A DNA stretch of 64,000 nucleotides from assembly GCF_001708405.1 (NCBI RefSeq), contig NZ_CP012418.1, forward strand, positions 1,702,501 to 1,766,500, written 5' to 3'. The notes beneath the pieces were generated by a model that was not told where the DNA came from, ran no database searches, and worked only from the letters and a program-made list of their open reading frames with translations. Positions within the stretch are counted from its first letter, which is position 1; each line of letters starts with the position of its first letter. Shown piece by piece: positions 1 to 64,000 of this stretch. The position numbers were made by a program, and so were the translations under genes. This stretch comes from Kangiella sediminilitoris. Lineage in GTDB: Bacteria; Pseudomonadota; Gammaproteobacteria; Enterobacterales; Kangiellaceae.

Positions 1-295
1 CTTTTGGAGTGGAAATATCCAGCATTTGTCCTTTGATAAGGTACTTACCATTATCAGACACATAATATAAATCGCCCTGAAGCATGAAGGAATACAGGCC
101 CTCAATATCAGACATGGTTACATGTTGGACTTGCGCCGATGGGAATCTTTCCTGCAAGAGCTGCTGCATCTGCTCTTGGTTTAAAGCAGCTTGTTGCTCA
201 GACTCATCATTTTTCATTAGGCTTGCGGCTTGAGTTCCAGCCACAAACAATGAGCTTATGACACTTAAAAGTATATATTTAGTCAATGTTTGCAT
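1..295 (-). CDS. dsbC: Thiol:disulfide interchange protein DsbC, N-terminal part (runs off the window)
   Basis: The first 98 codons are visible, starting at an ATG at 293-295. The product is a periplasmic disulfide isomerase that reshuffles wrong disulfides in secreted proteins and is kept reduced by DsbD. A signal peptide of about 23 residues is followed by the DsbC dimerisation domain, recognised by the stretch GLYSFMLQGDLYYVSDNGKY and the downstream IKGQMLDIS. The thioredoxin-fold domain with its CXXC site lies outside the window. It follows xerD on the same strand, as in Escherichia coli (xerD-dsbC-recJ), which supports the call. Confidence 0.88.
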   Translation of the reverse strand, partial: MQTLTKYILLSVISSLFVAGTQAASLMKNDESEQQAALNQEQMQQLLQERFPSAQVQHVTMSDIEGLYSFMLQGDLYYVSDNGKYLIKGQMLDISTPK

Positions 296-329
296 AGCAC
301 CGTATTTTATCAGAATCATTCATTGAGTT

Positions 330-359
330 AGCAGTTCCACTAGCGATTAACGAACTGCT
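330..359. repeat. Intergenic inverted repeat between xerD and dsbC
   Basis: Perfect 8-base arms AGCAGTTC (330-337) and GAACTGCT (352-359) enclose a 14-base loop in the 137-base gap between xerD and dsbC. There is no T tract, so it is not a standard terminator. It could be an RNA hairpin or a protein site. Confidence 0.35.
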
Positions 360-432
360 TCCATTCCATAACACTTATTCTAGACGCGCAAACTCACAAA
401 AAGTAAGTTGATTTACAAAGTTTTACAAGCAG

Positions 433-1320
433 TCAGCCCCTAGGATGGTGCTCACTATGTAACTGTTTCAGGCGCTCTCTTGCCACATAGGTATAGATTT
501 GAGTGGTCGATAAATCGCTATGGCCTAAAAGCATCTGTAATGTCCTTAAGTCTGCACCATGGTTCAGTAAATGAGTGGCGAATGCGTGGCGCAAGGTGTG
601 CGGGGACAAATGTGTGCGGATACCCGCGTTTTTTGCATAATGCTTTATTCGATACCAGAAGGTTTGCCGCGTCATTATGCTTCCTCTGGTACTGAGAAAT
701 AGCCAGTCGTTTGGTGCGTTTGAAGCAAGCTCTGGACGTCCGTATTTTAAGTAAGCCCGCACAGCAGATAAAGCCTCCTCACCAATTGGAACCAATCGCT
801 CTTTATTACCCTTGCCTATAACCCTCATCACTCCCTGAATAAAACCAATTTGATTAACTTCCATACTAATTAACTCGGTAATACGTAAACCACTGCTATA
901 GAGCAGTTCAAGCATTGCCTTATCCCGAAGTCCAATGGGTGTATCCAGCTCAGGTTGAGCAAGGAGTAACTCGACATCTTTCTCACTTAATGTTTTTGGT
1001 ACTGGCGGTTGTACCTTAGGAGTTTCTATCTGTTGTGTTGGATCAATCTTAATCTGGTTGGTTTGAAGGAGATATTGATAAAATTTACGCGCAGATGACA
1101 AAAACCGAGCAGTTGAGCGACTACTGTAGTTTTTTTTGTAACGATAAGCCATATAGCTCTGTAAAGTTGATAAATCACAACTTTCCAGAGAAGAGCTCCC
1201 CTTATCAAGCCACTTTGCAAATAGCTTTAAGTCACTGCGATAACTAGATAAAGTGGCATCAGAGAGTCCCTGCTCCATCCATACATGATCACAAAAACGT
1301 TCGATTAATGCCGAATTCAC
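433..1320 (-). CDS. xerD: Site-specific tyrosine recombinase XerD
   Basis: XerD acts with XerC at dif to resolve chromosome dimers at the septum, activated by FtsK. At 295 residues it matches the family length. Residues 1-100 are the SAM-like core-binding domain and 110-290 the catalytic domain. The catalytic set is complete: R146 (in GLRITEL), K170, H241 and R244 (in HTLRHAF), H267 (in GHSDL) and nucleophile Y276 (in IYTYV). The start is a GTG preceded six bases upstream by GGGG, and no better start is in frame. It lies head to tail with dsbC and divergent from the secreted protein at 1441. The neighbourhood and E. coli-like numbering favour XerD over XerC. Confidence 0.95.
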   Translation of the reverse strand: MNSALIERFCDHVWMEQGLSDATLSSYRSDLKLFAKWLDKGSSSLESCDLSTLQSYMAYRYKKNYSSRSTARFLSSARKFYQYLLQTNQIKIDPTQQIETPKVQPPVPKTLSEKDVELLLAQPELDTPIGLRDKAMLELLYSSGLRITELISMEVNQIGFIQGVMRVIGKGNKERLVPIGEEALSAVRAYLKYGRPELASNAPNDWLFLSTRGSIMTRQTFWYRIKHYAKNAGIRTHLSPHTLRHAFATHLLNHGADLRTLQMLLGHSDLSTTQIYTYVARERLKQLHSEHHPRG

Positions 1321-1440
1321 TCAAAACCCCATCTTTTTAAGGTTATTTTTTAAACAGTTCACACCCAGTGCTTATAAAGCATTTTCTATACTGATATTAT
1401 CACAGGTGGATTTTAGGACTGAATTAAAAAGGAGTTTATT

Positions 1441-2079
1441 ATGAAGTTACCTATTATTTCATCTATTGTTTTATTCTCAGTGGCACCAACTGCATTTTCA
1501 GCACCAGGAACCCCGCCAGGCCAACCATTTCAGGGAGTGGTAGAAGAAATCACTGAAGAAATAGAGCAGGTTAAAGATCAAATAAACGATTTAGAGACAG
1601 ATTTGGGCTCTCTTCAGGGTGATGTGGACGATATAGCCAATGATGTTTCGAGTCTAAGCAATACCTTAGAGGTTCAGGTCGTTGTTCATACCGATGCATG
1701 CGCCTCAGTACCAGTGCAATGCGGTGCTGATGCTGCCGATGAGCATACTTATGAAGCTGCCTCTTCATCAAACCACAACCCATTCCCAATACGTATTTTG
1801 GTGAGCAAGAATGGCTCACCGGTATCCGGCTTAAGTGCAAGCCAGTTCGACTATAACAACTCATTTGTTCCAGCTGGGGGAACCTCTTCCAGTAAATGTG
1901 ATGTTGAGTGTGGTCCTAGTTGGTTCCAGGATGCGGGTCATGGTGTTTACAGTGTATACGTGGACCGTTCTTCAAATGATGGTGAGAATTGGGATGCCGG
2001 TAATTATGCTGGGATGGTTAAAGTTACGGATACTGATGGTGCCAATGGTTCGGCCCTAGTCAGCTTTTCCTTAGAATAA
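1441..2079 (+). CDS. Secreted protein of unknown function with an N-terminal coiled coil
   Basis: I do not recognise this 212-residue protein. A signal peptide ends at AFSA (residue 20 or 21), then a Gly/Pro linker, then a heptad-rich acidic helix at about residues 32-78 that should form a coiled coil. The C-terminal 130 residues look beta-rich, with four cysteines (C87, C94, C153, C157) that could form two disulfides in the periplasm or outside the cell. The ending YAGMVKVTD..GSALVSFSLE resembles the last strands of an Ig-like sandwich, but that is inference. The ATG has a strong AGGAG ribosome site. The gene is monocistronic and ends at a perfect bidirectional terminator. Confidence 0.75.
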   Translation: MKLPIISSIVLFSVAPTAFSAPGTPPGQPFQGVVEEITEEIEQVKDQINDLETDLGSLQGDVDDIANDVSSLSNTLEVQVVVHTDACASVPVQCGADAADEHTYEAASSSNHNPFPIRILVSKNGSPVSGLSASQFDYNNSFVPAGGTSSSKCDVECGPSWFQDAGHGVYSVYVDRSSNDGENWDAGNYAGMVKVTDTDGANGSALVSFSLE

Positions 2080-2090
2080 TCACACCAGCC

Positions 2091-2130
2091 AATAACAAAA
2101 AAGCAGCCCGAAGGCTGCTTTTTTGTTATT
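2091..2130. terminator. Bidirectional intrinsic terminator
   Basis: Perfect 18-base arms (2091-2108 and 2113-2130) surround a CGAA tetraloop. The GC core GCAGCC/GGCTGC is flanked by six A and six T, so it terminates on both strands: the secreted-protein gene from the left and the rpsP-rimM-trmD-rplS operon from the right. Confidence 0.93.
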
Positions 2131-2142
2131 CGTAAGAAAAAC

Positions 2143-2499
2143 TTACTTTTTAACGTCAAGTCTTTCTTTAATACGTGCAGATTTACCGCTACGCTCACGT
2201 AAGTAGTAGATTTTCGCTTTACGAACATCACCACGACGCTTAACGTTGATGCTATCAACTAGTGGGCTGTAAGTCTGGAAAGTACGCTCAACGCCAACAC
2301 CAGAAGAAATTTTACGAACAGTAAAAGCAGAGTTTAAACCACGGTTACGCTTAGCAATTACTACGCCCTCAAAGGCCTGTAGACGCTCACGGTTACCCTC
2401 TTTTACTTTAACTTGGACAACGACTGTGTCACCCGCACCAAACTCAGGTACGTCTTTATTCATTTGTTCAGCTTCTAGCTGTTGGATGATGTTACTCAT
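2143..2499 (-). CDS. rplS: 50S ribosomal protein L19
   Basis: L19 sits at the 30S-50S interface of the ribosome. The 118-residue sequence is full length (about 115 in E. coli). It carries the family signature [15 protein letters not shown] near residues 97-111 and the SH3-like barrel segment with GVGVERTF. It is the last gene of rpsP-rimM-trmD-rplS and ends at the terminator at 2091-2130. The start ATG at 2497-2499 follows a GAGGAG-type ribosome site. Confidence 0.98.
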
Positions 2500-2555
2500 G
2501 GCTGTTTGCTCCTCATTTGAGCGTTTGCTCTGTCAAAATTAATCGTTGAGAAGAG

Positions 2556-3317
2556 TTAGCTTTTTGCAGTGTACTCTTCAATAAATTCTTGCAAGAGTTG
2601 TTTTTGCTCATCATTTAAATCTATGTGCTCCAACAAATCTTTGCGTCTTAGCCAGGTTCTCCCCAGAGATTGCTTCAGCCTCCAGCGACGAATTTTCTCG
2701 TGGTCGCCAGTTAGCAATATGGGCGGGACCTGCTGACCTTCGTAAACCTCAGGTCTTGTATAATGCGGGTGGTCCAGTAAACCTTCCGCAAACGAGTCTT
2801 GCTCGGCTGAATCTTGATGACCCAAAACACCAGGCAAGGTTCTTACTACTGAATCCATCACAGCCATAGCTGCGATTTCTCCGCCGCTTAAAACAAAATC
2901 TCCGAGCGATACTTCCAAGTCAATTTCAGACTCTATAACCCGCTCATCAATGCCTTCATAGCGGCCGGCAAGCAAAAGCAGATTCTGCTTTTGTGCCAAT
3001 TTTTTAACCAGCTGATGGTCTAAACGCTGCCCTTGAGGTGATAAATACACCTTGTAGACCGGCTGAGTATCATCGCTGATTGCCATTGAGCTTTCAGCGA
3101 ACCTTATTGCTTCAGTCAAGGGCGCCGTCATCATCAGCATACCCGGACCACCACCATAAGGCCTGTCATCAACTGTTCGGTGTTTGTCATGGGTAAAATC
3201 TCGTGGATTTGTTACCGTGACATTAACCTTCCCTTGCTTCACTGCTCGTCCGACTACACCCTGCTCACAAACCGCATCAAACATCTGCGGAAATAAGCTG
3301 ATTATGTGGATATTCAT
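2556..3317 (-). CDS. trmD: tRNA (guanine-N1)-methyltransferase
   Basis: TrmD methylates G37 next to the anticodon of tRNAs reading CUN, CCN and CGG, which prevents +1 frameshifting. I chose the ATG at 3315-3317 ([13 protein letters not shown]) because it matches family N-termini and has a GGAG site eight bases upstream. A longer frame from 3359 would overlap rimM. The 253 residues include the SPOUT trefoil-knot motifs: [13 protein letters not shown], the [11 protein letters not shown] loop and [11 protein letters not shown], which bind S-adenosylmethionine. It lies 19 bases after rimM in the ribosomal-protein operon. Confidence 0.97.
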
Positions 3318-3336
3318 TGCCTGAACTCCATCAGTG

Positions 3337-3852
3337 TTAATAATCAGACTCCCAGTCAACGGTCATAATGCCCGCTTCAAGGTCAACCTTGATGATACTG
3401 TAATCTGGTACATAAGGTATTAGAAGCTCTTCACCATCAGGCCGCTTAACCACTAATACATCGTTCGCACCAGTTTCCATCAACTTTTTAATCTGCCCCA
3501 GCTGTTCGCCAGCTTGATTAATGACTTTTAAACCCAAAAGGTCACGCCAATAATACTCGCCTTCGCTCAGTGTAGGCAGTTGCGATTGTGCAATCGCGAC
3601 TTCCGTACCATGGTAGCTTTCTGCAAGGTTTCTATCGTCACAACCTTCCAGCTGGGCCACTAAGGTTTTACCCTGTTCGCGACCGTTTAAGACAGTGACT
3701 TCTTTCCACTGCCCGTTAAGCTTGATGTACCACGGCTTGTAGTTAAGTATGTTTTCTTTGGGTGAAGTGTATGAATACACCTTAACCCAGCCTTTAATGC
3801 CATAAGCTCCATTTAACTTGCCAACGACTAATGGCTCGAAAGCTTCTGACAT
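3337..3852 (-). CDS. rimM: 16S rRNA processing/ribosome maturation factor RimM
   Basis: RimM binds S19 in the 30S head and is needed for late 16S rRNA maturation. The 171-residue protein has the N-terminal RimM domain, recognised by [20 protein letters not shown] at residues 9-28. A C-terminal PRC-barrel-like domain contains [17 protein letters not shown] and [15 protein letters not shown]. The ATG at 3850-3852 is unambiguous. Its place between rpsP and trmD is the standard bacterial arrangement. Confidence 0.97.
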
Positions 3853-3883
3853 GACCGAAAACTATCTTAACCTAATCAATAAC

Positions 3884-4132
3884 TTACTCAGCTGAAGCAG
3901 CTTCTTTTACTAATGCTGCTACGCGGTCAGTCATTTGTGCACCTTCACCGATCCAGTGCTGGATACGATCATTGTCTACACGTAGACGCTGTTCGTTACC
4001 ACGAGCAACAGGGTTAAAGAAACCAACACGCTCAATGAAACGACCGTCGCGACGTGCGCGAATATCAGCAACTACTAAGTGGTAGAAAGGGCGCTTTTTA
4101 GAACCACCACGTGCTAAACGGATGCTAACCAT
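3884..4132 (-). CDS. rpsP: 30S ribosomal protein S16
   Basis: This is an 82-residue small-subunit protein, first gene of the rpsP-rimM-trmD-rplS operon. [20 protein letters not shown] at the N-terminus and [15 protein letters not shown] after it are the family hallmarks. Length equals the E. coli protein. The operon promoter must lie in the following 350-base gap. Confidence 0.98.
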
Positions 4133-4479
4133 ACGTTTAAATCCTCTATATTAAATACAAAACACCCCAAAGCCCCCTTCTAAGGCGCTTTTGAGGCTTA
4201 CAAATTTTTAAGAGCGCGAATTTTACATGAAATCACACCCTTTTGGAAACGGTTTTTGCTAATAAAACCTATATTACAACGTCAGTTGATCCTAACAAAT
4301 GCTCTTACCAATTCAACAAAACACCATAAAACCAAAACAACAGAGAGCGCCATGGTCAGCCTAACCACTAAAAGCAACTGTAACTCATTGTTTATAAATA
4401 ACTTATTCTCGAGTTGTCACATTATGCTAAACTAGAGCGTCTAATGTAATGGATGTACTTTAAAGAATAAGGAAATAAT
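4133..4479. other. Intergenic region upstream of rpsP and of the Sel1-like gene
   Basis: The two flanking genes diverge, so promoters for both should lie here. I found no open frame with coding character, no tRNA and no clear terminator. AT-rich stretches near 4385-4430 could be a promoter for the + strand gene, but no hexamer pair is convincing. Confidence 0.4.
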
Positions 4480-5169
4480 ATGCTCAAACTAATATTATCT
4501 ATTTTTATCATTACGTTATCAGCATCGACACTAGCTCAAAGCAAGTCTATCTATATAATTCAAAAAAAAGACCAGGAACTAGCTGATGAGTATTTCAAAA
4601 AAGGGAACTATGAAGAGGCCAGGTCCTTATATTTTCAATTAGCAGGTGCGGGTGACAAATATGCCCAATACATCCTTTCTATTATGGAATTACAGGGACT
4701 AAATGGTAAGCCCAGTTTAATTAAAGCCTACTCATGGGCAAAGGTGGCCAAAGAAAATAACTCGCCCCAGCTGGTCGCACATTACAAAAAGCTAGCAGCA
4801 CTTGTCCCTTCTAATCGTGAAGATGAGTTTATTGAGGCTTCCTCTGAGATATACGAAAAATACAGCAACCTTGGCGTTGCAAAAAAGTACTTAAGATACT
4901 TAAGGGATGATTTCCCAAAGTGTACAGGTTCTCTTTCCAGAGTGAGCGTATCAGCCTGTGAGCGTATTAGGGTCGTTTGCAACGCAAGTGCTATTCGCCC
5001 CTCAATGATTCCTGACTATGCAGGTAACGATAGGTGCTTGGAATTTGTTGCAAAAATTCGGCCGGAAAACCTCAAAAGGATGAAAAAAGATATCAATCAA
5101 CTTCAGGACTATGTAGAAAAACAGGAGCAAAAAAAGACGAGCGTTATCATTAAGGAAGAAAACAAATAA
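4480..5169 (+). CDS. Secreted protein with Sel1/TPR-like helical repeats
   Basis: A signal peptide (about residues 1-19, ending in TLAQS) is followed by two helical repeats. ADEYFKKGNYEEARSLYFQ and AGDKYAQYILSIMELQG..SLIKAYSWAKVA look like Sel1-like TPR units that mediate protein contacts. The C-terminal half is not recognised; it has four cysteines and a charged, helical tail ending in KKTSVIIKEENK. The start ATG has AAGGA seven bases upstream. It is a single gene, probably periplasmic. Function unknown. Confidence 0.7.
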   Translation: MLKLILSIFIITLSASTLAQSKSIYIIQKKDQELADEYFKKGNYEEARSLYFQLAGAGDKYAQYILSIMELQGLNGKPSLIKAYSWAKVAKENNSPQLVAHYKKLAALVPSNREDEFIEASSEIYEKYSNLGVAKKYLRYLRDDFPKCTGSLSRVSVSACERIRVVCNASAIRPSMIPDYAGNDRCLEFVAKIRPENLKRMKKDINQLQDYVEKQEQKKTSVIIKEENK

Positions 5170-5237
5170 ATATACAGCCTTAATCCTTGTTGTGATTACT
5201 ATTTATCCAATAATTCACAATTGAAAATGTACAGTTA

Positions 5238-5270
5238 CAAAAAAAGCGGTTAAGTCTCCTTAACCGCTTT
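5238..5270 (-). terminator. Intrinsic terminator of the minus-strand gene at 5292-5717
   Basis: Arms AAAGCGGTTAAG (5243-5254) and CTTAACCGCTTT (5259-5270) with a 4-base loop are followed on the minus strand by seven or more T. It stops the Cys-rich secreted-protein gene and also faces the end of the + strand gene ending at 5169. Confidence 0.88.
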
Positions 5271-5291
5271 AGATACTGACAAGTCTAGCGC

Positions 5292-5717
5292 TTATTTTGC
5301 TGTTTGCGCCTTTTTAGAACACTGTTTCGCCTGTTCAGGATCAATTCCATGCTCAACTGACGCTTTATTAGCACAGTCTTCAACCGCTTTATTCAGGGCA
5401 TCACGCTCTTCTTTGCTCATGCCTTTTGCAGCCATTAACTTTTGCATGTTAGGGGTAATGCACTTTTCTAGCACATCATCCATCATATTCGTCATGGTTT
5501 CTTCACAGCTTGATGCACTCAATTCCATACAAGACAACAGCGCTTCGTTCGAACAGGTTTGTTTAACTTGTTGTTTAGCCTGCTGTTTCATCATTTGAGT
5601 CATCATCGCCTGCATATCTTGCTGCGAAGGTTTCTTAGCCGCATCACTCTCAGCTGCGGTTGTCGCCATGGATGCAAGAAACAACGCGCCGGCCGCGAAC
5701 AATCCAGTTAACTTCAT
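5292..5717 (-). CDS. Small secreted cysteine-rich protein of unknown function
   Basis: I take the ATG at 5715-5717, which has GGAG six bases upstream, over a TTG four codons earlier. The 141-residue product has a signal peptide (to about ATTAAES) and then a Gln/Met/Lys-rich helical stretch. A region follows with six cysteines spaced in CX(8)C and similar patterns, suggesting disulfide-linked helices in the periplasm. No family is recognised. It stands alone between ffh and its terminator. Confidence 0.68.
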   Translation of the reverse strand: MKLTGLFAAGALFLASMATTAAESDAAKKPSQQDMQAMMTQMMKQQAKQQVKQTCSNEALLSCMELSASSCEETMTNMMDDVLEKCITPNMQKLMAAKGMSKEERDALNKAVEDCANKASVEHGIDPEQAKQCSKKAQTAK

Positions 5718-5782
5718 AAAATACTCCAAATAATTAGATTACAAGTCCGGCCGATTCTAACAAAGCAAAATCTGAGTACAAC

Positions 5783-7174
5783 TTATTTCCTGCCAAATGG
5801 AGGCATACCTCCCATTCCACCACCAGGAGGTGTCATACCCTGCATACCGCGCATCATTTTCATCATGCCGCCTTTGCCCTTCATCTTTTTCATCATCTTC
5901 TGCATCTGATTAAACTGCTTTAACAGACGATTGACATCTTGAATCTGTGTGCCGGAGCCATTGGCGATACGCTTTTTTCGAGAGCCCTTGATTAACTCAG
6001 GGCGCGCTCTTTCTTTTGGCGTCATGGAGTTGATCATGGCAATCATGCGGCCGGTAGATTTATCATTCATGACTTTTTGCTTGGCCGCTTCTGGGATCTG
6101 CCCCATGCCGGGCAGCTTATCCATAAGGCCAGCCATACCGCCCATATTACTCATTTGAAGAAGTTGTTCGCGGAAGTCATGTAGGTCAAAGCCCTTACCC
6201 TTCATGATCTTCTTGGCAACTTTTTCAGCTTTCTTCTTATCGACCTTACGCTCAACCTCTTCAATCAAGCTCAGAACATCCCCCATACCGAGGATGCGGG
6301 AGGCGACGCGATCTGGGTGGAATGGCTCCAACTGATCAAGCTTCTCACCCATACCAATGAATTTGATCGGTTTGCCTGTTATCTGGCGGATGGATAAAGC
6401 CGCACCACCGCGTGCATCACCATCAGCCTTTGTTAAAATGACACCGGTCAGATCTAAAGCATCATTAAAAGCTTTTGCTGTATTGGCAGCATCCTGACCA
6501 GTCATGGAGTCAACGACAAAAAGCGTTTCGGTTGGATTAACAGCTTGTTGTAACTCACTGATTTCACTCATCATAGCTTCATCAACTGCAAGACGACCCG
6601 CAGTATCAATGATGATTACGTCCATAAACTGTTTACGAGCTTCTTCTATCGCATCCTTTGCAATATCAACTGGCTTTTGCTCTGTCGTGCTTGGAAAGAA
6701 AGTCGCACCAACTTCGCCCGCAACCGTCTCCAGCTGTTTAATCGCTGCTGGGCGATAAACATCAGCACTGGTAACCATGACAGATTTTTTCTCACGGTTT
6801 TTCAATAGGTATGACAGTTTACCGGCACTGGTCGTTTTACCCGCGCCCTGTAAGCCCGCCAGCAAGATAACAACAGGTGGCTTGGCGTTAAGCTCAAGCG
6901 CGTCATTTTCTGCGCCCATAGCTTTGACCATTTCATCATTAACGATTTTAATGAAAGCCTGGCCAGGATCTAAAGCTTTACCTACTTCGGTACCAACTGC
7001 GCGCTCTTTTACTGCGCCAATGAATTCCTTAACCACAGGCAGTGCAACATCAGCCTCCAAAAGTGCCATACGGACTTCACGGAGTGTTTCCTTGATATTG
7101 TCTTCACTTATTTTTCCTTTACCTGTCAGGTTCTTTAGCGCACCTGAAAGACGATCACTTAAACTATCAAACAT
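5783..7174 (-). CDS. ffh: Signal recognition particle protein Ffh (SRP54)
   Basis: Ffh binds 4.5S RNA and hydrophobic signal sequences and docks with FtsY to deliver ribosomes to SecYEG. Of 463 residues, 1-90 form the N helical bundle and 100-295 the GTPase domain. The P-loop is GLQGAGKTT (107-115), followed by DTAGR and the TKADGDARGG loop. Residues 320-463 are the methionine-rich M domain, with RIANGSG for RNA binding and a Met/Gly-rich tail. It is transcribed alone, divergent from ypjD, as in many gammaproteobacteria. Confidence 0.98.
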   Translation of the reverse strand: MFDSLSDRLSGALKNLTGKGKISEDNIKETLREVRMALLEADVALPVVKEFIGAVKERAVGTEVGKALDPGQAFIKIVNDEMVKAMGAENDALELNAKPPVVILLAGLQGAGKTTSAGKLSYLLKNREKKSVMVTSADVYRPAAIKQLETVAGEVGATFFPSTTEQKPVDIAKDAIEEARKQFMDVIIIDTAGRLAVDEAMMSEISELQQAVNPTETLFVVDSMTGQDAANTAKAFNDALDLTGVILTKADGDARGGAALSIRQITGKPIKFIGMGEKLDQLEPFHPDRVASRILGMGDVLSLIEEVERKVDKKKAEKVAKKIMKGKGFDLHDFREQLLQMSNMGGMAGLMDKLPGMGQIPEAAKQKVMNDKSTGRMIAMINSMTPKERARPELIKGSRKKRIANGSGTQIQDVNRLLKQFNQMQKMMKKMKGKGGMMKMMRGMQGMTPPGGGMGGMPPFGRK

Positions 7175-7558
7175 CTGTCTTTTATCTCACTCATTAAGTT
7201 CAAGATAGCTGTATTTATGATTATAGACCTGTAGCAAGGTTTGAAAACTAACTCGAAATTTAAAATCTGAATTTTGTAGAGCAATTATACCCGAACAATA
7301 TCTAATTGCACGATTTCCAAGGCTCTACTGCGAGGTTTGCACACTGATTCCAATCTTACTTCAACAGAATCACCTTCGCACCGCCAGCCCCACCAAATAT
7401 AATACCTGAGGTCTTAATACCTTTTATATATCCTTTAATTGGGGGTGTGGGCTGATAAACAAGTGTTCGGCACCACTAAATTGTCAACATAATCGCTTGT
7501 TAATGAGTTCTTTTCCTCTAAAATAAGCTCTAGAATCAACTCATATCAATAACAAACA
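7175..7558. other. Divergent intergenic region ffh / ypjD
   Basis: This 384-base gap holds a likely ypjD promoter at 7497-7524 and presumably the ffh promoter. On the minus strand, 7356-7475 is an open stretch of 39 codons without a proper start. Its residues (PPIKGYIKGIKTSG then IIFGGAGGAK) look protein-like; it may be a decayed gene fragment. Nothing else is seen. Confidence 0.35.
7497..7524 (+). promoter_or_regulatory. Predicted sigma70 promoter of ypjD-corB
   Basis: TTGTTA (7497-7502) and TAAAAT (7519-7524) are separated by 16 bases, placing the start about 28 bases before the GTG of ypjD. It is the best hexamer pair in the gap. Confidence 0.5.
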
Positions 7559-8353
7559 GTGACACTTTATTTTCAAGTTTTAACCGGACTGACCTACCTC
7601 GGCCTCGCAACATTTCTTGTTGGCCGACTTAAGCATCCGGAGAAACAGGTTCCTGAATGGGGAAAGTGGCTTCCTTTTATACCTGCTGCGAGCCACCTAT
7701 TCGTGGTTTACTTACTTATTGAAAGAAGTACTCCTGACGGTCAGAATCTGTCACTTCTTAATCTGGTCTCGCTGGTCACATTGATCCTGGTGTTACTCGT
7801 TGCTGTGTACCGCTTTAATAGACAAACCCCACACTTAATGCTTTACACAGCGATAATAGCTGGTATTGCCAACCTCCTGACCCTGATACCTGAAGAGCCG
7901 AATATCATTAATTTTGATGATAATGTACTGAGCATCATTCATGTATGGCTTGCGGTTATTGGTTTTAGCTTATTTCTAGCGGCAACATTACAAAGTATTC
8001 TGGTCTTGATATTACACGATAAGTTGCGTCATAAACCTGGCTCAATTCATCCCCTTCTACCGCCATTACTTGAAATGGAACATTTTCTTTCCGCCCTGGT
8101 ACTATCGGGCATCATAAGTCTTGGTATAGCTTTTGCTCTAGTCTTTGGTATCCCTGAAACCGTCATAGAGAGCCAGCCACTTCATAAAATCATTCTTTCA
8201 GTTTTAGCCTGGTTCAGCTTCTGTACATTTTACATCGGTTATAAGACTTCAAAACTTAGTGGAATTCGGTTTGCAAGACTGTGCATCATTGCGTTTGTCG
8301 TTTTAAGTCTTGGATTCATCGGCACCAAACTGGTTACTCAGTTCATACTCTAA
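7559..8353 (+). CDS. ypjD: Cytochrome c assembly/CcsA-type inner-membrane protein YpjD
   Basis: This 264-residue polytopic membrane protein of the CcmC/CcsA family has about eight hydrophobic helices. The segment GQNLSLLNLVSLVTLIL matches the E. coli YpjD signature, and the C-terminal LSVLAWFSFCTFYIGY is also conserved. The exact role of YpjD is not established; the family handles haem. The start is GTG at 7559. It precedes corB by 19 bases, the same order as ypjD-yfjD in E. coli next to ffh. Confidence 0.85.
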   Translation: MTLYFQVLTGLTYLGLATFLVGRLKHPEKQVPEWGKWLPFIPAASHLFVVYLLIERSTPDGQNLSLLNLVSLVTLILVLLVAVYRFNRQTPHLMLYTAIIAGIANLLTLIPEEPNIINFDDNVLSIIHVWLAVIGFSLFLAATLQSILVLILHDKLRHKPGSIHPLLPPLLEMEHFLSALVLSGIISLGIAFALVFGIPETVIESQPLHKIILSVLAWFSFCTFYIGYKTSKLSGIRFARLCIIAFVVLSLGFIGTKLVTQFIL

Positions 8354-8372
8354 ATAAGACACGGAGTTAATT

Positions 8373-9653
8373 TTGGAAACACTGTCGACGGGAGTCCTGT
8401 TCTTAATATTGGCATTACTCATTCTGTTATCGAGTTTTTTCTCAAGCTCAGAGACAGGCATGATGTCTCTCAACCGATACCGCTTAAAGCATCGAGCTCG
8501 TAGTGGAGACAAAAGTGCAAAAAGAGTCTATGGCATGTTAAAACGTCCAGACAAACTGCTGGGACTGATTTTACTCGGTAACAACATCGTAAACATTCTG
8601 GCCTCAGCGATAGCTACCGTTATTGCGATCCGCTTTTGGGGTGAAGGTGGTATTTTCGCCGCGACGCTGATGTTGACCGTTGTTATTTTGATTTTTGCTG
8701 AAGTCACCCCGAAAACTTTGGCAGCGCTATATCCTGAAAAGATATCATTCTTCGCTGCTCCTATTCTAAAATTTCTATCCAGTATTTTTCATCCAGCTGT
8801 AAAGCTCATTGGTTTTTTAGCAAACGGCTTGTTGAGATTATTTGGTATCAATGCTGACTCAGATCATGAAGATCATCTCAGTCAAGAGGAACTGAGGACA
8901 GTTGTAAATGAAGCTGGAGCAATGATTCCCCGTCGTCACCAAAAAATGCTGCTGAGTATCCTTGATCTGGAGACTGTCACCGTCGATGACATCATGGTTC
9001 CTCGGAATGAAATTATTGGTATTGATTTAACCGATGACATTGGTTATATCCGCGAACAAATCCGTAATAGTATTCACACACGTTTGCTCGTTTTCAGGAA
9101 CGAGATAGATGAAGTAGAAGGTTTCCTTCATGCCAGGAACTTTGGTCGGGTTCTTGAAATGGAATCTGACAGCCCGGAAGATATATTGTCTTACCTGGAT
9201 CCAATCTATTACGTTCCCGAGGGCACACCACTTCATACCCAGCTAATGAAGTTTCAGCGTAAAAGAGATCGGGTAGGGCTTGTAGTTGATGAGTATGGCG
9301 ATATCGAAGGCTTAGTAGCTTTAGATGATATTTTGGAAGAAATTGTCGGTGACTTTACGACCGAGATGTCCAGCGTAAATCGTGATATTCAAAAAGACGG
9401 TGATAATGTTTACCTGATAGATGCAACCGTCACTATTCGTGATTTAAACAAAACATTACATTGGGACTTGCCTACTGAAGGCCCTAAAACCTTAAATGGC
9501 CTGATTACCGAATATTTAGAAGCTATTCCTCAATCAGGTACCTGTTTGCGACTCTATGGCTACCCCATAGAAATCCTACAAATTAAAGACAATATCGTTA
9601 AAAGCGTACGCGCAATGCCAGAGCTTTATAAGCCACCGGTCGATATTCAATAA
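8373..9653 (+). CDS. corB: CorB/YfjD-type CNNM transporter with CBS and CorC domains
   Basis: This is a membrane protein linked to Mg2+ and Co2+ efflux or homeostasis. It has 426 residues. The N-terminal DUF21/CNNM transmembrane domain (about 1-180) carries SSSETGMMSLNRYRLKH. A CBS pair (about 195-320) carries VDDIMVPRNEIIGIDL and VDEYGDIEGLVALDDILEEI, and a C-terminal CorC/HlyC domain follows. The start is a TTG at 8373 with GGAG at 8362-8365. It follows ypjD and precedes an RND-type exporter by 14 bases, so the three probably form one operon. Confidence 0.9.
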   Translation: METLSTGVLFLILALLILLSSFFSSSETGMMSLNRYRLKHRARSGDKSAKRVYGMLKRPDKLLGLILLGNNIVNILASAIATVIAIRFWGEGGIFAATLMLTVVILIFAEVTPKTLAALYPEKISFFAAPILKFLSSIFHPAVKLIGFLANGLLRLFGINADSDHEDHLSQEELRTVVNEAGAMIPRRHQKMLLSILDLETVTVDDIMVPRNEIIGIDLTDDIGYIREQIRNSIHTRLLVFRNEIDEVEGFLHARNFGRVLEMESDSPEDILSYLDPIYYVPEGTPLHTQLMKFQRKRDRVGLVVDEYGDIEGLVALDDILEEIVGDFTTEMSSVNRDIQKDGDNVYLIDATVTIRDLNKTLHWDLPTEGPKTLNGLITEYLEAIPQSGTCLRLYGYPIEILQIKDNIVKSVRAMPELYKPPVDIQ

Positions 9654-9667
9654 CACTGGGAACAACA

Positions 9668-12157
9668 ATGACACAACCGAAAGAGAATTTTTTCTATAAC
9701 CTTTATAAAAAGATAATATTAGACCACCCTCTTATCAGTTTAATTGTCGTCATCTTGCTGACTGTGCTTGCCGCCAGTCAACTTCCAAAATTCAGGCTTG
9801 ATGCCTCCGGAGAGTCGCTGGTATTAGAAAATGATAAATCACTAACCTACTATCGACAGGTCAATGAACAGTATGGGTCAGATGATTTTCTTATCATTAC
9901 CTGGCAGCCAAACAAAGGTTTGATGAGCGATGAGTCCATTCAGGGATTAAAAAACCTTACTGAAGAGCTTAAAAGTGTCCAAACCGTTTCAAATATCAAT
10001 AGTATATTAAATGTTCCTCTACTCAAGGGGATGTCACTCGATGATGCATTAGATACTGAAATCCCGACCTTACAGAGTGGCGATGTTAAAAGAGAAAAAG
10101 CCTTACAGGAATTTACTACCAGCCCCATCTATAAAAACCTATTAGTCGGCGAAGATGGAAATACAAGCGCAGTCCAAATAAATTTTGAGCGAGATGAAAA
10201 GTACTTTGAATTATTAAACGCAAGGGACGCATTAAGAAAAGAGCGAAAGCAATCAGGTTCCCTGACCGAAGAAAAGCAGGAAAAGCTATCTAGACTTGAA
10301 GACGAATTCGATGACTACAGTAAAGTCGTTTCGGAAAGAACGAGCAATATCATAGAAGAAGTTCGTACCATAATGGATGACTACCGTGATATTGCCAATA
10401 TGCACCTTGGTGGAATATCAATGATCACCAATGACATGTTAACGTTCATTCAGCATGACATCACAGTATTTGGTATCGGCATCATTTTATTTATTATGCT
10501 GGCTTTATACCTATTTTTTGGAAAACTGAGATGGGTCATGCTTCCATTGTTCTCCTGTATTGTTTCTGTCGTGATGTTAGCAGGACTATTAAGTTTTCTA
10601 GATTGGCGAATTACCGTAATATCATCGAACTTCCCGTCCATCCTGCTGATTGTCATATTGGCTTTGAATGTACACCTCGCGGTTTATTACAGAGATTATA
10701 TTTCCGCTAACCCAGATGCTGACCTCAACTCAAGGGTCTCTACCACAGTAAGAACCATGTTCTGGCCATGTTTTTATACTGCGCTAACGACCATTGTTGC
10801 CTTCGTTTCACTGTTAATTAGTGGCATTCGACCAGTAATTGACTTTGGCTGGATCATGACAATTGGTATCGTCCTAGGCTTTGTCGTTACTTTCATCATT
10901 TTCCCGAGTTTTATACAGCTACTGAAGAAAGATGCTCACTCCAGTGGTAAAAGTATGACCTATAAAGTAACCAACTGGATCTATAGTTTTACCGTTAACT
11001 TTAAGTCAGTTATCTTTTTATCAACCATAGCCATTATAGTGTTTAGCGCCTACGGTATTACTCAGCTAAAAGTTGAAAATCGCTTTATTGATTACTTCAA
11101 GCCTTCAACAGAAATTTATCAGGGAATGACCGTTATCGATCAAAAGCTTGGCGGAACAACTCCTTTGGATATTGTCATTGATAAAGGTGAAGAAGACTCT
11201 CTGGTAGATGATGATGAATTTGCTGATGAGTTTGGCGACGAGTTTGATAGCTCCATCTACGACCCCGGGTACTGGTTTACTTCAAGTAAGCTAAAGCAAG
11301 TAGAAAACATTCACGACTACATTGATAGCTTGGAAGTGACAGGCAAGGTTCAATCAATTGCAACTTACGCCAAAGTTTTAAAAGAAATGGAAGGCGGCAC
11401 TTATCCTGATGAGGTGACTTTAAGTCTGGTTCACCAGAAGTCTCCTGAGGATGTCAAAAGTACACTGATGACACCTTATCTATCCGAAGATGGTGATCAG
11501 ATAAGAATCAATATACGCGTAGAAGAAACTAACCCGGACTTAAAGCGTGCCGAACTCATTGATAATATTAATAACTATATCGTTAATGAAGCAGGAATAG
11601 ATCAGGATAGAGTGCACTTCACTGGAATGCTGGTGCTTTATAACAACATGCTGGAAAGCTTGTTTGATTCACAAATCATGACTATTGGCGCAGTATACAT
11701 AGCGATTTTATTCATGTTCATCATCCTATTCCGTTCATTCATACTTGCTATTTTGGCTACTATCCCTAATGCCCTGTCAGCAGCTTTAGTGCTGGGAATT
11801 ATGGGTTGGATGGGCGTCCCTATGGATATGATGACAATCACTATTGCAGCCATCGTTATTGGTATTGCCGTGGACAACTCGATTCACTACGTACACCGTT
11901 TTAAGTCTGAGTTCGCTAAAGACAATGATTACTTAGCCACCATGAAGCGCTGCCATGGAAGTATCGGTAAAGCTATCTACTATACTGGTATCACGGTGAT
12001 CGTTGGCTTTGCAATCTTGGCATTATCTGAATTTATTCCATCCATTTACTTCGGTTTACTCACCGGATTAGCAATGGCGGTAGCACTATTCTTAAACCTA
12101 ACGTTGCTACCATTGATGCTTATAACGGTTAAGCCCCTCAAAATGAAGCAAGATTAA
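9668..12157 (+). CDS. RND superfamily (MMPL/sterol-sensing-domain-like) transporter
   Basis: This 829-residue exporter has two halves, each made of one N-terminal helix, a large periplasmic loop and five clustered helices. Helices lie near 20-40, 255-430, 445-465 and 680-815. The motifs GIAVDNSIHYVHRFK and ALNVHLAVYYRDYI at the ends of helix 4 of each half are typical of MMPL/SSD-like RND proteins, which move lipids or other hydrophobic compounds by proton force. The second periplasmic loop holds a very acidic patch (DDDEFADEFGDEFD). No membrane-fusion or outer-membrane partner is adjacent. Substrate unknown. Confidence 0.82.
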   Translation: MTQPKENFFYNLYKKIILDHPLISLIVVILLTVLAASQLPKFRLDASGESLVLENDKSLTYYRQVNEQYGSDDFLIITWQPNKGLMSDESIQGLKNLTEELKSVQTVSNINSILNVPLLKGMSLDDALDTEIPTLQSGDVKREKALQEFTTSPIYKNLLVGEDGNTSAVQINFERDEKYFELLNARDALRKERKQSGSLTEEKQEKLSRLEDEFDDYSKVVSERTSNIIEEVRTIMDDYRDIANMHLGGISMITNDMLTFIQHDITVFGIGIILFIMLALYLFFGKLRWVMLPLFSCIVSVVMLAGLLSFLDWRITVISSNFPSILLIVILALNVHLAVYYRDYISANPDADLNSRVSTTVRTMFWPCFYTALTTIVAFVSLLISGIRPVIDFGWIMTIGIVLGFVVTFIIFPSFIQLLKKDAHSSGKSMTYKVTNWIYSFTVNFKSVIFLSTIAIIVFSAYGITQLKVENRFIDYFKPSTEIYQGMTVIDQKLGGTTPLDIVIDKGEEDSLVDDDEFADEFGDEFDSSIYDPGYWFTSSKLKQVENIHDYIDSLEVTGKVQSIATYAKVLKEMEGGTYPDEVTLSLVHQKSPEDVKSTLMTPYLSEDGDQIRINIRVEETNPDLKRAELIDNINNYIVNEAGIDQDRVHFTGMLVLYNNMLESLFDSQIMTIGAVYIAILFMFIILFRSFILAILATIPNALSAALVLGIMGWMGVPMDMMTITIAAIVIGIAVDNSIHYVHRFKSEFAKDNDYLATMKRCHGSIGKAIYYTGITVIVGFAILALSEFIPSIYFGLLTGLAMAVALFLNLTLLPLMLITVKPLKMKQD

Positions 12158-12160
12158 ATC

Positions 12161-12188
12161 AAAAAAGCCGCTGTTTAGCGGCTTTTTT
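12161..12188. terminator. Bidirectional intrinsic terminator
   Basis: Stem GCCGCT (12167-12172)/AGCGGC (12177-12182) with a GTTT loop, six A before and six T after. It separates the convergent RND transporter gene and the DUF4785-type gene. Confidence 0.92.
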
Positions 12189-12209
12189 ATTGCTGACACG
12201 TCAGTTAAC

Positions 12210-13406
12210 TTAGTTATCAATTAAGACCATTTGATCCTGGTCCCTCAGTTCAAGCTGTTCTAACTTAAAGGGAGCATTTAAGCCTGATTGTGCAATGATA
12301 TCCTTATCAAACTTCATTGATATCATCCCTTCTCCAGCAGCAAGGTTAGCAGCTGAATGGGTGACCATTATCGGCTGCAAGTTACCCACACTATCAGTCC
12401 CGTATAGCATGGCCCGGACTTCATAGCGTCCATCTTTAGACGCTGATACTGGAACCTGTGCTGTTGGAGACTGTTTCTGACCAGTGATTATTGGAGCAGC
12501 TCCAAGGCTTGCTGTTTTCTCGGCAAAAGCAAAAGGCAACTGACCGTTACGCTGAACAGTTTTTCCTTTTAGGTTTATCTGCGCTTCAGTGTGCAATTCC
12601 CACAATGCTCCCGGTACCGAGTGAGCTGACATATCCATTGGCTTGATTAGTTCATAGCCATCTTTTGATTGCCGGAAATCAACTTTAAAAGTTCTTCCAG
12701 TTGGAGAAACCAGATTACCCTTAATGCTTGATATATCTTGCACCCTTCCTAGGTTGAATACCTTGGCATCAACCTTCAAAGTGTCATTTTTCAGGTAGCT
12801 GTTTTTATCTGATGTCAGATGCAGCTCCATATCGCTTTGTTTCTCAAACACATTAATACGATAGTTAGTATTTAGGTTTACTGATTTATTGGCTTTTAAA
12901 ACAAAACTTCCTGCACCTAAGTTGTCAGCAATCTTAAAGCCTGTCGTGCCCTGTTGAAAGCCTGCCGCATTTTTGCTCATGGCTGTGCTATCAACCACAG
13001 TGTCAAAGGCCTTACTTTGCTTAAAAACATCACCTTTCTGATTAGTTAAGCTCAGACTCTCAGGCTCTATTGAGCTTTTCCCGTCGAATGCAGCAATTCT
13101 AACTAACGCGCCTTTCGCCGAGGTGTTCAAGGAGACCCCAGATTTTAACTGTTGACCAGTCACATCAAGTGAGTATTGTCGACTCTGTATGTGTGACTGT
13201 TTAGTACTGAAGTCCAGGTTAGTCTTGCTATCCACAGCAAAGCTGTAGCTTACGGCCTTGGTTTGACGTTCACTGTAAGGTGATTCCACCTCTGATACGC
13301 CACTAGCGGTATATGCACCTGTTTGACCTGACTTATGCACTTCGTTAGCTGATACGGCGACCGTGGTCAAAGAAAGAATAGCTGTTGCAATTAATGAATA
13401 TTTCAT
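12210..13406 (-). CDS. Secreted DUF4785-type protein, partner of the lipase-like hydrolase
   Basis: The 398-residue protein has a signal peptide (to about VAVSA, residue 20) and is otherwise beta-strand rich. From memory it resembles DUF4785-domain proteins of Legionella and related bacteria; I am moderately sure of that. Two Ig-like regions are plausible, near 190-290 (KNDTLKVDAKVFNLG) and 290-398 (KDGRYEVRAMLYGTD). The ATG follows a near-perfect AAGGAGG site. It begins nine bases after the hydrolase gene, so the two are co-transcribed and the products may be secreted and act together. Function unknown. Confidence 0.62.
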   Translation of the reverse strand: MKYSLIATAILSLTTVAVSANEVHKSGQTGAYTASGVSEVESPYSERQTKAVSYSFAVDSKTNLDFSTKQSHIQSRQYSLDVTGQQLKSGVSLNTSAKGALVRIAAFDGKSSIEPESLSLTNQKGDVFKQSKAFDTVVDSTAMSKNAAGFQQGTTGFKIADNLGAGSFVLKANKSVNLNTNYRINVFEKQSDMELHLTSDKNSYLKNDTLKVDAKVFNLGRVQDISSIKGNLVSPTGRTFKVDFRQSKDGYELIKPMDMSAHSVPGALWELHTEAQINLKGKTVQRNGQLPFAFAEKTASLGAAPIITGQKQSPTAQVPVSASKDGRYEVRAMLYGTDSVGNLQPIMVTHSAANLAAGEGMISMKFDKDIIAQSGLNAPFKLEQLELRDQDQMVLIDN

Positions 13407-13415
13407 GATCCCTCC

Positions 13416-14270
13416 TTAAATTCGAGTGCGTAAAAAGTAATCCAGGCCAAAGCATTTACGTCTGCTCTGGGCGTGGCTTAAAGGCTCATCGCCATAAGTT
13501 TTACTGGTATCGTAAAACCAGACAGAGCCAGCTGCACTCTGAGAGCTACAATCCAGGAATCCATCTGAACAGCTATTCAACCAATTCTGAGTAAACTCCA
13601 GGCCTACATTTTGAGAATATCCACCACAATAACTGTCTCCGTCCCAAATTGCCGATTCGACATCGGTGCCGACCACAGAGCTAAATGGTTTAGGTAAAGC
13701 AGGACGACCACTGGTCCCATACAGCCACTCATTGTTGTAATACTCCATCCAGGCCACCTGCTGCATTCTTACTGCATCATTTTGGTAGCCTAGCAACCAT
13801 CCCAATGCTTCTTCGAATACGTTGCCATCGATAACGGCATCGGCTAATGGTGTACCTGCACTTGAAGGTGCCAAAGCGATAACTTCATCAATTCGGTTTA
13901 TGATATTAGGATAGCGGCTATCCCAGGTAGGATTTGACATCACCCAGCGCACGACATTTCCACCATTAGAGTGAGTGATTAATGTAAGACTGGTGATGCC
14001 CTTATTATTGATAAAATTTGTTAATTGGGAAGCTAAGCAGCCTGCGGCTCCCGAAGTCCACATATACTGCGTAAAGTCACAGTTTATGACAGTGTAGTTG
14101 CTGGAGTTCGGTAACCCCTGTATGACTGACTGCACGAACTCGCCAGTCCAATAATCATTATATGCGTCTGACTGGCTGCCGGTTCCGTGTACAAATGCAA
14201 CCCCGGTATTGGCTTTAACGGCCCCTGCCATAACGACGCCTGCTATTAATAGCAATAACTTTCGAAACAT
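13416..14270 (-). CDS. Secreted alpha/beta-hydrolase, lipase-like
   Basis: The 284-residue protein has a signal peptide (residues 1-20) and starts its fold with VAFVHGTGSQSDAYNDYW, an oxyanion-hole HGTG motif. The nucleophile elbow is T-H-S-N-G (99-103) with S101 as catalytic serine. The catalytic acid and histidine cannot be fixed by eye; H in PLSHAQSRR near the C-terminus is the best histidine candidate. Several cysteines near the C-terminus suggest disulfides and an extracellular location. First gene of a two-gene unit with the DUF4785-type protein. Lipase, esterase or depolymerase activity is inferred from fold only. Confidence 0.72.
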   Translation of the reverse strand: MFRKLLLLIAGVVMAGAVKANTGVAFVHGTGSQSDAYNDYWTGEFVQSVIQGLPNSSNYTVINCDFTQYMWTSGAAGCLASQLTNFINNKGITSLTLITHSNGGNVVRWVMSNPTWDSRYPNIINRIDEVIALAPSSAGTPLADAVIDGNVFEEALGWLLGYQNDAVRMQQVAWMEYYNNEWLYGTSGRPALPKPFSSVVGTDVESAIWDGDSYCGGYSQNVGLEFTQNWLNSCSDGFLDCSSQSAAGSVWFYDTSKTYGDEPLSHAQSRRKCFGLDYFLRTRI

Positions 14271-14667
14271 AGACTACCCCCTTAGTAGCGTTCCATCATT
14301 ATTGTTGAGTTTTTGGCTAGTGATCTATTTTATTCATTAAAATAACTAACCCGAGGAAACTTATAGCATCAATATTTTTTTGAGTAAAAAACATCAGTTT
14401 TAAACAAGAAATTAGGCAGGGAAGGAGTAAATCAAACTCGCATTACAAGAAATAACATTAAAAATCAGAATATTAAAACTTATTTCAAACAGACTTTTAT
14501 CAGTTTAATTTAAAATTAAACAATAAAGGTAATTCCGAAGTTAAATGTGACTAGAAAACCATACAAATCTAACAGTTTATAGGGGTTTAGCCTTCTGTTT
14601 AAATCAAACTTTAAGGAGCTTTTGTGAAGTAGTTAACTAATAAAACTATTAGGGCATGACTTTGAGA
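14271..14667. other. AT-rich intergenic region without recognised gene
   Basis: About 400 bases, strongly AT-rich. It must contain the promoter of the hydrolase gene and the end of the tRNA transcript. An AAGGAG site at 14611-14616 is followed by GTG AAG TAG, a two-codon dead end that might be the trace of a lost gene. I see no other coding or RNA signal. Confidence 0.35.
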
Positions 14668-14754
14668 TGGTACCAGAGGGCGGACTCGAACCGCCACTCC
14701 CGTGAAGGAATCGGATTTTGAATCCGACGTGTCTACCAATTTCACCACTCTGGC
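14668..14754 (-). tRNA. tRNA-Leu (anticodon CAA)
   Basis: An 87-base class II tRNA with encoded CCA. The acceptor GCCAGAG pairs with CTCTGGT, the T arm is GGCGG TTCGAGT CCGCC, and the anticodon stem-loop is TCGGA TTCAAAA TCCGA giving CAA. A variable arm is present. It reads UUG codons. It lies behind a promoter about 170 bases upstream rather than directly next to one. Confidence 0.97.
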
Positions 14755-14917
14755 ATTTTAAGTTTGCAGCTAGCAGTTTTGATCCTGTTAGCTAATGTAA
14801 CGCTTGCGTTACCTGACGTGAACCGCTCCGCAGCACTCCCTACTTATCGTAGGTCGTCCACCAGAATTCTCCGTTCTGGCGTCTGACTTTGCACGAGATG
14901 AAGTCCCCTGCAAAGTG
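14755..14917 (-). ncRNA. Structured leader of the tRNA-Leu transcript (candidate RNA)
   Basis: Between the predicted promoter and the tRNA lie about 160 transcribed bases packed with hairpins. The first is at the predicted 5' end (ACTTTGCA 14886-14893 / TGCAAAGT 14909-14916), then CCAGAA/TTCTGG (14861-14879), CCTAC/GTAGG (14839-14853) and GTAACGC/GCGTTAC (14797-14812). No open frame is present. It may be a processed leader, a small RNA cut off from the tRNA, or an old repeat cluster. The RNA role is inferred. Confidence 0.4.
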
Positions 14918-14923
14918 CGACGC

Positions 14924-14951
14924 ATTATAAACCAATAAGCTCTTTTTGCAA
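14924..14951 (-). promoter_or_regulatory. Sigma70 promoter of the tRNA-Leu transcript
   Basis: Minus-strand TTGCAA (14946-14951), 16-base spacer, consensus TATAAT (14924-14929), then a GC-rich GCGTCGC discriminator of the kind seen at stringently controlled stable-RNA promoters. It sits just downstream of the HTH regulator gene. Confidence 0.75.
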
Positions 14952-14968
14952 TACTCTTACTGAGCTTT

Positions 14969-15193
14969 TTAGGCGGTTTCCGCCTCATTTTTTATGAGGC
15001 TAAAGACCTCCTCTACTGTGGTATCAAAATACTCTGCTATTTTTAGAGCAATGATCGTCGACGGTACAAACTTGCCAACCTCAATCGTGCTAATGGTCTT
15101 TCGCGACACACCAATTGCCTCGGCTAAATCACTCTGGCTCATACGGTGCTCGGCCCGAAAAACTCGTATTCTGTTATCAAGTTCAGGGTGCAT
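14969..15193 (-). CDS. Small Xre/Cro-type HTH transcriptional regulator
   Basis: The 74-residue protein is almost entirely one HTH_3 domain: RIRVFRAEHRMSQSDLAEAI (helices 1-2), GVSRKTISTIEVGKF (recognition helix) and ALKIAEYFDTTVEEVFSL. This type commonly controls its own operon with a small membrane protein. It lies two bases after the membrane-protein gene, so the pair is one unit. An inverted repeat upstream of the unit is a possible operator. Confidence 0.88.
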   Translation of the reverse strand: MHPELDNRIRVFRAEHRMSQSDLAEAIGVSRKTISTIEVGKFVPSTIIALKIAEYFDTTVEEVFSLIKNEAETA

Positions 15194-15195
15194 TG

Positions 15196-15666
15196 CTACT
15201 CCTCAAGCGCTTCCTGCTTATCATCGCGTGTTATCCAGAAAAAGCTAATGCTAACTGACAGCACCTCGACAGCGAACAACGTCGTAAAATAAAAGCGAAT
15301 GCCTAAACCCAAGTCCTCAAGCTGCGAGGAAAAACTCAAAAGCATCGTAATACTGAAGGTAGTAGCTATCCATCCATTTTTAAAGCTGCTTAGCATCGCT
15401 CCTGAAACAAAACCCTCAGGCTCAGAGTTTGTAACTAACCTCCCTGAAAGCTTCTGTTTTAAAGCAGGCCAGATCGCAAATAGGGTAACTGACATAGTGA
15501 GAACCACGCCAACCATCACAATTAAGTCGAGTACATCATTAAATGTACCTTTAGGTGTTAAATCCTCAGCCATAATTGCTAAATAGGTAAAGCCGCAAAT
15601 TAACATACCTAATGCAACTCCCTTCTGCATTCTATCTACTGTCTCTGCGCAATTTCTTTGATTCAT
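15196..15666 (-). CDS. Four-helix membrane protein paired with the Xre regulator
   Basis: The 156-residue protein has four hydrophobic segments at about 14-31, 46-67, 95-112 and 121-143. Both ends are charged and should be cytoplasmic. I cannot name the family; such proteins next to small Xre regulators are often annotated as DUF2178-like or simply hypothetical. The ATG is at 15664-15666. Function unknown, possibly a sensor or stress-related protein whose expression is set by the partner regulator. Confidence 0.68.
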   Translation of the reverse strand: MNQRNCAETVDRMQKGVALGMLICGFTYLAIMAEDLTPKGTFNDVLDLIVMVGVVLTMSVTLFAIWPALKQKLSGRLVTNSEPEGFVSGAMLSSFKNGWIATTFSITMLLSFSSQLEDLGLGIRFYFTTLFAVEVLSVSISFFWITRDDKQEALEE

Positions 15667-15718
15667 AACATACTCCGTTTATTTAACGTTGATAAATTGT
15701 CCTTGAGAGTCTCACAAA

Positions 15719-15755
15719 GATACCTTTAAAACCCCATATGAAACCTCTAGGTATC
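15719..15755. promoter_or_regulatory. Possible operator of the Xre/membrane-protein unit
   Basis: Seven-base inverted arms GATACCT (15719-15725) and AGGTATC (15749-15755) lie 53 bases upstream of the membrane-protein start, where an autoregulator would bind. The centre-to-centre distance is about three helical turns. Confidence 0.3.
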
Positions 15756-15819
15756 ATTATGGTAAGCTTTTACACCAAGTCAAGAAGTTTGTTCTTTCAA
15801 TTTCTTAGATAATAAGCAC

Positions 15820-15850
15820 AAAAAAGCCCGGCTAAATCGCCAGGCTGTTT
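15820..15850 (-). terminator. Intrinsic terminator of the DUF885 gene
   Basis: On the minus strand GCCTGGC (15839-15845) pairs with GCCGGGC (15826-15832) with one mismatch, followed by six T. It lies 22 bases after the stop of the DUF885 gene. Confidence 0.82.
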
Positions 15851-15871
15851 TATCATATGTATTCTTTAATG

Positions 15872-17650
15872 TTAGCTATTGTCTTTCTGCTCAATTTTCT
15901 GATCGTTGATAAAAGCGTTAATCTGCTCTTCCAGTACACTCAATGGAATGGAGCCGTTTGCTAATACCGCATCATGAAACTTGCGGATATCAAAACCCTC
16001 GCCCAACTCTTTCTCAGCTCTTGCCCGCAACTCTAAAATCTTTAGCTCTCCGAGTTTGTAGGAAAGAGCCTGTGCTGGCCAGCTGATGTAACGATCAATT
16101 TCAGTACGTACATTCAAGGTCGATAAAGCAGTATTATTCTCCATCATCTGAATAGCTTTTTCACGGCTCCAGCCCTTTGCATGCATACCAGTATCAACCA
16201 CCAGCCGCATCGCACGCCACATCTCATAAGTAAGGCGACCGAAATTACTGTAAGGGTCTTTATAGAAGCCAGCTTCAAGACCTAACTTCTCACTGTAAAG
16301 CCCCCACCCTTCACCAAAAGCTGAGATATAAGTGTTCTGCCGGAACTTGGGCAAATCGGTTAATTCCTGCGCCAATGCAGTTTGCAGATGATGGCCGGGC
16401 ACTGCCTCGTGAAGCGTTAAGGCTTCCAGGTTATATAGAGGACGCTTATCCAAAGCATAGGTGTTTACCCAGTACTCACCCGCTCTGGCACTATCTATTG
16501 GAGCACCTGAATAACGCCCGGTCGTGTATTTGGGTGCGATTTCTTCAGGAACAGGTACTACGCCATAGGGCTGACGAGGCAACTTACCAAAGAACTTTGG
16601 CAATTGATGATCCATTTTCTTCGCCATATAGGATGCTTCTTTTAGCAGCTCTTCTGGCGTTTGGGCATAAAACTGTTCATCGGTCCGAAGGAAGTGCAGA
16701 AACTCTTCAAAAGTCCCTTCAAACCCAGTGGTTTCGATCACCTCTTCCATTTCCCTACGAATTCGAGCGACTTCTTTTAAGCCAATCTCATGAATCTCAT
16801 CAGGCGTTAGGTCTAAAGTCGTATAGAGCTTGATTTGATTCTGGTAGAAAGCTTTTCCATCAGGGTAATCAGTTGCGGCGATGGTTTTCTTTGCTGCCGG
16901 TAGGTATTCGTTTTCAAAAAACTCAAGATAAGCCTGATACTGAGGCACCACCTTTTGGTTAATGACTGTTTCAGCTTCATTTTGCAAGTTTACTCTGTCT
17001 TCCTGACTGATAGTATCTGGCATGGAAGTAAATGGACGGTACCATACGGTATCTTCCGCATTCTCCTTAATGTAGACTTTTATGCCATCACTATACCCAT
17101 CCAGAACTGCTCGTGGCACAGTAAAGTTACGCTCCATACCTGCTCTCATATTCGACACATTTTGCTCAAAGAAAGTTGGAATTGCTCCTAGAAGAGCAAT
17201 GTAGTCCTTGTAATCCTGAGCGGTTCTAAAGCGGAAGGCATTAGCTAAATTAGTGGTTTGTGCATGAAAGCCGTACTCTGAAGTTAAAGGCATCTCATAA
17301 GTCTTAAAATCAATTTCTGCCACAGACTGCTTTAGCTGCGCCATCATCATGTCATAGCTGATCTGCTCGTCAGCTGACAACTCATCACGGTGAATAGATT
17401 TTAGTTCTTTGATGAAAGCAAGATACTGCTTCTTTCTCTTTTGGTATGCTTCTGGACTGACGTCACGAAGCTTGCCTTTGGCCGAGTCATCTCCCTCACG
17501 AGCAGCCCACACAGGGTTTTGTGATTGCTGATACTCTTGAACATCTTCAAAGAACTCACCTAACCACTGACTATAATCTTCACCTGCATCAGCATTAAAG
17601 CCACCGGCTAATAGTGCACCACAGACGATTATTTCTTTTATTAATTTCAT
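15872..17650 (-). CDS. Periplasmic DUF885-family hydrolase (probable metallopeptidase)
   Basis: The 592-residue protein has a signal peptide (to about FNADAG, residue 23) and the long helical body of DUF885 proteins. The key motif is H414-E415-A-V-P-G-H420-H421, an HExxxGHH-like element expected to bind zinc, followed by DLPKFRQNTYISAFGEGWGLYSE. FGEGWGLY is a second family hallmark. Relatives are annotated as putative peptidases acting in the periplasm; the substrate here is unknown. Single gene with its own terminator. Confidence 0.85.
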   Translation of the reverse strand: MKLIKEIIVCGALLAGGFNADAGEDYSQWLGEFFEDVQEYQQSQNPVWAAREGDDSAKGKLRDVSPEAYQKRKKQYLAFIKELKSIHRDELSADEQISYDMMMAQLKQSVAEIDFKTYEMPLTSEYGFHAQTTNLANAFRFRTAQDYKDYIALLGAIPTFFEQNVSNMRAGMERNFTVPRAVLDGYSDGIKVYIKENAEDTVWYRPFTSMPDTISQEDRVNLQNEAETVINQKVVPQYQAYLEFFENEYLPAAKKTIAATDYPDGKAFYQNQIKLYTTLDLTPDEIHEIGLKEVARIRREMEEVIETTGFEGTFEEFLHFLRTDEQFYAQTPEELLKEASYMAKKMDHQLPKFFGKLPRQPYGVVPVPEEIAPKYTTGRYSGAPIDSARAGEYWVNTYALDKRPLYNLEALTLHEAVPGHHLQTALAQELTDLPKFRQNTYISAFGEGWGLYSEKLGLEAGFYKDPYSNFGRLTYEMWRAMRLVVDTGMHAKGWSREKAIQMMENNTALSTLNVRTEIDRYISWPAQALSYKLGELKILELRARAEKELGEGFDIRKFHDAVLANGSIPLSVLEEQINAFINDQKIEQKDNS

Positions 17651-17818
17651 AGGTAACCTACCTTAACTCACAGTCCGTCATTTATAGCAATATTTAGCCT
17701 TGGTTAAAAGCTCGTGCCGTAAACTGTCCTTATCGAATATCGTAAGGGAATGTTTCAAGTGGTGGAGCAGGCAAGGTTTTGCTAGACTAGCGGCCATTAA
17801 AGACAAAGAAACACAACT

Positions 17819-18295
17819 ATGGCTACCCAAGCTCAAGAAACTTTGATTACCACACCGGCACCGCTAACAAAAAAGCTCGGTGCATGGCTTTACGATAGTT
17901 TAATCTGTGCCGCTATCTGGATTATTTTTATACTTTTCAGTTCATCCATAGCTGGTATTATCATTGGCGAGCAAGGCTTTAAAGACAACCCTGATATTTT
18001 AGCGGGAAATATCTTCTATCAGTATGCCCCACTGCTACTGGTGGCTATTTATATCGTCGGCACTCACGTTCGTTTTGGTCAGACAGTAGGTATGAGTGCC
18101 TGGAAAATCATGTTGGTTCAGGATAATGGTCGCCCGGTAACTTTTAAGCAGGCTCTGCCCAGAGCTGTCTTGTCCCTATTAGGCATAGGCATGCTGTTTA
18201 GCCCCTTCAACAAAAAGAGACTGGGCTGGCACGATATGCTGACTCATACCCGAGTTGTGGCTTTGCCTGATAAAGAGAAAAAGAAGAAAAGCTAA
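17819..18295 (+). CDS. RDD-family inner-membrane protein
   Basis: This 158-residue protein has the RDD signature: KKLGAWLYDSLICAAIWI at helix 1, then GQTVGMSAWKIMLVQDNGRP and FKQALPRAVLSLLG, ending in the KKRLGWHDMLTHTRVV segment. Three helices span about 25-50, 68-86 and 115-130. The role of RDD proteins is largely unknown; some affect ion or osmotic homeostasis. Its last four bases overlap the convergent end of lptG. Confidence 0.88.
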   Translation: MATQAQETLITTPAPLTKKLGAWLYDSLICAAIWIIFILFSSSIAGIIIGEQGFKDNPDILAGNIFYQYAPLLLVAIYIVGTHVRFGQTVGMSAWKIMLVQDNGRPVTFKQALPRAVLSLLGIGMLFSPFNKKRLGWHDMLTHTRVVALPDKEKKKKS

Positions 18296-19398
18296 CCAGC
18301 TCTCTTTAGCAAATACCATGCCGCTACGGCAAAAATCAGTGGTGGCATGAGCGCTCCAAAAAATGCAGGTAGACCTGCCACCAGACTGACTGGACCAAAA
18401 GATCGAACGGCAAAGAAATACACCATGCCGGTCAAGACACCCACTAAAACTCGAGCCCCCATGGAAACACTGCGCATTGGCCCAAAAATGAAAGACGCGG
18501 CCAAGATAATCATTACTGCTGTACTAACCGGCTGAAATACCTTTTGCCAGAAAGCCAGATCGTAGTTTTTAGTTTCCAGCCCATTTCCTTCTAAATATTG
18601 TCGATATTGATACAGGTTCACAATGTTCATGTTTTCAGGCTCAACTCTCAATGCAGAGAGGTTGTCTAAACTAATGGTGGTTTTCCAGGGCTGACTTTCA
18701 AAAGGCTCTTTACTCACTACATTAGAAGCATCGAGCCCTTTCAAGGCTGAACTCAACCCCTGCTCAGCACCCAACTGAATAACGTCACCATTAAGCAAAG
18801 TCCAGTCAGCGCCTTTAAGCTGTGCAGACCGGCCATGAATAATACGGGTCAACTCATTATCAAGGTTAAATTCATACACAGTCACATCACTTAACTGTGA
18901 CTCATTTAAAACCTCGCCCAAATGCACCATGTGTGAGCCATCTTTTAACCACATCCCTTGGTTACTGTCGACAAACTGTTCTCCATGTAACGCCCTGTTG
19001 CGTAAATTCTCCGCCATTAAGGTCGTCTTTGGTGCGACGAATTCGCCAAGAAAAACAGAAAAGGCGATCAACAGTAATCCGTAACTTAGGGCAGCACTGA
19101 TAATTTGCCAGGTAGTTTTACCGGCAGCACGCATTACGGTCAGTTCACTGTGGGAAGCTAAGATACCCAGTCCGGCAATACTGCCAATCAGAATTGCCAT
19201 GGGAAAGAACTCATAAATATACTGAGGGGCCAAGAGTAAGGTATAAGAAAGCCCATCCATGAAAGCATAGGATCCTTTATCAAAGTCTCCACTTTCATCG
19301 ATTAATGCAAACAGTACTCGAATAATGGCCAGCGTAATCAGCGTAACCAGAGACGTTGCCAGGATAGTTTTGCCAATATAAAAACGTAAGATGTTCAT
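18292..19398 (-). CDS. lptG: LPS export ABC transporter permease LptG
   Basis: LptG with LptF and the LptB ATPase extracts lipopolysaccharide from the inner membrane and pushes it along LptC-LptA-LptD. The 368-residue protein has three helices at each end and a periplasmic beta-jellyroll domain (about 135-265). MNILRFYIGKTILATSLVTL and ELTVMRAAGKTTWQI are typical YjgQ motifs. It starts three bases after lptF, indicating one operon. Confidence 0.95.
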   Translation of the reverse strand: MNILRFYIGKTILATSLVTLITLAIIRVLFALIDESGDFDKGSYAFMDGLSYTLLLAPQYIYEFFPMAILIGSIAGLGILASHSELTVMRAAGKTTWQIISAALSYGLLLIAFSVFLGEFVAPKTTLMAENLRNRALHGEQFVDSNQGMWLKDGSHMVHLGEVLNESQLSDVTVYEFNLDNELTRIIHGRSAQLKGADWTLLNGDVIQLGAEQGLSSALKGLDASNVVSKEPFESQPWKTTISLDNLSALRVEPENMNIVNLYQYRQYLEGNGLETKNYDLAFWQKVFQPVSTAVMIILAASFIFGPMRSVSMGARVLVGVLTGMVYFFAVRSFGPVSLVAGLPAFFGALMPPLIFAVAAWYLLKRAG

Positions 19399-19401
19399 TG
19401 T

Positions 19402-20499
19402 CTAATCCTTAGCCTTCTTCACTTTGTTCTTATTATTGGCTCGCCCATGAGCATGCAGTAATCGGAAACCAAATAAAGCCATCACCAGGTATATCGGTAT
19501 AAAACCCAACCATCCGGGAATCTTTTCGGCCTCAACCCACTTACGAAAAATAACGATTAAAACGATGTAGCCTATATAGACCATGAGAGCAGGTAGCATC
19601 TTCGCAAACTTGCCTTCTCGTGGCTTGACCCGACTCAGCGGAACAGCCAGCAGCAGTAGAAAAGGCACCGACAATGGAACAGCTAATCTCCAATGGAACT
19701 CAGCCCAGCTGGCACCGTCTCCGGTTTCCAATAACTTCATGGTTGGCGTAGCTGAGATTTTACGCCGAGATACTATAGAACGCTCGGCTTCAAGACGAGC
19801 ATAATAATTCTCGAATTCAGTTATTTTTCTGACGTTCTTATTGGCGTCGAGTTCGTAAACATAACCATCATTCAACTGCAGGAAATTTTTATCCATCGTT
19901 TCATCGTAATAACGCTGAGCCGACTTCGCGGAAATGATTCTAGTATAAGGACTGGCTTCGGATGGTAGCTCAGCTAGAAAAAAGTTACCTAAATGGCTTG
20001 GGTTATCTGAAGAATCTGCATAAACAACTCCCTCTCCTTCCTGAAAGATTTGGAAACGTCCAGGTTCTAACATACTGAGCTCCAGCTTACTGGCGTGCTC
20101 ATCCCGGATTTGGTAAGTCGTCTCGTTCGCAACGGGTGCTAACCATAGAGAAACTGCACCACCGCTTAAAGCAATAATCACTGAAATGGGTAATAATAAA
20201 CTAATCAGCTTCTTTTCACTGACACCGACTGAGCGTAAAACCGCCATCTCACTATCAACGTACAGACGGCTGAAGGCTAATAAACATCCTAGAAAAAAAG
20301 CTAATGGCAGTAAAAAACCCATTAGTACCGGTGAGTAAAGTAGCACCATCTGCCAGACCATAGTGCCGGAAATATCACCCGACGCAGCCTGTGCCAGATA
20401 CTTCACGATACGTTGACTGATAAAAATAGCGAACAACACACCCAGTATTGCTAAGGTGCTGCTAAATACTTCTCGGTTTAAATAACGACTTAAAATCAA
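19402..20499 (-). CDS. lptF: LPS export ABC transporter permease LptF
   Basis: This is the first gene of the lptF-lptG pair, 365 residues. Helices at about 10-30, 45-80 and 100-120 precede the periplasmic jellyroll, and three helices close the C-terminus. YLNREVFSSTLAILGVLFAI and YVDSEMAVLRSVGVSEKKL are YjgP hallmarks. The start must be TTG at 20497-20499, because a stop lies two codons upstream and the N-terminus then fits the family. Divergent from pepA, as in E. coli. Confidence 0.95.
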   Translation of the reverse strand: MILSRYLNREVFSSTLAILGVLFAIFISQRIVKYLAQAASGDISGTMVWQMVLLYSPVLMGFLLPLAFFLGCLLAFSRLYVDSEMAVLRSVGVSEKKLISLLLPISVIIALSGGAVSLWLAPVANETTYQIRDEHASKLELSMLEPGRFQIFQEGEGVVYADSSDNPSHLGNFFLAELPSEASPYTRIISAKSAQRYYDETMDKNFLQLNDGYVYELDANKNVRKITEFENYYARLEAERSIVSRRKISATPTMKLLETGDGASWAEFHWRLAVPLSVPFLLLLAVPLSRVKPREGKFAKMLPALMVYIGYIVLIVIFRKWVEAEKIPGWLGFIPIYLVMALFGFRLLHAHGRANNKNKVKKAKD

Positions 20500-20629
20500 G
20501 GTTTACTCAGACTCTTAACCCATCCAGACACTGATTGTTTTCCTAGTACAAAAATATCAGTTAAACTATGGGCACGGTTTATGCCAATAACGGCATTATA
20601 AACGAAATTTAACAATTTGCAGGTGATCT

Positions 20630-22120
20630 ATGGAATTCTTTGTAAAGAGTGGTAACCCAGAAAAACAAAAAACAGGTTGCTTAATCGTAGGTGTTTTTGA
20701 ATCTCGTAAACTTTCTACTGCGGCACAACAAATTGATGACATCAGCGAAGGGTATATAAACTCAATCGTAAAGCGCGGAGACATGGAAGGTAAGTTCGGT
20801 CAAACCTTACTACTACATAGTGTTCCAGGAACCAGCTGTGACCGTGTCTTGCTTGTAGGCTGTGGTAAAGAACGTGAGTTTGATGCTATCAAGTACAAAG
20901 ATATCTGTGGCAAAGTCATTAAGCTTATCAACGAAACTGGCGCTACCGATGCAATCAGTACCCTGCCGCTATTGAATGTTAAAGGCCAGGAGCTTTATTC
21001 TAAAGTACGGTTCGCTGTAGAAGCAGCCAATAATAGCCTGTATCTATTTGAGCAACTTAAGAGCGAGAAGTCAGAAACTCGTCGACCGCTGAGAAAAATG
21101 ACACTATTTATTGAGTCAAGAGCCGATCTGGCCGAGTCTGAAAATGCAATCCGTCATGCTCAAGGTATTACAGCTGGTCAGTCGCTGACTCGTGACCTGG
21201 CAAATTTACCGGGTAATATATGTAATCCGACGTTCTTAGCTGAGACAGCTGAGCAACTGAGCAAAGATTACTCAGCAATTACTACCAACATTATTGATGA
21301 AGCAGAACTCAAAGAAATGGGAGCAGGTGCTTTTGTTTCAGTTTCACAGGGTTCTGATCAACCAGGCAAATTAATCTGCATGGAGTACAACGGTGGCGAA
21401 AAAGGTGATAAGCCTATCGTTTTTGTGGGTAAAGGTATTACCTTTGATACAGGCGGTATTTCTTTAAAACCTGGCGCCAAGATGGACGAAATGAAGTTCG
21501 ATATGGGCGGTGCAGCCTCTGTATTCGGTGCAATGAAGTCGGTCGCAGAAATGGGTCTACCTATTAACGTGGTTGGCGTTGTAGCTGCCGCTGAAAATAT
21601 GCCAAGTGGTAAAGCAAGTCGCCCGGGTGACGTTGTAACCTCTCTATCAGGTCAGACAATCGAAATCCTCAATACCGATGCCGAAGGTCGATTGGTACTG
21701 TGTGACGCTCTGACCTATGTTGATAAATATGATCCAGAAATAGTGATTGATATTGCGACACTGACAGGTGCGGTTATCGTAGCTCTAGGCCACGAAGCCT
21801 CAGGTGTTATGAGTAACAATAACTCGCTAGCGAACGAAATTGAAACTGCCAGTGATATGGCTACAGACCGCGTATGGCGTCTACCATTGTGGGATGAATA
21901 TCACCAGCAATTAAAGAGCAACGTTGCTGACTTTACCAATTTAGGGGGTATGCCAGCTGGTACTATCACCGCCGGCTGCTTCTTATCGAAGTTTACTAAA
22001 AAGTATCGTTGGGCTCATATTGATATTGCGGGTACGGCATGGAAAAGTGGTGCAGAGAAAGGCGCAACGGGCCGACCAGTTCCGCTACTTTCACAAATCA
22101 TGCTTAACCGAGTGAAATAA
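20630..22120 (+). CDS. pepA: Cytosol leucyl aminopeptidase PepA
   Basis: PepA is a hexameric M17 aminopeptidase that also binds DNA in Xer recombination at ColE1 cer in E. coli. The 496-residue protein has the N-terminal macro-like domain and the C-terminal catalytic domain. KGITFDTGGISLKP carries metal ligands, and the M17 signature NTDAEGRL is at 348-355. The start ATG is at 20630. holC follows after four bases, the classic pepA-holC order. Confidence 0.97.
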   Translation: MEFFVKSGNPEKQKTGCLIVGVFESRKLSTAAQQIDDISEGYINSIVKRGDMEGKFGQTLLLHSVPGTSCDRVLLVGCGKEREFDAIKYKDICGKVIKLINETGATDAISTLPLLNVKGQELYSKVRFAVEAANNSLYLFEQLKSEKSETRRPLRKMTLFIESRADLAESENAIRHAQGITAGQSLTRDLANLPGNICNPTFLAETAEQLSKDYSAITTNIIDEAELKEMGAGAFVSVSQGSDQPGKLICMEYNGGEKGDKPIVFVGKGITFDTGGISLKPGAKMDEMKFDMGGAASVFGAMKSVAEMGLPINVVGVVAAAENMPSGKASRPGDVVTSLSGQTIEILNTDAEGRLVLCDALTYVDKYDPEIVIDIATLTGAVIVALGHEASGVMSNNNSLANEIETASDMATDRVWRLPLWDEYHQQLKSNVADFTNLGGMPAGTITAGCFLSKFTKKYRWAHIDIAGTAWKSGAEKGATGRPVPLLSQIMLNRVK

Positions 22121-22124
22121 ACCA

Positions 22125-22565
22125 ATGACGCAAGTCGGCTTTCACTTACTCGAAAGTCAATCAGGCGAAGAAGCATTTCTTCGCCTGATTGGTAAGTGCG
22201 TTCAAAGTTTATACAAGCAAGGGCGCAAAGTTTATATTCATGCTAAAGATGAGGCTCAAGCCCATGCCGTGGATGAATGGTTATGGACACAGGAGCTTGA
22301 CGAGTTTGTGCCTCACAACCTGGTCGGCGAAGGTCCGAATAAGCCACCGCCGGTACAGATTGGTTATGCTAACTCTGAACAAAAGCCTCCTGAAAATCAG
22401 CATGATTGTTTAATCAACCTCAGTGGCGAAGTACAGCCTTTCTTTAGTTATTTTTTAAAATGCTTCGAGATTGTACCGAACGAAGAAAAAGAAAAAGAAC
22501 AAGCTCGTGAGCGCTATAAATTTTACCGTGGTAGAGGCTATCCTTTAGACCATAAAAAATACTAG
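22125..22565 (+). CDS. holC: DNA polymerase III chi subunit HolC
   Basis: Chi links SSB to the clamp loader through psi (HolD). The 146-residue protein fits the family length, with VGFHLLES at the start, RKVYIHAKDEAQAHAVDEWLW, FVPHNLVGEGP and PPVQIGY, and a C-terminal RGRGYPLDHKKY. It sits directly between pepA and downstream genes and is translated right after pepA. Confidence 0.95.
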   Translation: MTQVGFHLLESQSGEEAFLRLIGKCVQSLYKQGRKVYIHAKDEAQAHAVDEWLWTQELDEFVPHNLVGEGPNKPPPVQIGYANSEQKPPENQHDCLINLSGEVQPFFSYFLKCFEIVPNEEKEKEQARERYKFYRGRGYPLDHKKY

Positions 22566-22567
22566 AT

Positions 22568-23461
22568 ATGGAATTAGAAAAAATTAGCAAGGGAAGCATT
22601 GCCATTGCACTGGGTAACGCCATTCCTTTTATTGGAGTGCTCCTGGGCTACTGGAGTGCTTTTGATCTCATCTTCCTCTATTGGTTCGAGAACATCATTA
22701 TCGGCATATTCGCTATTTGTCGGATGACCATTCGTCCCGATAATCCTGCTCTTTTTGCTATTGGTGGTATTTTCTTTTCAGCTTTCTTTTGCCTCCACTA
22801 CGGTATGTTTACCTATGGGCACGGGCTTTTTATTTCCAGCTTTTTCGAAGATTACCTGATATCAGGCTCTTCCTCCTCTCGCTACTCTCTGATCGACGTA
22901 ATTGGTTACATGTTCTCAAATAGAGGAGTTCAACTAACCCTTCTAGCCATGTTTATTGCACACTTAGTAGAGTACATAATTGCATACAGAAAAAAGAATA
23001 TTGATGCAATCACTGCTGAAATGTCAAAACCCTATAAACGAATACTAGTACTTCATATTGCAATTATTGTTGGTGGTTTTATCGCTACACAATTTGAAAA
23101 TAGTATTGGTGTAGCTCTTGTTATCATTGCGATGAAAACATACTACGATCTCAAGCCCCCAAAGCTGAACAAAAAATCAGCACAAAACATCTCTCAAGAC
23201 AACGAAGAGGTAGAAAAGAAAATACGGACTCTGTTAGAGAATCCAGAGATAAAAATTAACGGTAAAACTCATCACTTTAACAGCGTCGAAGAAATGGTAA
23301 ACTCTGCCGAATATAAGAAATTCAGCAAAATTATGAGTTGGTTAATGCCCAAAGCTAAACGCATCATGTTTGAACAAGCTTTGGAAGAAGCAATTGCTAA
23401 GGAACGAAGGGAACGTTCCCTTGATATTGTACAGAAGAGCCAGACCAGTGATAGTTTGTAA
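22568..23461 (+). CDS. DUF6498-type inner-membrane protein
   Basis: The ATG lies two bases after holC. The 297-residue protein has about six hydrophobic segments in residues 10-190 (for example NAIPFIGVLLGYWSAFDLIF, with the DxIxLYWFEN motif) and a soluble Lys/Glu-rich C-terminal part (195-297). YWSAFDLIFLYWFENIIIG is the feature I associate with DUF6498 proteins. No function is known. Its insertion between holC and valS is unlike E. coli, where valS follows directly. Confidence 0.7.
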   Translation: MELEKISKGSIAIALGNAIPFIGVLLGYWSAFDLIFLYWFENIIIGIFAICRMTIRPDNPALFAIGGIFFSAFFCLHYGMFTYGHGLFISSFFEDYLISGSSSSRYSLIDVIGYMFSNRGVQLTLLAMFIAHLVEYIIAYRKKNIDAITAEMSKPYKRILVLHIAIIVGGFIATQFENSIGVALVIIAMKTYYDLKPPKLNKKSAQNISQDNEEVEKKIRTLLENPEIKINGKTHHFNSVEEMVNSAEYKKFSKIMSWLMPKAKRIMFEQALEEAIAKERRERSLDIVQKSQTSDSL

Positions 23462-23545
23462 TCTGTACCCTGGGATAAAATTAATCGCTGGCAATAACAA
23501 TAAAAACACGACACACTATAGAGATATATTCTGGTTAGGAGCATC

Positions 23546-24118
23546 ATGAAGGGCTTTACACGATACGCATTAAAAAACTTAAAAAGTACAGGCAGCGTTG
23601 CCCGTAGTTCAAAGTTTTTAGCTAAAAATCTGGCAAAACAAATCCCTTCAGATGCCAGGACTGTCATTGAGCTGGGTGCTGGCGATGGCATTATTACAAA
23701 GCAGTTGTTAGCACATATGCCGGAGAATGCTACCCTTACAGCTTATGAAATCTCAGAGCAGTTGTTACCGCTTCTTGAACGTATTGATCATCCAAGATTT
23801 AAGCTCAGGCATGGCTCAGCGATGGAGATTATTCAGGATTTTGCGGTAGATAGTGTCGACTGCCTTGTATCCTGTTTGCCGTTGGCGCTATTCCCAGTTG
23901 AAATGAAGCATGAATTATTGAGCCATATCAAAGCGGTCCTGAAGCCCAATGGCACCTTTTTACAGTATCAATACTGGTTAAGTGATAAAGCACTCATAAA
24001 AGAATACTTCCCGCATTTAAAGCTGAACTGGGTACCTTTGAATATTCCTCCATCCTTTGTCTACACAGGAACTAAACAGTCCAGTGTGGAATCAGTAACA
24101 GAACCAAAGAATCAATAA
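23546..24118 (+). CDS. SAM-dependent methyltransferase, possibly phospholipid N-methyltransferase-like
   Basis: The 190-residue class I methyltransferase has motif I VIELGAGDGIIT (about 41-52), the acidic end of strand 2 in TAYEIS, and the motif IV region SVDCLVSCLPLALFP. The arrangement resembles PmtA-type phospholipid methyltransferases and KsgA-like enzymes. PmtA is favoured by the SLPLxxFP-like motif and short length, but the substrate is unproven. It is probably co-transcribed with the preceding genes and lies before valS. Confidence 0.65.
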   Translation: MKGFTRYALKNLKSTGSVARSSKFLAKNLAKQIPSDARTVIELGAGDGIITKQLLAHMPENATLTAYEISEQLLPLLERIDHPRFKLRHGSAMEIIQDFAVDSVDCLVSCLPLALFPVEMKHELLSHIKAVLKPNGTFLQYQYWLSDKALIKEYFPHLKLNWVPLNIPPSFVYTGTKQSSVESVTEPKNQ

Positions 24119-24126
24119 CTTATACT

Positions 24127-24156
24127 GGCTTAACCCTAACGTAGACAGGTTAAGCC
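24127..24156. repeat. Perfect inverted repeat between the methyltransferase gene and valS
   Basis: Nine-base arms GGCTTAACC (24127-24135) and GGTTAAGCC (24148-24156) with a 12-base loop lie just after the methyltransferase stop. No T tract follows, so it is a weak or Rho-assisted terminator or an mRNA-stabilising hairpin. A consensus TATAAT at 24231-24236 downstream could serve valS, though no good -35 is present. Confidence 0.45.
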
Positions 24157-24278
24157 TGAAATTGAGTACCTCTTGGGAAATCTTTTAGGATAAATTGACC
24201 GTCTGATATAGATATCTAGCGCACAAGCGTTATAATTCAAGGCTTTGTTACAGAAACTGTATAAGATCCGATAAAACC

Positions 24279-27062
24279 ATGGAAAAAGCATACAACCCGC
24301 AAGCAATCGAGCAAGAAACCTACAAAAAGTGGGAAAGTAACGACTACTTTTCTCCAAAAGGCGGTGCCACTGACAATAGCGACAGCTATTGCATCATGAT
24401 ACCTCCGCCAAACGTCACTGGCAGCTTGCATATGGGACATGCTTTTCAGCATACCATCATGGACTCACTGACCCGCTACCACCGCATGAAGGGTGATAAT
24501 ACTCTTTGGCAACCGGGTTCGGATCATGCGGGTATCGCTACGCAGATGGTCGTTGAGCGTCTTTTAGATCAAGAAGGTAAAAGCCGCCATGATTTGGGTA
24601 GAGAAGCTTTTATCGATAAAGTCTGGGAATGGAAAGAGCATTCCGGCGGTACTATCAGTCAACAGATGAGACGCATGGGCGACTCCTGTGACTGGTCACG
24701 CGAAGCTTTCACCATGGATGAGGACTTATCTAGTGCAGTTCTGGAAACTTTTGTTCAGCTTTATGATGAAGGTTTAATCTATCGCGGTGACCGCCTGGTC
24801 AACTGGGATCCGAAGTTATTAACTGCAGTATCGGACTTGGAAGTTGAGTCGCATGAGGAAAACGGTCATTTGTGGCATATGCGCTACCCTCTCAGCGACG
24901 GCTCAGGCCATGTCATCATTGCTACTACGCGTCCAGAAACTATGTTGGGTGATAGTGCAGTTGCTGTACACCCTGAAGATGAGCGTTATAAAGATTTAAT
25001 TGGTAAAACGATTGACTTACCACTGACTGGCCGCCAAATCCCAATCATCGCTGATGACTATGTTGAAAAAGATTTTGGTAGTGGCTGTGTAAAAATCACT
25101 CCAGCGCATGACTTCAATGACTATGAAATGGGCCAGCGACATGATCTGGAAATGATTAACATCCTGACTCCAACGGCTCATATCAATGACAATGCTCCAG
25201 AAGCCTATCGTGGACTGGACCGTTACGAAGCACGTAAGAAAATCATTGAGGACTTTGAAGCCCTGGGTTTAATGGAAAAGATTGAGCCGCACAAACTTAA
25301 AGTTCCTCGCGGTGATCGCAGTGGCGTTGTAATTGAACCCTACTTAACTCCGCAGTGGTACGTGAAAATCGCCCCACTTGCAGAGCCAGCTTTAAAAGCT
25401 GTTAAAGATGGCGACATAAAGTTTGTGCCAGAAAACTGGTCAAACACTTACTACCACTGGATGGAAAACATTCAGGACTGGTGTATCAGTCGTCAGTTAT
25501 GGTGGGGACACCAGATCCCAGCCTGGTACGATAATAGTGGCAAGGTCTATGTAGGTAGAAATGAAGAAGAAGTACGAGAAAAGTATGACCTGGGAGATAT
25601 CGAGCTGCGCCGTGATGAAGATGTGCTTGATACCTGGTTCTCATCTGCCTTATGGCCATTTGCAACACTTGGCTGGCCGGAAAAAACGCCAGAACTGGAA
25701 ACCTTCTTACCAACCAGTGTGCTAGTTACAGGCTTTGACATTATCTTCTTCTGGGTTGCCAGAATGATCATGATGGGTCTAAAGTTTACTGGCAAGATCC
25801 CATTCAAGGAAATCTATATTACAGGGCTAATTCGGGATGAACAGGGTCAGAAAATGTCGAAGTCTAAGGGTAACGTTCTTGACCCGATCGATATCATTGA
25901 TGGCATCGACATTGAGTCACTCGTAGCAAAGCGCACTACGGGAATGATGAACCCAAAAGCCGCCGAAAAAATTGCCAAGCGTACTCGTAAACAATTCCCT
26001 GATGGAATTGAAGCATACGGTACTGACGCTATGCGCTTCACCTTCTGTGCTATGGCATCAACTTCGCGAGACATCAACTTCGATCTGAATCGTGTTGAAG
26101 GTTACAGAAACTTCTGTAATAAAATCTGGAACGCTGCACGTTACGTTCTAATGAATACAGAAGATCAGGATACGGGATTACATAACGATGCTATGGAATT
26201 CAGTCTGGCCGATCGCTGGATTAAAAGTGAATTACAAAAAACCATAGTCGAGTTTGAAAAGGCTATAGATACCTATCGTTTTGACCTGGCAGCGAATGCT
26301 TTATACGAATTTACATGGAACACTTACTGTGACTGGTATTTAGAGCTGTCAAAACCAGTATTGTACAGTGATGAGTACTCCGAAGAAGCTAAGCGAGGTA
26401 CTCGCCATACTTTGGTTACGGTTCTTGAATCACTGATGCGCCTGCTTCACCCATTCATGCCATTTATCACTGAGGAAATCTGGCAAAAAGTAGCACCGCT
26501 GGCTGGAACTGATAGCGCAGAACGTCCAAGCATTATGCTTCAGGACTTCCCTCAGGTCGATGAAAGCTTAATTGATAACAATGCTGAAGCTGACATCGAA
26601 TGGCTTAAGAAAGTGATTGTCGGTGTGCGCAATATCCGTGGTGAAATGAATATTGCTCCAGGCAAACCATTAGACGTTATGTTTAGAAACGGCTCCGAGT
26701 CGGATAAAGATCGTCTTGAGGCCAATAAAACGTTCTTATCAAAACTTGCTAAGCTAGATTCTATTCAATGGCTTGAAGCTGGCGAGTCAGCACCAATGTC
26801 TGCCACTGCTCTGGCTGGAGATATGGAAATATTGATTCCGATGGCTGGTCTAATAGATGTTGAGCAGGAGTTAGCTCGTCTTGATAAAGAAGCTGAAAAA
26901 CTGGAAAAAGATTTACAGCGTATCTCTGGCAAACTCAATAACCCGAACTTCACGGACAAAGCTCCAGAAGCAGTTGTTGAGAAAGAGCGTGGTAAACTTG
27001 CAGAAGTTGAGTCCACCATCAAGAAAATCGAAGAACAGCGTGCTCAGCTAAAGGCACTATAA
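24279..27062 (+). CDS. valS: Valyl-tRNA synthetase
   Basis: This class I synthetase charges tRNA-Val with editing of Thr. The 927-residue protein has HMGH at 51-54 in [13 protein letters not shown], the CP1 editing domain with [19 protein letters not shown], the KMSKS loop at 525-529, the anticodon-binding helical domain, and a C-terminal coiled-coil tRNA-binding arm (about 860-927, rich in E/K/L). ATG at 24279. The next gene starts 17 bases after the stop. Confidence 0.98.
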
Positions 27063-27079
27063 ATTTGGAGAAGTATAGG

Positions 27080-27457
27080 ATGAGAAAAACTATTTTTACA
27101 GTTAGCTTACCGAGCCTGCTAATAATTCAGCCCCTCATTGCCGAAGCTGAAGCAGAGCAATCTCATCATATATTCGTTACCACAAACACCAATCAGGTAG
27201 CAGAAGTCTGCCCAGAACTTAAAGCTGGGCAGACTCTTCAGTTTGAATTTGAAGCGAAAAATAAGGTCGAGTTTAACCTGCATTACCACCAGGGTGAAAA
27301 CATAACTTACCCGATAGAGCCACAAAAGCTAGCCAAGTTAACCAGCAGCTTCAAAGCTCCCATAGACCAAACGTACTGCCTGATGTGGAAAGGTTTAGAT
27401 AACGAGACCCGTGTTCAGCTCCAATATCATATTAATGATTACACTGGCACCGAATAA
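27080..27457 (+). CDS. Small secreted protein of unknown function
   Basis: I use the ATG at 27080, with GGAG at 27067-27070, over an upstream TTG. The 125-residue protein has a signal peptide (to about LIAEAEA) and a beta-rich body: GQTLQFEFEAKNKVEFNLHYHQGENI, then YPIEP, then YCLMWKGLDNETRVQLQYHI. The pattern is reminiscent of GOLD/emp24-like sandwich domains, but this is only a resemblance. Two cysteines may form a disulfide. It is translationally close to valS and its end overlaps the convergent MBL-fold gene by 19 bases. Confidence 0.6.
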   Translation: MRKTIFTVSLPSLLIIQPLIAEAEAEQSHHIFVTTNTNQVAEVCPELKAGQTLQFEFEAKNKVEFNLHYHQGENITYPIEPQKLAKLTSSFKAPIDQTYCLMWKGLDNETRVQLQYHINDYTGTE

Positions 27458-28233
27458 TCTCTTTGCGAAAATAAATCGACTCCGCAGTCTAGCTCACTAA
27501 TCCAGTCTAAAAACTGGTTAACAACCTGTTTCCCTTTAAAGGGAGCTCCATGTTGCGGAACGATCATTTCCACATCTAAATCTCTCACCATGTTTGCCCA
27601 TAGTCGACAGGCTTTGTTCGCCACCATATACCGTTGATGAAATCCTTTCATATAAGGCACATGCTCTTCGAAGTTGTCAACTGGAGCAAAGTGCTCAGAA
27701 TCCTTTAAAGACGCACCCATATCACCCGTAAAAAGGATTTTGCTGACAGGGTCATACACTTGAAAGTTTCCTACTGAGTGCAGAAAGTGTGCAGGCACCA
27801 TGACCAAGTTCGAGGAGCCCAGTCGTATAATTTCTCCTTGGTCATCCAGCGGCCTAATACGCTTTCCAAGTTCAAGGTGATCAATCTGTGAAAAGTATGA
27901 GGATGCAAAGTGGGGTAAGAATCGTTGCCATAATTTAGAGCACACTACTTTAGCATCAGTCTGCATCATCCAGCGACCGATTGAGGCAATAATGTCTGGA
28001 TCCTGATGTGATGCAATGATGTACTTTAAATTTTGACGTATATCAATCAGCTTATTTAGCTCAATGCTAAGCTTGGCAAAAGTTAAGTCGCCCCCCGGAT
28101 CAATGAGTGCAGCTTTATCACCATTAATGATCAAGAATTGATTAGCCTGTACAGCCTCTCCTGCTACCAGATCATGGAATGCATAGCATTTATGTTGACC
28201 GTCATTATATAACTCTGTTGCTTTTGAAAACAT
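27439..28233 (-). CDS. MBL-fold di-iron (ODP-type, flavodiiron-like) protein
   Basis: The 264-residue metallo-beta-lactamase fold carries the ligands of oxygen-binding di-iron proteins: H76-x-D78-x-D80 in ASHQDPDI, H149 in PAHFLHS, D171 in FTGDMG and H228 in QHGAPF. Family members without a flavodoxin domain are thought to sense or reduce O2 or NO. An FNR box centred about 41 bases before the predicted transcription start implies induction under low oxygen, which fits that role. It begins 84 bases after the lysine gene and is separately controlled. Exact reaction unknown. Confidence 0.85.
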   Translation of the reverse strand: MFSKATELYNDGQHKCYAFHDLVAGEAVQANQFLIINGDKAALIDPGGDLTFAKLSIELNKLIDIRQNLKYIIASHQDPDIIASIGRWMMQTDAKVVCSKLWQRFLPHFASSYFSQIDHLELGKRIRPLDDQGEIIRLGSSNLVMVPAHFLHSVGNFQVYDPVSKILFTGDMGASLKDSEHFAPVDNFEEHVPYMKGFHQRYMVANKACRLWANMVRDLDVEMIVPQHGAPFKGKQVVNQFLDWISELDCGVDLFSQRDYSVPV

Positions 28234-28262
28234 TTAATTAGTCCCAGCATGATTTTGCTAGG

Positions 28263-28303
28263 ACTATAATGACTCTGGTATGCGACAAGTTGATTTAGAT
28301 CAA
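28263..28303 (-). promoter_or_regulatory. Class II FNR-type promoter of the MBL di-iron gene
   Basis: TTGATTTAGATCAA (28290-28303) is a perfect match to the FNR/ANR consensus TTGAT-N4-ATCAA. A -10 like TATAGT (minus strand, 28263-28268) puts the transcription start near 28256, so the FNR site is centred at about -41, the position for class II activation. The -35 is replaced by the FNR site. A near-perfect 10-base inverted repeat (28240-28249/28256-28265) overlaps the start region. Confidence 0.8.
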
Positions 28304-28316
28304 GAGAGTTTGCAGA

Positions 28317-30875
28317 TTAGATACAAACCTCTTCGGCGGGCTTACGCATATTATATTGTGTTGACATAACATGGCCATAAGCACCTGCATTTTCGATTAA
28401 AACCAGGTCCCCTTCCAGTGTCTCCGGGAAAGGAATTTCTACACCTAATTTATCTGTACTCTCACAAATGGGGCCTACCACAGTCGCAAGGTGTTCTTTT
28501 GTCTGCTCTAACCGACTTAAGTTAACTATATTATGATAAGAGCCGTATAGCGCAGGACGCATCAGGGAGTTCATACCCGTGCTTAAGCCAACATAGTAGT
28601 AGTTTTGCTTTTGCTTAACCTGGGTAACCTTAGATACTAATACGCCCGTATTTGCCGATATATAACGGCCAGGTTCAATCCAAAGTTCATACTGAGGGTA
28701 TTCAGACTTTACTTTTTGCAAGCTTTTATCAATTTGACTCATAGTTAATTCTGACTGTTGAGCTCGCTCCTTAATACCGAAACCACCACCAAGATTTAAA
28801 TATTTTACTCCGGAGAATAAAGCAGCGGTTTCGGCTAAAAGTCGAGCATGTTCAGCCCAGTGTTCATTGGTTAAGATACCGCTACCGGCATGAGCATGCA
28901 GGCCAACAACATTGATATCATACTCTTCAATGACCGGTTGCAAATCCTCAAGCTCATAAATGGGGATACCGAATTTAGAAGTTGCACCAGCAGTCCTGAC
29001 GTTTTCATGATGTCCTTTTCCAATATTTGGATCAACGCGTAAGAAGACATCTTTACCACGGAAAATCTCAGGCCATTGCCTGATTGGATAAGTACTATCT
29101 AAAGTTAACCGTATGCCTTTTTCTAAAATGGCTTCGTATTCATGGCGGGCCGCAAAATTTGGCGTGAAGAATATTCTTGATTTATCAATGCTTGGGAATA
29201 GGTTCAGAATATGATCAACTTCACCTGACGATACGGTTTCAAAACCAATGTCGCTTTCGTAAGCCACTTTCAACACATCAGGATTATTGTTTGATTTAAC
29301 AGCAAAGAATATTCTTTCAATAGCACTGATAGACTGTAAGTTTTGAATGTTCTGCTTAACCGAATCAAGGTGGTATATATAGGCACTATCCCGGTCTTTC
29401 AGACACTGAGTAATCTCTTGCTGCTTATCTTGCCACCATCTACTGCCTGTATCTGTCTGCTCAACCTGCTTCAGCTCTTTGGCGGTTGGCCCCAGAATTT
29501 CACTATTGGGGTTATTGGTAATCAGTAACTCATGAAGAGCAGTAATCACTTTATTGGAATGCTCATCATCAATGACAAAGGTTAAATTCAAGTCAGAGGC
29601 GGCCTGCGATAATAAATAGACTTTATATGTCTCAAAAATCGAAAAGGCTGGAGCAATTTTATGTAATATCGCACGCACATTTTTCCCCACAATAGAAACT
29701 GCAGAGCAGTCATGCATGATATTAACACGGCACATTTTAGATAAGTCTTTAGCCAAGTTTTTAATCTGCTTTTCGGAAACTACCTGAGTCAAACTGTCTA
29801 GACTGACAGTAATATTTGTTTCTGAAGTGGATACCAAATCAACAGAGACCTGGTGCTGCTTAAAGATAGAAAAGATATCCGCTAAAAATCCTGCCTGTTG
29901 CCACATTCCCTGACTTTCCATGGATATTAAGGTGATATGCTCCTTAGCTGTAATGGCTTTGACCATTCCCCACCTGTTCTCCACGTCATTAATGATAGTT
30001 CCTTCGATATCAGGATCAATCGTCGAGCGAATATAGACTGGAATTTTAGTTGCCTGGGCTGGTCTTATTGCTCTCGGATGAAGAACTTTTGCTCCTGCAG
30101 AAGCCATTTCCTGAGCTTCATCATAATTAAGCTCCTTTAGAAGTCGCGCATTATTAACCTGATTCGGATTAGCTGTGAATATCCCAGGAACATCAGTCCA
30201 AATTTCTAGGCGCTCAGCTTCCAGCTTTGCCGCAAAGTAGGCAGCAGAGGTATCCGAACCTCCTCGCCCCAGGAGAACCGTTTCGTCTTCGCTGGTGCTG
30301 GCAATAAAGCCTTGCGTAATTACAACTGATGACTCTTCTACGGTCCTGATTAAGCTTCCGTCTGGAGAATAGTCACAATTAGCGCACAGATAGTCGACAT
30401 CATAACTTTCGTTCGCTTTCAAGAAGTCTCTTGCATCTAATCTATTAACCGATTCATCTAGCTGAGTTTGCAGGTAAGCCTGGCCGATTCTTGTTGACCA
30501 CAGCTCTCCTTGTGACATTATGAGTGCACGCACACGATCACTCACTTCACCTAACAAGTGGATGCCATCCAGAAGGCGTTTTAAATAGGCGTACTGCTGA
30601 TCAAGCAAAGTCTCCGGCAAGCCCATTTCAACCAGCAACTCTTGATGTAATGTAATGAGCTGCTGGTAGGATGGACGATAATCCCCTCCGTCAGCCAGGC
30701 CGATCAAAGACTCTAGTCTGTTGGAAACCGTACTGACTGCTGAGTGAACAACAAAAACCCTTATCCCTTTAGCACGTTTTCGTTTGATGATAGCCGCTAT
30801 AGTATTCCAGTTATCACGACTGGAAACACTGGTACCACCAAACTTAAGCACATGCCAAGAATTACTGTTGCTCAT
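28317..30875 (-). CDS. lysAC: Bifunctional aspartate kinase / diaminopimelate decarboxylase (LysC-LysA fusion)
   Basis: One 852-residue polypeptide carries the first and last enzymes of lysine synthesis. Residues 1-300 are aspartate kinase (KFGGTSV at 11-17, GRGGSDTSAAYFA, GAKVLHPRA). Residues 312-450 hold the ACT domains that bind lysine for feedback inhibition. Residues 470-852 are a PLP-dependent decarboxylase with K527 in FFAVKSNNN as Schiff-base lysine, HAGSG, LGGGFG and EPGRYI. Similar fusions are known in Xanthomonas and relatives. The ATG has GAGGA seven bases upstream. An attenuator with a lysine-rich leader peptide precedes it. Confidence 0.95.
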   Translation of the reverse strand: MSNSNSWHVLKFGGTSVSSRDNWNTIAAIIKRKRAKGIRVFVVHSAVSTVSNRLESLIGLADGGDYRPSYQQLITLHQELLVEMGLPETLLDQQYAYLKRLLDGIHLLGEVSDRVRALIMSQGELWSTRIGQAYLQTQLDESVNRLDARDFLKANESYDVDYLCANCDYSPDGSLIRTVEESSVVITQGFIASTSEDETVLLGRGGSDTSAAYFAAKLEAERLEIWTDVPGIFTANPNQVNNARLLKELNYDEAQEMASAGAKVLHPRAIRPAQATKIPVYIRSTIDPDIEGTIINDVENRWGMVKAITAKEHITLISMESQGMWQQAGFLADIFSIFKQHQVSVDLVSTSETNITVSLDSLTQVVSEKQIKNLAKDLSKMCRVNIMHDCSAVSIVGKNVRAILHKIAPAFSIFETYKVYLLSQAASDLNLTFVIDDEHSNKVITALHELLITNNPNSEILGPTAKELKQVEQTDTGSRWWQDKQQEITQCLKDRDSAYIYHLDSVKQNIQNLQSISAIERIFFAVKSNNNPDVLKVAYESDIGFETVSSGEVDHILNLFPSIDKSRIFFTPNFAARHEYEAILEKGIRLTLDSTYPIRQWPEIFRGKDVFLRVDPNIGKGHHENVRTAGATSKFGIPIYELEDLQPVIEEYDINVVGLHAHAGSGILTNEHWAEHARLLAETAALFSGVKYLNLGGGFGIKERAQQSELTMSQIDKSLQKVKSEYPQYELWIEPGRYISANTGVLVSKVTQVKQKQNYYYVGLSTGMNSLMRPALYGSYHNIVNLSRLEQTKEHLATVVGPICESTDKLGVEIPFPETLEGDLVLIENAGAYGHVMSTQYNMRKPAEEVCI

Positions 30876-30919
30876 TACTACTTCCTCAAATCTTCATCAG
30901 TATTGTTAAATAAAGGCAC

Positions 30920-30954
30920 AAAAAAACCCGCAGAGGATTTTCCTGTGCGGGTTT
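30920..30954 (-). terminator. Attenuator terminator in the lysC-lysA leader
   Basis: On the minus strand, AAACCCGCACAGGA (30941-30954) pairs with TCCTCTGCGGGTTT (30924-30937) with one C-C mismatch and a 3-base loop, followed by seven T. It lies 45 bases before the lysC-lysA start and 23 bases after the leader-peptide stop, so it must be overcome to express the gene. Confidence 0.92.
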
Positions 30955-30977
30955 AATAAAAGCGTATTACTCGTTTT

Positions 30978-31052
30978 CTACCCACAGCAGTACAGGACAC
31001 GTTTTTTTAGTGCCTTTTTGTTGTGTTTTTTAACGATTAATACTGTATTCAT
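30978..31052 (-). CDS. Lysine-rich leader peptide of the lysC-lysA attenuator
   Basis: A 24-codon frame starts at ATG 31050-31052 and ends at TAG 30978-30980. It encodes MNTVLIV followed by KK, HN, KK, AL, KK and then RVLYCCG: six lysines in ten residues, in three pairs. Codons 19-20 (TCCTGT region, 30992-30997) are complementary to ACAGGA in the 5' arm of the terminator, giving an antiterminator. Ribosome stalling at Lys codons when charged tRNA-Lys is low would free this segment and allow readthrough. No Shine-Dalgarno is seen; the predicted mRNA start is at or one base before the ATG. Peptide itself is likely only a sensor. Confidence 0.82.
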   Translation of the reverse strand: MNTVLIVKKHNKKALKKRVLYCCG

Positions 31053-31059
31053 GAGTTTG

Positions 31060-31087
31060 AATATAAGTTAAAACTAAAAATTGTCAA
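31060..31087 (-). promoter_or_regulatory. Sigma70 promoter of the lysine leader
   Basis: Minus-strand consensus TTGACA (31082-31087), 16-base spacer, TATATT (31060-31065). It lies between the tadA stop (31099) and the leader peptide, with A/T-rich DNA upstream. The calculated start is 31052-31053, at the leader-peptide AUG. Confidence 0.82.
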
Positions 31088-31098
31088 TTATAATTTGG

Positions 31099-31566
31099 TT
31101 ATTTATTGCGCTTCGCCTTAAAAAAGGTTTTTAACTGGGTCGAGCACTGCTCCTTCAATAATCCCGACACTACATCACAACGGTGATTAAAACTCTGATT
31201 ATCTAAAATATTCAGTACACTGCCTCCGGCACCAGTACGAGGATCCTCAGTGGCGTAAATCACTCTAGAAACCCTGGCATGAACTAGCGCCATCGCGCAC
31301 ATCGCACAAGGTTCAAGTGTGACATACAGGGTCGTATCGACCAGGCGATAATTCTCCAAAACCTTACCCGCCTCTCTTATCGCCATGATCTCTGCATGAG
31401 CTGTAGGATCATTACTCAGTATAGGCTGATTAAAACCCTCCGCAATAATTCCATCATCCTTCACTAAAACCGCACCCACAGGCACCTCGCCTTTCTCCTT
31501 AGCAGTTTCTGCTAACTCAAAGGCTCTTTGCATAAAGTGTTCATCAAGTTCAGTGAAGTTTGTCAT
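31099..31566 (-). CDS. tadA: tRNA-specific adenosine deaminase TadA
   Basis: TadA converts A34 of tRNA-Arg(ACG) to inosine. The 155-residue cytidine-deaminase fold has zinc ligands H57 and catalytic E59 in TAHAEIMAI, and C87 and C90 in EPCAMCAMALVHARV. The C-terminal RVIYATEDPRTGAGGS is typical of TadA. It lies after guaA on the same strand, with an intervening strong hairpin ten bases before the start and no evident Shine-Dalgarno. Confidence 0.95.
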   Translation of the reverse strand: MTNFTELDEHFMQRAFELAETAKEKGEVPVGAVLVKDDGIIAEGFNQPILSNDPTAHAEIMAIREAGKVLENYRLVDTTLYVTLEPCAMCAMALVHARVSRVIYATEDPRTGAGGSVLNILDNQSFNHRCDVVSGLLKEQCSTQLKTFFKAKRNK

Positions 31567-31576
31567 TGTATTGAAG

Positions 31577-31606
31577 GGATGGGTTATGCTTTTAGCTAAC
31601 CCATCC
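31577..31606 (-). repeat. Strong hairpin between guaA and tadA
   Basis: Arms GGATGGGTTA (31577-31586) and TAACCCATCC (31597-31606) are perfect, and inner GCT/AGC extends the stem with one bulge. No T tract follows on either strand. On the minus strand it ends ten bases before the tadA AUG, so it could control tadA translation or mRNA processing. Confidence 0.55.
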
Positions 31607-31647
31607 TGTTGATCACGGATATAAATTTAAACCACAATAAGACAAGT

Positions 31648-33225
31648 CTATTCCCACTCGATAGTTGCCGGTGGTTTACTAGAGATGTCATAAGTTACTC
31701 TTGATATACCATCGACCTCGTTAATAATACGGCCCGACACATGTTCCAGGAACTCATATGGTAAGTGGGCCCAGCGTGCCGTCATAAAGTCGATCGTTTC
31801 AACCGCACGTAACGCAACGACATAGTCATATTTACGGCCATCACCCATGACACCAACTGATCGAACCGGCAAGAACACCGTAAAGGCCTGGCTTGTTTTA
31901 TGATAAAGATCGTTTTTATATAACTCTTCGATAAAAATAGCATCTGCTTTACGCAATAGATCTGCGTATTCTTTTTTCACTTCACCCAAGATACGAACGC
32001 CCAGCCCAGGTCCTGGGAATGGATGGCGGTATAGCATGTCATACGGCAGACCAAGCTCCAGACCAATCTTACGCACTTCGTCTTTAAAAAGTTCGCGTAG
32101 CGGTTCAACAAGCTTTAAATTCATCTTTTCTGGTAAGCCACCAACGTTGTGGTGCGACTTAATAACATGTGCCTTACCAGTCTTTGCGCCCGCAGACTCA
32201 ATAACGTCTGGGTAGATAGTGCCTTGGGCCAACCACTTTGCATTTGTTAGCTTGTGCGACTCTTCATCGAAAATATCAATAAACACTTTGCCGATAATTT
32301 TTCGCTTCGCTTCAGGTTCGTCAACACCTTTTAGCTTGTTTAAAAAACGGTCTTCGGCGTCAACACGGATAATGTTCAGTCCGAAGTTATCGCCAAACAT
32401 TGCCATCACCTGATCAGCCTCATTCAGTCGCAATAAGCCATTATCGACGAAGACACAGGTGAGTTGTTTACCAATGGCTCGGTGTAGCAACATGGCAGTC
32501 ACCGAAGAATCTACACCGCCAGACAAACCAAGAACAACCTCGTCATCACCAACCTGCTCTTTGATCTGCTCAACAGCGTCTTCAATAATATTCTCTGCGG
32601 TCCATAAACGCTCACAACCACAAATCTCAGTTACAAAACGCTCTAGAATACGACCACCCTGCTTGGTGTGCGTGACCTCTGCATGGAACTGGATACCATA
32701 GAATGGCTTTTCTTTATGAGCCATAGCCGCAATAGGAGCATTATCACTGGATGCAATCACCTCAAAAGTTTCTGGTACTTCCAGAACTTTATCACCGTGG
32801 CTCATCCAGACATCCAGTAAAGCTTTACCTGAGGCATTAAAACGGTCTTCAATACCGTCTAGCAAAGCATTATGCGTATTGATATAAACTTCTGCATAAC
32901 CGAATTCACGCTTCTCAGAGCCGCCAACTTTGCCACCGAACTGATAAGCCATCGTTTGCATACCGTAGCAGATACCCAGAACCGGAATACCAAGCTCAAA
33001 TACTAGTTCAGGCGCACGCGGCGTGCCTTCACCGGATACCGACTCAGGACCACCCGAAAGGATAATTCCTTTTGGGTTAAACTCACGAATAAATTCGTCG
33101 CTTACGTCAAATGGTACTAACTCACAGTAAACCCCAATTTCACGTACACGACGTGCAATAAGCTGTGTGTACTGAGAGCCAAAGTCCAAAATCAATATAC
33201 GATGATCATGAATATCTGTTTGCAT
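31648..33225 (-). CDS. guaA: GMP synthase (glutamine-hydrolysing)
   Basis: GuaA aminates XMP to GMP using glutamine and ATP. The 525-residue protein has the class I glutaminase domain (C86 in GICYGMQ, H and E in [11 protein letters not shown]), the PP-loop ATP-pyrophosphatase with [11 protein letters not shown] at about 232-242, and the dimerisation domain ending in [11 protein letters not shown] at 33223-33225. It follows guaB, but a terminator-like hairpin lies between, so part of guaA expression may be independent. Confidence 0.98.
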
Positions 33226-33239
33226 ATTCTTACCTTTTT

Positions 33240-33276
33240 CGTTTAGGTATCCAATCGACGTTCAGCATCCTAAACG
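33240..33276. repeat. Inverted repeat in the guaA 5' region
   Basis: Arms CGTTTAGG (33240-33247) and CCTAAACG (33269-33276) enclose 21 bases, ending about 15 bases before the guaA ATG, next to its AAAGG ribosome site. It may form an RNA stem in the guaA leader or be an operator. No T tract. Confidence 0.35.
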
Positions 33277-33290
33277 CCTTGTAAAAAATC

Positions 33291-33320
33291 AAAAAGCCGC
33301 AGTCTTATATCTGCGGCTTA
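33291..33320 (-). terminator. Intrinsic terminator after guaB
   Basis: Minus-strand AAGCCGCAG (33311-33319) pairs with CTGCGGCTT (33294-33302) around an 8-base loop, followed by TTTTT G ATTTTTT. It lies 48 bases after the guaB stop and probably lowers, rather than abolishes, readthrough into guaA. Confidence 0.75.
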
Positions 33321-33367
33321 ACATATCCGTCTTGTAACTACCAAACTCACTTAAGCTATTAACTGAG

Positions 33368-34828
33368 TTAAACGCGATAGTTCGGTGCCTCTTTCGTGAT
33401 CGACACATCATGCACGTGACTCTCGCTCATGCCAGCGTTAGTAACACGGACGAATTGAGCTTTGGTGCGCATTTCTTCAATGTTCTTACAACCAGTAAGA
33501 CCCATACTTGAACGCAAACCACCCATCATCTGGTGCACAATATTCATCATGTAACCTTTGTAAGGGACACGGCCTTCAATACCTTCCGGTACCAGTTTAT
33601 CTGCTGCGTTTGAACTCTGGAAATAGCGATCAGCGGAGCTGTTCTTCTGAGACATAGCACCAAGAGAACCCATCCCACGGTACGACTTATAAGAACGCCC
33701 CTGGTACAACTCAACTTCACCAGGAGCTTCTTCAGTACCCGCTAACATTGAGCCTACCATCACGCTGTATGCGCCAGCAGCTAATGCTTTACACATGTCA
33801 CCTGAGAAACGAATACCACCATCAGCGATGAATGGGATTCCAGTTCCTTCCAACTCTTTAGCAACACTTGAAATTGCAGAAATCTGAGGGACTCCAACAC
33901 CGGTTACGATACGTGTGGTACAGATTGAACCTGGACCAATACCTACCTTAACGCCATCAGCTCCAGCATCAACTAAAGCTCTTGCACCAGCACCAGTGGC
34001 AACGTTACCGCCAATGACCTGTTTCTCTGGATAGTTATCTTTGACCCACTTTACGCGGTCTAGAACGCCCTGAGAGTGACCATGAGAAGTATCTACTAGA
34101 ATAATATCAACACCAGCTTCAACAATAGCTGATACACGGTCCGGAGTTTCCGCACCTGTTCCAACAGCAGCACCAACACGCAGGTGACCGTAACGGTCTT
34201 TGCAGGCGTTAGGCTTAGTTTCTGCATTATTAATATCTTTAACCGTGATCAGACCTTTTAATTCAAAGTTGTCATTAACTACTAAAAGTTTCTCAATACG
34301 GTTAGTATGCAACTTATCCAGGATTTCTTCCTGACTTGCACCCTCTTCAACCGTCACTAAACGTTCTTTTGGTGTCATCACACTTGATACTGGCTGACCG
34401 TCGCGTGTTTCAAAGCGAATATCACGGTTAGTGACAATACCAACCAGGTGATCACCTTCAACCACTGGCATTCCAGAAATGCCATGTTGCTGAGTCATCT
34501 GTTTTAACTGACCTACGGTAGTATCAGGAGTCACCGTAATCGGATCGCTAACAATACCGCTTTCGAATTTCTTCACGCGGCGAACATGGTTAGCTTGTTG
34601 CTCTATCGACATGTTTTTATGGATAAAGCCCATTCCACCTTCTTGCGCCAACGCAATAGCAAGACTGGATTCAGTCACAGTATCCATTGCAGCGGAAACT
34701 AGTGGAATATTTAGAGCGAAATCTCGGGTAATTTTAGTACGCAGGTCTGCATCGGCAGGAAGGACAGTAGAATGTCCCGGTACTAATAAAACATCGTCAA
34801 AGGTTAGAGCTTCCTCTATAATGCGCAT
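33368..34828 (-). CDS. guaB: Inosine-5'-monophosphate dehydrogenase
   Basis: GuaB oxidises IMP to XMP with NAD, the first step to GMP. I use the ATG at 34826-34828 ([18 protein letters not shown]), which gives 486 residues and matches family N-termini; a GTG four codons upstream is also open. The TIM barrel is interrupted by a CBS pair (about 95-205). The active-site loop is [17 protein letters not shown] with the catalytic cysteine, and [11 protein letters not shown] is the flap. guaB is divergent from xseA, as in E. coli. Confidence 0.97.
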
Positions 34829-34888
34829 ATGGTGTACCACGTATTATTTAGCGTCAGCACGACAGGCGCTGACTAGATGAAGCGCGTT

Positions 34889-34917
34889 ATTATAACGTGC
34901 CTACACCGCCAAGGTAA
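34889..34917 (-). promoter_or_regulatory. Predicted guaB promoter
   Basis: Minus-strand TTACCT (34912-34917), 17-base spacer, consensus TATAAT (34889-34894). It predicts an mRNA leader of about 55 bases before the guaB ATG and lies in the short guaB/xseA divergent gap. Confidence 0.6.
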
Positions 34918-34942
34918 ATAACTAATTTCACGTGAATTAAAG

Positions 34943-36298
34943 ATGATACAACCAATTTTACAGCCGCAAGAGCCAACCGAACAACGAAAAGTCTATTCAG
35001 TCGCCGAAATTGCCCTAAGAGTCCGCCGACAGCTCGAGCAGGAAATTGGTCAGATATGGATCACAGGTGAGATTTCTAACTTGGCCACTCCGCGATCAGG
35101 GCACTGGTACTTTACCCTAAAAGACTCCGACGCCCAGTTGCGTTGCGCCATGTTTAAAAACAGAAACCGCAGCGTGCGCTTTAACCCCGAAGACGGGCAG
35201 CAAGTGTTACTCAGAGCAAAGCTGAGCCTTTATGAGCCACGAGGCGATCTACAGTTAATTGCCGAATATATGGAGCCGGCAGGTGAAGGTGCGCTACAAA
35301 TAGCCTTTAACCGTCTTAAAGAAAAACTTAATAATGAAGGGCTGTTTGATCCGGAACTGAAACGCCCTATCCCGGCTTATCCAAATAAAATCGGTATTAT
35401 TACTTCTGCTACAGGTGCTGCCATTCGAGATGTCCTTACCGTCCTCAAGCGCCGTATGCCACAGGTACCCATAATTATCTACCCTACGCAGGTGCAAGGT
35501 GAGAAGGCAGCAAAAACCATCATTCAACAATTGAAAGTTGCGAATGAACGGCAGGAGTGCGATGTTTTACTGGTAACAAGAGGCGGTGGCTCGCTGGAAG
35601 ATATGTGGTGTTTCAACGATGAACAGCTTGCTCGTGAAATACGTAATAGTCGTATTCCGGTAGTATCTGCGGTTGGTCACGAGGTTGACACCTCGATCAG
35701 CGATCTGGTTGCTGACCTGAGGGCTCCTACACCTTCTGCCGCAGCTGAAATGATGGTACCTAACCGCATAGACATCCTGCACAAGTTCCAGACATTGGAG
35801 CGGCGCCTTATAAATGAATTTCAGCATAGACTTGAAGTTACCCATGCCAGACTGGACAAGCTAACGACTCGAATTGTCCATCCAAAGCAAAGGTTGGCAC
35901 AAAGCCAGATAGACCTGCAAAGGCTTATCAAGCAGCTAAATACCTCTCAGGAACGCCTTTTAGAACAGAAAGCTTCTTCTCTGAGTACGCTCTCAGCTCG
36001 GCTAAAGAGTTACAACCCTCATAAACATCTGGAGCAGTCCACGGAACGTTTAGTTATAAAAGAGAAACAGCTACGTCAGGCAATAAAACATCAGCTGAAA
36101 TATTCCCAGCAAACATTCGCACTGGCAGCACAGAAACTTAACGATATTAGCCCGCTAGCGACTTTAAAAAGAGGCTATAGCATTACTCAAGATGAAGCCG
36201 GAAAACCTTTAAAGTCTGCTACAGAAGCGAAAAAGGCAAAGATATTAGTTACGAGATTAAATGAAGGGGAAGTAAGAAGCAAAGTGATCGATAGCTAG
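34943..36298 (+). CDS. xseA: Exodeoxyribonuclease VII large subunit
   Basis: XseA with the small subunit XseB degrades single-stranded DNA. The 451-residue protein has an N-terminal OB fold (about 20-115, GQIWITGEISNLATPRSGHWYFTLKD). The catalytic core follows with VLLVTRGGGSLEDMWCFNDE and VVSAVGHEVDTSISDLVADLRAPTPSAAAEM. A long coiled-coil region and a C-terminal LKRGYSI segment close the protein. The 3' end converges with der, four bases apart, inside a shared inverted repeat. Confidence 0.97.
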   Translation: MIQPILQPQEPTEQRKVYSVAEIALRVRRQLEQEIGQIWITGEISNLATPRSGHWYFTLKDSDAQLRCAMFKNRNRSVRFNPEDGQQVLLRAKLSLYEPRGDLQLIAEYMEPAGEGALQIAFNRLKEKLNNEGLFDPELKRPIPAYPNKIGIITSATGAAIRDVLTVLKRRMPQVPIIIYPTQVQGEKAAKTIIQQLKVANERQECDVLLVTRGGGSLEDMWCFNDEQLAREIRNSRIPVVSAVGHEVDTSISDLVADLRAPTPSAAAEMMVPNRIDILHKFQTLERRLINEFQHRLEVTHARLDKLTTRIVHPKQRLAQSQIDLQRLIKQLNTSQERLLEQKASSLSTLSARLKSYNPHKHLEQSTERLVIKEKQLRQAIKHQLKYSQQTFALAAQKLNDISPLATLKRGYSITQDEAGKPLKSATEAKKAKILVTRLNEGEVRSKVIDS

Positions 36299-36313
36299 CC
36301 GATCACTTCTTAC
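36272..36313. repeat. Inverted repeat spanning the convergent xseA and der stop codons
   Basis: AAGTGATCG (36282-36290) and CGATCACTT (36300-36308) are perfect arms around a 9-base loop; flanking GTAAGAAG (36272-36279) and CTTCTTAC (36306-36313) extend the symmetry with a small bulge. It lies within both coding ends. Without T tracts it may still define mRNA 3' ends for both genes. Confidence 0.5.
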
Positions 36314-37718
36314 CAAACTTCTTAATAGCACGTTTTTTCTTTAATCGCTGACGGCGTGTTAGTTCACGACTTTTGTTAGTCTTATCCGCAAAAGGGTTAT
36401 CCCCTTCTTTTGTTTCGAGTCGGATAGGCGTTCCAATTAAGTTTAATTTCTTTCTGAAAAAATTAATCAGATAACGCTTATAGCTTTCCTGTAGTTTACT
36501 GACCTGTTTGCCATGGATAACGATAATCGGGGGGTTGTGACCACCCGGATGCGCGTAACGAAGTTTGATACGACGCCCTTTAACCGCGTGCGGCTGGTGA
36601 CGATCGTAGGCCTGCTCTAATAGACGGGTGAGTTTGGATGAGGTCATTTCGACTAAAGCACTTTTCCACGCTTCATCGACTGAATCCCAAAGATGTCCAA
36701 CATTAGAGCCATGCAGAGCTGAAATAAAGTGGACTCGAGCAAAATCCACAAAACCGAGACGGCGATCTATTTCCATCTTCACGTCATCACGATCTTCCTC
36801 GGTCATACCATCCCATTTATTGATCGCAATAACCATCGAGCGTCCCGCTTCAATGATATGACTAATCAGGCTTAAGTCCTGATCGGTAATTGGTTCACGG
36901 GCATCCATCACCATGATAACCACATTGGCGTCGCTGATTGCCTGCAAGGTTTTTAAAACCGAGAACTTCTCGACAGCCTCTTTGACTTTTCCTCGGCGTC
37001 GGACACCCGCCGTATCAATCAACGTGTAGGGCTTTCCACGACGCTCCATTTCAATGTAAATGCTGTCACGCGTGGTTCCCGGCATATCAAACACAACAAC
37101 CCTCTCCTCACCAAGGAAACGATTTATTAGTGTTGACTTGCCCACATTAGGACGCCCAACAACAGCTAGCTTTAGGCCTTGCGCCTGTAATTCCTCAATC
37201 GTTTGCTCGTCCTGCTCAACCTGTTCTAAATCGAGGCTTTCCAAAACTGTATCAACCAGAGTCGAGACACCACGACCGTGCTCAGCGGCAAGGGGCAAAA
37301 TCGTCTGATAACCAAAGCTGTAATATTCTGCCAATGCGGCATCGGCGTGAACACCATCAACTTTGTTGACTACCAATATAACTGGTTTCTGCTGACGTCT
37401 TAATTGCTCTGCCACATATTCATCAGCCGCGGTCATACCGCTCCGAGCATCAACCAGGAATAAAACTATGTCAGCTTCTTCCACAGCCTGTAAAGACTGC
37501 TTGGCCATCAAGTCGTCGATACCTTCTTCATCACCCGCAATACCGCCGGTATCAATAATGATAAATGGCTGACCCTTCAATTTGGCCTGACCATACTGTC
37601 TATCCCGAGTCAGACCTGGCAGATTAGCTACAAGGGCATCGCGCGACTTTGTCAGCCGATTAAACAGGGTAGATTTACCGACGTTGGGTCGACCAACGAG
37701 CGCAATGACAGGAAGCAT
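36303..37718 (-). CDS. der: Ribosome biogenesis GTPase Der (EngA)
   Basis: Der has two tandem GTPase domains and helps assemble the 50S subunit. In 471 residues, G1 motifs are GRPNVGKST near 8-16 and [11 protein letters not shown] near 186-196. DTGGIAG and DTAGVRRR are G3 motifs, and NKVD and NKWD are G4. A KH-like domain follows and a basic tail ends in [17 protein letters not shown]. It lies five bases after bamB and is the last gene of the hisS-yfgM-bamB-der series. Confidence 0.98.
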
Positions 37719-37723
37719 ATAAC

Positions 37724-38887
37724 TTACTCTTTTGAATCTTCTTCAAGTTGGTTAATGACATACATAAAACCAAAACGACTGACCATAATTAGTTCATCAT
37801 CAGTCACTACAGGTTGATGTGCAAAACCGTAGTCGTCAAGGTGATCACGTGCAACAAATTGACCAGTAGACTTATCCAGGAAATGGACATAGCCTTCAAA
37901 ATCGCCAACAACGATATAGTCACCAAAGTCTGCCGCTGCCGTAGGACTACGGTATTTCAAACCTTCCTGTTTCCAGGAAACTTCACCGGTTAAACGGTTT
38001 AGAGCGACTACGGTACCATCGTTAGTCACGGAGTACATACGCAACGAATCTACTAGCAGATCCTTAACAGTAGACAGCTCTTCGCGCCATAAGAAACGAC
38101 CATTGCTTAAATCCATCGCAATGGCATAACCATTATATCCTGCAGCGTATAAAGTTGTGCCAAAGACTACTGGAGTTGTATCTACGTCAACAATACGAGA
38201 GATTTCTGAACTGCCGCGCGGAGAGGATATGCGCTGCTCCCACAACATATCTCCGGATTCCTGATTGAATGCAACCATTTTGCCGTTGGCAAAACCAGTC
38301 AGAACGTATCCATTTGTCGCCAACGGTGCTGCCGTACCTCTAATCGTCAAATTGGGAATCACACGGTCATAAAACCACTCTTGTTCGCCATCAGTAATGT
38401 CTAAAGCAAAAATTCTGCCATCGGCAGTTCGTACTATAACCTTGGTACTTTCAATAGCTGGTTTTGCAAGTACTTCACTAGACACATCTGTACGCCAAAG
38501 CTCACTGCCATCATCTACATTGAGCGCAATGACCTGAGCCTTTTTTGTACCAATGACTATAATTCCGGCATTAGCTGTAACACCACCGGACAGAGGTAAT
38601 TTCAGATCAACTTCCCATTCGATGTCTCCAGATTCACGATCGAATGCTGTCACTAAACCTGCGACATCTGCTGTGATGATCATTTCGTTCCAAACAGCAG
38701 GCATCAAGTCACTATACTTCTCTCCGGCACCGTCACCAACAGACTCAGTCCAACGAACGTCAAGTTCAAACTGAGAGTCGACATCCTGAAGTTCAGATGG
38801 CTCGTTGAGCACTTCATCCGAGCAGGCAATTAAAAGTGTGCAAGCGGCAAGTGAAGTTAAAAGTTTTGACTTTAGGTTCAATCTCAT
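37724..38887 (-). CDS. bamB: Outer-membrane assembly lipoprotein BamB
   Basis: BamB is a beta-propeller partner of BamA in the outer-membrane protein insertase. The 387-residue precursor has a lipoprotein signal with lipobox LLIAC, Cys22 being lipidated. The body contains repeated PQQ-like blades such as [45 protein letters not shown] and [10 protein letters not shown]. It lies between yfgM and der as in E. coli. Confidence 0.95.
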
Positions 38888-38925
38888 ACTGTTATCCTAT
38901 ATTTAGAACGATTTCTAATTGTTGT

Positions 38926-39558
38926 TTATTCTTCGATCCCAAACTCAGACAAACGCAGTTGTAGCAATGGGTTAGTTGCTGACTCTGAAGCTGCTCTAGC
39001 TGCAATATACGCAGTTTTAGCCGCTTCACGATCATCTTTTGCTAACAGGGCTTCACCCTTAATAAATAGAGCACTTGATTTGTATGCTTCATTTGAAACT
39101 GAATCAGCCAGCTTAATTGCTTCATCATATTTCTGTTGCGCTAACAATACGCGACCTAGACGAATCTGAGCAAGAGGAGCGAAGGTCTTGTTACCTTGGT
39201 CAACAACCCAACGTAATTGTTCCGCTGCAGCGTCTAAATTATCTTCCGAAACTTTAATTTCAGCTAGCTTTAGAGCAGCCAATGAGGCATAACTTGTAGC
39301 GCTATGCTCAGTTTTTAATACCTCAGCTTTTTCAATAAACTGGCTCTGGTTATCGCTACCAGCTTCAATGGTTTGCATAGCTTCAGCATACTGCTGTGAA
39401 GCCTGCTCCGCTTTTTCTTGCTTGTACTCTTTAAACTGGTCCCAGCCGAAAATACCACCAAAACCAATAACAGCGCCTAGAATGATTGCAGCTCGGTTCT
39501 CTTTCCAAAACTGCTTAATAGCCTCGACCTGTTGTTCTTCTGTTTCATATTGAGCCAT
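38926..39558 (-). CDS. yfgM: YfgM family TPR protein, ancillary SecYEG translocon subunit
   Basis: YfgM is an inner-membrane anchored periplasmic TPR protein that works with PpiD at the SecYEG exit. The 210-residue protein begins with a cytoplasmic EEQQVEAIKQFWKENR segment and one helix at about 20-38 (AAIILGAVIGFGGIFGWDQF). TPR-like helices follow, such as EQLRWVVDQGNKTFAPLAQIRLGRVLLAQ. Its position between hisS and bamB confirms the call. Confidence 0.93.
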   Translation of the reverse strand: MAQYETEEQQVEAIKQFWKENRAAIILGAVIGFGGIFGWDQFKEYKQEKAEQASQQYAEAMQTIEAGSDNQSQFIEKAEVLKTEHSATSYASLAALKLAEIKVSEDNLDAAAEQLRWVVDQGNKTFAPLAQIRLGRVLLAQQKYDEAIKLADSVSNEAYKSSALFIKGEALLAKDDREAAKTAYIAARAASESATNPLLQLRLSEFGIEE

Positions 39559-39588
39559 TGCTGGCCTCCCGACATCTTACGTTTACTG

Positions 39589-40857
39589 TTAAATTAATGA
39601 TTTTAAAGTCTCAACCAGTTCTGATTGAGGAATCTGTAATTGCTCTTTTTGTTCGCGCAGAAATTTAATACCAATCGTAGCCTCTTGGACTTCCTGTTCC
39701 CCAAGTACTAAAGCAATGGTTGCACCGCTCTTGTCAGCACGCTTAAATTGCTTTTTAAAATTGCCGCCACCAAAATTATTTCGGACACGTAGCTGAGGTA
39801 TTTTATCCCGTAATGTTTCCGCTATCTGTATGGCATTGACTTCTGCACTATCGCCCAACGCTACTAAATATAAGTCAGCAACGCTAGGGGTTATTGGCTC
39901 GATATCTTCAATTAAAGCCACAATTCGCTCAATTCCCATAGCGAAACCACTGGCCGTGGTAGCGTGCCCACCAAGCTGTTCGGTTAGGCCATCATAGCGG
40001 CCACCGGCACAAATAGTTCCCTGGGCTCCAAGCTTATCGGTAATCCACTCGAAAACGGTGCGATTATAATAATCCAGCCCACGGACCAAATTAGTGTTAA
40101 CAACATACTCTATGCCATTAGCATCAAGGATTTGGCGCAATCTTTCGAAATGTTCTTTCGATTCTTCGTCAAGATGGTCTGATAGTTTTGGAGCATCTTG
40201 AACTAAAGCTTGGACTTCAGGATTTTTGCTATCCAAAATCCTTAAAGGATTCGTCATCAAGCGTCTCTGGCTGTCCTCGTCAAGCTTATCTTTAATCGGC
40301 TCGAGAAACTCAATCAGCCTATCACGATAGGCTGCACGGGCCTCATTTGAACCCAATGAATTAATTTCAAGCTGTACCGAGTCATGCAAGCCCAGCTCTT
40401 TCCATAAGCGAGCTGTCATTAAAATCAATTCAGCATCAACATCCGCTGTGGCTATACCAAACGTCTCAACACCCAACTGATGGAATTGACGGTAGCGGCC
40501 CTTCTGTGGGCGCTCATGTCGAAACATCGGCCCCATATACCATAAACGCTGCTCTTGGTTATACAGTAAGCCGTGCTCAATGCCAGCACGAACACAACTG
40601 GCAGTCCCTTCTGGACGCAAACTCAGACTGTCGCCATTACGGTCTTCAAAAGTATACATTTCCTTTTCAACGATATCGGTCACTTCACCGACAGCGCGCT
40701 TAAAAAGGTTTGTTTTCTCAACAATTGGCATTCTTATTTCTGAATAGCCATAACTGTCCATCAGTCGACGCAAAGTCGACTCCAATTTTTGCCAATATGG
40801 AGTTTGCTCCGGCAAAATGTCATTCATGCCGCGAATTGCTTGAATTTTTTGCGCCAA
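39589..40857 (-). CDS. hisS: Histidyl-tRNA synthetase
   Basis: This class II synthetase, 422 residues, starts at the third of three possible starts: TTG at 40855-40857 gives [16 protein letters not shown] like the E. coli protein and has a GGGA site six bases upstream. Motif 2 is [16 protein letters not shown], the HisA motif is [14 protein letters not shown], and motif 3 is GFAMGIERI. The anticodon-binding domain covers about 325-422. No histidine attenuator is seen upstream. Confidence 0.97.
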
Positions 40858-40965
40858 AATCAATCCCGATTCATTGTTAGTGAATGTTTTAGATAAGTGC
40901 GGAATTATAGCGAATTTGGCGAAAAACAGTAGTTATTTCGCCTGAAATTCGGTAATTACTGGATT

Positions 40966-42108
40966 TTAAGATTTAATCTCTTCGATTGGAAGCTGCTCAG
41001 CTCCCTTAGCCTTCTCTTCCTTCTGGGCCAGCTTTTCTGCGATTTTCTGTCGAATCTGCAACTCAAGCTCATCCACAAGATCTTCATTAGCAACTTTGTG
41101 GCTCTTTTCGCCATTCTGGTAGAGCATGCTTTTTTTGAAGCCACCGGTTAGACCAACAGATACTTCCTTAGCCTCCCCGGGACCATTCACCACGCAGCCT
41201 ATAACGGCTACATCCAGATGTTCGTTAACATCTTCCAGCCGCTCTTCAAGAGCGTTGACCGTTTTAATTACATCAAACTGCTGGCGGGAGCATGAGGGGC
41301 AGGCGATCAGGTTAATACCACGCTGGCGCAGGCCTAAGCTTTTAAGGATATCGTAACCAACTTTAACCTCTTCTACTGGATCAGCTGCCAACGAAATTCG
41401 AATCGTATCACCAATACCTTCGGCCAGAAGCATGCCAAGGCCTACAGAAGATTTCACAGTACCCGAGCGGAAGCTTCCTGCCTCAGTAATACCAAGGTGA
41501 AGTGGATTATCAATTTCTTTAGCCAGGATACGGTAAGCAGCTACCGTCATGAACACATCCGAAGCCTTTAGGCTAATCTTATAGTCCTTGAAGTTATGAC
41601 GTTCCAGAATTTCGATATGCCGATAAGCCGACTCTACCAAAGCCTCAGGTGTAGGCTCACCGTACTTTTCCTGAAGATCTTTCTCTAGAGAACCAGCGTT
41701 AACACCGATTCGAATAGGGATATTTCGTGCTTTAGCAGCGTCAACCACAGCTTTAACGCGTTCCTCAGCACCGATATTACCTGGGTTAATTCTTAAACAG
41801 TCAGCACCATACTCAGCTACTTTCAAAGCAATTCTGTAATCAAAGTGAATATCGGTGACAAGAGGTACTGGTGACTGCTTTTTTATTTCCTTAAAGGCTT
41901 CGGCAGCCTTCATGGTTGGTACAGACACCCGCACAATATCGGCTCCGGTCGCAGCCAAGGCTTCAATCTGCTTAACTGTGGCTTCAACATCACAGGTATC
42001 GGTGTTTGTCATGCTTTGCACACTTATTGGGGCATCACCACCCACAGGAACGTTACCGACCATGATTTGACGCGACTTGCGACGTTGGATCCAGGAATGA
42101 CCTTTCAT
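40966..42108 (-). CDS. ispG: 4-hydroxy-3-methylbut-2-enyl diphosphate synthase (flavodoxin) IspG
   Basis: IspG (GcpE) makes HMBPP from MEcPP in the MEP isoprenoid pathway, using a [4Fe-4S] cluster. I use the ATG at 42106-42108, 380 residues; a GTG four codons upstream is possible. The N-terminal TIM barrel has [17 protein letters not shown] and [19 protein letters not shown]. The C-terminal cluster domain has ligands in CPSCSRQ and CVVNGPGEA. It lies between rodZ and hisS, the common gammaproteobacterial order. Confidence 0.97.
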
Positions 42109-42189
42109 ACTCTTTCTCACCTGTTGCTAATTATGAGCAACACTTTCAATAGGTTGTTTAATCAGATGCGACTAAAATCGTTACGCTTA

Positions 42190-43152
42190 CTACTCATCAC
42201 CCAAGGTTAACTTGGCTGCTCTAGTGTCAGGGTAAGCAGATAAATCAACAGCCTCACCGTCAAAGGTTAATTGTACCGCTGAAGGCTTACCCAACGTCAA
42301 GCTATATGGAGTTTCCCCAGATAATTGCAAGTCTGAACCTGCTTGCTTGATTCCTAAAGCAAGCACTTTGCCAGTTGCATCTTCAATACGGACCCAGCAG
42401 TCGCTGGTAAAATTCAAAACCAGGCTTTTACCCAAAACAGACTGACTTGTTGTTGATGCAGCTGCTGTCTGGGTCTGCGAAGAGTCAACATCCTCCGCTT
42501 GTTCCTGGGTAAGGTTTATTTCGCCGGATTGAGAAGAGTCAGCACTAGCCTCCTGGTTACTAGAAGTACTAAGGGGCTCCTGCTCAACTGCTAGTTCATC
42601 TTCCTGAATCGATTCGCTATCCTGTACTAGAGCCTCACTCCCTTCTGTTGATTCCTCTGAACTTTCTAGTAACAGGGCAGAAGAAGTTGCCTGCTCAGCT
42701 TCACTATCTTGCGGAACGACCTTCTTCCACAATTCTTTTTCTACCACTACGTAATATATGGCAGCCACTAAAATGAGAATAATAATGCCGGTTATAACTT
42801 TAAACAGCCAATTACTTGATGTCATTGGCTGCTCCATTTCTACACCTCGTAGTTTTGGAGGTGGTTGTGAAAATAACTTATGTTTCTCACAGTAATGCTG
42901 GAAGTTAGCAACAATATCAACTTCTTCAAGCTTTAGTAGCTCGGCATAATTTTTTAAATAACCACGAAAGAAGGTTATCGGAAGCTCACTCTTATAGTCA
43001 TCCGCTTCGATTTGCTCTAACACGGGCATCGTCAGCTTCAAACTGGTGGAAACTTCTTTTAAAGATAACCCCTGCTCTTCGCGGGCTTGTTTTAATAATG
43101 CTCCAGGACCAAACTCATGCTCCTTGGAGCTTTGCTCGTAATTATCAGTCAT
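42190..43152 (-). CDS. rodZ: Cytoskeleton/cell-shape protein RodZ
   Basis: RodZ links MreB filaments to the peptidoglycan elongation machinery. The 320-residue protein has a cytoplasmic Xre-like HTH (about 12-80, LLKQAREEQGLSLKEVSTSL, then the MreB-contact helices), one transmembrane helix at about 115-135, a Ser/Glu/Gln-rich periplasmic linker (about 145-240), and a C-terminal DUF4115 beta domain (DCWVRIEDATGKVLALGI). It starts four bases after pilW. Confidence 0.94.
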   Translation of the reverse strand: MTDNYEQSSKEHEFGPGALLKQAREEQGLSLKEVSTSLKLTMPVLEQIEADDYKSELPITFFRGYLKNYAELLKLEEVDIVANFQHYCEKHKLFSQPPPKLRGVEMEQPMTSSNWLFKVITGIIILILVAAIYYVVVEKELWKKVVPQDSEAEQATSSALLLESSEESTEGSEALVQDSESIQEDELAVEQEPLSTSSNQEASADSSQSGEINLTQEQAEDVDSSQTQTAAASTTSQSVLGKSLVLNFTSDCWVRIEDATGKVLALGIKQAGSDLQLSGETPYSLTLGKPSAVQLTFDGEAVDLSAYPDTRAAKLTLGDE

Positions 43153-43156
43153 GGGA

Positions 43157-43948
43157 TTATCGAATGGTTAGGTATTCATTGGCTTGCTGCGAGTTCGGAT
43201 AAAGCTGCATTAGTTTCTCACCGTAACTCCGCATATTAGATCGGTGATTTAATACCTTAGCCACTTTATAACCCAGCAACAACGAATTCGGCGTCGGACG
43301 GCTTTTGCCCTCGAAACGATACAGATAATCAGATGCACGACGAGCATTGCCTCTTTCATAGTGAGTCATTGCCAAACCATACAGAGTCTTAGACAAATTA
43401 GGATTTATGGTTAAAGCCTTCTCGAAGTATTCTGAAGCTTGCTCATATTGTTTTGCGCTAATACTACAGAACCCAGCATTCTCATATGCTTCGCCGACCG
43501 AGGTATACTCAGGCTGATCAATGGCTTCTAAAAAGTACTCAATACCCTTGGCATACTCTTTTTTAGACTCACACAGGAAAGCTCCGTAGCCGTTTAAATA
43601 ATCAGGGTTATCGGGAGTTTCATCTAGAGCTCGCAAGTAAAACCTGTCAGCTTTATCGTACTCATAAACGGACTGATAGTAGTAGCCAAGCCCGTATAAA
43701 ACATCGGGCATATCCGGGCGATGCTCGTAAGCTTTAATCAGATTTTGTTTAGCACGCTCCATGTAACCACTTTCAATATACTTCAAACCCAACGCCAACC
43801 TGATTTCAGCGGCCTTGGTTTTATCTGCTTCTCCCTTTGGTACTTCAATACCATCATTAGTTGCAGCAGAAACGGTTGTCTTACTCGTTGTTTGACAGCC
43901 AGTCAAAAATATAAATGCGGCTAAAAAAATCCAATTTATTCGATTCAT
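43157..43948 (-). CDS. pilW: Type IV pilus biogenesis/stability lipoprotein PilW (PilF)
   Basis: This pilotin-type TPR lipoprotein helps the PilQ secretin assemble. The 263-residue precursor has a lipoprotein signal with LTGC (Cys18) and about six TPR helices pairs, for example AEIRLALGLKYIESGYMERAKQ and NLSKTLYGLAMTHYERGNARRA. Its place between rlmN and rodZ is typical of gammaproteobacteria with type IV pili. Confidence 0.9.
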   Translation of the reverse strand: MNRINWIFLAAFIFLTGCQTTSKTTVSAATNDGIEVPKGEADKTKAAEIRLALGLKYIESGYMERAKQNLIKAYEHRPDMPDVLYGLGYYYQSVYEYDKADRFYLRALDETPDNPDYLNGYGAFLCESKKEYAKGIEYFLEAIDQPEYTSVGEAYENAGFCSISAKQYEQASEYFEKALTINPNLSKTLYGLAMTHYERGNARRASDYLYRFEGKSRPTPNSLLLGYKVAKVLNHRSNMRSYGEKLMQLYPNSQQANEYLTIR

Positions 43949-43992
43949 GCATACCTACCCGGTCAATGTAATCAAACCCTGAACAATATGAT

Positions 43993-45117
43993 TTACACTA
44001 AAGCCCTAACATCAATATCATTCGAGAACTGTGTGCGCCTTTGTTGACGCTTCGTTTTATCATTAATTTTACCCGCCAATTGCCCACAAGCTGCATCAAT
44101 GTCATCACCACGTGTTCTACGAACCACAACAACAAAGCCATTCTTATGCAAATAATTACTAAATGCATCGATAGCCTCAGGCGTTGACGTTTCGTAATGC
44201 GACTGCGGAAACGGGTTGAATGGAATAAGATTAATCTTACAGGGTGTGTTTTTCAACACCTTAGCCAGTTCTTTTGCGTGTTCTATGGTGTCGTTAACAT
44301 CTTTTAACATTACATACTCAACCGTTACCTTTCTCGCAGCGTTGGATTTCTCCATATAACGGTGAACACTGGCCATAAATTCTTTGATTGGATATTTTTT
44401 ATTTATCGGTACTAACACATCACGCAACTCATCATTAGGAGCATGAAGCGATATTGCCAAGGCGACATCAATATCATCACCCATACGATCAAGTTGCGGA
44501 ACCATACCTGAAGTACTGAGTGTGACTCGGCGTTTTGACAAACCATACGCAAAATCATCAAGCATTAGTCCCATGGCGTTAATGACAGGCTGATAGTTAG
44601 CCAAAGGCTCGCCCATTCCCATCATAACAACGTTAGTTACTGCTCGATCATCACTCTTATGCTTACCATTCAAATAGCGCGCTGCATGCCAGACCTGACC
44701 AATAATTTCCGCAGTACTTAAATTACGATTGAAGCCCTGATAACCGGTAGAACAGAAGCTGCACTCAAGCGCACAACCCACTTGCGATGATACACACAAA
44801 GTGCCGCGGTGACGTTCTGGTATAAACACGGTTTCAATGGCCTGCCCACCAGGAATTTTCAACGCCCACTTAATAGTGCCATCACTCGACTCCTGAACAC
44901 TCAAAACTTCAGGGCCTTTGATTTCAGCGACTTCGGATAGTTTTTGGCGGCAAGCTTTACTGATGTTGGTCATTTCGTCGAAAGTCTCGACACCAAACTG
45001 ATGAATCCACTTCATGACCTGTTGAGCACGAAATGGCTTTTCACCAAGCTCTACAAAGAACTCGACCATTTCGTCGCGCGTCAGGTTGAGTAGGTTCGTT
45101 TTCTCTGGATTACTCAT
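43993..45117 (-). CDS. rlmN: Dual-specificity 23S rRNA/tRNA methyltransferase RlmN
   Basis: This radical SAM enzyme makes 2-methyladenosine at A2503 of 23S rRNA and A37 of some tRNAs. I use the ATG at 45115-45117 (MSNPEKTN), with AAGG eight bases upstream; an open frame extends 14 codons further. The 374-residue protein has the radical SAM motif [25 protein letters not shown] for SAM binding, [12 protein letters not shown] and the catalytic [12 protein letters not shown] cysteine. It begins the pilW-rodZ-ispG-hisS direction. Confidence 0.97.
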
Positions 45118-45292
45118 TATGACTACCTTTTTGCGACTACAAGCTGGCAAATGCTCCAACCTGTATAAATTTTACGCTATTTTAGGCGTTTAGGACCGTA
45201 ATAGCAAAGTTACTTATGGCATCAACTCTGGTTCAATGCCTTTTTTCATTTTGACTGACTATTGAGTCTCAAAACAATGAAAGTAAAAAGAC

Positions 45293-45320
45293 AAAAAATG
45301 CAGGCTCAGCCTGCATTTTT
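45293..45320. terminator. Bidirectional-type intrinsic terminator between ndk and rlmN
   Basis: TGCAGGC (45299-45305) and GCCTGCA (45309-45315) with a TCA loop are flanked by six A and five T. On the minus strand it ends the ndk transcript about 150 bases after the ndk stop. Confidence 0.88.
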
Positions 45321-45361
45321 AATAACTTACAGCAAAAGCTGTAGAGTTATAAAACTAAGGG

Positions 45362-45462
45362 ATTTTTCTTTAATTCGAGGCAAAGCCTTTTGTGAGACTT
45401 GGAGTTAACAAGTCGTTAATGGAACTCGAGCAAAAGGCTTTAACAAAGAAATTAAGAAAAAT
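45362..45462. repeat. Large nested palindrome in the ndk 3' region
   Basis: Three nested pairs of arms face each other: ATTTTTCTTTAATT (45362-45375)/AATTAAGAAAAAT (45450-45462), AAAGCCTTTTG (45382-45392)/CAAAAGGCTTT (45431-45441), and GACTTG (45396-45401)/CAAGTC (45409-45414). A further ACAGC/GCTGT hairpin lies at 45330-45343. It is non-coding and could be a mobile miniature element or a 3' UTR-derived RNA of ndk. Confidence 0.6.
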
Positions 45463-45470
45463 AACCAGTT

Positions 45471-45902
45471 TTATCGGGTGCGAGGACAAATTTCGTCAGC
45501 ACTAAAGAAATAATTGATTTCGCGCTCTGCAGATTCTGGGCTATCAGAACCATGAGCAGCGTTTTCATCAACAGAAACCGCGTAGTCAGCACGGATTGTA
45601 CCGCGAAGCGCTTCCTGTGGGTTTGTTGCGCCCATGATTTCACGGTTAGCTTTGATTGCGTTTTCGCCTTCAAGAACTTGAACCATTACAGGACCAGACG
45701 TCATGAAATCTACCAATGCACCAAAGAAAGGACGCTCTTTGTGCTCAGCGTAGAAGCCTTCGGCTTTTTCACGAGAAAGGTGAATCATTTTTGAAGCAAC
45801 GATACGAAGACCGGCACGCTCGAAACGTGTATAGATTTCGCCGATTACGTTTTTCGCTACAGCGTCTGGTTTTACAATTGAAAAAGTACGTTCAACAGCC
45901 AT
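45471..45902 (-). CDS. ndk: Nucleoside diphosphate kinase
   Basis: Ndk transfers the gamma phosphate between nucleotides through a phosphohistidine. The 143-residue sequence is full length: [15 protein letters not shown] at the start, [36 protein letters not shown], and the active-site histidine in [21 protein letters not shown] lies six bases before the ATG. Monocistronic, with an unusually long structured 3' region before its terminator. Confidence 0.98.
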
Positions 45903-46044
45903 TTTAGACTCCCGTCAATAAGTTTAATATCATCAAATTCAGTCGTTCGCTAAACCAACGTTTAGCATGGGCCTGTATTCCGCCAAACCCATAAAATTCT
46001 AACCATGCGACTATTTGGCCTTAAAATCAGCCTTCACATGGTAC

Positions 46045-46073
46045 AAAAAGGGGGATAGCGTGAGCTAACCCCC
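46045..46073 (-). terminator. Intrinsic terminator of the BsuPI-domain gene
   Basis: Minus-strand GGGGGTTAGC (46064-46073) pairs with GCTATCCCCC (46050-46059), one mismatch, then five T. It lies about 77 bases after the stop codon. Confidence 0.85.
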
Positions 46074-46149
46074 TCTAAAAACGCGCGTATTATACTGAAT
46101 GTGTATAATTTGGGCAATGACCCCAAGACTAATAAATATCAGAGTGTCA

Positions 46150-47130
46150 CTAGTCCAGTGTCATCATTTTATCGATATTCAGTGGTGCCTCAGCACTCAG
46201 GCTTTCCTGACTGAAAGCACTGCCCTCAGGTCCATAGTGACCGACGATCTCTATTTTGAGTCGATAGGTACCTACATCTAAGGGGTTTCCCTTGAAGTCA
46301 GTTAACTTGATCTCACCGCCAAACCGATGAACATCGCCAGGTCTTAAGTGTATGTCCTGCAAGGCCTGCGTGAACATCATGCCATGCGACCACTGCTGAA
46401 CCAGCTCCCCCTGTTCATCATACAAAAAAATGTCGTAAGTTTGCCCAGAGTTGAAATGTAAGGTTATGAGTTTATCCGAGTGATTACGAAGTGTTAAATA
46501 AGCCTCAGCCGTGCTTTGATTGTTGATTATTACTGGCTCTGAAGGAAACTGTGCGGTCATTTCCAGGCCATCATGTGTTGGTATAGTCATACCACCAACC
46601 TTAGCATGCTGTAACTCAAATGTAACGGGCCCCAGCAATGAGTCCTGTGTCCACTCGACCAAACCAACATTTGGTACGAACCATGCAGAATCTAAGCCCT
46701 CATCAAAACAGTAACCTGAAAACTTTAACTCTACAGCATTTTTAAATTCACCAGCTGAAGTCACAAGAGACTGCTGTTTTTGTACGATCGTTGCGGTATC
46801 GTTGCATCCATCCAGCTGGACATTGTATTGCGTTCCTGCTGGGTCATTAAAATCAACCAGGAGCTTTTTATTATTAGACTCGGTTTCCCAGTACAAGACA
46901 TCACCTTCATTCGAAACCCATAGCCATACGTTGTCTTTGCCCAGGAAGCTCGAATACTTTTTCCAGTGAGCCCCTTTGCTATCGATGACTGAGCTGGTAA
47001 TGGATTGATTACGATTATTTTTGAAAGTCTGGTAATCTTCTGGCGAAACCATCGTGTAAGAAGCAGATAGTGCCAGTTGGGATGTAAAAACCAAAGCAGA
47101 TAAAGCTACTATTTCAACTGATTTTTTCAT
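46150..47130 (-). CDS. Secreted protein with a BsuPI-type proteinase-inhibitor domain
   Basis: The ATG at 47128-47130 has GGAG seven bases upstream and opens a clear signal peptide (MKKSVEIVALSALVFTSQ, cleavage near LALSA). The 326-residue protein has an N-terminal region of unknown fold (about 25-200, with two cysteines). A C-terminal domain (about 215-320) resembles BsuPI intracellular proteinase inhibitors, with YLTLRNHSDKLITLHFNSGQ, YDIFLYDEQGELVQQWSHG and LRPGDVHRF. In secreted Gram-negative proteins this beta-sandwich is common and need not inhibit proteases. Single gene between queC and ndk, with palindromes upstream. Confidence 0.72.
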   Translation of the reverse strand: MKKSVEIVALSALVFTSQLALSASYTMVSPEDYQTFKNNRNQSITSSVIDSKGAHWKKYSSFLGKDNVWLWVSNEGDVLYWETESNNKKLLVDFNDPAGTQYNVQLDGCNDTATIVQKQQSLVTSAGEFKNAVELKFSGYCFDEGLDSAWFVPNVGLVEWTQDSLLGPVTFELQHAKVGGMTIPTHDGLEMTAQFPSEPVIINNQSTAEAYLTLRNHSDKLITLHFNSGQTYDIFLYDEQGELVQQWSHGMMFTQALQDIHLRPGDVHRFGGEIKLTDFKGNPLDVGTYRLKIEIVGHYGPEGSAFSQESLSAEAPLNIDKMMTLD

Positions 47131-47216
47131 TGCTATTCTCCTTGATAAATATGGTGGTTGGCTAATTGCCAAGTCCATTATTTCCAAGAAGACTATAAAT
47201 ACTAATGAAGATATTT

Positions 47217-47305
47217 TGTCATTTATGACAGCAATATTTCAGGTAAATTTTTGTTTTTATTTTCAATAAGTTAAAAGCAGCCTGCCATTCTGTCGCATTA
47301 TGACA
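47217..47305. promoter_or_regulatory. Two TGTCATAA-type palindromes upstream of the BsuPI-domain gene
   Basis: TGTCATTTATGACA (47217-47230) is a near-perfect 14-base palindrome. A related TGTCGCATTATGACA lies at 47291-47305. On the minus strand both begin TGTCATAA. Two similar operator-like sites 60 bases apart upstream of one gene suggest a regulator, which I cannot name. Confidence 0.35.
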
Positions 47306-47327
47306 TTTTTAAAACATCACGCGCTCA

Positions 47328-48011
47328 TTATTGGTATGGGGTTGGGTCATTAAACCCCTGCTCCTCGAAGCCCTGTTTGCGCAATATACAAGAGTCACAT
47401 TGGCCACAGGCCCTACCGTCCGCTGTGGCGTTATAGCAGGATACTGTGAGTCCGTAATCCACGCCAAGCTCAATTCCCTTTTTTATAATTTGTGCTTTGG
47501 TCATATCGATAAGTGGCGCCTCAATATGCATCTTGTGGCCGTTTACGCCAGCTTTAGTTGCCAGATTAGCCATCTGCTCAAAGGCTTCAACAAATTCAGG
47601 GCGGCAGTCAGGGTAGCCAGAATAGTCCACTGCATTGACACCGACAAAGATGTGGTTAGCCTGTAAAACCTCAGCCCAACCCAGCGCAATCGATAAAAAC
47701 ACGGTATTTCGTGCAGGTACGTAAGTAACTGGGATATCCTCTTCCTGCTCAAGTGCCTCGCCTACTGGAACATCAATAGAGTGATCGGTCAGCGCAGAGC
47801 CACCAATCTCAGTCATATCTAAGTTTACTTCAATGTGCTTTTTGGCACCGTGCTGTGCAGAAACTTTCTTCGCGGCTTCGAGTTCCGCCACCGTACGCTG
47901 ACCATAATTAAAGCTCATCGTGTAACACTCAAAGCCCTTTTCTTTGGCAATTGCCAAAGCTGTGGTCGAGTCTAAACCGCCAGAAAGTAATATTACTGCT
48001 CGTTTATTCAT
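47328..48011 (-). CDS. queC: 7-cyano-7-deazaguanine synthase QueC
   Basis: QueC converts CDG to preQ0 with ATP and ammonia in queuosine synthesis. I take the ATG at 48009-48011; a GTG three codons upstream is possible. The 227-residue PP-loop enzyme has [15 protein letters not shown] at the start, the [18 protein letters not shown] segment, and the zinc site [20 protein letters not shown]. queE lies upstream on the same strand, but about 430 bases of repeats separate them. Confidence 0.96.
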
Positions 48012-48089
48012 GTTTTTCACTATCGAATTTCAAATAATAAAATGATACTTCATTGCTTGGTATTTATGATCATGTATATGTATTTAATG

Positions 48090-48185
48090 TTCATTTCCCC
48101 AAAGGGGCTCCTTATGGTCGTTTATACGTGCAAAAAACGAACCAAAAAAGCTCGCCCAGAAAGTTAGGCGCTTCGCGCTTCCCTC
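48090..48185. repeat. Dispersed GC-rich intergenic repeat remnant
   Basis: The minus strand carries GAAGCGCGAAGCGCC, GGGCGAGCTTTTTTGGTTCG and a CCCC-TTT-GGGG hairpin in order. I know this combination as a frequent intergenic repeat in many marine gammaproteobacteria. The stretch is non-coding and interrupted by stops in all frames of interest. The call rests on pattern memory; other copies would have to be looked for in the genome. Confidence 0.4.
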
Positions 48186-48325
48186 ATAATCAAAATTATA
48201 TAGGGAAATTTGATACCAACCTCAGACTTATGACACCACAGCTACTTACCACATCAATTTAAAGTAGAATGTATTGTTGCCAGGGATTGGAAGCAGGAAA
48301 ACAAACCCACTTCTCCTTTAAATAA

Positions 48326-48463
48326 CACAGTTTGAGGGAGGAAAAATTCTTTTAGGCAAGGCTTTCGGCTCAAATAGAACCACAGTTTACTATAAGTAAA
48401 TGAGGACGCTATTTGAGCCGTATAACGCAGCATAAAAGAATTTTAACCCCTCAAACCCCTGTG
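48326..48463. repeat. ERIC-like palindromic element overlapping the queE 3' end
   Basis: A 138-base imperfect palindrome. CACAG/CTGTG mark the ends, TTTGAGGG/CCCTCAAA and AATTCTTTTA/TAAAAGAATT follow, GGCTCAAATAG (48367-48377) faces CTATTTGAGCC (48409-48419), and the centre is TTTACT-ATA-AGTAAA (48386-48400) then TGAGGACG. The central TTTACTATAAGTAAATGAGG recalls ERIC elements. Its right end contains the queE stop codon and last codons, so the element seems to have replaced the original gene end. Confidence 0.65.
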
Positions 48464-49092
48464 CGCTCTCCCCAGATGATTTTATGCAACTGAACCTGCA
48501 TACGAACCCTCAACCTATCCTTTAGAATCCATTCTGCTAAATCGGCATATTCTACCTGGCCGTAACTTGGAGAAAATAAAACTTCGCACTTATTGGTAAG
48601 GTCGTATTTATCCAAAGTCATCTTGCACCAGTCGTAATCTTTACGGCTGCAAATAACAAACTTAACCTGATCCGTTGGCTTCAGGTGATCAATATTCTCA
48701 TAAAGATTTCGGGACATTTCGCCGGAGTCAGGTGTTTTCAAATCCATTACAACCATAACCCGTTTATCCAAAACAGAAATATCATGTGCTCCACCCGTTT
48801 CTGTCGAAACCTGGTATCCCTTGTCACATAGTAGTTTATAAAAGTCATAAGCACGCTTTTGAGCAAGCGGCTCGCCACCGGTCATACAGATATTCGGGCA
48901 GTTGTAGGACTCGATTTGAGCCAGAATTTCTTCAAAACTCATCCATTCGCCACCACCGAAAGCATAGTCGGTATCACAATAGGTGCAACGTAATGGACAA
49001 CCAGTCAGGCGTACAAACACCGTCGGCAAACCAACCGTTAGGCTTTCACCCTGCAAAGAGTGGAAAATCTCTGTTATGCGTAATTTACTCAA
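48451..49092 (-). CDS. queE: 7-carboxy-7-deazaguanine synthase QueE
   Basis: This radical SAM enzyme forms CDG from CPH4. The likely start is TTG at 49090-49092, giving MSKLRITEIFHSLQGES as in Pseudomonas, with a weak AGG upstream; the open frame continues 17 codons further. The 213-residue protein has GLPTVFVRLTGCPLRCTYCD with a CX3CX2C cluster motif and CMTGGEPLAQ. The C-terminal ERTGV and stop are encoded within the ERIC-like element, so the end differs from the ancestral one. It follows the Tol-Pal terminator. Confidence 0.95.
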   Translation of the reverse strand: MSKLRITEIFHSLQGESLTVGLPTVFVRLTGCPLRCTYCDTDYAFGGGEWMSFEEILAQIESYNCPNICMTGGEPLAQKRAYDFYKLLCDKGYQVSTETGGAHDISVLDKRVMVVMDLKTPDSGEMSRNLYENIDHLKPTDQVKFVICSRKDYDWCKMTLDKYDLTNKCEVLFSPSYGQVEYADLAEWILKDRLRVRMQVQLHKIIWGERTGV

Positions 49093-49141
49093 AATGGGCC
49101 TGAAACAATAAGGAATGTCTAAAAATTGTGCGGATTGTAAC

Positions 49142-49169
49142 AAAAAAGCTGTCTAAAGAGACAGCTTTT
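49142..49169 (-). terminator. Terminator of the Tol-Pal operon
   Basis: Minus-strand AAGCTGTCT (49159-49167) pairs with AGACAGCTT (49146-49154) around a CTTT loop and is followed by six T. It lies 24 bases after the cpoB stop and separates the operon from queE. Confidence 0.88.
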
Positions 49170-49192
49170 GTTCACTTTTAGCAGGTTTGCTT

Positions 49193-49945
49193 TTACAGAG
49201 AGCTAAGTTTAACTTTAGCCAGTTTTCCTGCTGTTGTATTGGGGAAAGCCTCAGCTAACGCTTGATAAGCCTTTTTAGCAGCGGCTTTATCACCACGAAT
49301 TTCGTGAGTTTGAGCTAACTTTAGCATCGCCTTATCTTTTACCGAGGTATCTGGGAATTGAGCGTAAACCGCCTCAAACTCGGATGCTGCCTTATCATAT
49401 TCCTTATCGTTAAAGTGTAATTGTCCAAGGATATAATGAGCATTAGATGATAAAGGGTGTTCTGGATAATCTTTCACAAAAGATTTGAACGAGCTCTTGG
49501 CGAAAGCATACTTCTTTTCACTGAACTGCGAGAAGGCTTTATTGTAGGCTTTCTGAGCATCACTTAAGTTGCTATCGGAAGTAGAGTCTGTTGAGTCACC
49601 CTGAACTACACCAGCGGCACCCACCTCTTCTCCACTTACCGACATACCCCCTTGAGTCGCTTCAGTTAGTCTGCGATCAAGATCGGTATATAATTCTTTT
49701 TGCTGACGTTGCAGCTTCTTGATTTGATAGCCCTGCTCTTCGCTTTTGCCACGAAGATAGCTAACTTCTTTCTGCAGCTGCATTACCTGGCGCATTAATT
49801 CGCCGATCAGCTGGTTTTGTTGACTAGTCTCTTGTTGTCTCACCGCATCCACTGCTTTGCCATCGACTACTGGCGCCGCAGCATTACTCACAGCAGGTGC
49901 TGTGAGTAATGTAAACGCGATTGTTGTAAATAATCGATAATTCAT
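49193..49945 (-). CDS. cpoB: Cell-division coordinator CpoB (YbgF)
   Basis: CpoB links PBP1B and the Tol machine to coordinate septal peptidoglycan and outer-membrane constriction. The 250-residue precursor has a signal peptide (to about SNAAA), an N-terminal trimerising coiled coil (about 40-95, QLIGELMRQVMQLQKEVSYL), a Ser/Gly/Asp linker, and C-terminal TPRs (about 130-250, AYNKAFSQFSEKKYAFAKSS). Last gene of ybgC-tolQRAB-pal-cpoB. Confidence 0.95.
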   Translation of the reverse strand: MNYRLFTTIAFTLLTAPAVSNAAAPVVDGKAVDAVRQQETSQQNQLIGELMRQVMQLQKEVSYLRGKSEEQGYQIKKLQRQQKELYTDLDRRLTEATQGGMSVSGEEVGAAGVVQGDSTDSTSDSNLSDAQKAYNKAFSQFSEKKYAFAKSSFKSFVKDYPEHPLSSNAHYILGQLHFNDKEYDKAASEFEAVYAQFPDTSVKDKAMLKLAQTHEIRGDKAAAKKAYQALAEAFPNTTAGKLAKVKLSSL

Positions 49946-49959
49946 TCTTTCGAATTCAA

Positions 49960-50484
49960 TTATTGATATTTAATTACTACGCGACGATTTTCCTGCCAAG
50001 CTTCTTCGTTGTGAGCAGGGTTAGCTGGCGACTCTTCACCGAAGCTGATTACTTCGATTTGGCTGTCAGCAACACCGTAAGTTCTCATCATTTGAGCTAC
50101 TGATTTTGCACGACGCTCACCTAGAGCCAAGTTGTACTCAGGAGTACCACGCTCGTCCGCATGACCTTCTAGAACAACGTTTTTGCCAGTTGATTGAATG
50201 TGCTTAGCGTGAACTTCGATCAATTCCATATCACCGCTACGGATAGCATCACTATCGAAATCGAAGTAAATAACGTTATTTTCTAGTAAAGCTGCGATAC
50301 GCTGTCTTTCAGCTTCTTCAGCAGCACGTTGACGCGCAAGCGCTTCAGCTTCTGCAGCTGCTGCTGCGTCTGCTTCTTGTTGAGCTGTTGTATCAGTAGT
50401 GTCTTCTGCTGGCTCAGTAGTTGTACAAGCAGCTAGAGTAGCAGCCGCGAACAAAGCCAATAGTAATTGTACCGAACGTTTCAT
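49960..50484 (-). CDS. pal: Peptidoglycan-associated lipoprotein Pal
   Basis: Pal is an outer-membrane lipoprotein that binds peptidoglycan and TolB. I use the ATG at 50482-50484, since GGAGG is six bases upstream of it, rather than the ATG two codons earlier. The lipobox is TLAAC (Cys20). After an Ala/Glu-rich linker comes the OmpA-like domain (about 65-174) with NVIYFDFDSDAI, LEGHADERGTPEYNLALGER and the terminal RRVVIKYQ. Confidence 0.97.
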   Translation of the reverse strand: MKRSVQLLLALFAAATLAACTTTEPAEDTTDTTAQQEADAAAAAEAEALARQRAAEEAERQRIAALLENNVIYFDFDSDAIRSGDMELIEVHAKHIQSTGKNVVLEGHADERGTPEYNLALGERRAKSVAQMMRTYGVADSQIEVISFGEESPANPAHNEEAWQENRRVVIKYQ

Positions 50485-50522
50485 TGTCATCCTCCAGGAT
50501 TGTTTTTACTGTTTTTTCAAAT

Positions 50523-51887
50523 TTACAAAATAAATGGCGACCAAGCCGGTGCTTTAACCTCACCAACGTTTGCTGGCAGTCTTGCTTTAAATCTTCCATC
50601 CATTGATACCGCGCTTAACACTTTTTGTCGCCCGTCCACAGTAGAGAAAATAATCATACTACTATTTGGAGCAACAGACAGCGACTCATCTAAACTGGTC
50701 TTGGTCAAGACAGTTAGGTTCCCCGAATCGATGTCCTGTGCGGCTACATGGAAACTACCATTGCTTTGATGAACCATAACAATAGTCTTTCCGTCCGGTG
50801 CAAATTCAGCTCCGGCGTTATACCGTCCTTCGAAGGTTACCCTTTCTGCCTCACCTCCTGCAAGTGAAACACGATAAATTTGTGGTTTTCCTCCTCGATC
50901 TGAGGTGAATATCAAACTTTTACCATCTGGATGCCACGAAGGTTCGGTATCAATAGCGTAATGTCGGGTTAATCTCTGTAACCTTTTAGACGCCAAATCC
51001 ATCACATAAAGCTCTGGATTTCCATCTTTAGATAATACCATAGCCATTTTAGTGCCGTCTGGCGACCAGGCTGGTGCGCTATTAAACCCTTTATAACTCG
51101 CTACGAGCTCACGCTCGCCGGTGCTGATAGTTTGAATATATATTTCAGACTTACCATTTTCAAAACTCACATACGCCAATTGATTGGCATCTGGCGACCA
51201 GGTTGGCGACATTATCGGTTTTGGTGACGAGAAAACCAATGTTTGATTAAAACCATCGCTGTCAGAAATATTTAACTGATAAGGTTTTGCTGCTAGTCGA
51301 TCCACCTGAACATAAGCTACCTGAGTAGCAAAAGCACCTCTATCACCAGTCAATGCTTCGTATATTTCATCAGCTGCAATATGTGCCGCCCAACGGAAGT
51401 TATCATTGTTAACGAGCTTGGTTTTTAAAACCATCAGGTGAAACGCCTGATCAACCAAAGGGTAGCTGCCTGATGGGATATCCGAATCAATTACAGCTTT
51501 GTCATTGTAGGGATCAATCAAATCATATGACACCATATACTTGCCAGGTGCAGTTTCTTCAACTTTGCCATAAACCACGCCATCAACACCCAGCTCTTTC
51601 CAAGCATCAATATCGATTTCACTTATGGTCGTTGGTGACTGAGGCAAATCGGCCAAGTCAGTAACTTTGAACTTGCCGCTTCGCTCAAGGTCATTGGCAA
51701 TAATTTGTGCAAAGTCATGAGGCGGCTTTACCTGAACCTCAGAGGAGCTCTCAAATTGAAATGGCACTACAGCGACAGGACGCGCATCATCGCGGCCTTC
51801 GGTAATATAAATTTGGATGTCAGCTTGTGCTGAAGCAGCAACTAAGCCTAACCACAATACCATCAATGTCTTACAAATGTGCTTCAT
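50523..51887 (-). CDS. tolB: Tol-Pal system protein TolB
   Basis: TolB is a periplasmic beta-propeller that shuttles between Pal and TolA. I favour the ATG at 51885-51887 (MKHICKTLMVLWLGLVAAS), 454 residues; a GTG five codons upstream is also open. After the signal peptide (to about ASAQA) comes the N-terminal alpha/beta domain (about 25-160), then six blades with WD40-like PD40 repeats: SPTWSPDANQLAYVSFENGK, APAWSPDGTKMAMVLS, EPSWHPDGKSLIFTSDRGG. It sits between tolA and pal. Confidence 0.96.
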   Translation of the reverse strand: MKHICKTLMVLWLGLVAASAQADIQIYITEGRDDARPVAVVPFQFESSSEVQVKPPHDFAQIIANDLERSGKFKVTDLADLPQSPTTISEIDIDAWKELGVDGVVYGKVEETAPGKYMVSYDLIDPYNDKAVIDSDIPSGSYPLVDQAFHLMVLKTKLVNNDNFRWAAHIAADEIYEALTGDRGAFATQVAYVQVDRLAAKPYQLNISDSDGFNQTLVFSSPKPIMSPTWSPDANQLAYVSFENGKSEIYIQTISTGERELVASYKGFNSAPAWSPDGTKMAMVLSKDGNPELYVMDLASKRLQRLTRHYAIDTEPSWHPDGKSLIFTSDRGGKPQIYRVSLAGGEAERVTFEGRYNAGAEFAPDGKTIVMVHQSNGSFHVAAQDIDSGNLTVLTKTSLDESLSVAPNSSMIIFSTVDGRQKVLSAVSMDGRFKARLPANVGEVKAPAWSPFIL

Positions 51888-51909
51888 AGAGTTTTTACTC
51901 ACAGTTATT

Positions 51910-52830
51910 TTAATCTTTCAAAGTTGGATCAAACGTGAATTCAATACTACGTAATTCTTTTATCACTTCTGGATTTTCCGAATACGGCAATGGCGCAGCA
52001 CGATTAATCGCAGAAATACCGGTCTGACAGTATTCCTCATCGCCGCCTACAATAATCGTATCCAGAACAATACCACCGGGTGCGGTTTTAATCGTAATGG
52101 TACAGCGGCCTGGATTCGATGGCATATTCCACAAACGTGCCAACTTATCGCGAATTCTTACCTTAAGTTCCTCAAGCTCTGTCAAAGCCTGTGCTTTCTT
52201 AACATCACCTTCCATTGCATCAAAGAACTCAGACTCCTGCGCTTCAAGTTCTTTCTGTAAACGCTCGAGTTCTTCCTGACGTTTACGCTCTTCTTCCTCT
52301 TTGCGCTTTCTCTCAGCTTCTTCTTTCTTGCGTTTTTCTTCGGCTAACTTTTTCTTACGAGCCTCTTCTTCCTTACGTTTACGCTCAGCTTCTGCCTTCT
52401 TGCGCTTCTCTTCTTCGATGCGTTTTCTTTCAGCTTCTTCTTCTTTCTTTTTCTGTTCTTCTTTTTTCTTCTCTAAAGCTAACTTCTTTTTACGCTCGAT
52501 TTCTGCCTGTTCTTTCGCCTTACGCTCAGCTTCAGCCTGTTCTTTCGCTCGCTGTTCAGCCAGCTCTTTTTCGCGTTGAATCTTTTTAAGACGCTCTTGT
52601 TCCTGACGCTGTTTCTCCAGACGCTCCTGCTCAAGCTTTTTCTGATCAACCTTTGGTTGAGGCGGATTACTCTTTGGAGCCTGGGCAATTCGAGCCTGAA
52701 TTGGCGCATCCACATATTTATGCTCCGGGATATTAGGCTCCCAGATAAACTTCCAAACCAGTACTACGATTAGCGCCAAATGCAGCACAATCGAAACAAC
52801 CAAAGGAAGAATATTCTTTTTATTCGACAA
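51910..52830 (-). CDS. tolA: Tol-Pal system protein TolA
   Basis: TolA spans from the inner membrane to the periplasmic side of the outer membrane and transmits TolQR energy. The start is TTG at 52828-52830 (MSNKKNILPLVVSIVLHLAL) with AGGT upstream. Domain I is one helix at about 8-28. Domain II (about 55-200) is a long Glu/Lys/Arg-rich helix with EERKRKEEE-type repeats. Domain III (about 215-306) is the C-terminal domain with CTITIKTAPGGIVLD and CQTGISAINRAAPLPYSENPE. The repeat-like DNA at 52260-52620 is just this coding. Confidence 0.95.
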   Translation of the reverse strand: MSNKKNILPLVVSIVLHLALIVVLVWKFIWEPNIPEHKYVDAPIQARIAQAPKSNPPQPKVDQKKLEQERLEKQRQEQERLKKIQREKELAEQRAKEQAEAERKAKEQAEIERKKKLALEKKKEEQKKKEEEAERKRIEEEKRKKAEAERKRKEEEARKKKLAEEKRKKEEAERKRKEEEERKRQEELERLQKELEAQESEFFDAMEGDVKKAQALTELEELKVRIRDKLARLWNMPSNPGRCTITIKTAPGGIVLDTIIVGGDEEYCQTGISAINRAAPLPYSENPEVIKELRSIEFTFDPTLKD

Positions 52831-52869
52831 AACCGTTACCTAATAAAAGTTCGCTTAGCAAAATAGTAC

Positions 52870-53310
52870 CTAATTGGGTTGCTGCGTCATCAAACCAACA
52901 TTTTCTATCCCTGCTACCTGCCTCAACTGATCCATCAACTCTACGACATCACCATAAGGTACCGTTTTATCACCATTAATCAAAATCGGTGCATTCGGTG
53001 TTTTATCCAGCTCAAATACAACCCTATCCAATAACTCTTCGCGGCTCAGTGCTTCCGGTCGTCCTTCTGCCGAGCTACCAATTTCCAGATAATGCTGGCC
53101 ATGCGAGTCAATTGTCACGATAAAGGGTGTTGTCTCATCGGGTGACATCGGCTCTGCAGCAGCTGTAGGCAGATCTACCTGAATACCCGCTGTAATTAAC
53201 GGTGCGGTAATCATAAAGATCACCAGCAACACCAGCATGACATCAATATAGGGAACTACATTAATCTCAGCGTTTAGGCGGCGTCTCTCTCTACGTACAA
53301 GATGTGGCAT
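52870..53310 (-). CDS. tolR: Tol-Pal system protein TolR
   Basis: This ExbD-like protein forms the proton channel with TolQ. In 146 residues there is one helix at about 18-38, with the proton-carrying Asp in NVVPYIDVMLVLLVIFMITAP. A periplasmic domain follows with LPTAAAEPM, PILINGDKTVPYGDVVELMDQLRQ and NVGLMTQQ. It starts 14 bases after tolQ. Confidence 0.97.
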   Translation of the reverse strand: MPHLVRRERRRLNAEINVVPYIDVMLVLLVIFMITAPLITAGIQVDLPTAAAEPMSPDETTPFIVTIDSHGQHYLEIGSSAEGRPEALSREELLDRVVFELDKTPNAPILINGDKTVPYGDVVELMDQLRQVAGIENVGLMTQQPN

Positions 53311-53324
53311 AACAATACCCGACC

Positions 53325-54005
53325 TTAACTGTGCGCTTTGCGATGTAAAATTCCTGAAAATTCTTCGAGGAAGTTTTCATACTGTGTTTCGATACGCTGT
53401 AGACGATTGGTAAAACGGTTGTAGGCTATTACCGCAGGAATTGCCGCAAATAGACCCATTGCCGTCGCAATCAGGGCCTCAGCAATACCCGGCGCAACCA
53501 TTGCCAGCGTCGCCTGTTTAACACTACCTAGCGCGATGAATGAGTTCATAATCCCCCACACAGTACCAAATAGACCAATGTAAGGTGTTACCGAACCCAC
53601 AGTCGCCAGAAACGATAGATTCTGCTCTAGCTTTTCCACTTCTCGGCTGTGAGCTACACGCATCGCTCGGTGCGTGCCATCCATCACAGCTTCCGGGCTG
53701 ACGCCTTTTTGCTGACGCAAACGCATAAACTCGCGATAACCCGCAATAAATAGCGATTCCAGACCACGTGCAGTCTTATTACCAGCCGTCAACTCAGACG
53801 AAAGCTGGCTCAGATCAACACCCGACCAAAAGCGATCCTCAAACTGCTTACTTTTACGTGCCGCAGTGTTCAAAACTCCTGAACGCTGGAAAATCAAAGC
53901 CCAGGACACTACAGAAATTAACAGCAATAACACCATGATTGCTTGAACTAAAAAGCTGGCATCTAAAAATAGACCAGCGATGGTCATGTCATTCGCACCA
54001 TTCAC
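53325..54005 (-). CDS. tolQ: Tol-Pal system protein TolQ
   Basis: This ExbB-like three-helix protein, about 226 residues, forms the pentameric channel around TolR. I choose the GTG at 54003-54005 because GAGGAG lies seven bases upstream, and the N-terminus then matches E. coli TolQ length; the ATG at 53985-53987 has no site. The start lies inside ybgC, which suggests coupled translation. Key motifs are LFLDASFLVQAIMVLLLLIS, SVTPYIGLFGTVWGIMNSFIALG and APGIAEALIATAMGLFAAIPAVIAYNRF. Confidence 0.95.
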   Translation of the reverse strand: MNGANDMTIAGLFLDASFLVQAIMVLLLLISVVSWALIFQRSGVLNTAARKSKQFEDRFWSGVDLSQLSSELTAGNKTARGLESLFIAGYREFMRLRQQKGVSPEAVMDGTHRAMRVAHSREVEKLEQNLSFLATVGSVTPYIGLFGTVWGIMNSFIALGSVKQATLAMVAPGIAEALIATAMGLFAAIPAVIAYNRFTNRLQRIETQYENFLEEFSGILHRKAHS

Positions 54006-54426
54006 GTGCAATCTCCTCTTGTAAATACTTCGGCATAGGCGACGGCATCATGGTATTCATATCCACGCAAGCCACTCTGATTGTTGCCTTATTCACTAAT
54101 TCTTCAGTCTCAGCTGATGACTCATCATCAACCACCTTGACGACTTCCTGTTCAAAAATAACGCTCGCCTTTCTTGCTGAGGCGATACGAGTTTTTACCA
54201 GGAGTCTATCGTTAAACCGAGCCGGTTTCAGGTATTTTGCATCGACATGGGCCACAGCGAACGCCAAACCTTTATCGATCAAAACGTCCTGTTCCCAACC
54301 TAGGGAGCGTAACCATTCGGTGCGCCCTCGTTCGTAATATTTTAAGTAGTTCGCGTAAAAAACTACGCCAGCCACATCAGTATCTTCATAGTAGACCCTA
54401 ACTGGCCAAATAAATTCACGCTGCAT
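53989..54426 (-). CDS. ybgC: Acyl-CoA thioesterase YbgC (Tol-Pal associated)
   Basis: This hotdog-fold thioesterase is the first gene of the Tol-Pal operon and acts on short or long acyl-CoA in the cytoplasm. The 145-residue protein has the 4-HBA-type signature VYYEDTDVAGVVFYANYLKY with the catalytic Asp, then YERGRTEWLRSLGWEQ. The ATG is at 54424-54426. Its 3' end overlaps the tolQ start by 17 bases. Confidence 0.95.
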   Translation of the reverse strand: MQREFIWPVRVYYEDTDVAGVVFYANYLKYYERGRTEWLRSLGWEQDVLIDKGLAFAVAHVDAKYLKPARFNDRLLVKTRIASARKASVIFEQEVVKVVDDESSAETEELVNKATIRVACVDMNTMMPSPMPKYLQEEIAREWCE

Positions 54427-54506
54427 TTTATAAACCTAAGTATTATAACGATTCACTTTACAAATAGTGTTAAAGCGATCTCGAAAAAATTAATCTTTTC
54501 TCATTT

Positions 54507-55529
54507 TTATTCGCTGAACAAGTCGCCTGAGGAAGGAATGATCCCGAAATGTTCATACGCAAGCTTCGTCGCTATACGCCCACGAGGCGTACGCTGAATA
54601 AACCCCTGCTGGATTAAAAAAGGTTCCAGCACATCATCAATGGTATCTCTTTCTTCACCAATCGCCGCCGCCAGTGTATCAAGCCCGACCGGACCGCCAC
54701 CGAACTTCTCGATGATAGTCAGTAACAACTTACGGTCCATGGTATCGAAACCCTTGGCATCGACGTCCAGCATATCCAGGGCTCGATCCGCCACCTTATC
54801 CGTAATCAAACCATCCGACTTGATCTCCGCATAGTCTCGCACTCGGCGTAATAAACGATTGGCGATACGAGGCGTTCCGCGAGAACGACGAGCGACTTCC
54901 ACTGCGCCAGACTCTTCTAAGCGCAAGCCAAGGATTTTAGCCGAACGCATAACGATACCAGTTAAATCCTTCAGATCATAAAACTCAAGGCGCTGAACAA
55001 TACCGAAACGATCTCGCAGCGGTGAGGTTAACAATCCGGCACGAGTCGTTGCACCAACCAGAGTAAACGGCGGTAGCTCGACCTTTATAGAACGCGCCGC
55101 TGGGCCTTCGCCGATCATGATATCCAGCTGATAGTCTTCCATCGCCGGATAGAGCACTTCTTCAACATGCGGGCTTAAGCGGTGGATTTCGTCAATAAAC
55201 AAGACGTCATTGGCTTCGAGGTTAGTCAGCATAGCCGCCAGATCACCGGCTTTTTCCAGCACTGGGCCAGAGGTATGCTTTATACCAACGTTCATTTCAT
55301 TGGCAATAATATTGGAGAGAGTGGTTTTACCCAGTCCCGGCGGGCCAAAAATCAAAACATGATCCAACGCTTCTTTACGCAGCTTAGCCGCCTGCAGGAA
55401 GATTTCCATCTGTTCGCGGACTTTCTCCTGCCCCACATAGTCATCTAGCGTAGTCGGGCGAATAGCGCGATCAAACTGATCTTCGTCAGTCGTTTCGGTT
55501 GGATTAATTAATCGGTCATGCTCAATCAT
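54507..55529 (-). CDS. ruvB: Holliday junction branch-migration ATPase RuvB
   Basis: RuvB is the AAA+ motor that drives branch migration with RuvA. I use the ATG at 55527-55529 (MIEHDRLI), 340 residues, matching family starts; the open frame extends eight codons further. Walker A is GPPGLGKTT, Walker [10 protein letters not shown], sensor 1 ATTRAGLL, and arginine finger LRDRFG. The C-terminal winged helix ends with [16 protein letters not shown]. ruvC and ruvA are not next to it; yheS is upstream instead. Confidence 0.97.
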
Positions 55530-55675
55530 GGGCTCGTTCGTGCCTATTAGCACTCAATCTTATAGTGCGGTTAAGTCTACCAAGGGTCGGCGTTAGATGG
55601 AACCACAACGAAGCGTTTTCCACATTTGGCCAGAATCCGCCTTTTTCCAGCCAATTTAAGGGGTTACATCACTGA

Positions 55676-57598
55676 CTAGGCGCTTTCCAGCTCCTCGTGC
55701 AGCATCAACCAGTCTTCTTCCAGAGATTCCAGACGCTGATTAACCTCGCCATACTCGGCGCTCAGTTCCGCCAGCTTATCCTTGTTCGATTCTTCGTACA
55801 GACTCTGATCCGCCATCAGCTCGTCCAGTTCCGCCTTGCGCTTCTGCTGCTTATCCAGCTCCAGCTCGACCTTCTTTAACTTATTCTTCAGCGGCTGCAA
55901 AGCCTTACGCTTCTCGGCGTCGATTCGGCGCTGTTCCTTGCGCGAAACTTCTGGCTGCTCATCCGCAACATCAGAGCCGTTGGAAGTGCCACTGTTATTA
56001 GAGCGACGCTCCATGGTCGACTGCTCCAGCGCCCATTTTGCATAGTCGTCCAGATCACCATCAAACGGTTTGACCGAACCACCGGCAACCAGGATCAGAT
56101 CGTCCGTTACCGTTCTCAGCATATGCTTATCGTGCGACACCAGTACTACCGCCCCTTCAAAACCTTGTAGAGCCACGGTCATGGCGTGACGCATTTCCAG
56201 ATCCAGATGGTTGGTTGGCTCATCCAGTAAGAGTACATTTGGTTTGGAATAAACCAACAGCGCTAAAACCAGACGGGCTTTTTCGCCGCCGGAAAACGGA
56301 GCTACCGGTTCTAGAGCCTTGTCGCCATTAAAATCAAAGCCGCCTAAAAAGTTACGCAATTCCTGTTCGGTGGCGTCAGGGTATTCTCGCTGGAGGTGTT
56401 GAATTGGCGACATATCCGGATGCAGCTGCTCCAGCTGATGCTGTGCAAAATAACCAATATTCAGATGCTTTGATTCGACGCGCTCGCCGCCCTGCAAGCC
56501 AAGTTCGCCCGCGAGGACTTTAATTAAGGTCGATTTACCCGCGCCATTCTTACCCAGTAGACCAATCCGATCGCCTGGCAACAGCGTAAAGCCAACTTTC
56601 TTTAAAATCGTCACCGGACCATTCTCGGTTTCGTATCCGGCACTCACCTCTTTCAGCTGTAACAAAGGACTGGGCACGTGGCCAAGTTCTGGAAAGCTGA
56701 AATGAAACGGCGAATCGACGTGTGCCGGAGAAATCTTCTCCATCCGCTCCAACGCCTTAACCCGGCTTTGCGCCTGTTTGGCCTTGGTCGCCTTGGCTTT
56801 AAACCGATCGACAAACGACTGCATATGAGCAATCTCTTTCTGCTGTCGCTCAAAGTTCGCCTGCTGCTGCGCCAGTTGCTCTGCTCGTTGTAGCTCAAAA
56901 TCGGAATAGTTACCGCTATAAAGCTTAATATGCTGTTGCTCGATATGCGCCACGCGATTAATCACGCGATCGAGAAAATCTCGGTCGTGAGAAATCAGTA
57001 AGACCGCGCCCTGATAGGACTCCAACCATTTCTCCAGCCACACCACCGCTTCAAAATCCAGGTGGTTAGTCGGCTCATCAAGTAATAACAGGTCGGAACG
57101 ACACATCAGTGCCTGCGCCAGATTCAGGCGCATACGCCAGCCACCCGAGAAGCTGGAGACTGGTAGCTGCTCCTGATCCGCAGTAAAACCCAGACCATGC
57201 ATCAAAGCGCCCGCTCGCGCTCGTGCCGCATAGCCCTGAATCGAATCCAGTTGCTGGTGCAGCTTACCGATGGCGTTACCGTCTTCCTCCGCCTCAGCCT
57301 TGGCCAAAGCCGCCTCAATCTCGCACAGCTCAACGTCGCCCTGAATCACATACTCCAACGCCGAGTCTTCAACCGCAGGCGTTTCCTGGCGCACGCTCGA
57401 AATCGTCACATTCCCCGCCATCGAGAAATTGCCCGAGTCCTCCTCAAGCTCCCCACGGATCAAAGCGAACAACGACGACTTTCCGGTACCATTAGCCCCG
57501 GTGACACCCACCTTATCTTTAGGGTTGATGATAAAACTCGCGTCTTCAAATAAAACTTTTTTACCACGGCGAAGCGCCATGTTCTCGAAAAACAGCAT
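55676..57598 (-). CDS. yheS: ABC-F family ATPase YheS
   Basis: This ABC-F protein binds the ribosomal E site and helps resolve stalled translation; YheS works on some arrest peptides. The 640-residue protein has two ABC domains: Walker A GANGTGKSS (about 35-43), signature SSFSGGWRMRL, Walker B LLLLDEPTNHLD, then GKNGAGKST, FSGGEKARL and LLLDEPTNHLDLEMRHA. A linker between the domains (about 240-310) holds KAKATKAKQAQSRVKALERME. A C-terminal coiled coil follows (about 535-640). The coding is visibly more GC-rich than its neighbours. Confidence 0.93.
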   Translation of the reverse strand: MLFFENMALRRGKKVLFEDASFIINPKDKVGVTGANGTGKSSLFALIRGELEEDSGNFSMAGNVTISSVRQETPAVEDSALEYVIQGDVELCEIEAALAKAEAEEDGNAIGKLHQQLDSIQGYAARARAGALMHGLGFTADQEQLPVSSFSGGWRMRLNLAQALMCRSDLLLLDEPTNHLDFEAVVWLEKWLESYQGAVLLISHDRDFLDRVINRVAHIEQQHIKLYSGNYSDFELQRAEQLAQQQANFERQQKEIAHMQSFVDRFKAKATKAKQAQSRVKALERMEKISPAHVDSPFHFSFPELGHVPSPLLQLKEVSAGYETENGPVTILKKVGFTLLPGDRIGLLGKNGAGKSTLIKVLAGELGLQGGERVESKHLNIGYFAQHQLEQLHPDMSPIQHLQREYPDATEQELRNFLGGFDFNGDKALEPVAPFSGGEKARLVLALLVYSKPNVLLLDEPTNHLDLEMRHAMTVALQGFEGAVVLVSHDKHMLRTVTDDLILVAGGSVKPFDGDLDDYAKWALEQSTMERRSNNSGTSNGSDVADEQPEVSRKEQRRIDAEKRKALQPLKNKLKKVELELDKQQKRKAELDELMADQSLYEESNKDKLAELSAEYGEVNQRLESLEEDWLMLHEELESA

Positions 57599-57858
57599 GG
57601 AATGTGTGATTAATAGAAGTTGCAGACATTATAAAGGTTAGTGATGGCAGTACAATCGGAATTCATCGAGATAGCACGATCCTTGGTATATCAGCGATAT
57701 TTCCTTTAACACACTGATTTTGCTAGTATCACTTAAAACAAACAAGGCATTAACGTCCGGTTTGCTTGGTATTAGTCTTAAATTCGGACATTGATAACAA
57801 TAAGTTTATAACCAAAAATTACCGGCAATGTTCGGCACTATAATGTTAGTAATAAATT

Positions 57859-58296
57859 ATGAAAGTCATACTCCCTCTACTAATTACAGTTGCTTTATTT
57901 ATACAAGGAGCTTTTGCCTGCACAATTGACTATACGCCTATTGAAGAGTTAATTGAGGATGCAGATCATATCTTTATTGGGTATGTTGTTGAAATTAACT
58001 ATGTAGACTATGAAGCGTACATAAAAGAAACCTATGAAAATAGGCCTTATGAAAAGGGGGAAGAGGAGCCTATCTATATAGGGAGCGTTATGTATGACTA
58101 CCGGACATTACCAGTTGAAATATTCAAACAAAAAAATGAAATCCCCAGCTTTATTACTGGTGGTTATTGTAAGGGTGCTCAGATTGAAGGTACTGGTAAA
58201 TACATCATAATGACGTATAAATTTGAGGATGCAGATGGTTATGGGAGTAAAGCCTGGTCTTCTGACAATCCATATTTCAAGAATATTGGAGCATAA
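57859..58296 (+). CDS. Secreted protein with a possible NTR/TIMP-like domain
   Basis: A 145-residue precursor with a signal peptide ending at GAFA; the mature chain begins with cysteine (CTIDYTPIEELIEDADHIFIGYVVEI). A cysteine just after cleavage, a xxFxGxVV strand, and a second cysteine in TGGYCKGAQIEGTGKYIIMTYK resemble bacterial TIMP/netrin-like proteins. The match is by pattern only. First of a run of small accessory genes on the + strand. Confidence 0.5.
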   Translation: MKVILPLLITVALFIQGAFACTIDYTPIEELIEDADHIFIGYVVEINYVDYEAYIKETYENRPYEKGEEEPIYIGSVMYDYRTLPVEIFKQKNEIPSFITGGYCKGAQIEGTGKYIIMTYKFEDADGYGSKAWSSDNPYFKNIGA

Positions 58297-58354
58297 GCTC
58301 TATAAAAAATTTAAACCCACTAACAAGTAATAAAAAGCGAGCGTAGGGTACCCC

Positions 58355-58375
58355 AATAAATGGGCTCAGAGTACA
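58355..58375 (+). repeat. Short repeat before a small gene, copy 1
   Basis: AATAAATGGGCTCAGAGTAC ends seven bases before the next ATG. It agrees at 17 of 21 positions with copy 2 at 58725-58745. Its GGG.TCAGAGTACA core is a motif I associate with dispersed intergenic repeats. Confidence 0.5.
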
Positions 58376-58381
58376 TTTTTA

Positions 58382-58729
58382 ATGAAAAAATACATTTTAC
58401 CATTTTTAACTACCGTCCTGATATCAGGCTGCTCAGATAGATATATAGAGCAAAACTGCGCGTACTTTAAAGTAAGTGAGTGGTCTTTGGTTACAGAACC
58501 ATCCGATGAGCTTTTACAATTAAGTAATATCCACAAGTTTAATGGAAGTAATAGAAAGGAAGCTTGGTTTAAGGGTCATAATGGGAAGCTCGGACTATGC
58601 AGTTATACACACCAACCTGGCCCTAGCTCCTTTGCAAAAAACTGTAGCTCAACATATAAAGTGTTTATCAAAGAAAAAGATAAGTGGGTTGTAGATAGCG
58701 AAGCAATAACCTTATGTCACTCAGAATAA
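58382..58729 (+). CDS. Small lipoprotein of unknown function
   Basis: The 115-residue precursor has a lipoprotein signal with LISGC (Cys17), so the product should be membrane-anchored and periplasmic. The rest has five further cysteines (for example NCAYFKV, LGLCSYTH, NCSSTYKVF and ITLCHSE), suggesting disulfides, and is not recognised. It has no strong ribosome site. It lies between two copies of the short repeat. Confidence 0.58.
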   Translation: MKKYILPFLTTVLISGCSDRYIEQNCAYFKVSEWSLVTEPSDELLQLSNIHKFNGSNRKEAWFKGHNGKLGLCSYTHQPGPSSFAKNCSSTYKVFIKEKDKWVVDSEAITLCHSE

Positions 58730-58745
58730 ATGGAGCAAGAGTACA
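58725..58745 (+). repeat. Short repeat before a small gene, copy 2
   Basis: AATAAATGGAGCAAGAGTAC overlaps the lipoprotein stop and ends directly before the probable AUU start of the next gene. It includes GGAG (58732-58735), which could act as that gene's ribosome site. Confidence 0.5.
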
Positions 58746-59192
58746 ATTAGTATAGAAAAAACAACTCTAGGAAAAGTAATAGTTGAAGTGGACTCAGCTA
58801 AAACCAAAGAAATCTACAGCTCTATAAAAAAAGATAGTGCATTTGAATGTGGTTGCGAATATTGCCGTAACTTTATGGCACAAATGCCTAACTGCTTTCC
58901 ACAAGAAGTCATTAGTTTCTTCGAGCAGTGTGGAATTGACCCTTTAAAAGATGCTGAAGTATATGAAATCGGTCCTATATCTGAGGACAGTAACTTACAC
59001 CTTTATGGTGGAGAGTACTACTTCATTTCAGAAAAGCATCCTAAAGTTGATGAAGATAAATTGCCAAGTGGCTTTCAATTCACAATCAATAACTCGTCAG
59101 CTTGCGAACCAGAAGAGTTTCGTAAATCAGAAAACGTTAAGCATTTACACTTTCTTTTCCCTATTCCATGGGTTTTAGATGAAAGCCCATAA
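58746..59192 (+). CDS. Conserved small protein with a CxCxxC motif, probable ATT start
   Basis: The reading frame is coding well before its first GTG (58788): upstream codons read ISIEKTTLGKVIVEVD, which continues smoothly into SAKTKEIYSSIKKD. No ATG, GTG or TTG lies in that part. An ATT at 58746 with GGAG ten bases upstream is the best start, giving 148 residues. The protein has GCEYCRNFMAQMPNCFPQEV and LHLYGGEYYFI, which I recall from a small conserved family of unknown function. It may be metal-binding. Alternative: a gene whose ATG was lost and now uses the GTG. Confidence 0.55.
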   Translation: MSIEKTTLGKVIVEVDSAKTKEIYSSIKKDSAFECGCEYCRNFMAQMPNCFPQEVISFFEQCGIDPLKDAEVYEIGPISEDSNLHLYGGEYYFISEKHPKVDEDKLPSGFQFTINNSSACEPEEFRKSENVKHLHFLFPIPWVLDESP

Positions 59193-59219
59193 ATTAAAGT
59201 GACAGAGCTTTTTAATTAC

Positions 59220-59570
59220 ATGAAAATGAATAATAAGAAGACAAGGCTAGATTTATACAAAAAGGAATTACGTAAACAATATTATTTATTGATACTAATT
59301 CCTATAATTGCTCTTATAACATATTACTTTAGTGATATGCATTACGGGCTAGCGGTCTCTTTAGGCCTTATAGTAGTTACTCCGCTAGTTAGCCTCTATA
59401 ACTACTGTATAGCTATTCGGCATAAGCTTGTTATGGTTCATATGTCAGATAAACCATACCACAAAAAAGAGCACCCTTTTGTTTATTATTCAATGCTAAT
59501 TTTATTTCTTGTCATAGGGTTAGGTTTGATTGCAGTTATAGCCTCTTTGTATATGTTAGCTACCAATTAA
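59220..59570 (+). CDS. Small membrane protein of unknown function
   Basis: An open frame with three hydrophobic stretches: LLILIPIIALITYYF, YGLAVSLGLIVVTPLVSLY and YSMLILFLVIGLGLIAVIAS. The start is uncertain: ATG 59220 (about 116 residues), ATG 59226, or GTG 59199; none has a clear ribosome site. Basic residues before the first helix suggest a cytoplasmic N-terminus. Not recognised. Confidence 0.5.
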   Translation: MKMNNKKTRLDLYKKELRKQYYLLILIPIIALITYYFSDMHYGLAVSLGLIVVTPLVSLYNYCIAIRHKLVMVHMSDKPYHKKEHPFVYYSMLILFLVIGLGLIAVIASLYMLATN

Positions 59571-59573
59571 AGA

Positions 59574-59598
59574 AATAAAGGGGGCAGTTATATTTAAT
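59574..59598 (+). repeat. Short repeat before a small gene, divergent copy 3
   Basis: AATAAAGGGGGCAGTTATAT shares the AATAAA-GGG-C-AGT-A frame with copies 1 and 2 and again stands just before a small gene (59621). Similarity is lower than between copies 1 and 2. Confidence 0.35.
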
Positions 59599-59620
59599 TA
59601 GAAGTTAAGTACTGAGATAT

Positions 59621-59983
59621 ATGGAAGCAGAAAATATTATTATCAATAAAATTGAGGGGGCCTTTGAATTAAGTGCCCCGCTTACTAATGAGGCGATTGA
59701 GTCCAATCCTTATAAATTGGAGGAAGGTACTCCAGAAGAATTTAGGGAGTCCTTACCATCATTCATGATTTATGTACTCCGTTCCTTTAGGGAAGAGCCA
59801 CAGTCAACCGTCTATATGCAGCTGCTATTTAATTTGAACGAGTACAGCAAAAGCAAACCTCGTCAGGTTATATTTAATAATGAACAACAAACAGCAATAT
59901 TAGCATTCTTACAACACTTGCTTCACAACCAGCCAGCAAATATTGATGAAGAAGAAATACAAAAAATTATTAACCGGCTGTAA
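59621..59983 (+). CDS. Small cytoplasmic protein, possibly DUF6714-type
   Basis: The 120-residue soluble, acidic, helical protein reads IINKIEGAFELSAPLTNEAI..YKLEEGTPEEFRESLP and ends with ILAFLQHLLHNQPANIDEEE. The order of a GAF-like helix, a proline-rich turn and a C-terminal NEQQTAILAFLQHL helix recalls DUF6714 proteins; I am not sure. No function is known. Last gene of the small accessory run. Confidence 0.5.
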   Translation: MEAENIIINKIEGAFELSAPLTNEAIESNPYKLEEGTPEEFRESLPSFMIYVLRSFREEPQSTVYMQLLFNLNEYSKSKPRQVIFNNEQQTAILAFLQHLLHNQPANIDEEEIQKIINRL

Positions 59984-60188
59984 TAAGTGAGCCCAAGCAA
60001 GCGTCGTGTATCCCGTGGGAAAGAGTACCCCTCCATTTCCGTTTAACTGAACGAAGCTACCATACCTTACCAACATTTGGTTCCTTCCCTGTACCAATAT
60101 AGCAGCCATGCGCTCATTCGACTTTTCCGGATGGGGTGCTAGACTGGATCCTGAGGATTTACATAGGAACAGTCATTAAGGGGAATTT

Positions 60189-60713
60189 ATGATTATCTCT
60201 AAAAGTCTTTTATACAGCATAGCAATTGCGCTTCTGGCAGCATTCAGTAACGCTACACCAGCGGCAGAAGAATATACCGAAGGTCAAAAACGGGCACTCC
60301 AGAAAGCACTTGAGAGTGCAAAAAAGATGGAGTTCTTTTTAGATCTTAAAAACCGTAACCCTTATTTAACTGGTACCTGGGTCGGTGCTTATGACTATGA
60401 TAATCGGACGCCAAATACTCCCCCAGCCAATACTTTCACTTTGGTCATGAAATCAGAGGGCTACGCAATAGATGCTGTGATCATTGAACCAGCCGTAGTG
60501 CCAGAGCAGTATGCTGCCTTGGCGCAAGTAACTGATACTAGAGTGAGCCTTAACAATTTTATTTTTAAAAAGACATACCGCGATGGAACAACCATTAATT
60601 ATCAACTGAGGATGAATGCTAAAAACAAAACAATGAAGGGCACTTGGGAGATTCCCGAGGGACCATCGGGAACAGTTAAGATGAAAAAAGTAGAGGTAAA
60701 CGACTTTTTTTAG
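60189..60713 (+). CDS. Secreted protein of unknown function
   Basis: The 174-residue precursor has a signal peptide (to about ATPAA, residue 26) and a GGGGAA ribosome site. The mature part is beta-rich: YLTGTWVGAYDYDNRTPNT, FTLVMKSEGYAIDAVIIEPA, INYQLRMNAKNKTMKGTWEI and GTVKMKKVE. The pattern of antiparallel strands with GTW motifs at start and end is like small lipocalin-type barrels. No family is named. Confidence 0.62.
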   Translation: MIISKSLLYSIAIALLAAFSNATPAAEEYTEGQKRALQKALESAKKMEFFLDLKNRNPYLTGTWVGAYDYDNRTPNTPPANTFTLVMKSEGYAIDAVIIEPAVVPEQYAALAQVTDTRVSLNNFIFKKTYRDGTTINYQLRMNAKNKTMKGTWEIPEGPSGTVKMKKVEVNDFF

Positions 60714-60751
60714 AACTAAGTAATTAGACGCAAAGCAGTGAGGTACTGCAT

Positions 60752-61141
60752 ATGTCAAACTTTCAAAACTTGGAACAGATTGTCTCATCACTCAGAGCGG
60801 ATGAATCCACCAAGAATGATCCAATCAAACGAACTTTTGTTTTCGATGGAGAACATTTAACTGCAAACATTGGCGTTATCAGCGACAGCGGAAATGCCCT
60901 GCATACCCAGTATGATCATGATGAGTTACTTGTCATTATTGAAGGTAACGTTAAGTTTCGGGTCGGTGATGAAGTTCAGGATGTCCAAAAAGGCGATCTT
61001 GTTTTTATACCCAAAGCTACCCTCCACGGCCCAATGCTGGAAGAAGGCCAAAGCTTTGCTGCCCTGTCGGTATTTGCTCCACACTTTGATCGAGCAAAAC
61101 AAAATATCGTATGGGACAGGGATATTAAAAAAGTCGGCTGA
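60752..61141 (+). CDS. Single-domain cupin protein
   Basis: The 129-residue protein has the two cupin motifs: [24 protein letters not shown] (motif 1, with a Glu/Asp-rich rather than HxH core) and [15 protein letters not shown] (motif 2). Such proteins bind a metal or a small ligand; the ligand is unknown. The ATG is at 60752. It follows the secreted-protein gene by 38 bases. Confidence 0.8.
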
Positions 61142-61263
61142 GTAAGCCTGATCAAATATCCGTTGTCTCTATTATCGCTAAGTTATGCTTGGCTTCTCGT
61201 GCTTATCATCCCTATTCCAGCTATAATGGCTCTATATTAGTCCCTCCTCCGCTGGAAATTTGC

Positions 61264-61749
61264 ATGTCTGAAGAAATCAATTACAAGAATAACCCACTCA
61301 ATGGCGTTGGCCTGAAAGCCTTAGTCACTGAATTAGTTGAACATTATGGGTATGAGATACTACATGCTTATCTTAACCTCAATTGCTTCAAATCTAACCC
61401 AAGCATCGAATCCAGCGTTAAGTTTCTGAAGAAAACGGACTGGGCCCGGGAAAAAGTCGAAGCGTTTTATATGTATCAGTATAAAAGCCTGCCGCCTGTT
61501 TCTTCTGTGCAATTCCATATTCCGCCACGTGATCGCATCGTATCGGACGACGAAAAGCCTGGGGAACCTGCTAAGTTAAGTTTGGAAGATGCCGAAAAGC
61601 AGCGCGAAAAGCGTGAAAAGAAAGCTGCGGAGTTTAAGAAAACTGGCGGTCATAAACGAAGCAAGAGTTCAGGGCCCCAGCGAAAGAAGCCGTCCGGCAC
61701 TAAATCAAAATCTAATAGCAATGATCCCTGGGGTCATTGGAAAAAATAA
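61264..61749 (+). CDS. VF530 (DUF2132) family DNA-binding-like protein with basic tail
   Basis: I use the ATG at 61264 ([15 protein letters not shown]), since the family starts there; the frame is open from 61189. Residues 10-75 ([20 protein letters not shown], then [22 protein letters not shown]) are the VF530 fold, a small helical domain proposed to bind DNA. Beyond the domain, residues 110-161 are a Lys/Arg/Ser-rich disordered tail, longer than in typical members, which would suit nucleic-acid binding. Confidence 0.85.
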
Positions 61750-61829
61750 AATTACTGTAGCAGGATTCGCAAACTTTACCCTTAAGCTTTTTCTGCACAA
61801 TCACTAACAAAACATAAAAAAATAGGACT

Positions 61830-62327
61830 ATGAGCAACTCACATATCATCAACCTAAAAGATTTAGAGTTCTCCAAGCACAGTCACGGAGACAACTTTGA
61901 AGCTGAGACAGCTCCCGTCGCTAATAACATTGGAGCAAAACAACTGGGGTATCGTGTCACACGTGTACCACCGGGAAAACGAGCGTGGCCGCTTCACGCT
62001 CACTATGTTAACGAAGAAATGTTCTTTGTTCTAAGTGGCCATGGCACGGTTCGGTTAGGAGAGGATTCTTACCCAATTAATGAGGGTGATTTCATCTCAG
62101 CCCCCGCTAACCCCGACAAAGCCCACCAGATTATTAATACTTCTGACTCGACACTAACCTATATGTGCGTGAGTACCATGTTAGAACCAGAAGTAGCGGT
62201 TTATCCTGAATCAGGAAAAGTAGGAATCATCGCTGGTTCAGCTCCCGGAAGAATTGACGAGAAGTCCGGTGTCGTCAAGTTTATTGAGAAGGACTCAGGT
62301 GTCGATTATTGGGATGGCGAAAATTAA
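61830..62327 (+). CDS. Cupin-domain protein
   Basis: The 165-residue protein has cupin motif 1 WPLHAHYVNEEMFFVLSGHG (HxH..E ligands) and motif 2 GDFISAPANPDKAHQIIN. The bicupin-like N-terminal strand GYRVTRVPPGKRAW precedes it. This subgroup often carries a metal; the reaction is unknown. The gene ends just before the promoter of the YraQ-type permease. Confidence 0.83.
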   Translation: MSNSHIINLKDLEFSKHSHGDNFEAETAPVANNIGAKQLGYRVTRVPPGKRAWPLHAHYVNEEMFFVLSGHGTVRLGEDSYPINEGDFISAPANPDKAHQIINTSDSTLTYMCVSTMLEPEVAVYPESGKVGIIAGSAPGRIDEKSGVVKFIEKDSGVDYWDGEN

Positions 62328-62336
62328 AGATATAAA
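62309..62336 (+). promoter_or_regulatory. Predicted promoter of the permease leader RNA
   Basis: TTGGGA (62309-62314), 16-base spacer, TATAAA (62331-62336). The start would be near 62343, eleven bases before the structured region and about 225 bases before the permease ATG. Confidence 0.55.
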
Positions 62337-62353
62337 ACAATAAAATCTTTTTT

Positions 62354-62492
62354 AGGCTTTGTGACTACATTTACCTGAGGCACCCAGACTGGTAAGTGCG
62401 TATGGCTGGGCTGAGCCCCAGAAAGGGTTACAACAAGCCTGGAAGGGATTGTTAGTCATAAACCGAAGCTTCTACCAGAATCATTTAACCCT
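62354..62492 (+). ncRNA. Structured 5' UTR, candidate cis-regulatory RNA of the permease
   Basis: AGGCTTTGTGAC (62354-62365) pairs with GTTACAACAAGCCT (62427-62440), closing a multibranch structure. Inside are TTACC/GGTAA (62371-62375/62391-62395) and CTGGG/CCCAG (62406-62410/62417-62421). AGGGTTA (62424-62430), which overlaps the 3' closing strand, can instead pair with TAACCCT (62486-62492), giving two exclusive folds. I do not recognise a known riboswitch class. No peptide frame explains the region. Confidence 0.45.
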
Positions 62493-62567
62493 AAAAACGA
62501 ACATTTGGGAAAGACTTGATTTCTATGTTAGGTTGTTAATATTAGTTTTTATTAATACAAGGTTAGC

Positions 62568-63806
62568 ATGCAAAACTTCCTCCAGCTGTGGCATCAGGCA
62601 TCGGTTACCAGTCTCGGTTTCTTCTGGATGGCTCTCTGGGCGTTTATTCTGGGTTACCTGATTAGTAGTTTAATTCAGGTGCTGGTCACTCGAAAACGTA
62701 TGCAGAAAGCCATGGGCAAAGATGGCCCACGTAGCATGGCTCTCGGTACTTTTTTTGGCTTTATATCCAGCTCCTGCAGTTTCTCAGCCCTATCCACCAC
62801 CCGGGCAATTTTTAATAAGGGCGCTGGTCTCGCGCCTTCAGTTGCTTTCCTTTTGGCATCTACCAATCTCGTCATTGAGCTTGGACTGGTAATCGCTATA
62901 TTTTTAGGTTGGCAGTTTGTAGTCAGTGAATACGTTGGCGGCCTTATTCTAATACTGGTTACATGGCTACTGATTCGAATTACTCGTCCTCGCAGACTGG
63001 AAGCACAAGCTCGAAAACAAATGGATAATGACGAGGAAGACGGTGATGATGAGAATCTAAGCTGGAAGGAGAAGCTTGTCAGCAAAAACAGCTGGCAAAA
63101 TATAGGGCAGACCTATGTCATGGAATGGCAAATGGTCTGGCGCGACGTTCTTATTGGTTTTACCGTCGCAGGAATTATTTCTGCCATGGTGCCAGACAGT
63201 TTTTTTGAAACCATGTTTATCGGTTCTGGCGGTGAAAACTCAGCAAACCCCGGCTTTCTGGAAGTCCTAGCACAAACCGTCGTGGGCCCTGTAGCTGCAT
63301 TCTTTACCTTTATTGGCTCCATGGGTAATATCCCTCTTGCGGCCGTGCTGTTCGGTCAGGGTGTGACCTTTGCTGGTGTTATCGCGTTCATTTTTTCTGA
63401 CCTTGTAGTACTGCCGGTATTACGAATTAATGCGAGATACTATGGATGGAAAATGGCTCTTTATCTGCTGACGATTATGTTATTAGCTATCATCATTGCG
63501 GCGCTCACTCTGCACTACTCGCTGGCTTTCCTCGGATTATTACCTGACTTTACTGCAGTGACAGCACCCGGAAGTCGAGACTTCTTCAAGCTAAATTATC
63601 AGTTTTACCTCAATGTAGCCCTGTTCATTATCAACCTGGCGTTAATCTGGTTTGCTGTTCAGGCTAAGAAGAGCAGTGGAGACCATGGTCATGGCCACGA
63701 TCATAATCACGATGAAGACTCCTCTGTGATTGATAAAGTCATGTCTGTGCTTGTGGTCTTAGCTTTGATCTGGTTGGTTGGTGGGCTATTGGTGACAGCC
63801 TTCTAA
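62568..63806 (+). CDS. YraQ/DUF318-type permease with a histidine-rich tail
   Basis: The 412-residue protein has eight or more helices and the DUF318 hallmark FFGFISSSCSFSALSTTRAIFNKG followed by APSVAFLLASTNLV in the first half. The second half repeats this with GPVAAFFTFIGSMGNIPLAAVLFGQG. Cytoplasmic loop 140-175 is highly acidic (MDNDEEDGDDEN). The C-terminal loop SGDHGHGHDHNHDED is a probable metal-binding stretch. Relatives include ArsP arsenic permeases, but the substrate is unknown. AAGG precedes the ATG by five bases. Confidence 0.85.
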   Translation: MQNFLQLWHQASVTSLGFFWMALWAFILGYLISSLIQVLVTRKRMQKAMGKDGPRSMALGTFFGFISSSCSFSALSTTRAIFNKGAGLAPSVAFLLASTNLVIELGLVIAIFLGWQFVVSEYVGGLILILVTWLLIRITRPRRLEAQARKQMDNDEEDGDDENLSWKEKLVSKNSWQNIGQTYVMEWQMVWRDVLIGFTVAGIISAMVPDSFFETMFIGSGGENSANPGFLEVLAQTVVGPVAAFFTFIGSMGNIPLAAVLFGQGVTFAGVIAFIFSDLVVLPVLRINARYYGWKMALYLLTIMLLAIIIAALTLHYSLAFLGLLPDFTAVTAPGSRDFFKLNYQFYLNVALFIINLALIWFAVQAKKSSGDHGHGHDHNHDEDSSVIDKVMSVLVVLALIWLVGGLLVTAF

Positions 63807-63915
63807 TCAGAATAATACTCTGGACTTAGCTCACTACCTAATTATAAAAGTATCTACAGCGCTTAAATCCGAGTGATGGTATGATGCGGTAAATATTTTA
63901 GAGAATACTCTTACT

Positions 63916-64000
63916 ATGAAATTATTGGTTAGAAACCTGGCTCGAACCACCACAGAAGAACAAGTGACAGCACTATTTGAAGAATATGGCACGGTGCAGT
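63916..64000 (+). CDS. RNA-binding protein with RRM domain, N-terminal part (cut by the window)
   Basis: Twenty-eight codons are visible: MKLLVRNLARTTTEEQVTAL then FEEYGTVQ. KLLVRNLA is the RNP2 motif and TEEQVTALFEEYG is helix 1 of an RRM, as in small bacterial Rbp-type single-RRM proteins. RNP1 lies outside the window. Confidence 0.85.
   Translation, partial: MKLLVRNLARTTTEEQVTALFEEYGTVQ

Follow-up and report, generated by a model that had tools for sequence, protein, structure and literature searches.

The his, thr, leu, ilv, phe and trp attenuators of Proteobacteria are built on a common plan: a small frame with codons for the end product, a protector helix, an antiterminator set against a terminator and, next in line, a biosynthetic gene. 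The choice between terminator and antiterminator is made in time. Lysine is absent from the usual list of leader-peptide amino acids, and in Gammaproteobacteria its control at the RNA level is ascribed to a riboswitch. Two papers attribute lysine control to this L-box riboswitch (PMC1262725, PMC2659441). The L-box (RF00168) stands before lysC and responds to lysine, controlling the enzyme step that the leader described here would control; unlike a leader peptide, it binds lysine itself. The nearest precedent is SEP5 of Sinorhizobium meliloti, a small frame that contains six Thr codons and three Lys codons and has been suggested to be an aspartate-family leader peptide (PMC10117765). It differs from our leader in mixing Thr and Lys, in preceding an aspartate dehydrogenase gene and in having a role that is suggested only. 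Attenuator transcripts that start at the AUG of the leader frame are described for S. meliloti trpL (PMC7298713) and for mycobacterial polycysteine frames (PMC9031893). Those cases sense different amino acids and come from different classes or phyla, and the comparable start in Kangiella is deduced from promoter spacing.

The leader reported here, from marine bacteria of the genus Kangiella, shares the plan of the known attenuators, would share their timing and differs from them in its codon, which is Lys. It is the known attenuation mechanism with a new amino acid, its response to lysine being predicted, and it very probably acts by ribosome-mediated transcription attenuation tuned to lysine supply. 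No lysine attenuator was found in the open-licence papers searched; the original prediction, made from the DNA letters, called such attenuators little described.

Organization of the lysC-lysA locus

The window, the whole 64,000-nucleotide stretch that was analysed, comes from the 2.5-Mb, single-contig genome of Kangiella sediminilitoris and carries on its minus strand, in this order, a promoter, a 24-codon lysine-rich frame, an intrinsic terminator, an apparent Shine-Dalgarno sequence and a lysC-lysA fusion gene. All window features below lie on that strand. Lysine synthesis opens with aspartate kinase and closes with diaminopimelate decarboxylase. Both activities belong to the putatively regulated gene (28317..30875), which encodes a bifunctional protein of 852 amino acids (NF006515, 1216.9 bits against a cut-off of 802) and has the sequence GAGGAAG, recognized by eye, as its apparent Shine-Dalgarno (30887-30881). 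The promoter TTGACA-16-TATATT (31060..31087; TTGACA 31087-31082, TATATT 31065-31060) is of the sigma-70 type and matches 11 of 12 consensus positions. By itself it is no evidence, since a scan of a 1001-base stretch found one promoter-like site where 2.2 are expected by chance. The leader frame (30978..31052) encodes MNTVLIVKKHNKKALKKRVLYCCG in 24 codons followed by TAG, with six Lys within ten residues arranged as three Lys-Lys pairs. These putative regulatory pairs (31002..31031) are codons 8-9 (31031-31026), 12-13 (31019-31014) and 16-17 (31007-31002). The promoter, the 24-codon frame with its three pairs, a strong terminator with seven T (confirmed by both scan and fold) and the downstream fusion gene had all been proposed in the original prediction, and each was found as described; the leaderless geometry and the outer helix P0, set out below, are additions to that anatomy.

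Only 7 nt separate the end of TATATT from the leader ATG. Among the 18 leaders of the genus with a readable 5' end, TTGAC(A/T) with a spacing of 16-17 nt is present in all, although the -10 boxes of L019 and L020 are poor (AAGTAT), and the gap from -10 box to ATG is 6-8 nt in 17; the exception is L017, with 33 nt. These 17 have no leader Shine-Dalgarno, and no leader exceeds three of six matches to AGGAGG. Because the ATG follows the -10 box so closely and lacks a Shine-Dalgarno, the leader mRNA is probably leaderless, with a transcript start at or beside the AUG as judged from promoter spacing. By eye, the first trp leader of the same genome has the identical -10/ATG spacing, so that leaderless starts may be a habit of the genus.

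Conservation of the leader in Kangiella

The fusion gene was searched for, at E 1e-100, in 61 genomes: 20 of Kangiella (our own included), 17 others of the family and 24 others of the order. It is present in 27, namely 19 of the 20 Kangiella, 7 of the 17 and 1 of the 24. All 19 Kangiella fusion genes are preceded by a leader frame and a terminator (in L015 a contig edge removes the 5' end of the leader). At 12 named loci, 11 from Kangiella and one from a 'Kangiellaceae bacterium', the fusion proteins are 62-86% identical. A covariance model recovers all 19 leaders at E 3.7e-15 or better, as expected of the sequences from which it was built. The twentieth Kangiella, G017, has no match to this model at E 1e-6 and also lacks the fusion gene. 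In this genome, which is 99% complete, the search gave nothing beyond an aspartate kinase that stands alone and a distantly LysA-like decarboxylase (L073, L074), and for that reason G017 may be auxotrophic for lysine.

Of 114 aligned cells (six codons in 19 sequences), 104 have kept Lys, with exchange between AAA and AAG; the six codons, in order, are Lys in 17, 16, 18, 19, 19 and 15 of the 19 sequences. The original prediction had proposed aligning related leaders for conserved Lys-Lys codons, and frame, Lys codons and terminator are indeed kept before every Kangiella fusion gene, with partial exceptions in L021, which has three scattered Lys and no pair, and L005, in which the first pair is gone. 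A terminator kept where frame and Lys codons are lost was not observed, and the comparison supports the reading given in the original prediction. Smaller departures are the loss of the second Lys of the first pair in L019 and L020 and of the last Lys of the third pair in L018-L021. A Cys-Gly end is found in 16 of the 19 leaders, and all 16 use GGG for this Gly, compared with 7 of the 51 Gly codons in the fusion gene; this bias points to selection on the RNA. Codons 15-17 (CTA AAA AAA) contain a run of seven A (window 31008-31002) that is a possible site of ribosome or polymerase slippage; seven A also occur in L005, L010 and L011, and six in nine further leaders.

Such a frame is rarely met by chance. 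The window contains 1072 six-frame ORFs of 12-40 amino acids, two of which have at least six Lys in ten residues, and of these two only the MNTVLIVKKHNKKALKKRVLYCCG frame is followed by a hairpin and T-run. Among 29,542 comparable ORFs in 20 order-1 random windows, one is Lys-rich and none is followed by a hairpin and T-run. The upstream neighbour, tadA (NF008113, 31566-31099), runs in the same direction and stops 46 nt short of the leader's ATG, so the hairpin might be thought a mere terminator of tadA and the frame a chance ORF. We regard this as extremely improbable, given the chance estimate just stated, a consensus promoter between tadA and the leader in all 18 readable cases, and helices within the frame that coevolve (see below). 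Moreover, the sequence upstream of L019, L020 and L022 is by eye unlike the end of tadA, and leader and terminator are still there.

Structure of the leader RNA

The leader folds with an energy of -39.7 kcal/mol, against -24.75 +/- 3.11 for 200 shuffles. The 5' arm of the outer helix P0, GUAUUAAUCGUU, covers codons 4-7 (31032..31043), and its 3' arm, AACGAGUAAUAC, lies directly past the leader stop (30964..30975). The helix P1 (1:2) pairs GGCAC of codons 13-15 (31010..31014) with GUGUC of codons 18-19 (30996..31000), and the last Lys-Lys pair sits within its loop. Segment 2, the 5' part of the antiterminator (30980..30997), is made up of UCCUGU and UGUGGGU, with which the leader ORF closes. 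Segment 3, AAACCCGCACAGGA (30941..30954), was located by scan, fold and pairing test and serves both as the 5' arm of the terminator and as the 3' part of the antiterminator. Segment 4 (30920..30937), found by scan and fold, is the 3' arm of the terminator, UCCUCUGCGGG, with seven U (T-run 30926-30920). The scan places the terminator stem at 30948-30916, and the fold gives it nine outer and four inner pairs.

P1 can pair in all 19 leaders, with two-sided changes at four of its five base pairs. Its arms pair better with their own partners than with swapped ones (mean -8.2 against -5.0 kcal/mol), and none of 10,000 permutations does as well. The same holds for P0 (-7.0 against -4.2 kcal/mol; 0 of 10,000), and with 12 or 14 representatives each helix again gives 0 of 20,000. 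P0 is clear in 14 of 18 leaders; in L009, L018 and L022 the own partner is no better than swapped ones, in L017 the helix is weak, and on alignment A1 just 70.6% of its cells are paired. Taken row by row, the own partner comes first in only 3 of 14 representatives for P0 and 6 of 14 for P1, as expected among relatives but not decisive singly. Over the whole structure 93.1% of cells are paired, compared with 86.6 +/- 0.9% in shuffled and 30-55% in slid alignments, kinship making the shuffles optimistic; the number of further pair types is not above that of shuffles (104 of 500 as high). At the level of sequence comparison, then, P0 and P1 coevolve.

The variation of the helices also bears on another kind of sensor. 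In an arrest peptide the nascent chain itself stalls the ribosome, as in SpeFL-type sensing, and here a Lys-rich chain might do so, perhaps on binding lysine or a precursor. A core KKALKKR common to 12 of the 19 leaders could be read in this way. However, the residues encoded by the P1 arms vary in step with the base pairs (Ala-Leu, Val-Leu, Thr-Leu, Val-Ser, Met-Ser), L005, L009 and L011 tolerate 4 or 8 extra codons inserted upstream of the final two Lys pairs, and the peptides of L019-L022 are alike in little except Lys and the Cys-Gly end. An arrest peptide is very unlikely on these grounds, and attenuation by a ribosome that reads the Lys codons is the reading we retain.

A terminator lies between frame and fusion gene in all 19 leaders, with 99.5% of cells paired, and is uninformative on covariation because it hardly varies. 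The pairing of the last leader codons with its 5' arm is likewise possible in all 19, at -11.0 to -18.9 kcal/mol, so that an antiterminator is available, as had been foreseen. The complementarity of TCCTGT to the terminator 5' arm, also part of the original prediction, is upheld, although the motif spans codons 19-21 and not 19-20. In L021 both arms of the antiterminator have changed jointly and the pairing is kept (own -16.0, swapped mean -11.8 kcal/mol). Covariation of the antiterminator apart from L021 is weak: swap tests gave 358 of 10,000, and 229 and 146 of 20,000, since the terminator arm is almost invariant. The antiterminator was left out of the pair counts on A1, where segment 2 is misplaced in six rows. 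The compensatory changes that the original prediction had proposed to look for in terminator and antiterminator appear in the antiterminator of L021 and are otherwise weak, and it is the leader helices P0 and P1 that vary compensatorily.

Proposed model of attenuation

The nascent RNA of the 19 leaders was folded with a ribosome at each Lys codon, at the stop codon, or absent. When the ribosome sits on a Lys codon, the probability that segments 2 and 3 pair is at least 0.78 for every Lys codon modelled, with two exceptions, both at early codons (L007 K2, 0.02; L009 K9, 0.63). In the stop state segment 2 is masked by construction, and its pairing with segment 3 is therefore zero. Without a ribosome this pairing is at most 0.15 in 12 of the 19 leaders and 0.31-0.53 in five, and the antiterminator is still favoured in L008 (0.89) and L018 (0.74); the protector role is therefore not uniform. 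After segment 4 has been made, equilibrium favours the terminator in all stalled states except L008 K12, so the switch would have to be kinetic.

We propose that RNA polymerase starts at or beside the leader AUG and that a ribosome initiates on this near-terminal AUG. With ample Lys-tRNA the ribosome would reach the leader stop and cover segment 2; segments 3 and 4 would then form the terminator, and transcription would stop ahead of lysC-lysA. With scarce Lys-tRNA the ribosome would stall at one of the Lys-Lys pairs and open P0, P1 or both. Segment 2, set free, would engage segment 3 while segment 4 is still to be transcribed, and the polymerase would read into lysC-lysA. If the leader is not translated, segment 2 would tend to stay bound by P0 and P1, leaving termination as the default.

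Riboswitches and other attenuators

A structured RNA before a lysine gene is also what the lysine riboswitch RF00168 presents, and an RNA aptamer that senses lysine directly, with the small frame incidental, would account for the structure. The searches and the anatomy speak against it: Rfam has a single match in the window, to a tRNA, and RF00168 is found in none of the 37 genomes of the family, our own included (a few are incomplete, down to 55%). The riboswitch is present in 13 of the 24 other genomes of the order, and of 14 control genomes 4 were positive, E. coli and B. subtilis among them. In addition, P0 and P1 are short, the loop of P1 consists of Lys codons, and the frame and its Lys codons are conserved. 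We give a riboswitch-like aptamer next to no credence and return to the lysine attenuator.

Elsewhere in the genome, no Lys leader was seen by eye upstream of the aspartate kinase gene that stands alone or of the genes for ThrA-like and LysA-like proteins. A search of the genome with an ilvB model gave no match, and no Leu leader was recognized by eye upstream of a leuA match.

Attenuators for other amino acids were met in the genomes. Ten weaker matches to the covariance model, within and outside the genus, were inspected; three are trp leaders and one an ilv leader, none is a Lys leader, and the remainder comprise one Lys-rich repeat in a long ORF (G017) and ordinary terminators or ORF ends. 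Two tandem trp attenuators, each with its own terminator, precede a DAHP synthase gene (L063, L064; gene family tested for G005 only), at about 1517220-1517550 of G000:C1 on the minus strand and about 629000-629320 of G005:C2. Their leaders are MKKFYVKNIWWWHVT and then MSVTNLNTVAKFTWWWIH, the second in G005 being MTIISLAKTSSQHQWWWIC; the first has leaderless spacing, and what looks like a ribosome-binding site precedes the second. L068 (G036:C108, about 19414-19542), from a different genus of this family, has a leader MNCNFNVNIIIVVVLIRALRGCCLR and a terminator before a gene that by eye resembles an acetolactate synthase gene, and is probably an ordinary ilv attenuator.

Candidate lysine leaders outside Kangiella

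Outside Kangiella the covariance model, at E 1e-6 and with stricter filters, matched none of the 41 other genomes. Eight of the fusion genes in the 61 genomes are from outside the genus; the upstream region of L028 is cut off, and none of the seven assessable ones has a hairpin and T-run within 330 nt upstream. Frames with 3-4 Lys in ten residues occur at L023, L025, L026 and L030, which are among these seven and have no terminator.

A further 368 genomes of the class contain 13 more fusion genes, and a Lys-containing leader with a terminator was found at L080 alone; at L081 a frame with four Lys in ten lies far upstream and the terminator is absent. L080 and two relatives, from another gammaproteobacterial genus, have similar Lys leaders and terminators in three of three genomes, with five (L080), three (L090) and six (L091) Lys. 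The leader of L090 lies farther upstream, beyond an inverted repeat, and by eye this long repeat, GGAACCTCTGCTGGGCC...GGCCCAGCAGAGGTTCC, is placed between terminator and fusion gene. All three have a GCCGG beyond the leader stop that is able to base-pair with the terminator arm. In this genus the fold-state model gives mixed results (0.05 to 0.99 in the Lys states and 0.20 to 0.87 in the free state), so these leaders, which by eye are unlike that of Kangiella, stay a candidate for a second lysine attenuator of a second origin, a weaker case than Kangiella. A search at the level of the order, over 19 genomes, gave no additional fusion gene.

On a wider reading, which we offer as possible though rather doubtful, the Kangiella leader would be the first lysine-specific attenuator, carried on a leaderless transcript and gating both promoter choice and lysine supply. 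Since only RNA from its own promoter would have a ribosome-accessible leader, read-through from tadA would fall into the default terminator. On the same reading lysine attenuation would have arisen at least twice, because all three genomes of the second genus have, before the same fusion gene, a terminator and a leader with 3-6 Lys that looks different.

The Kangiella leader is short and strongly conserved. With it, the Gammaproteobacteria would join the groups in which leaderless attenuators occur. Kangiella apparently uses a leader peptide instead of a riboswitch, which would show that the two devices are interchangeable for one gene.
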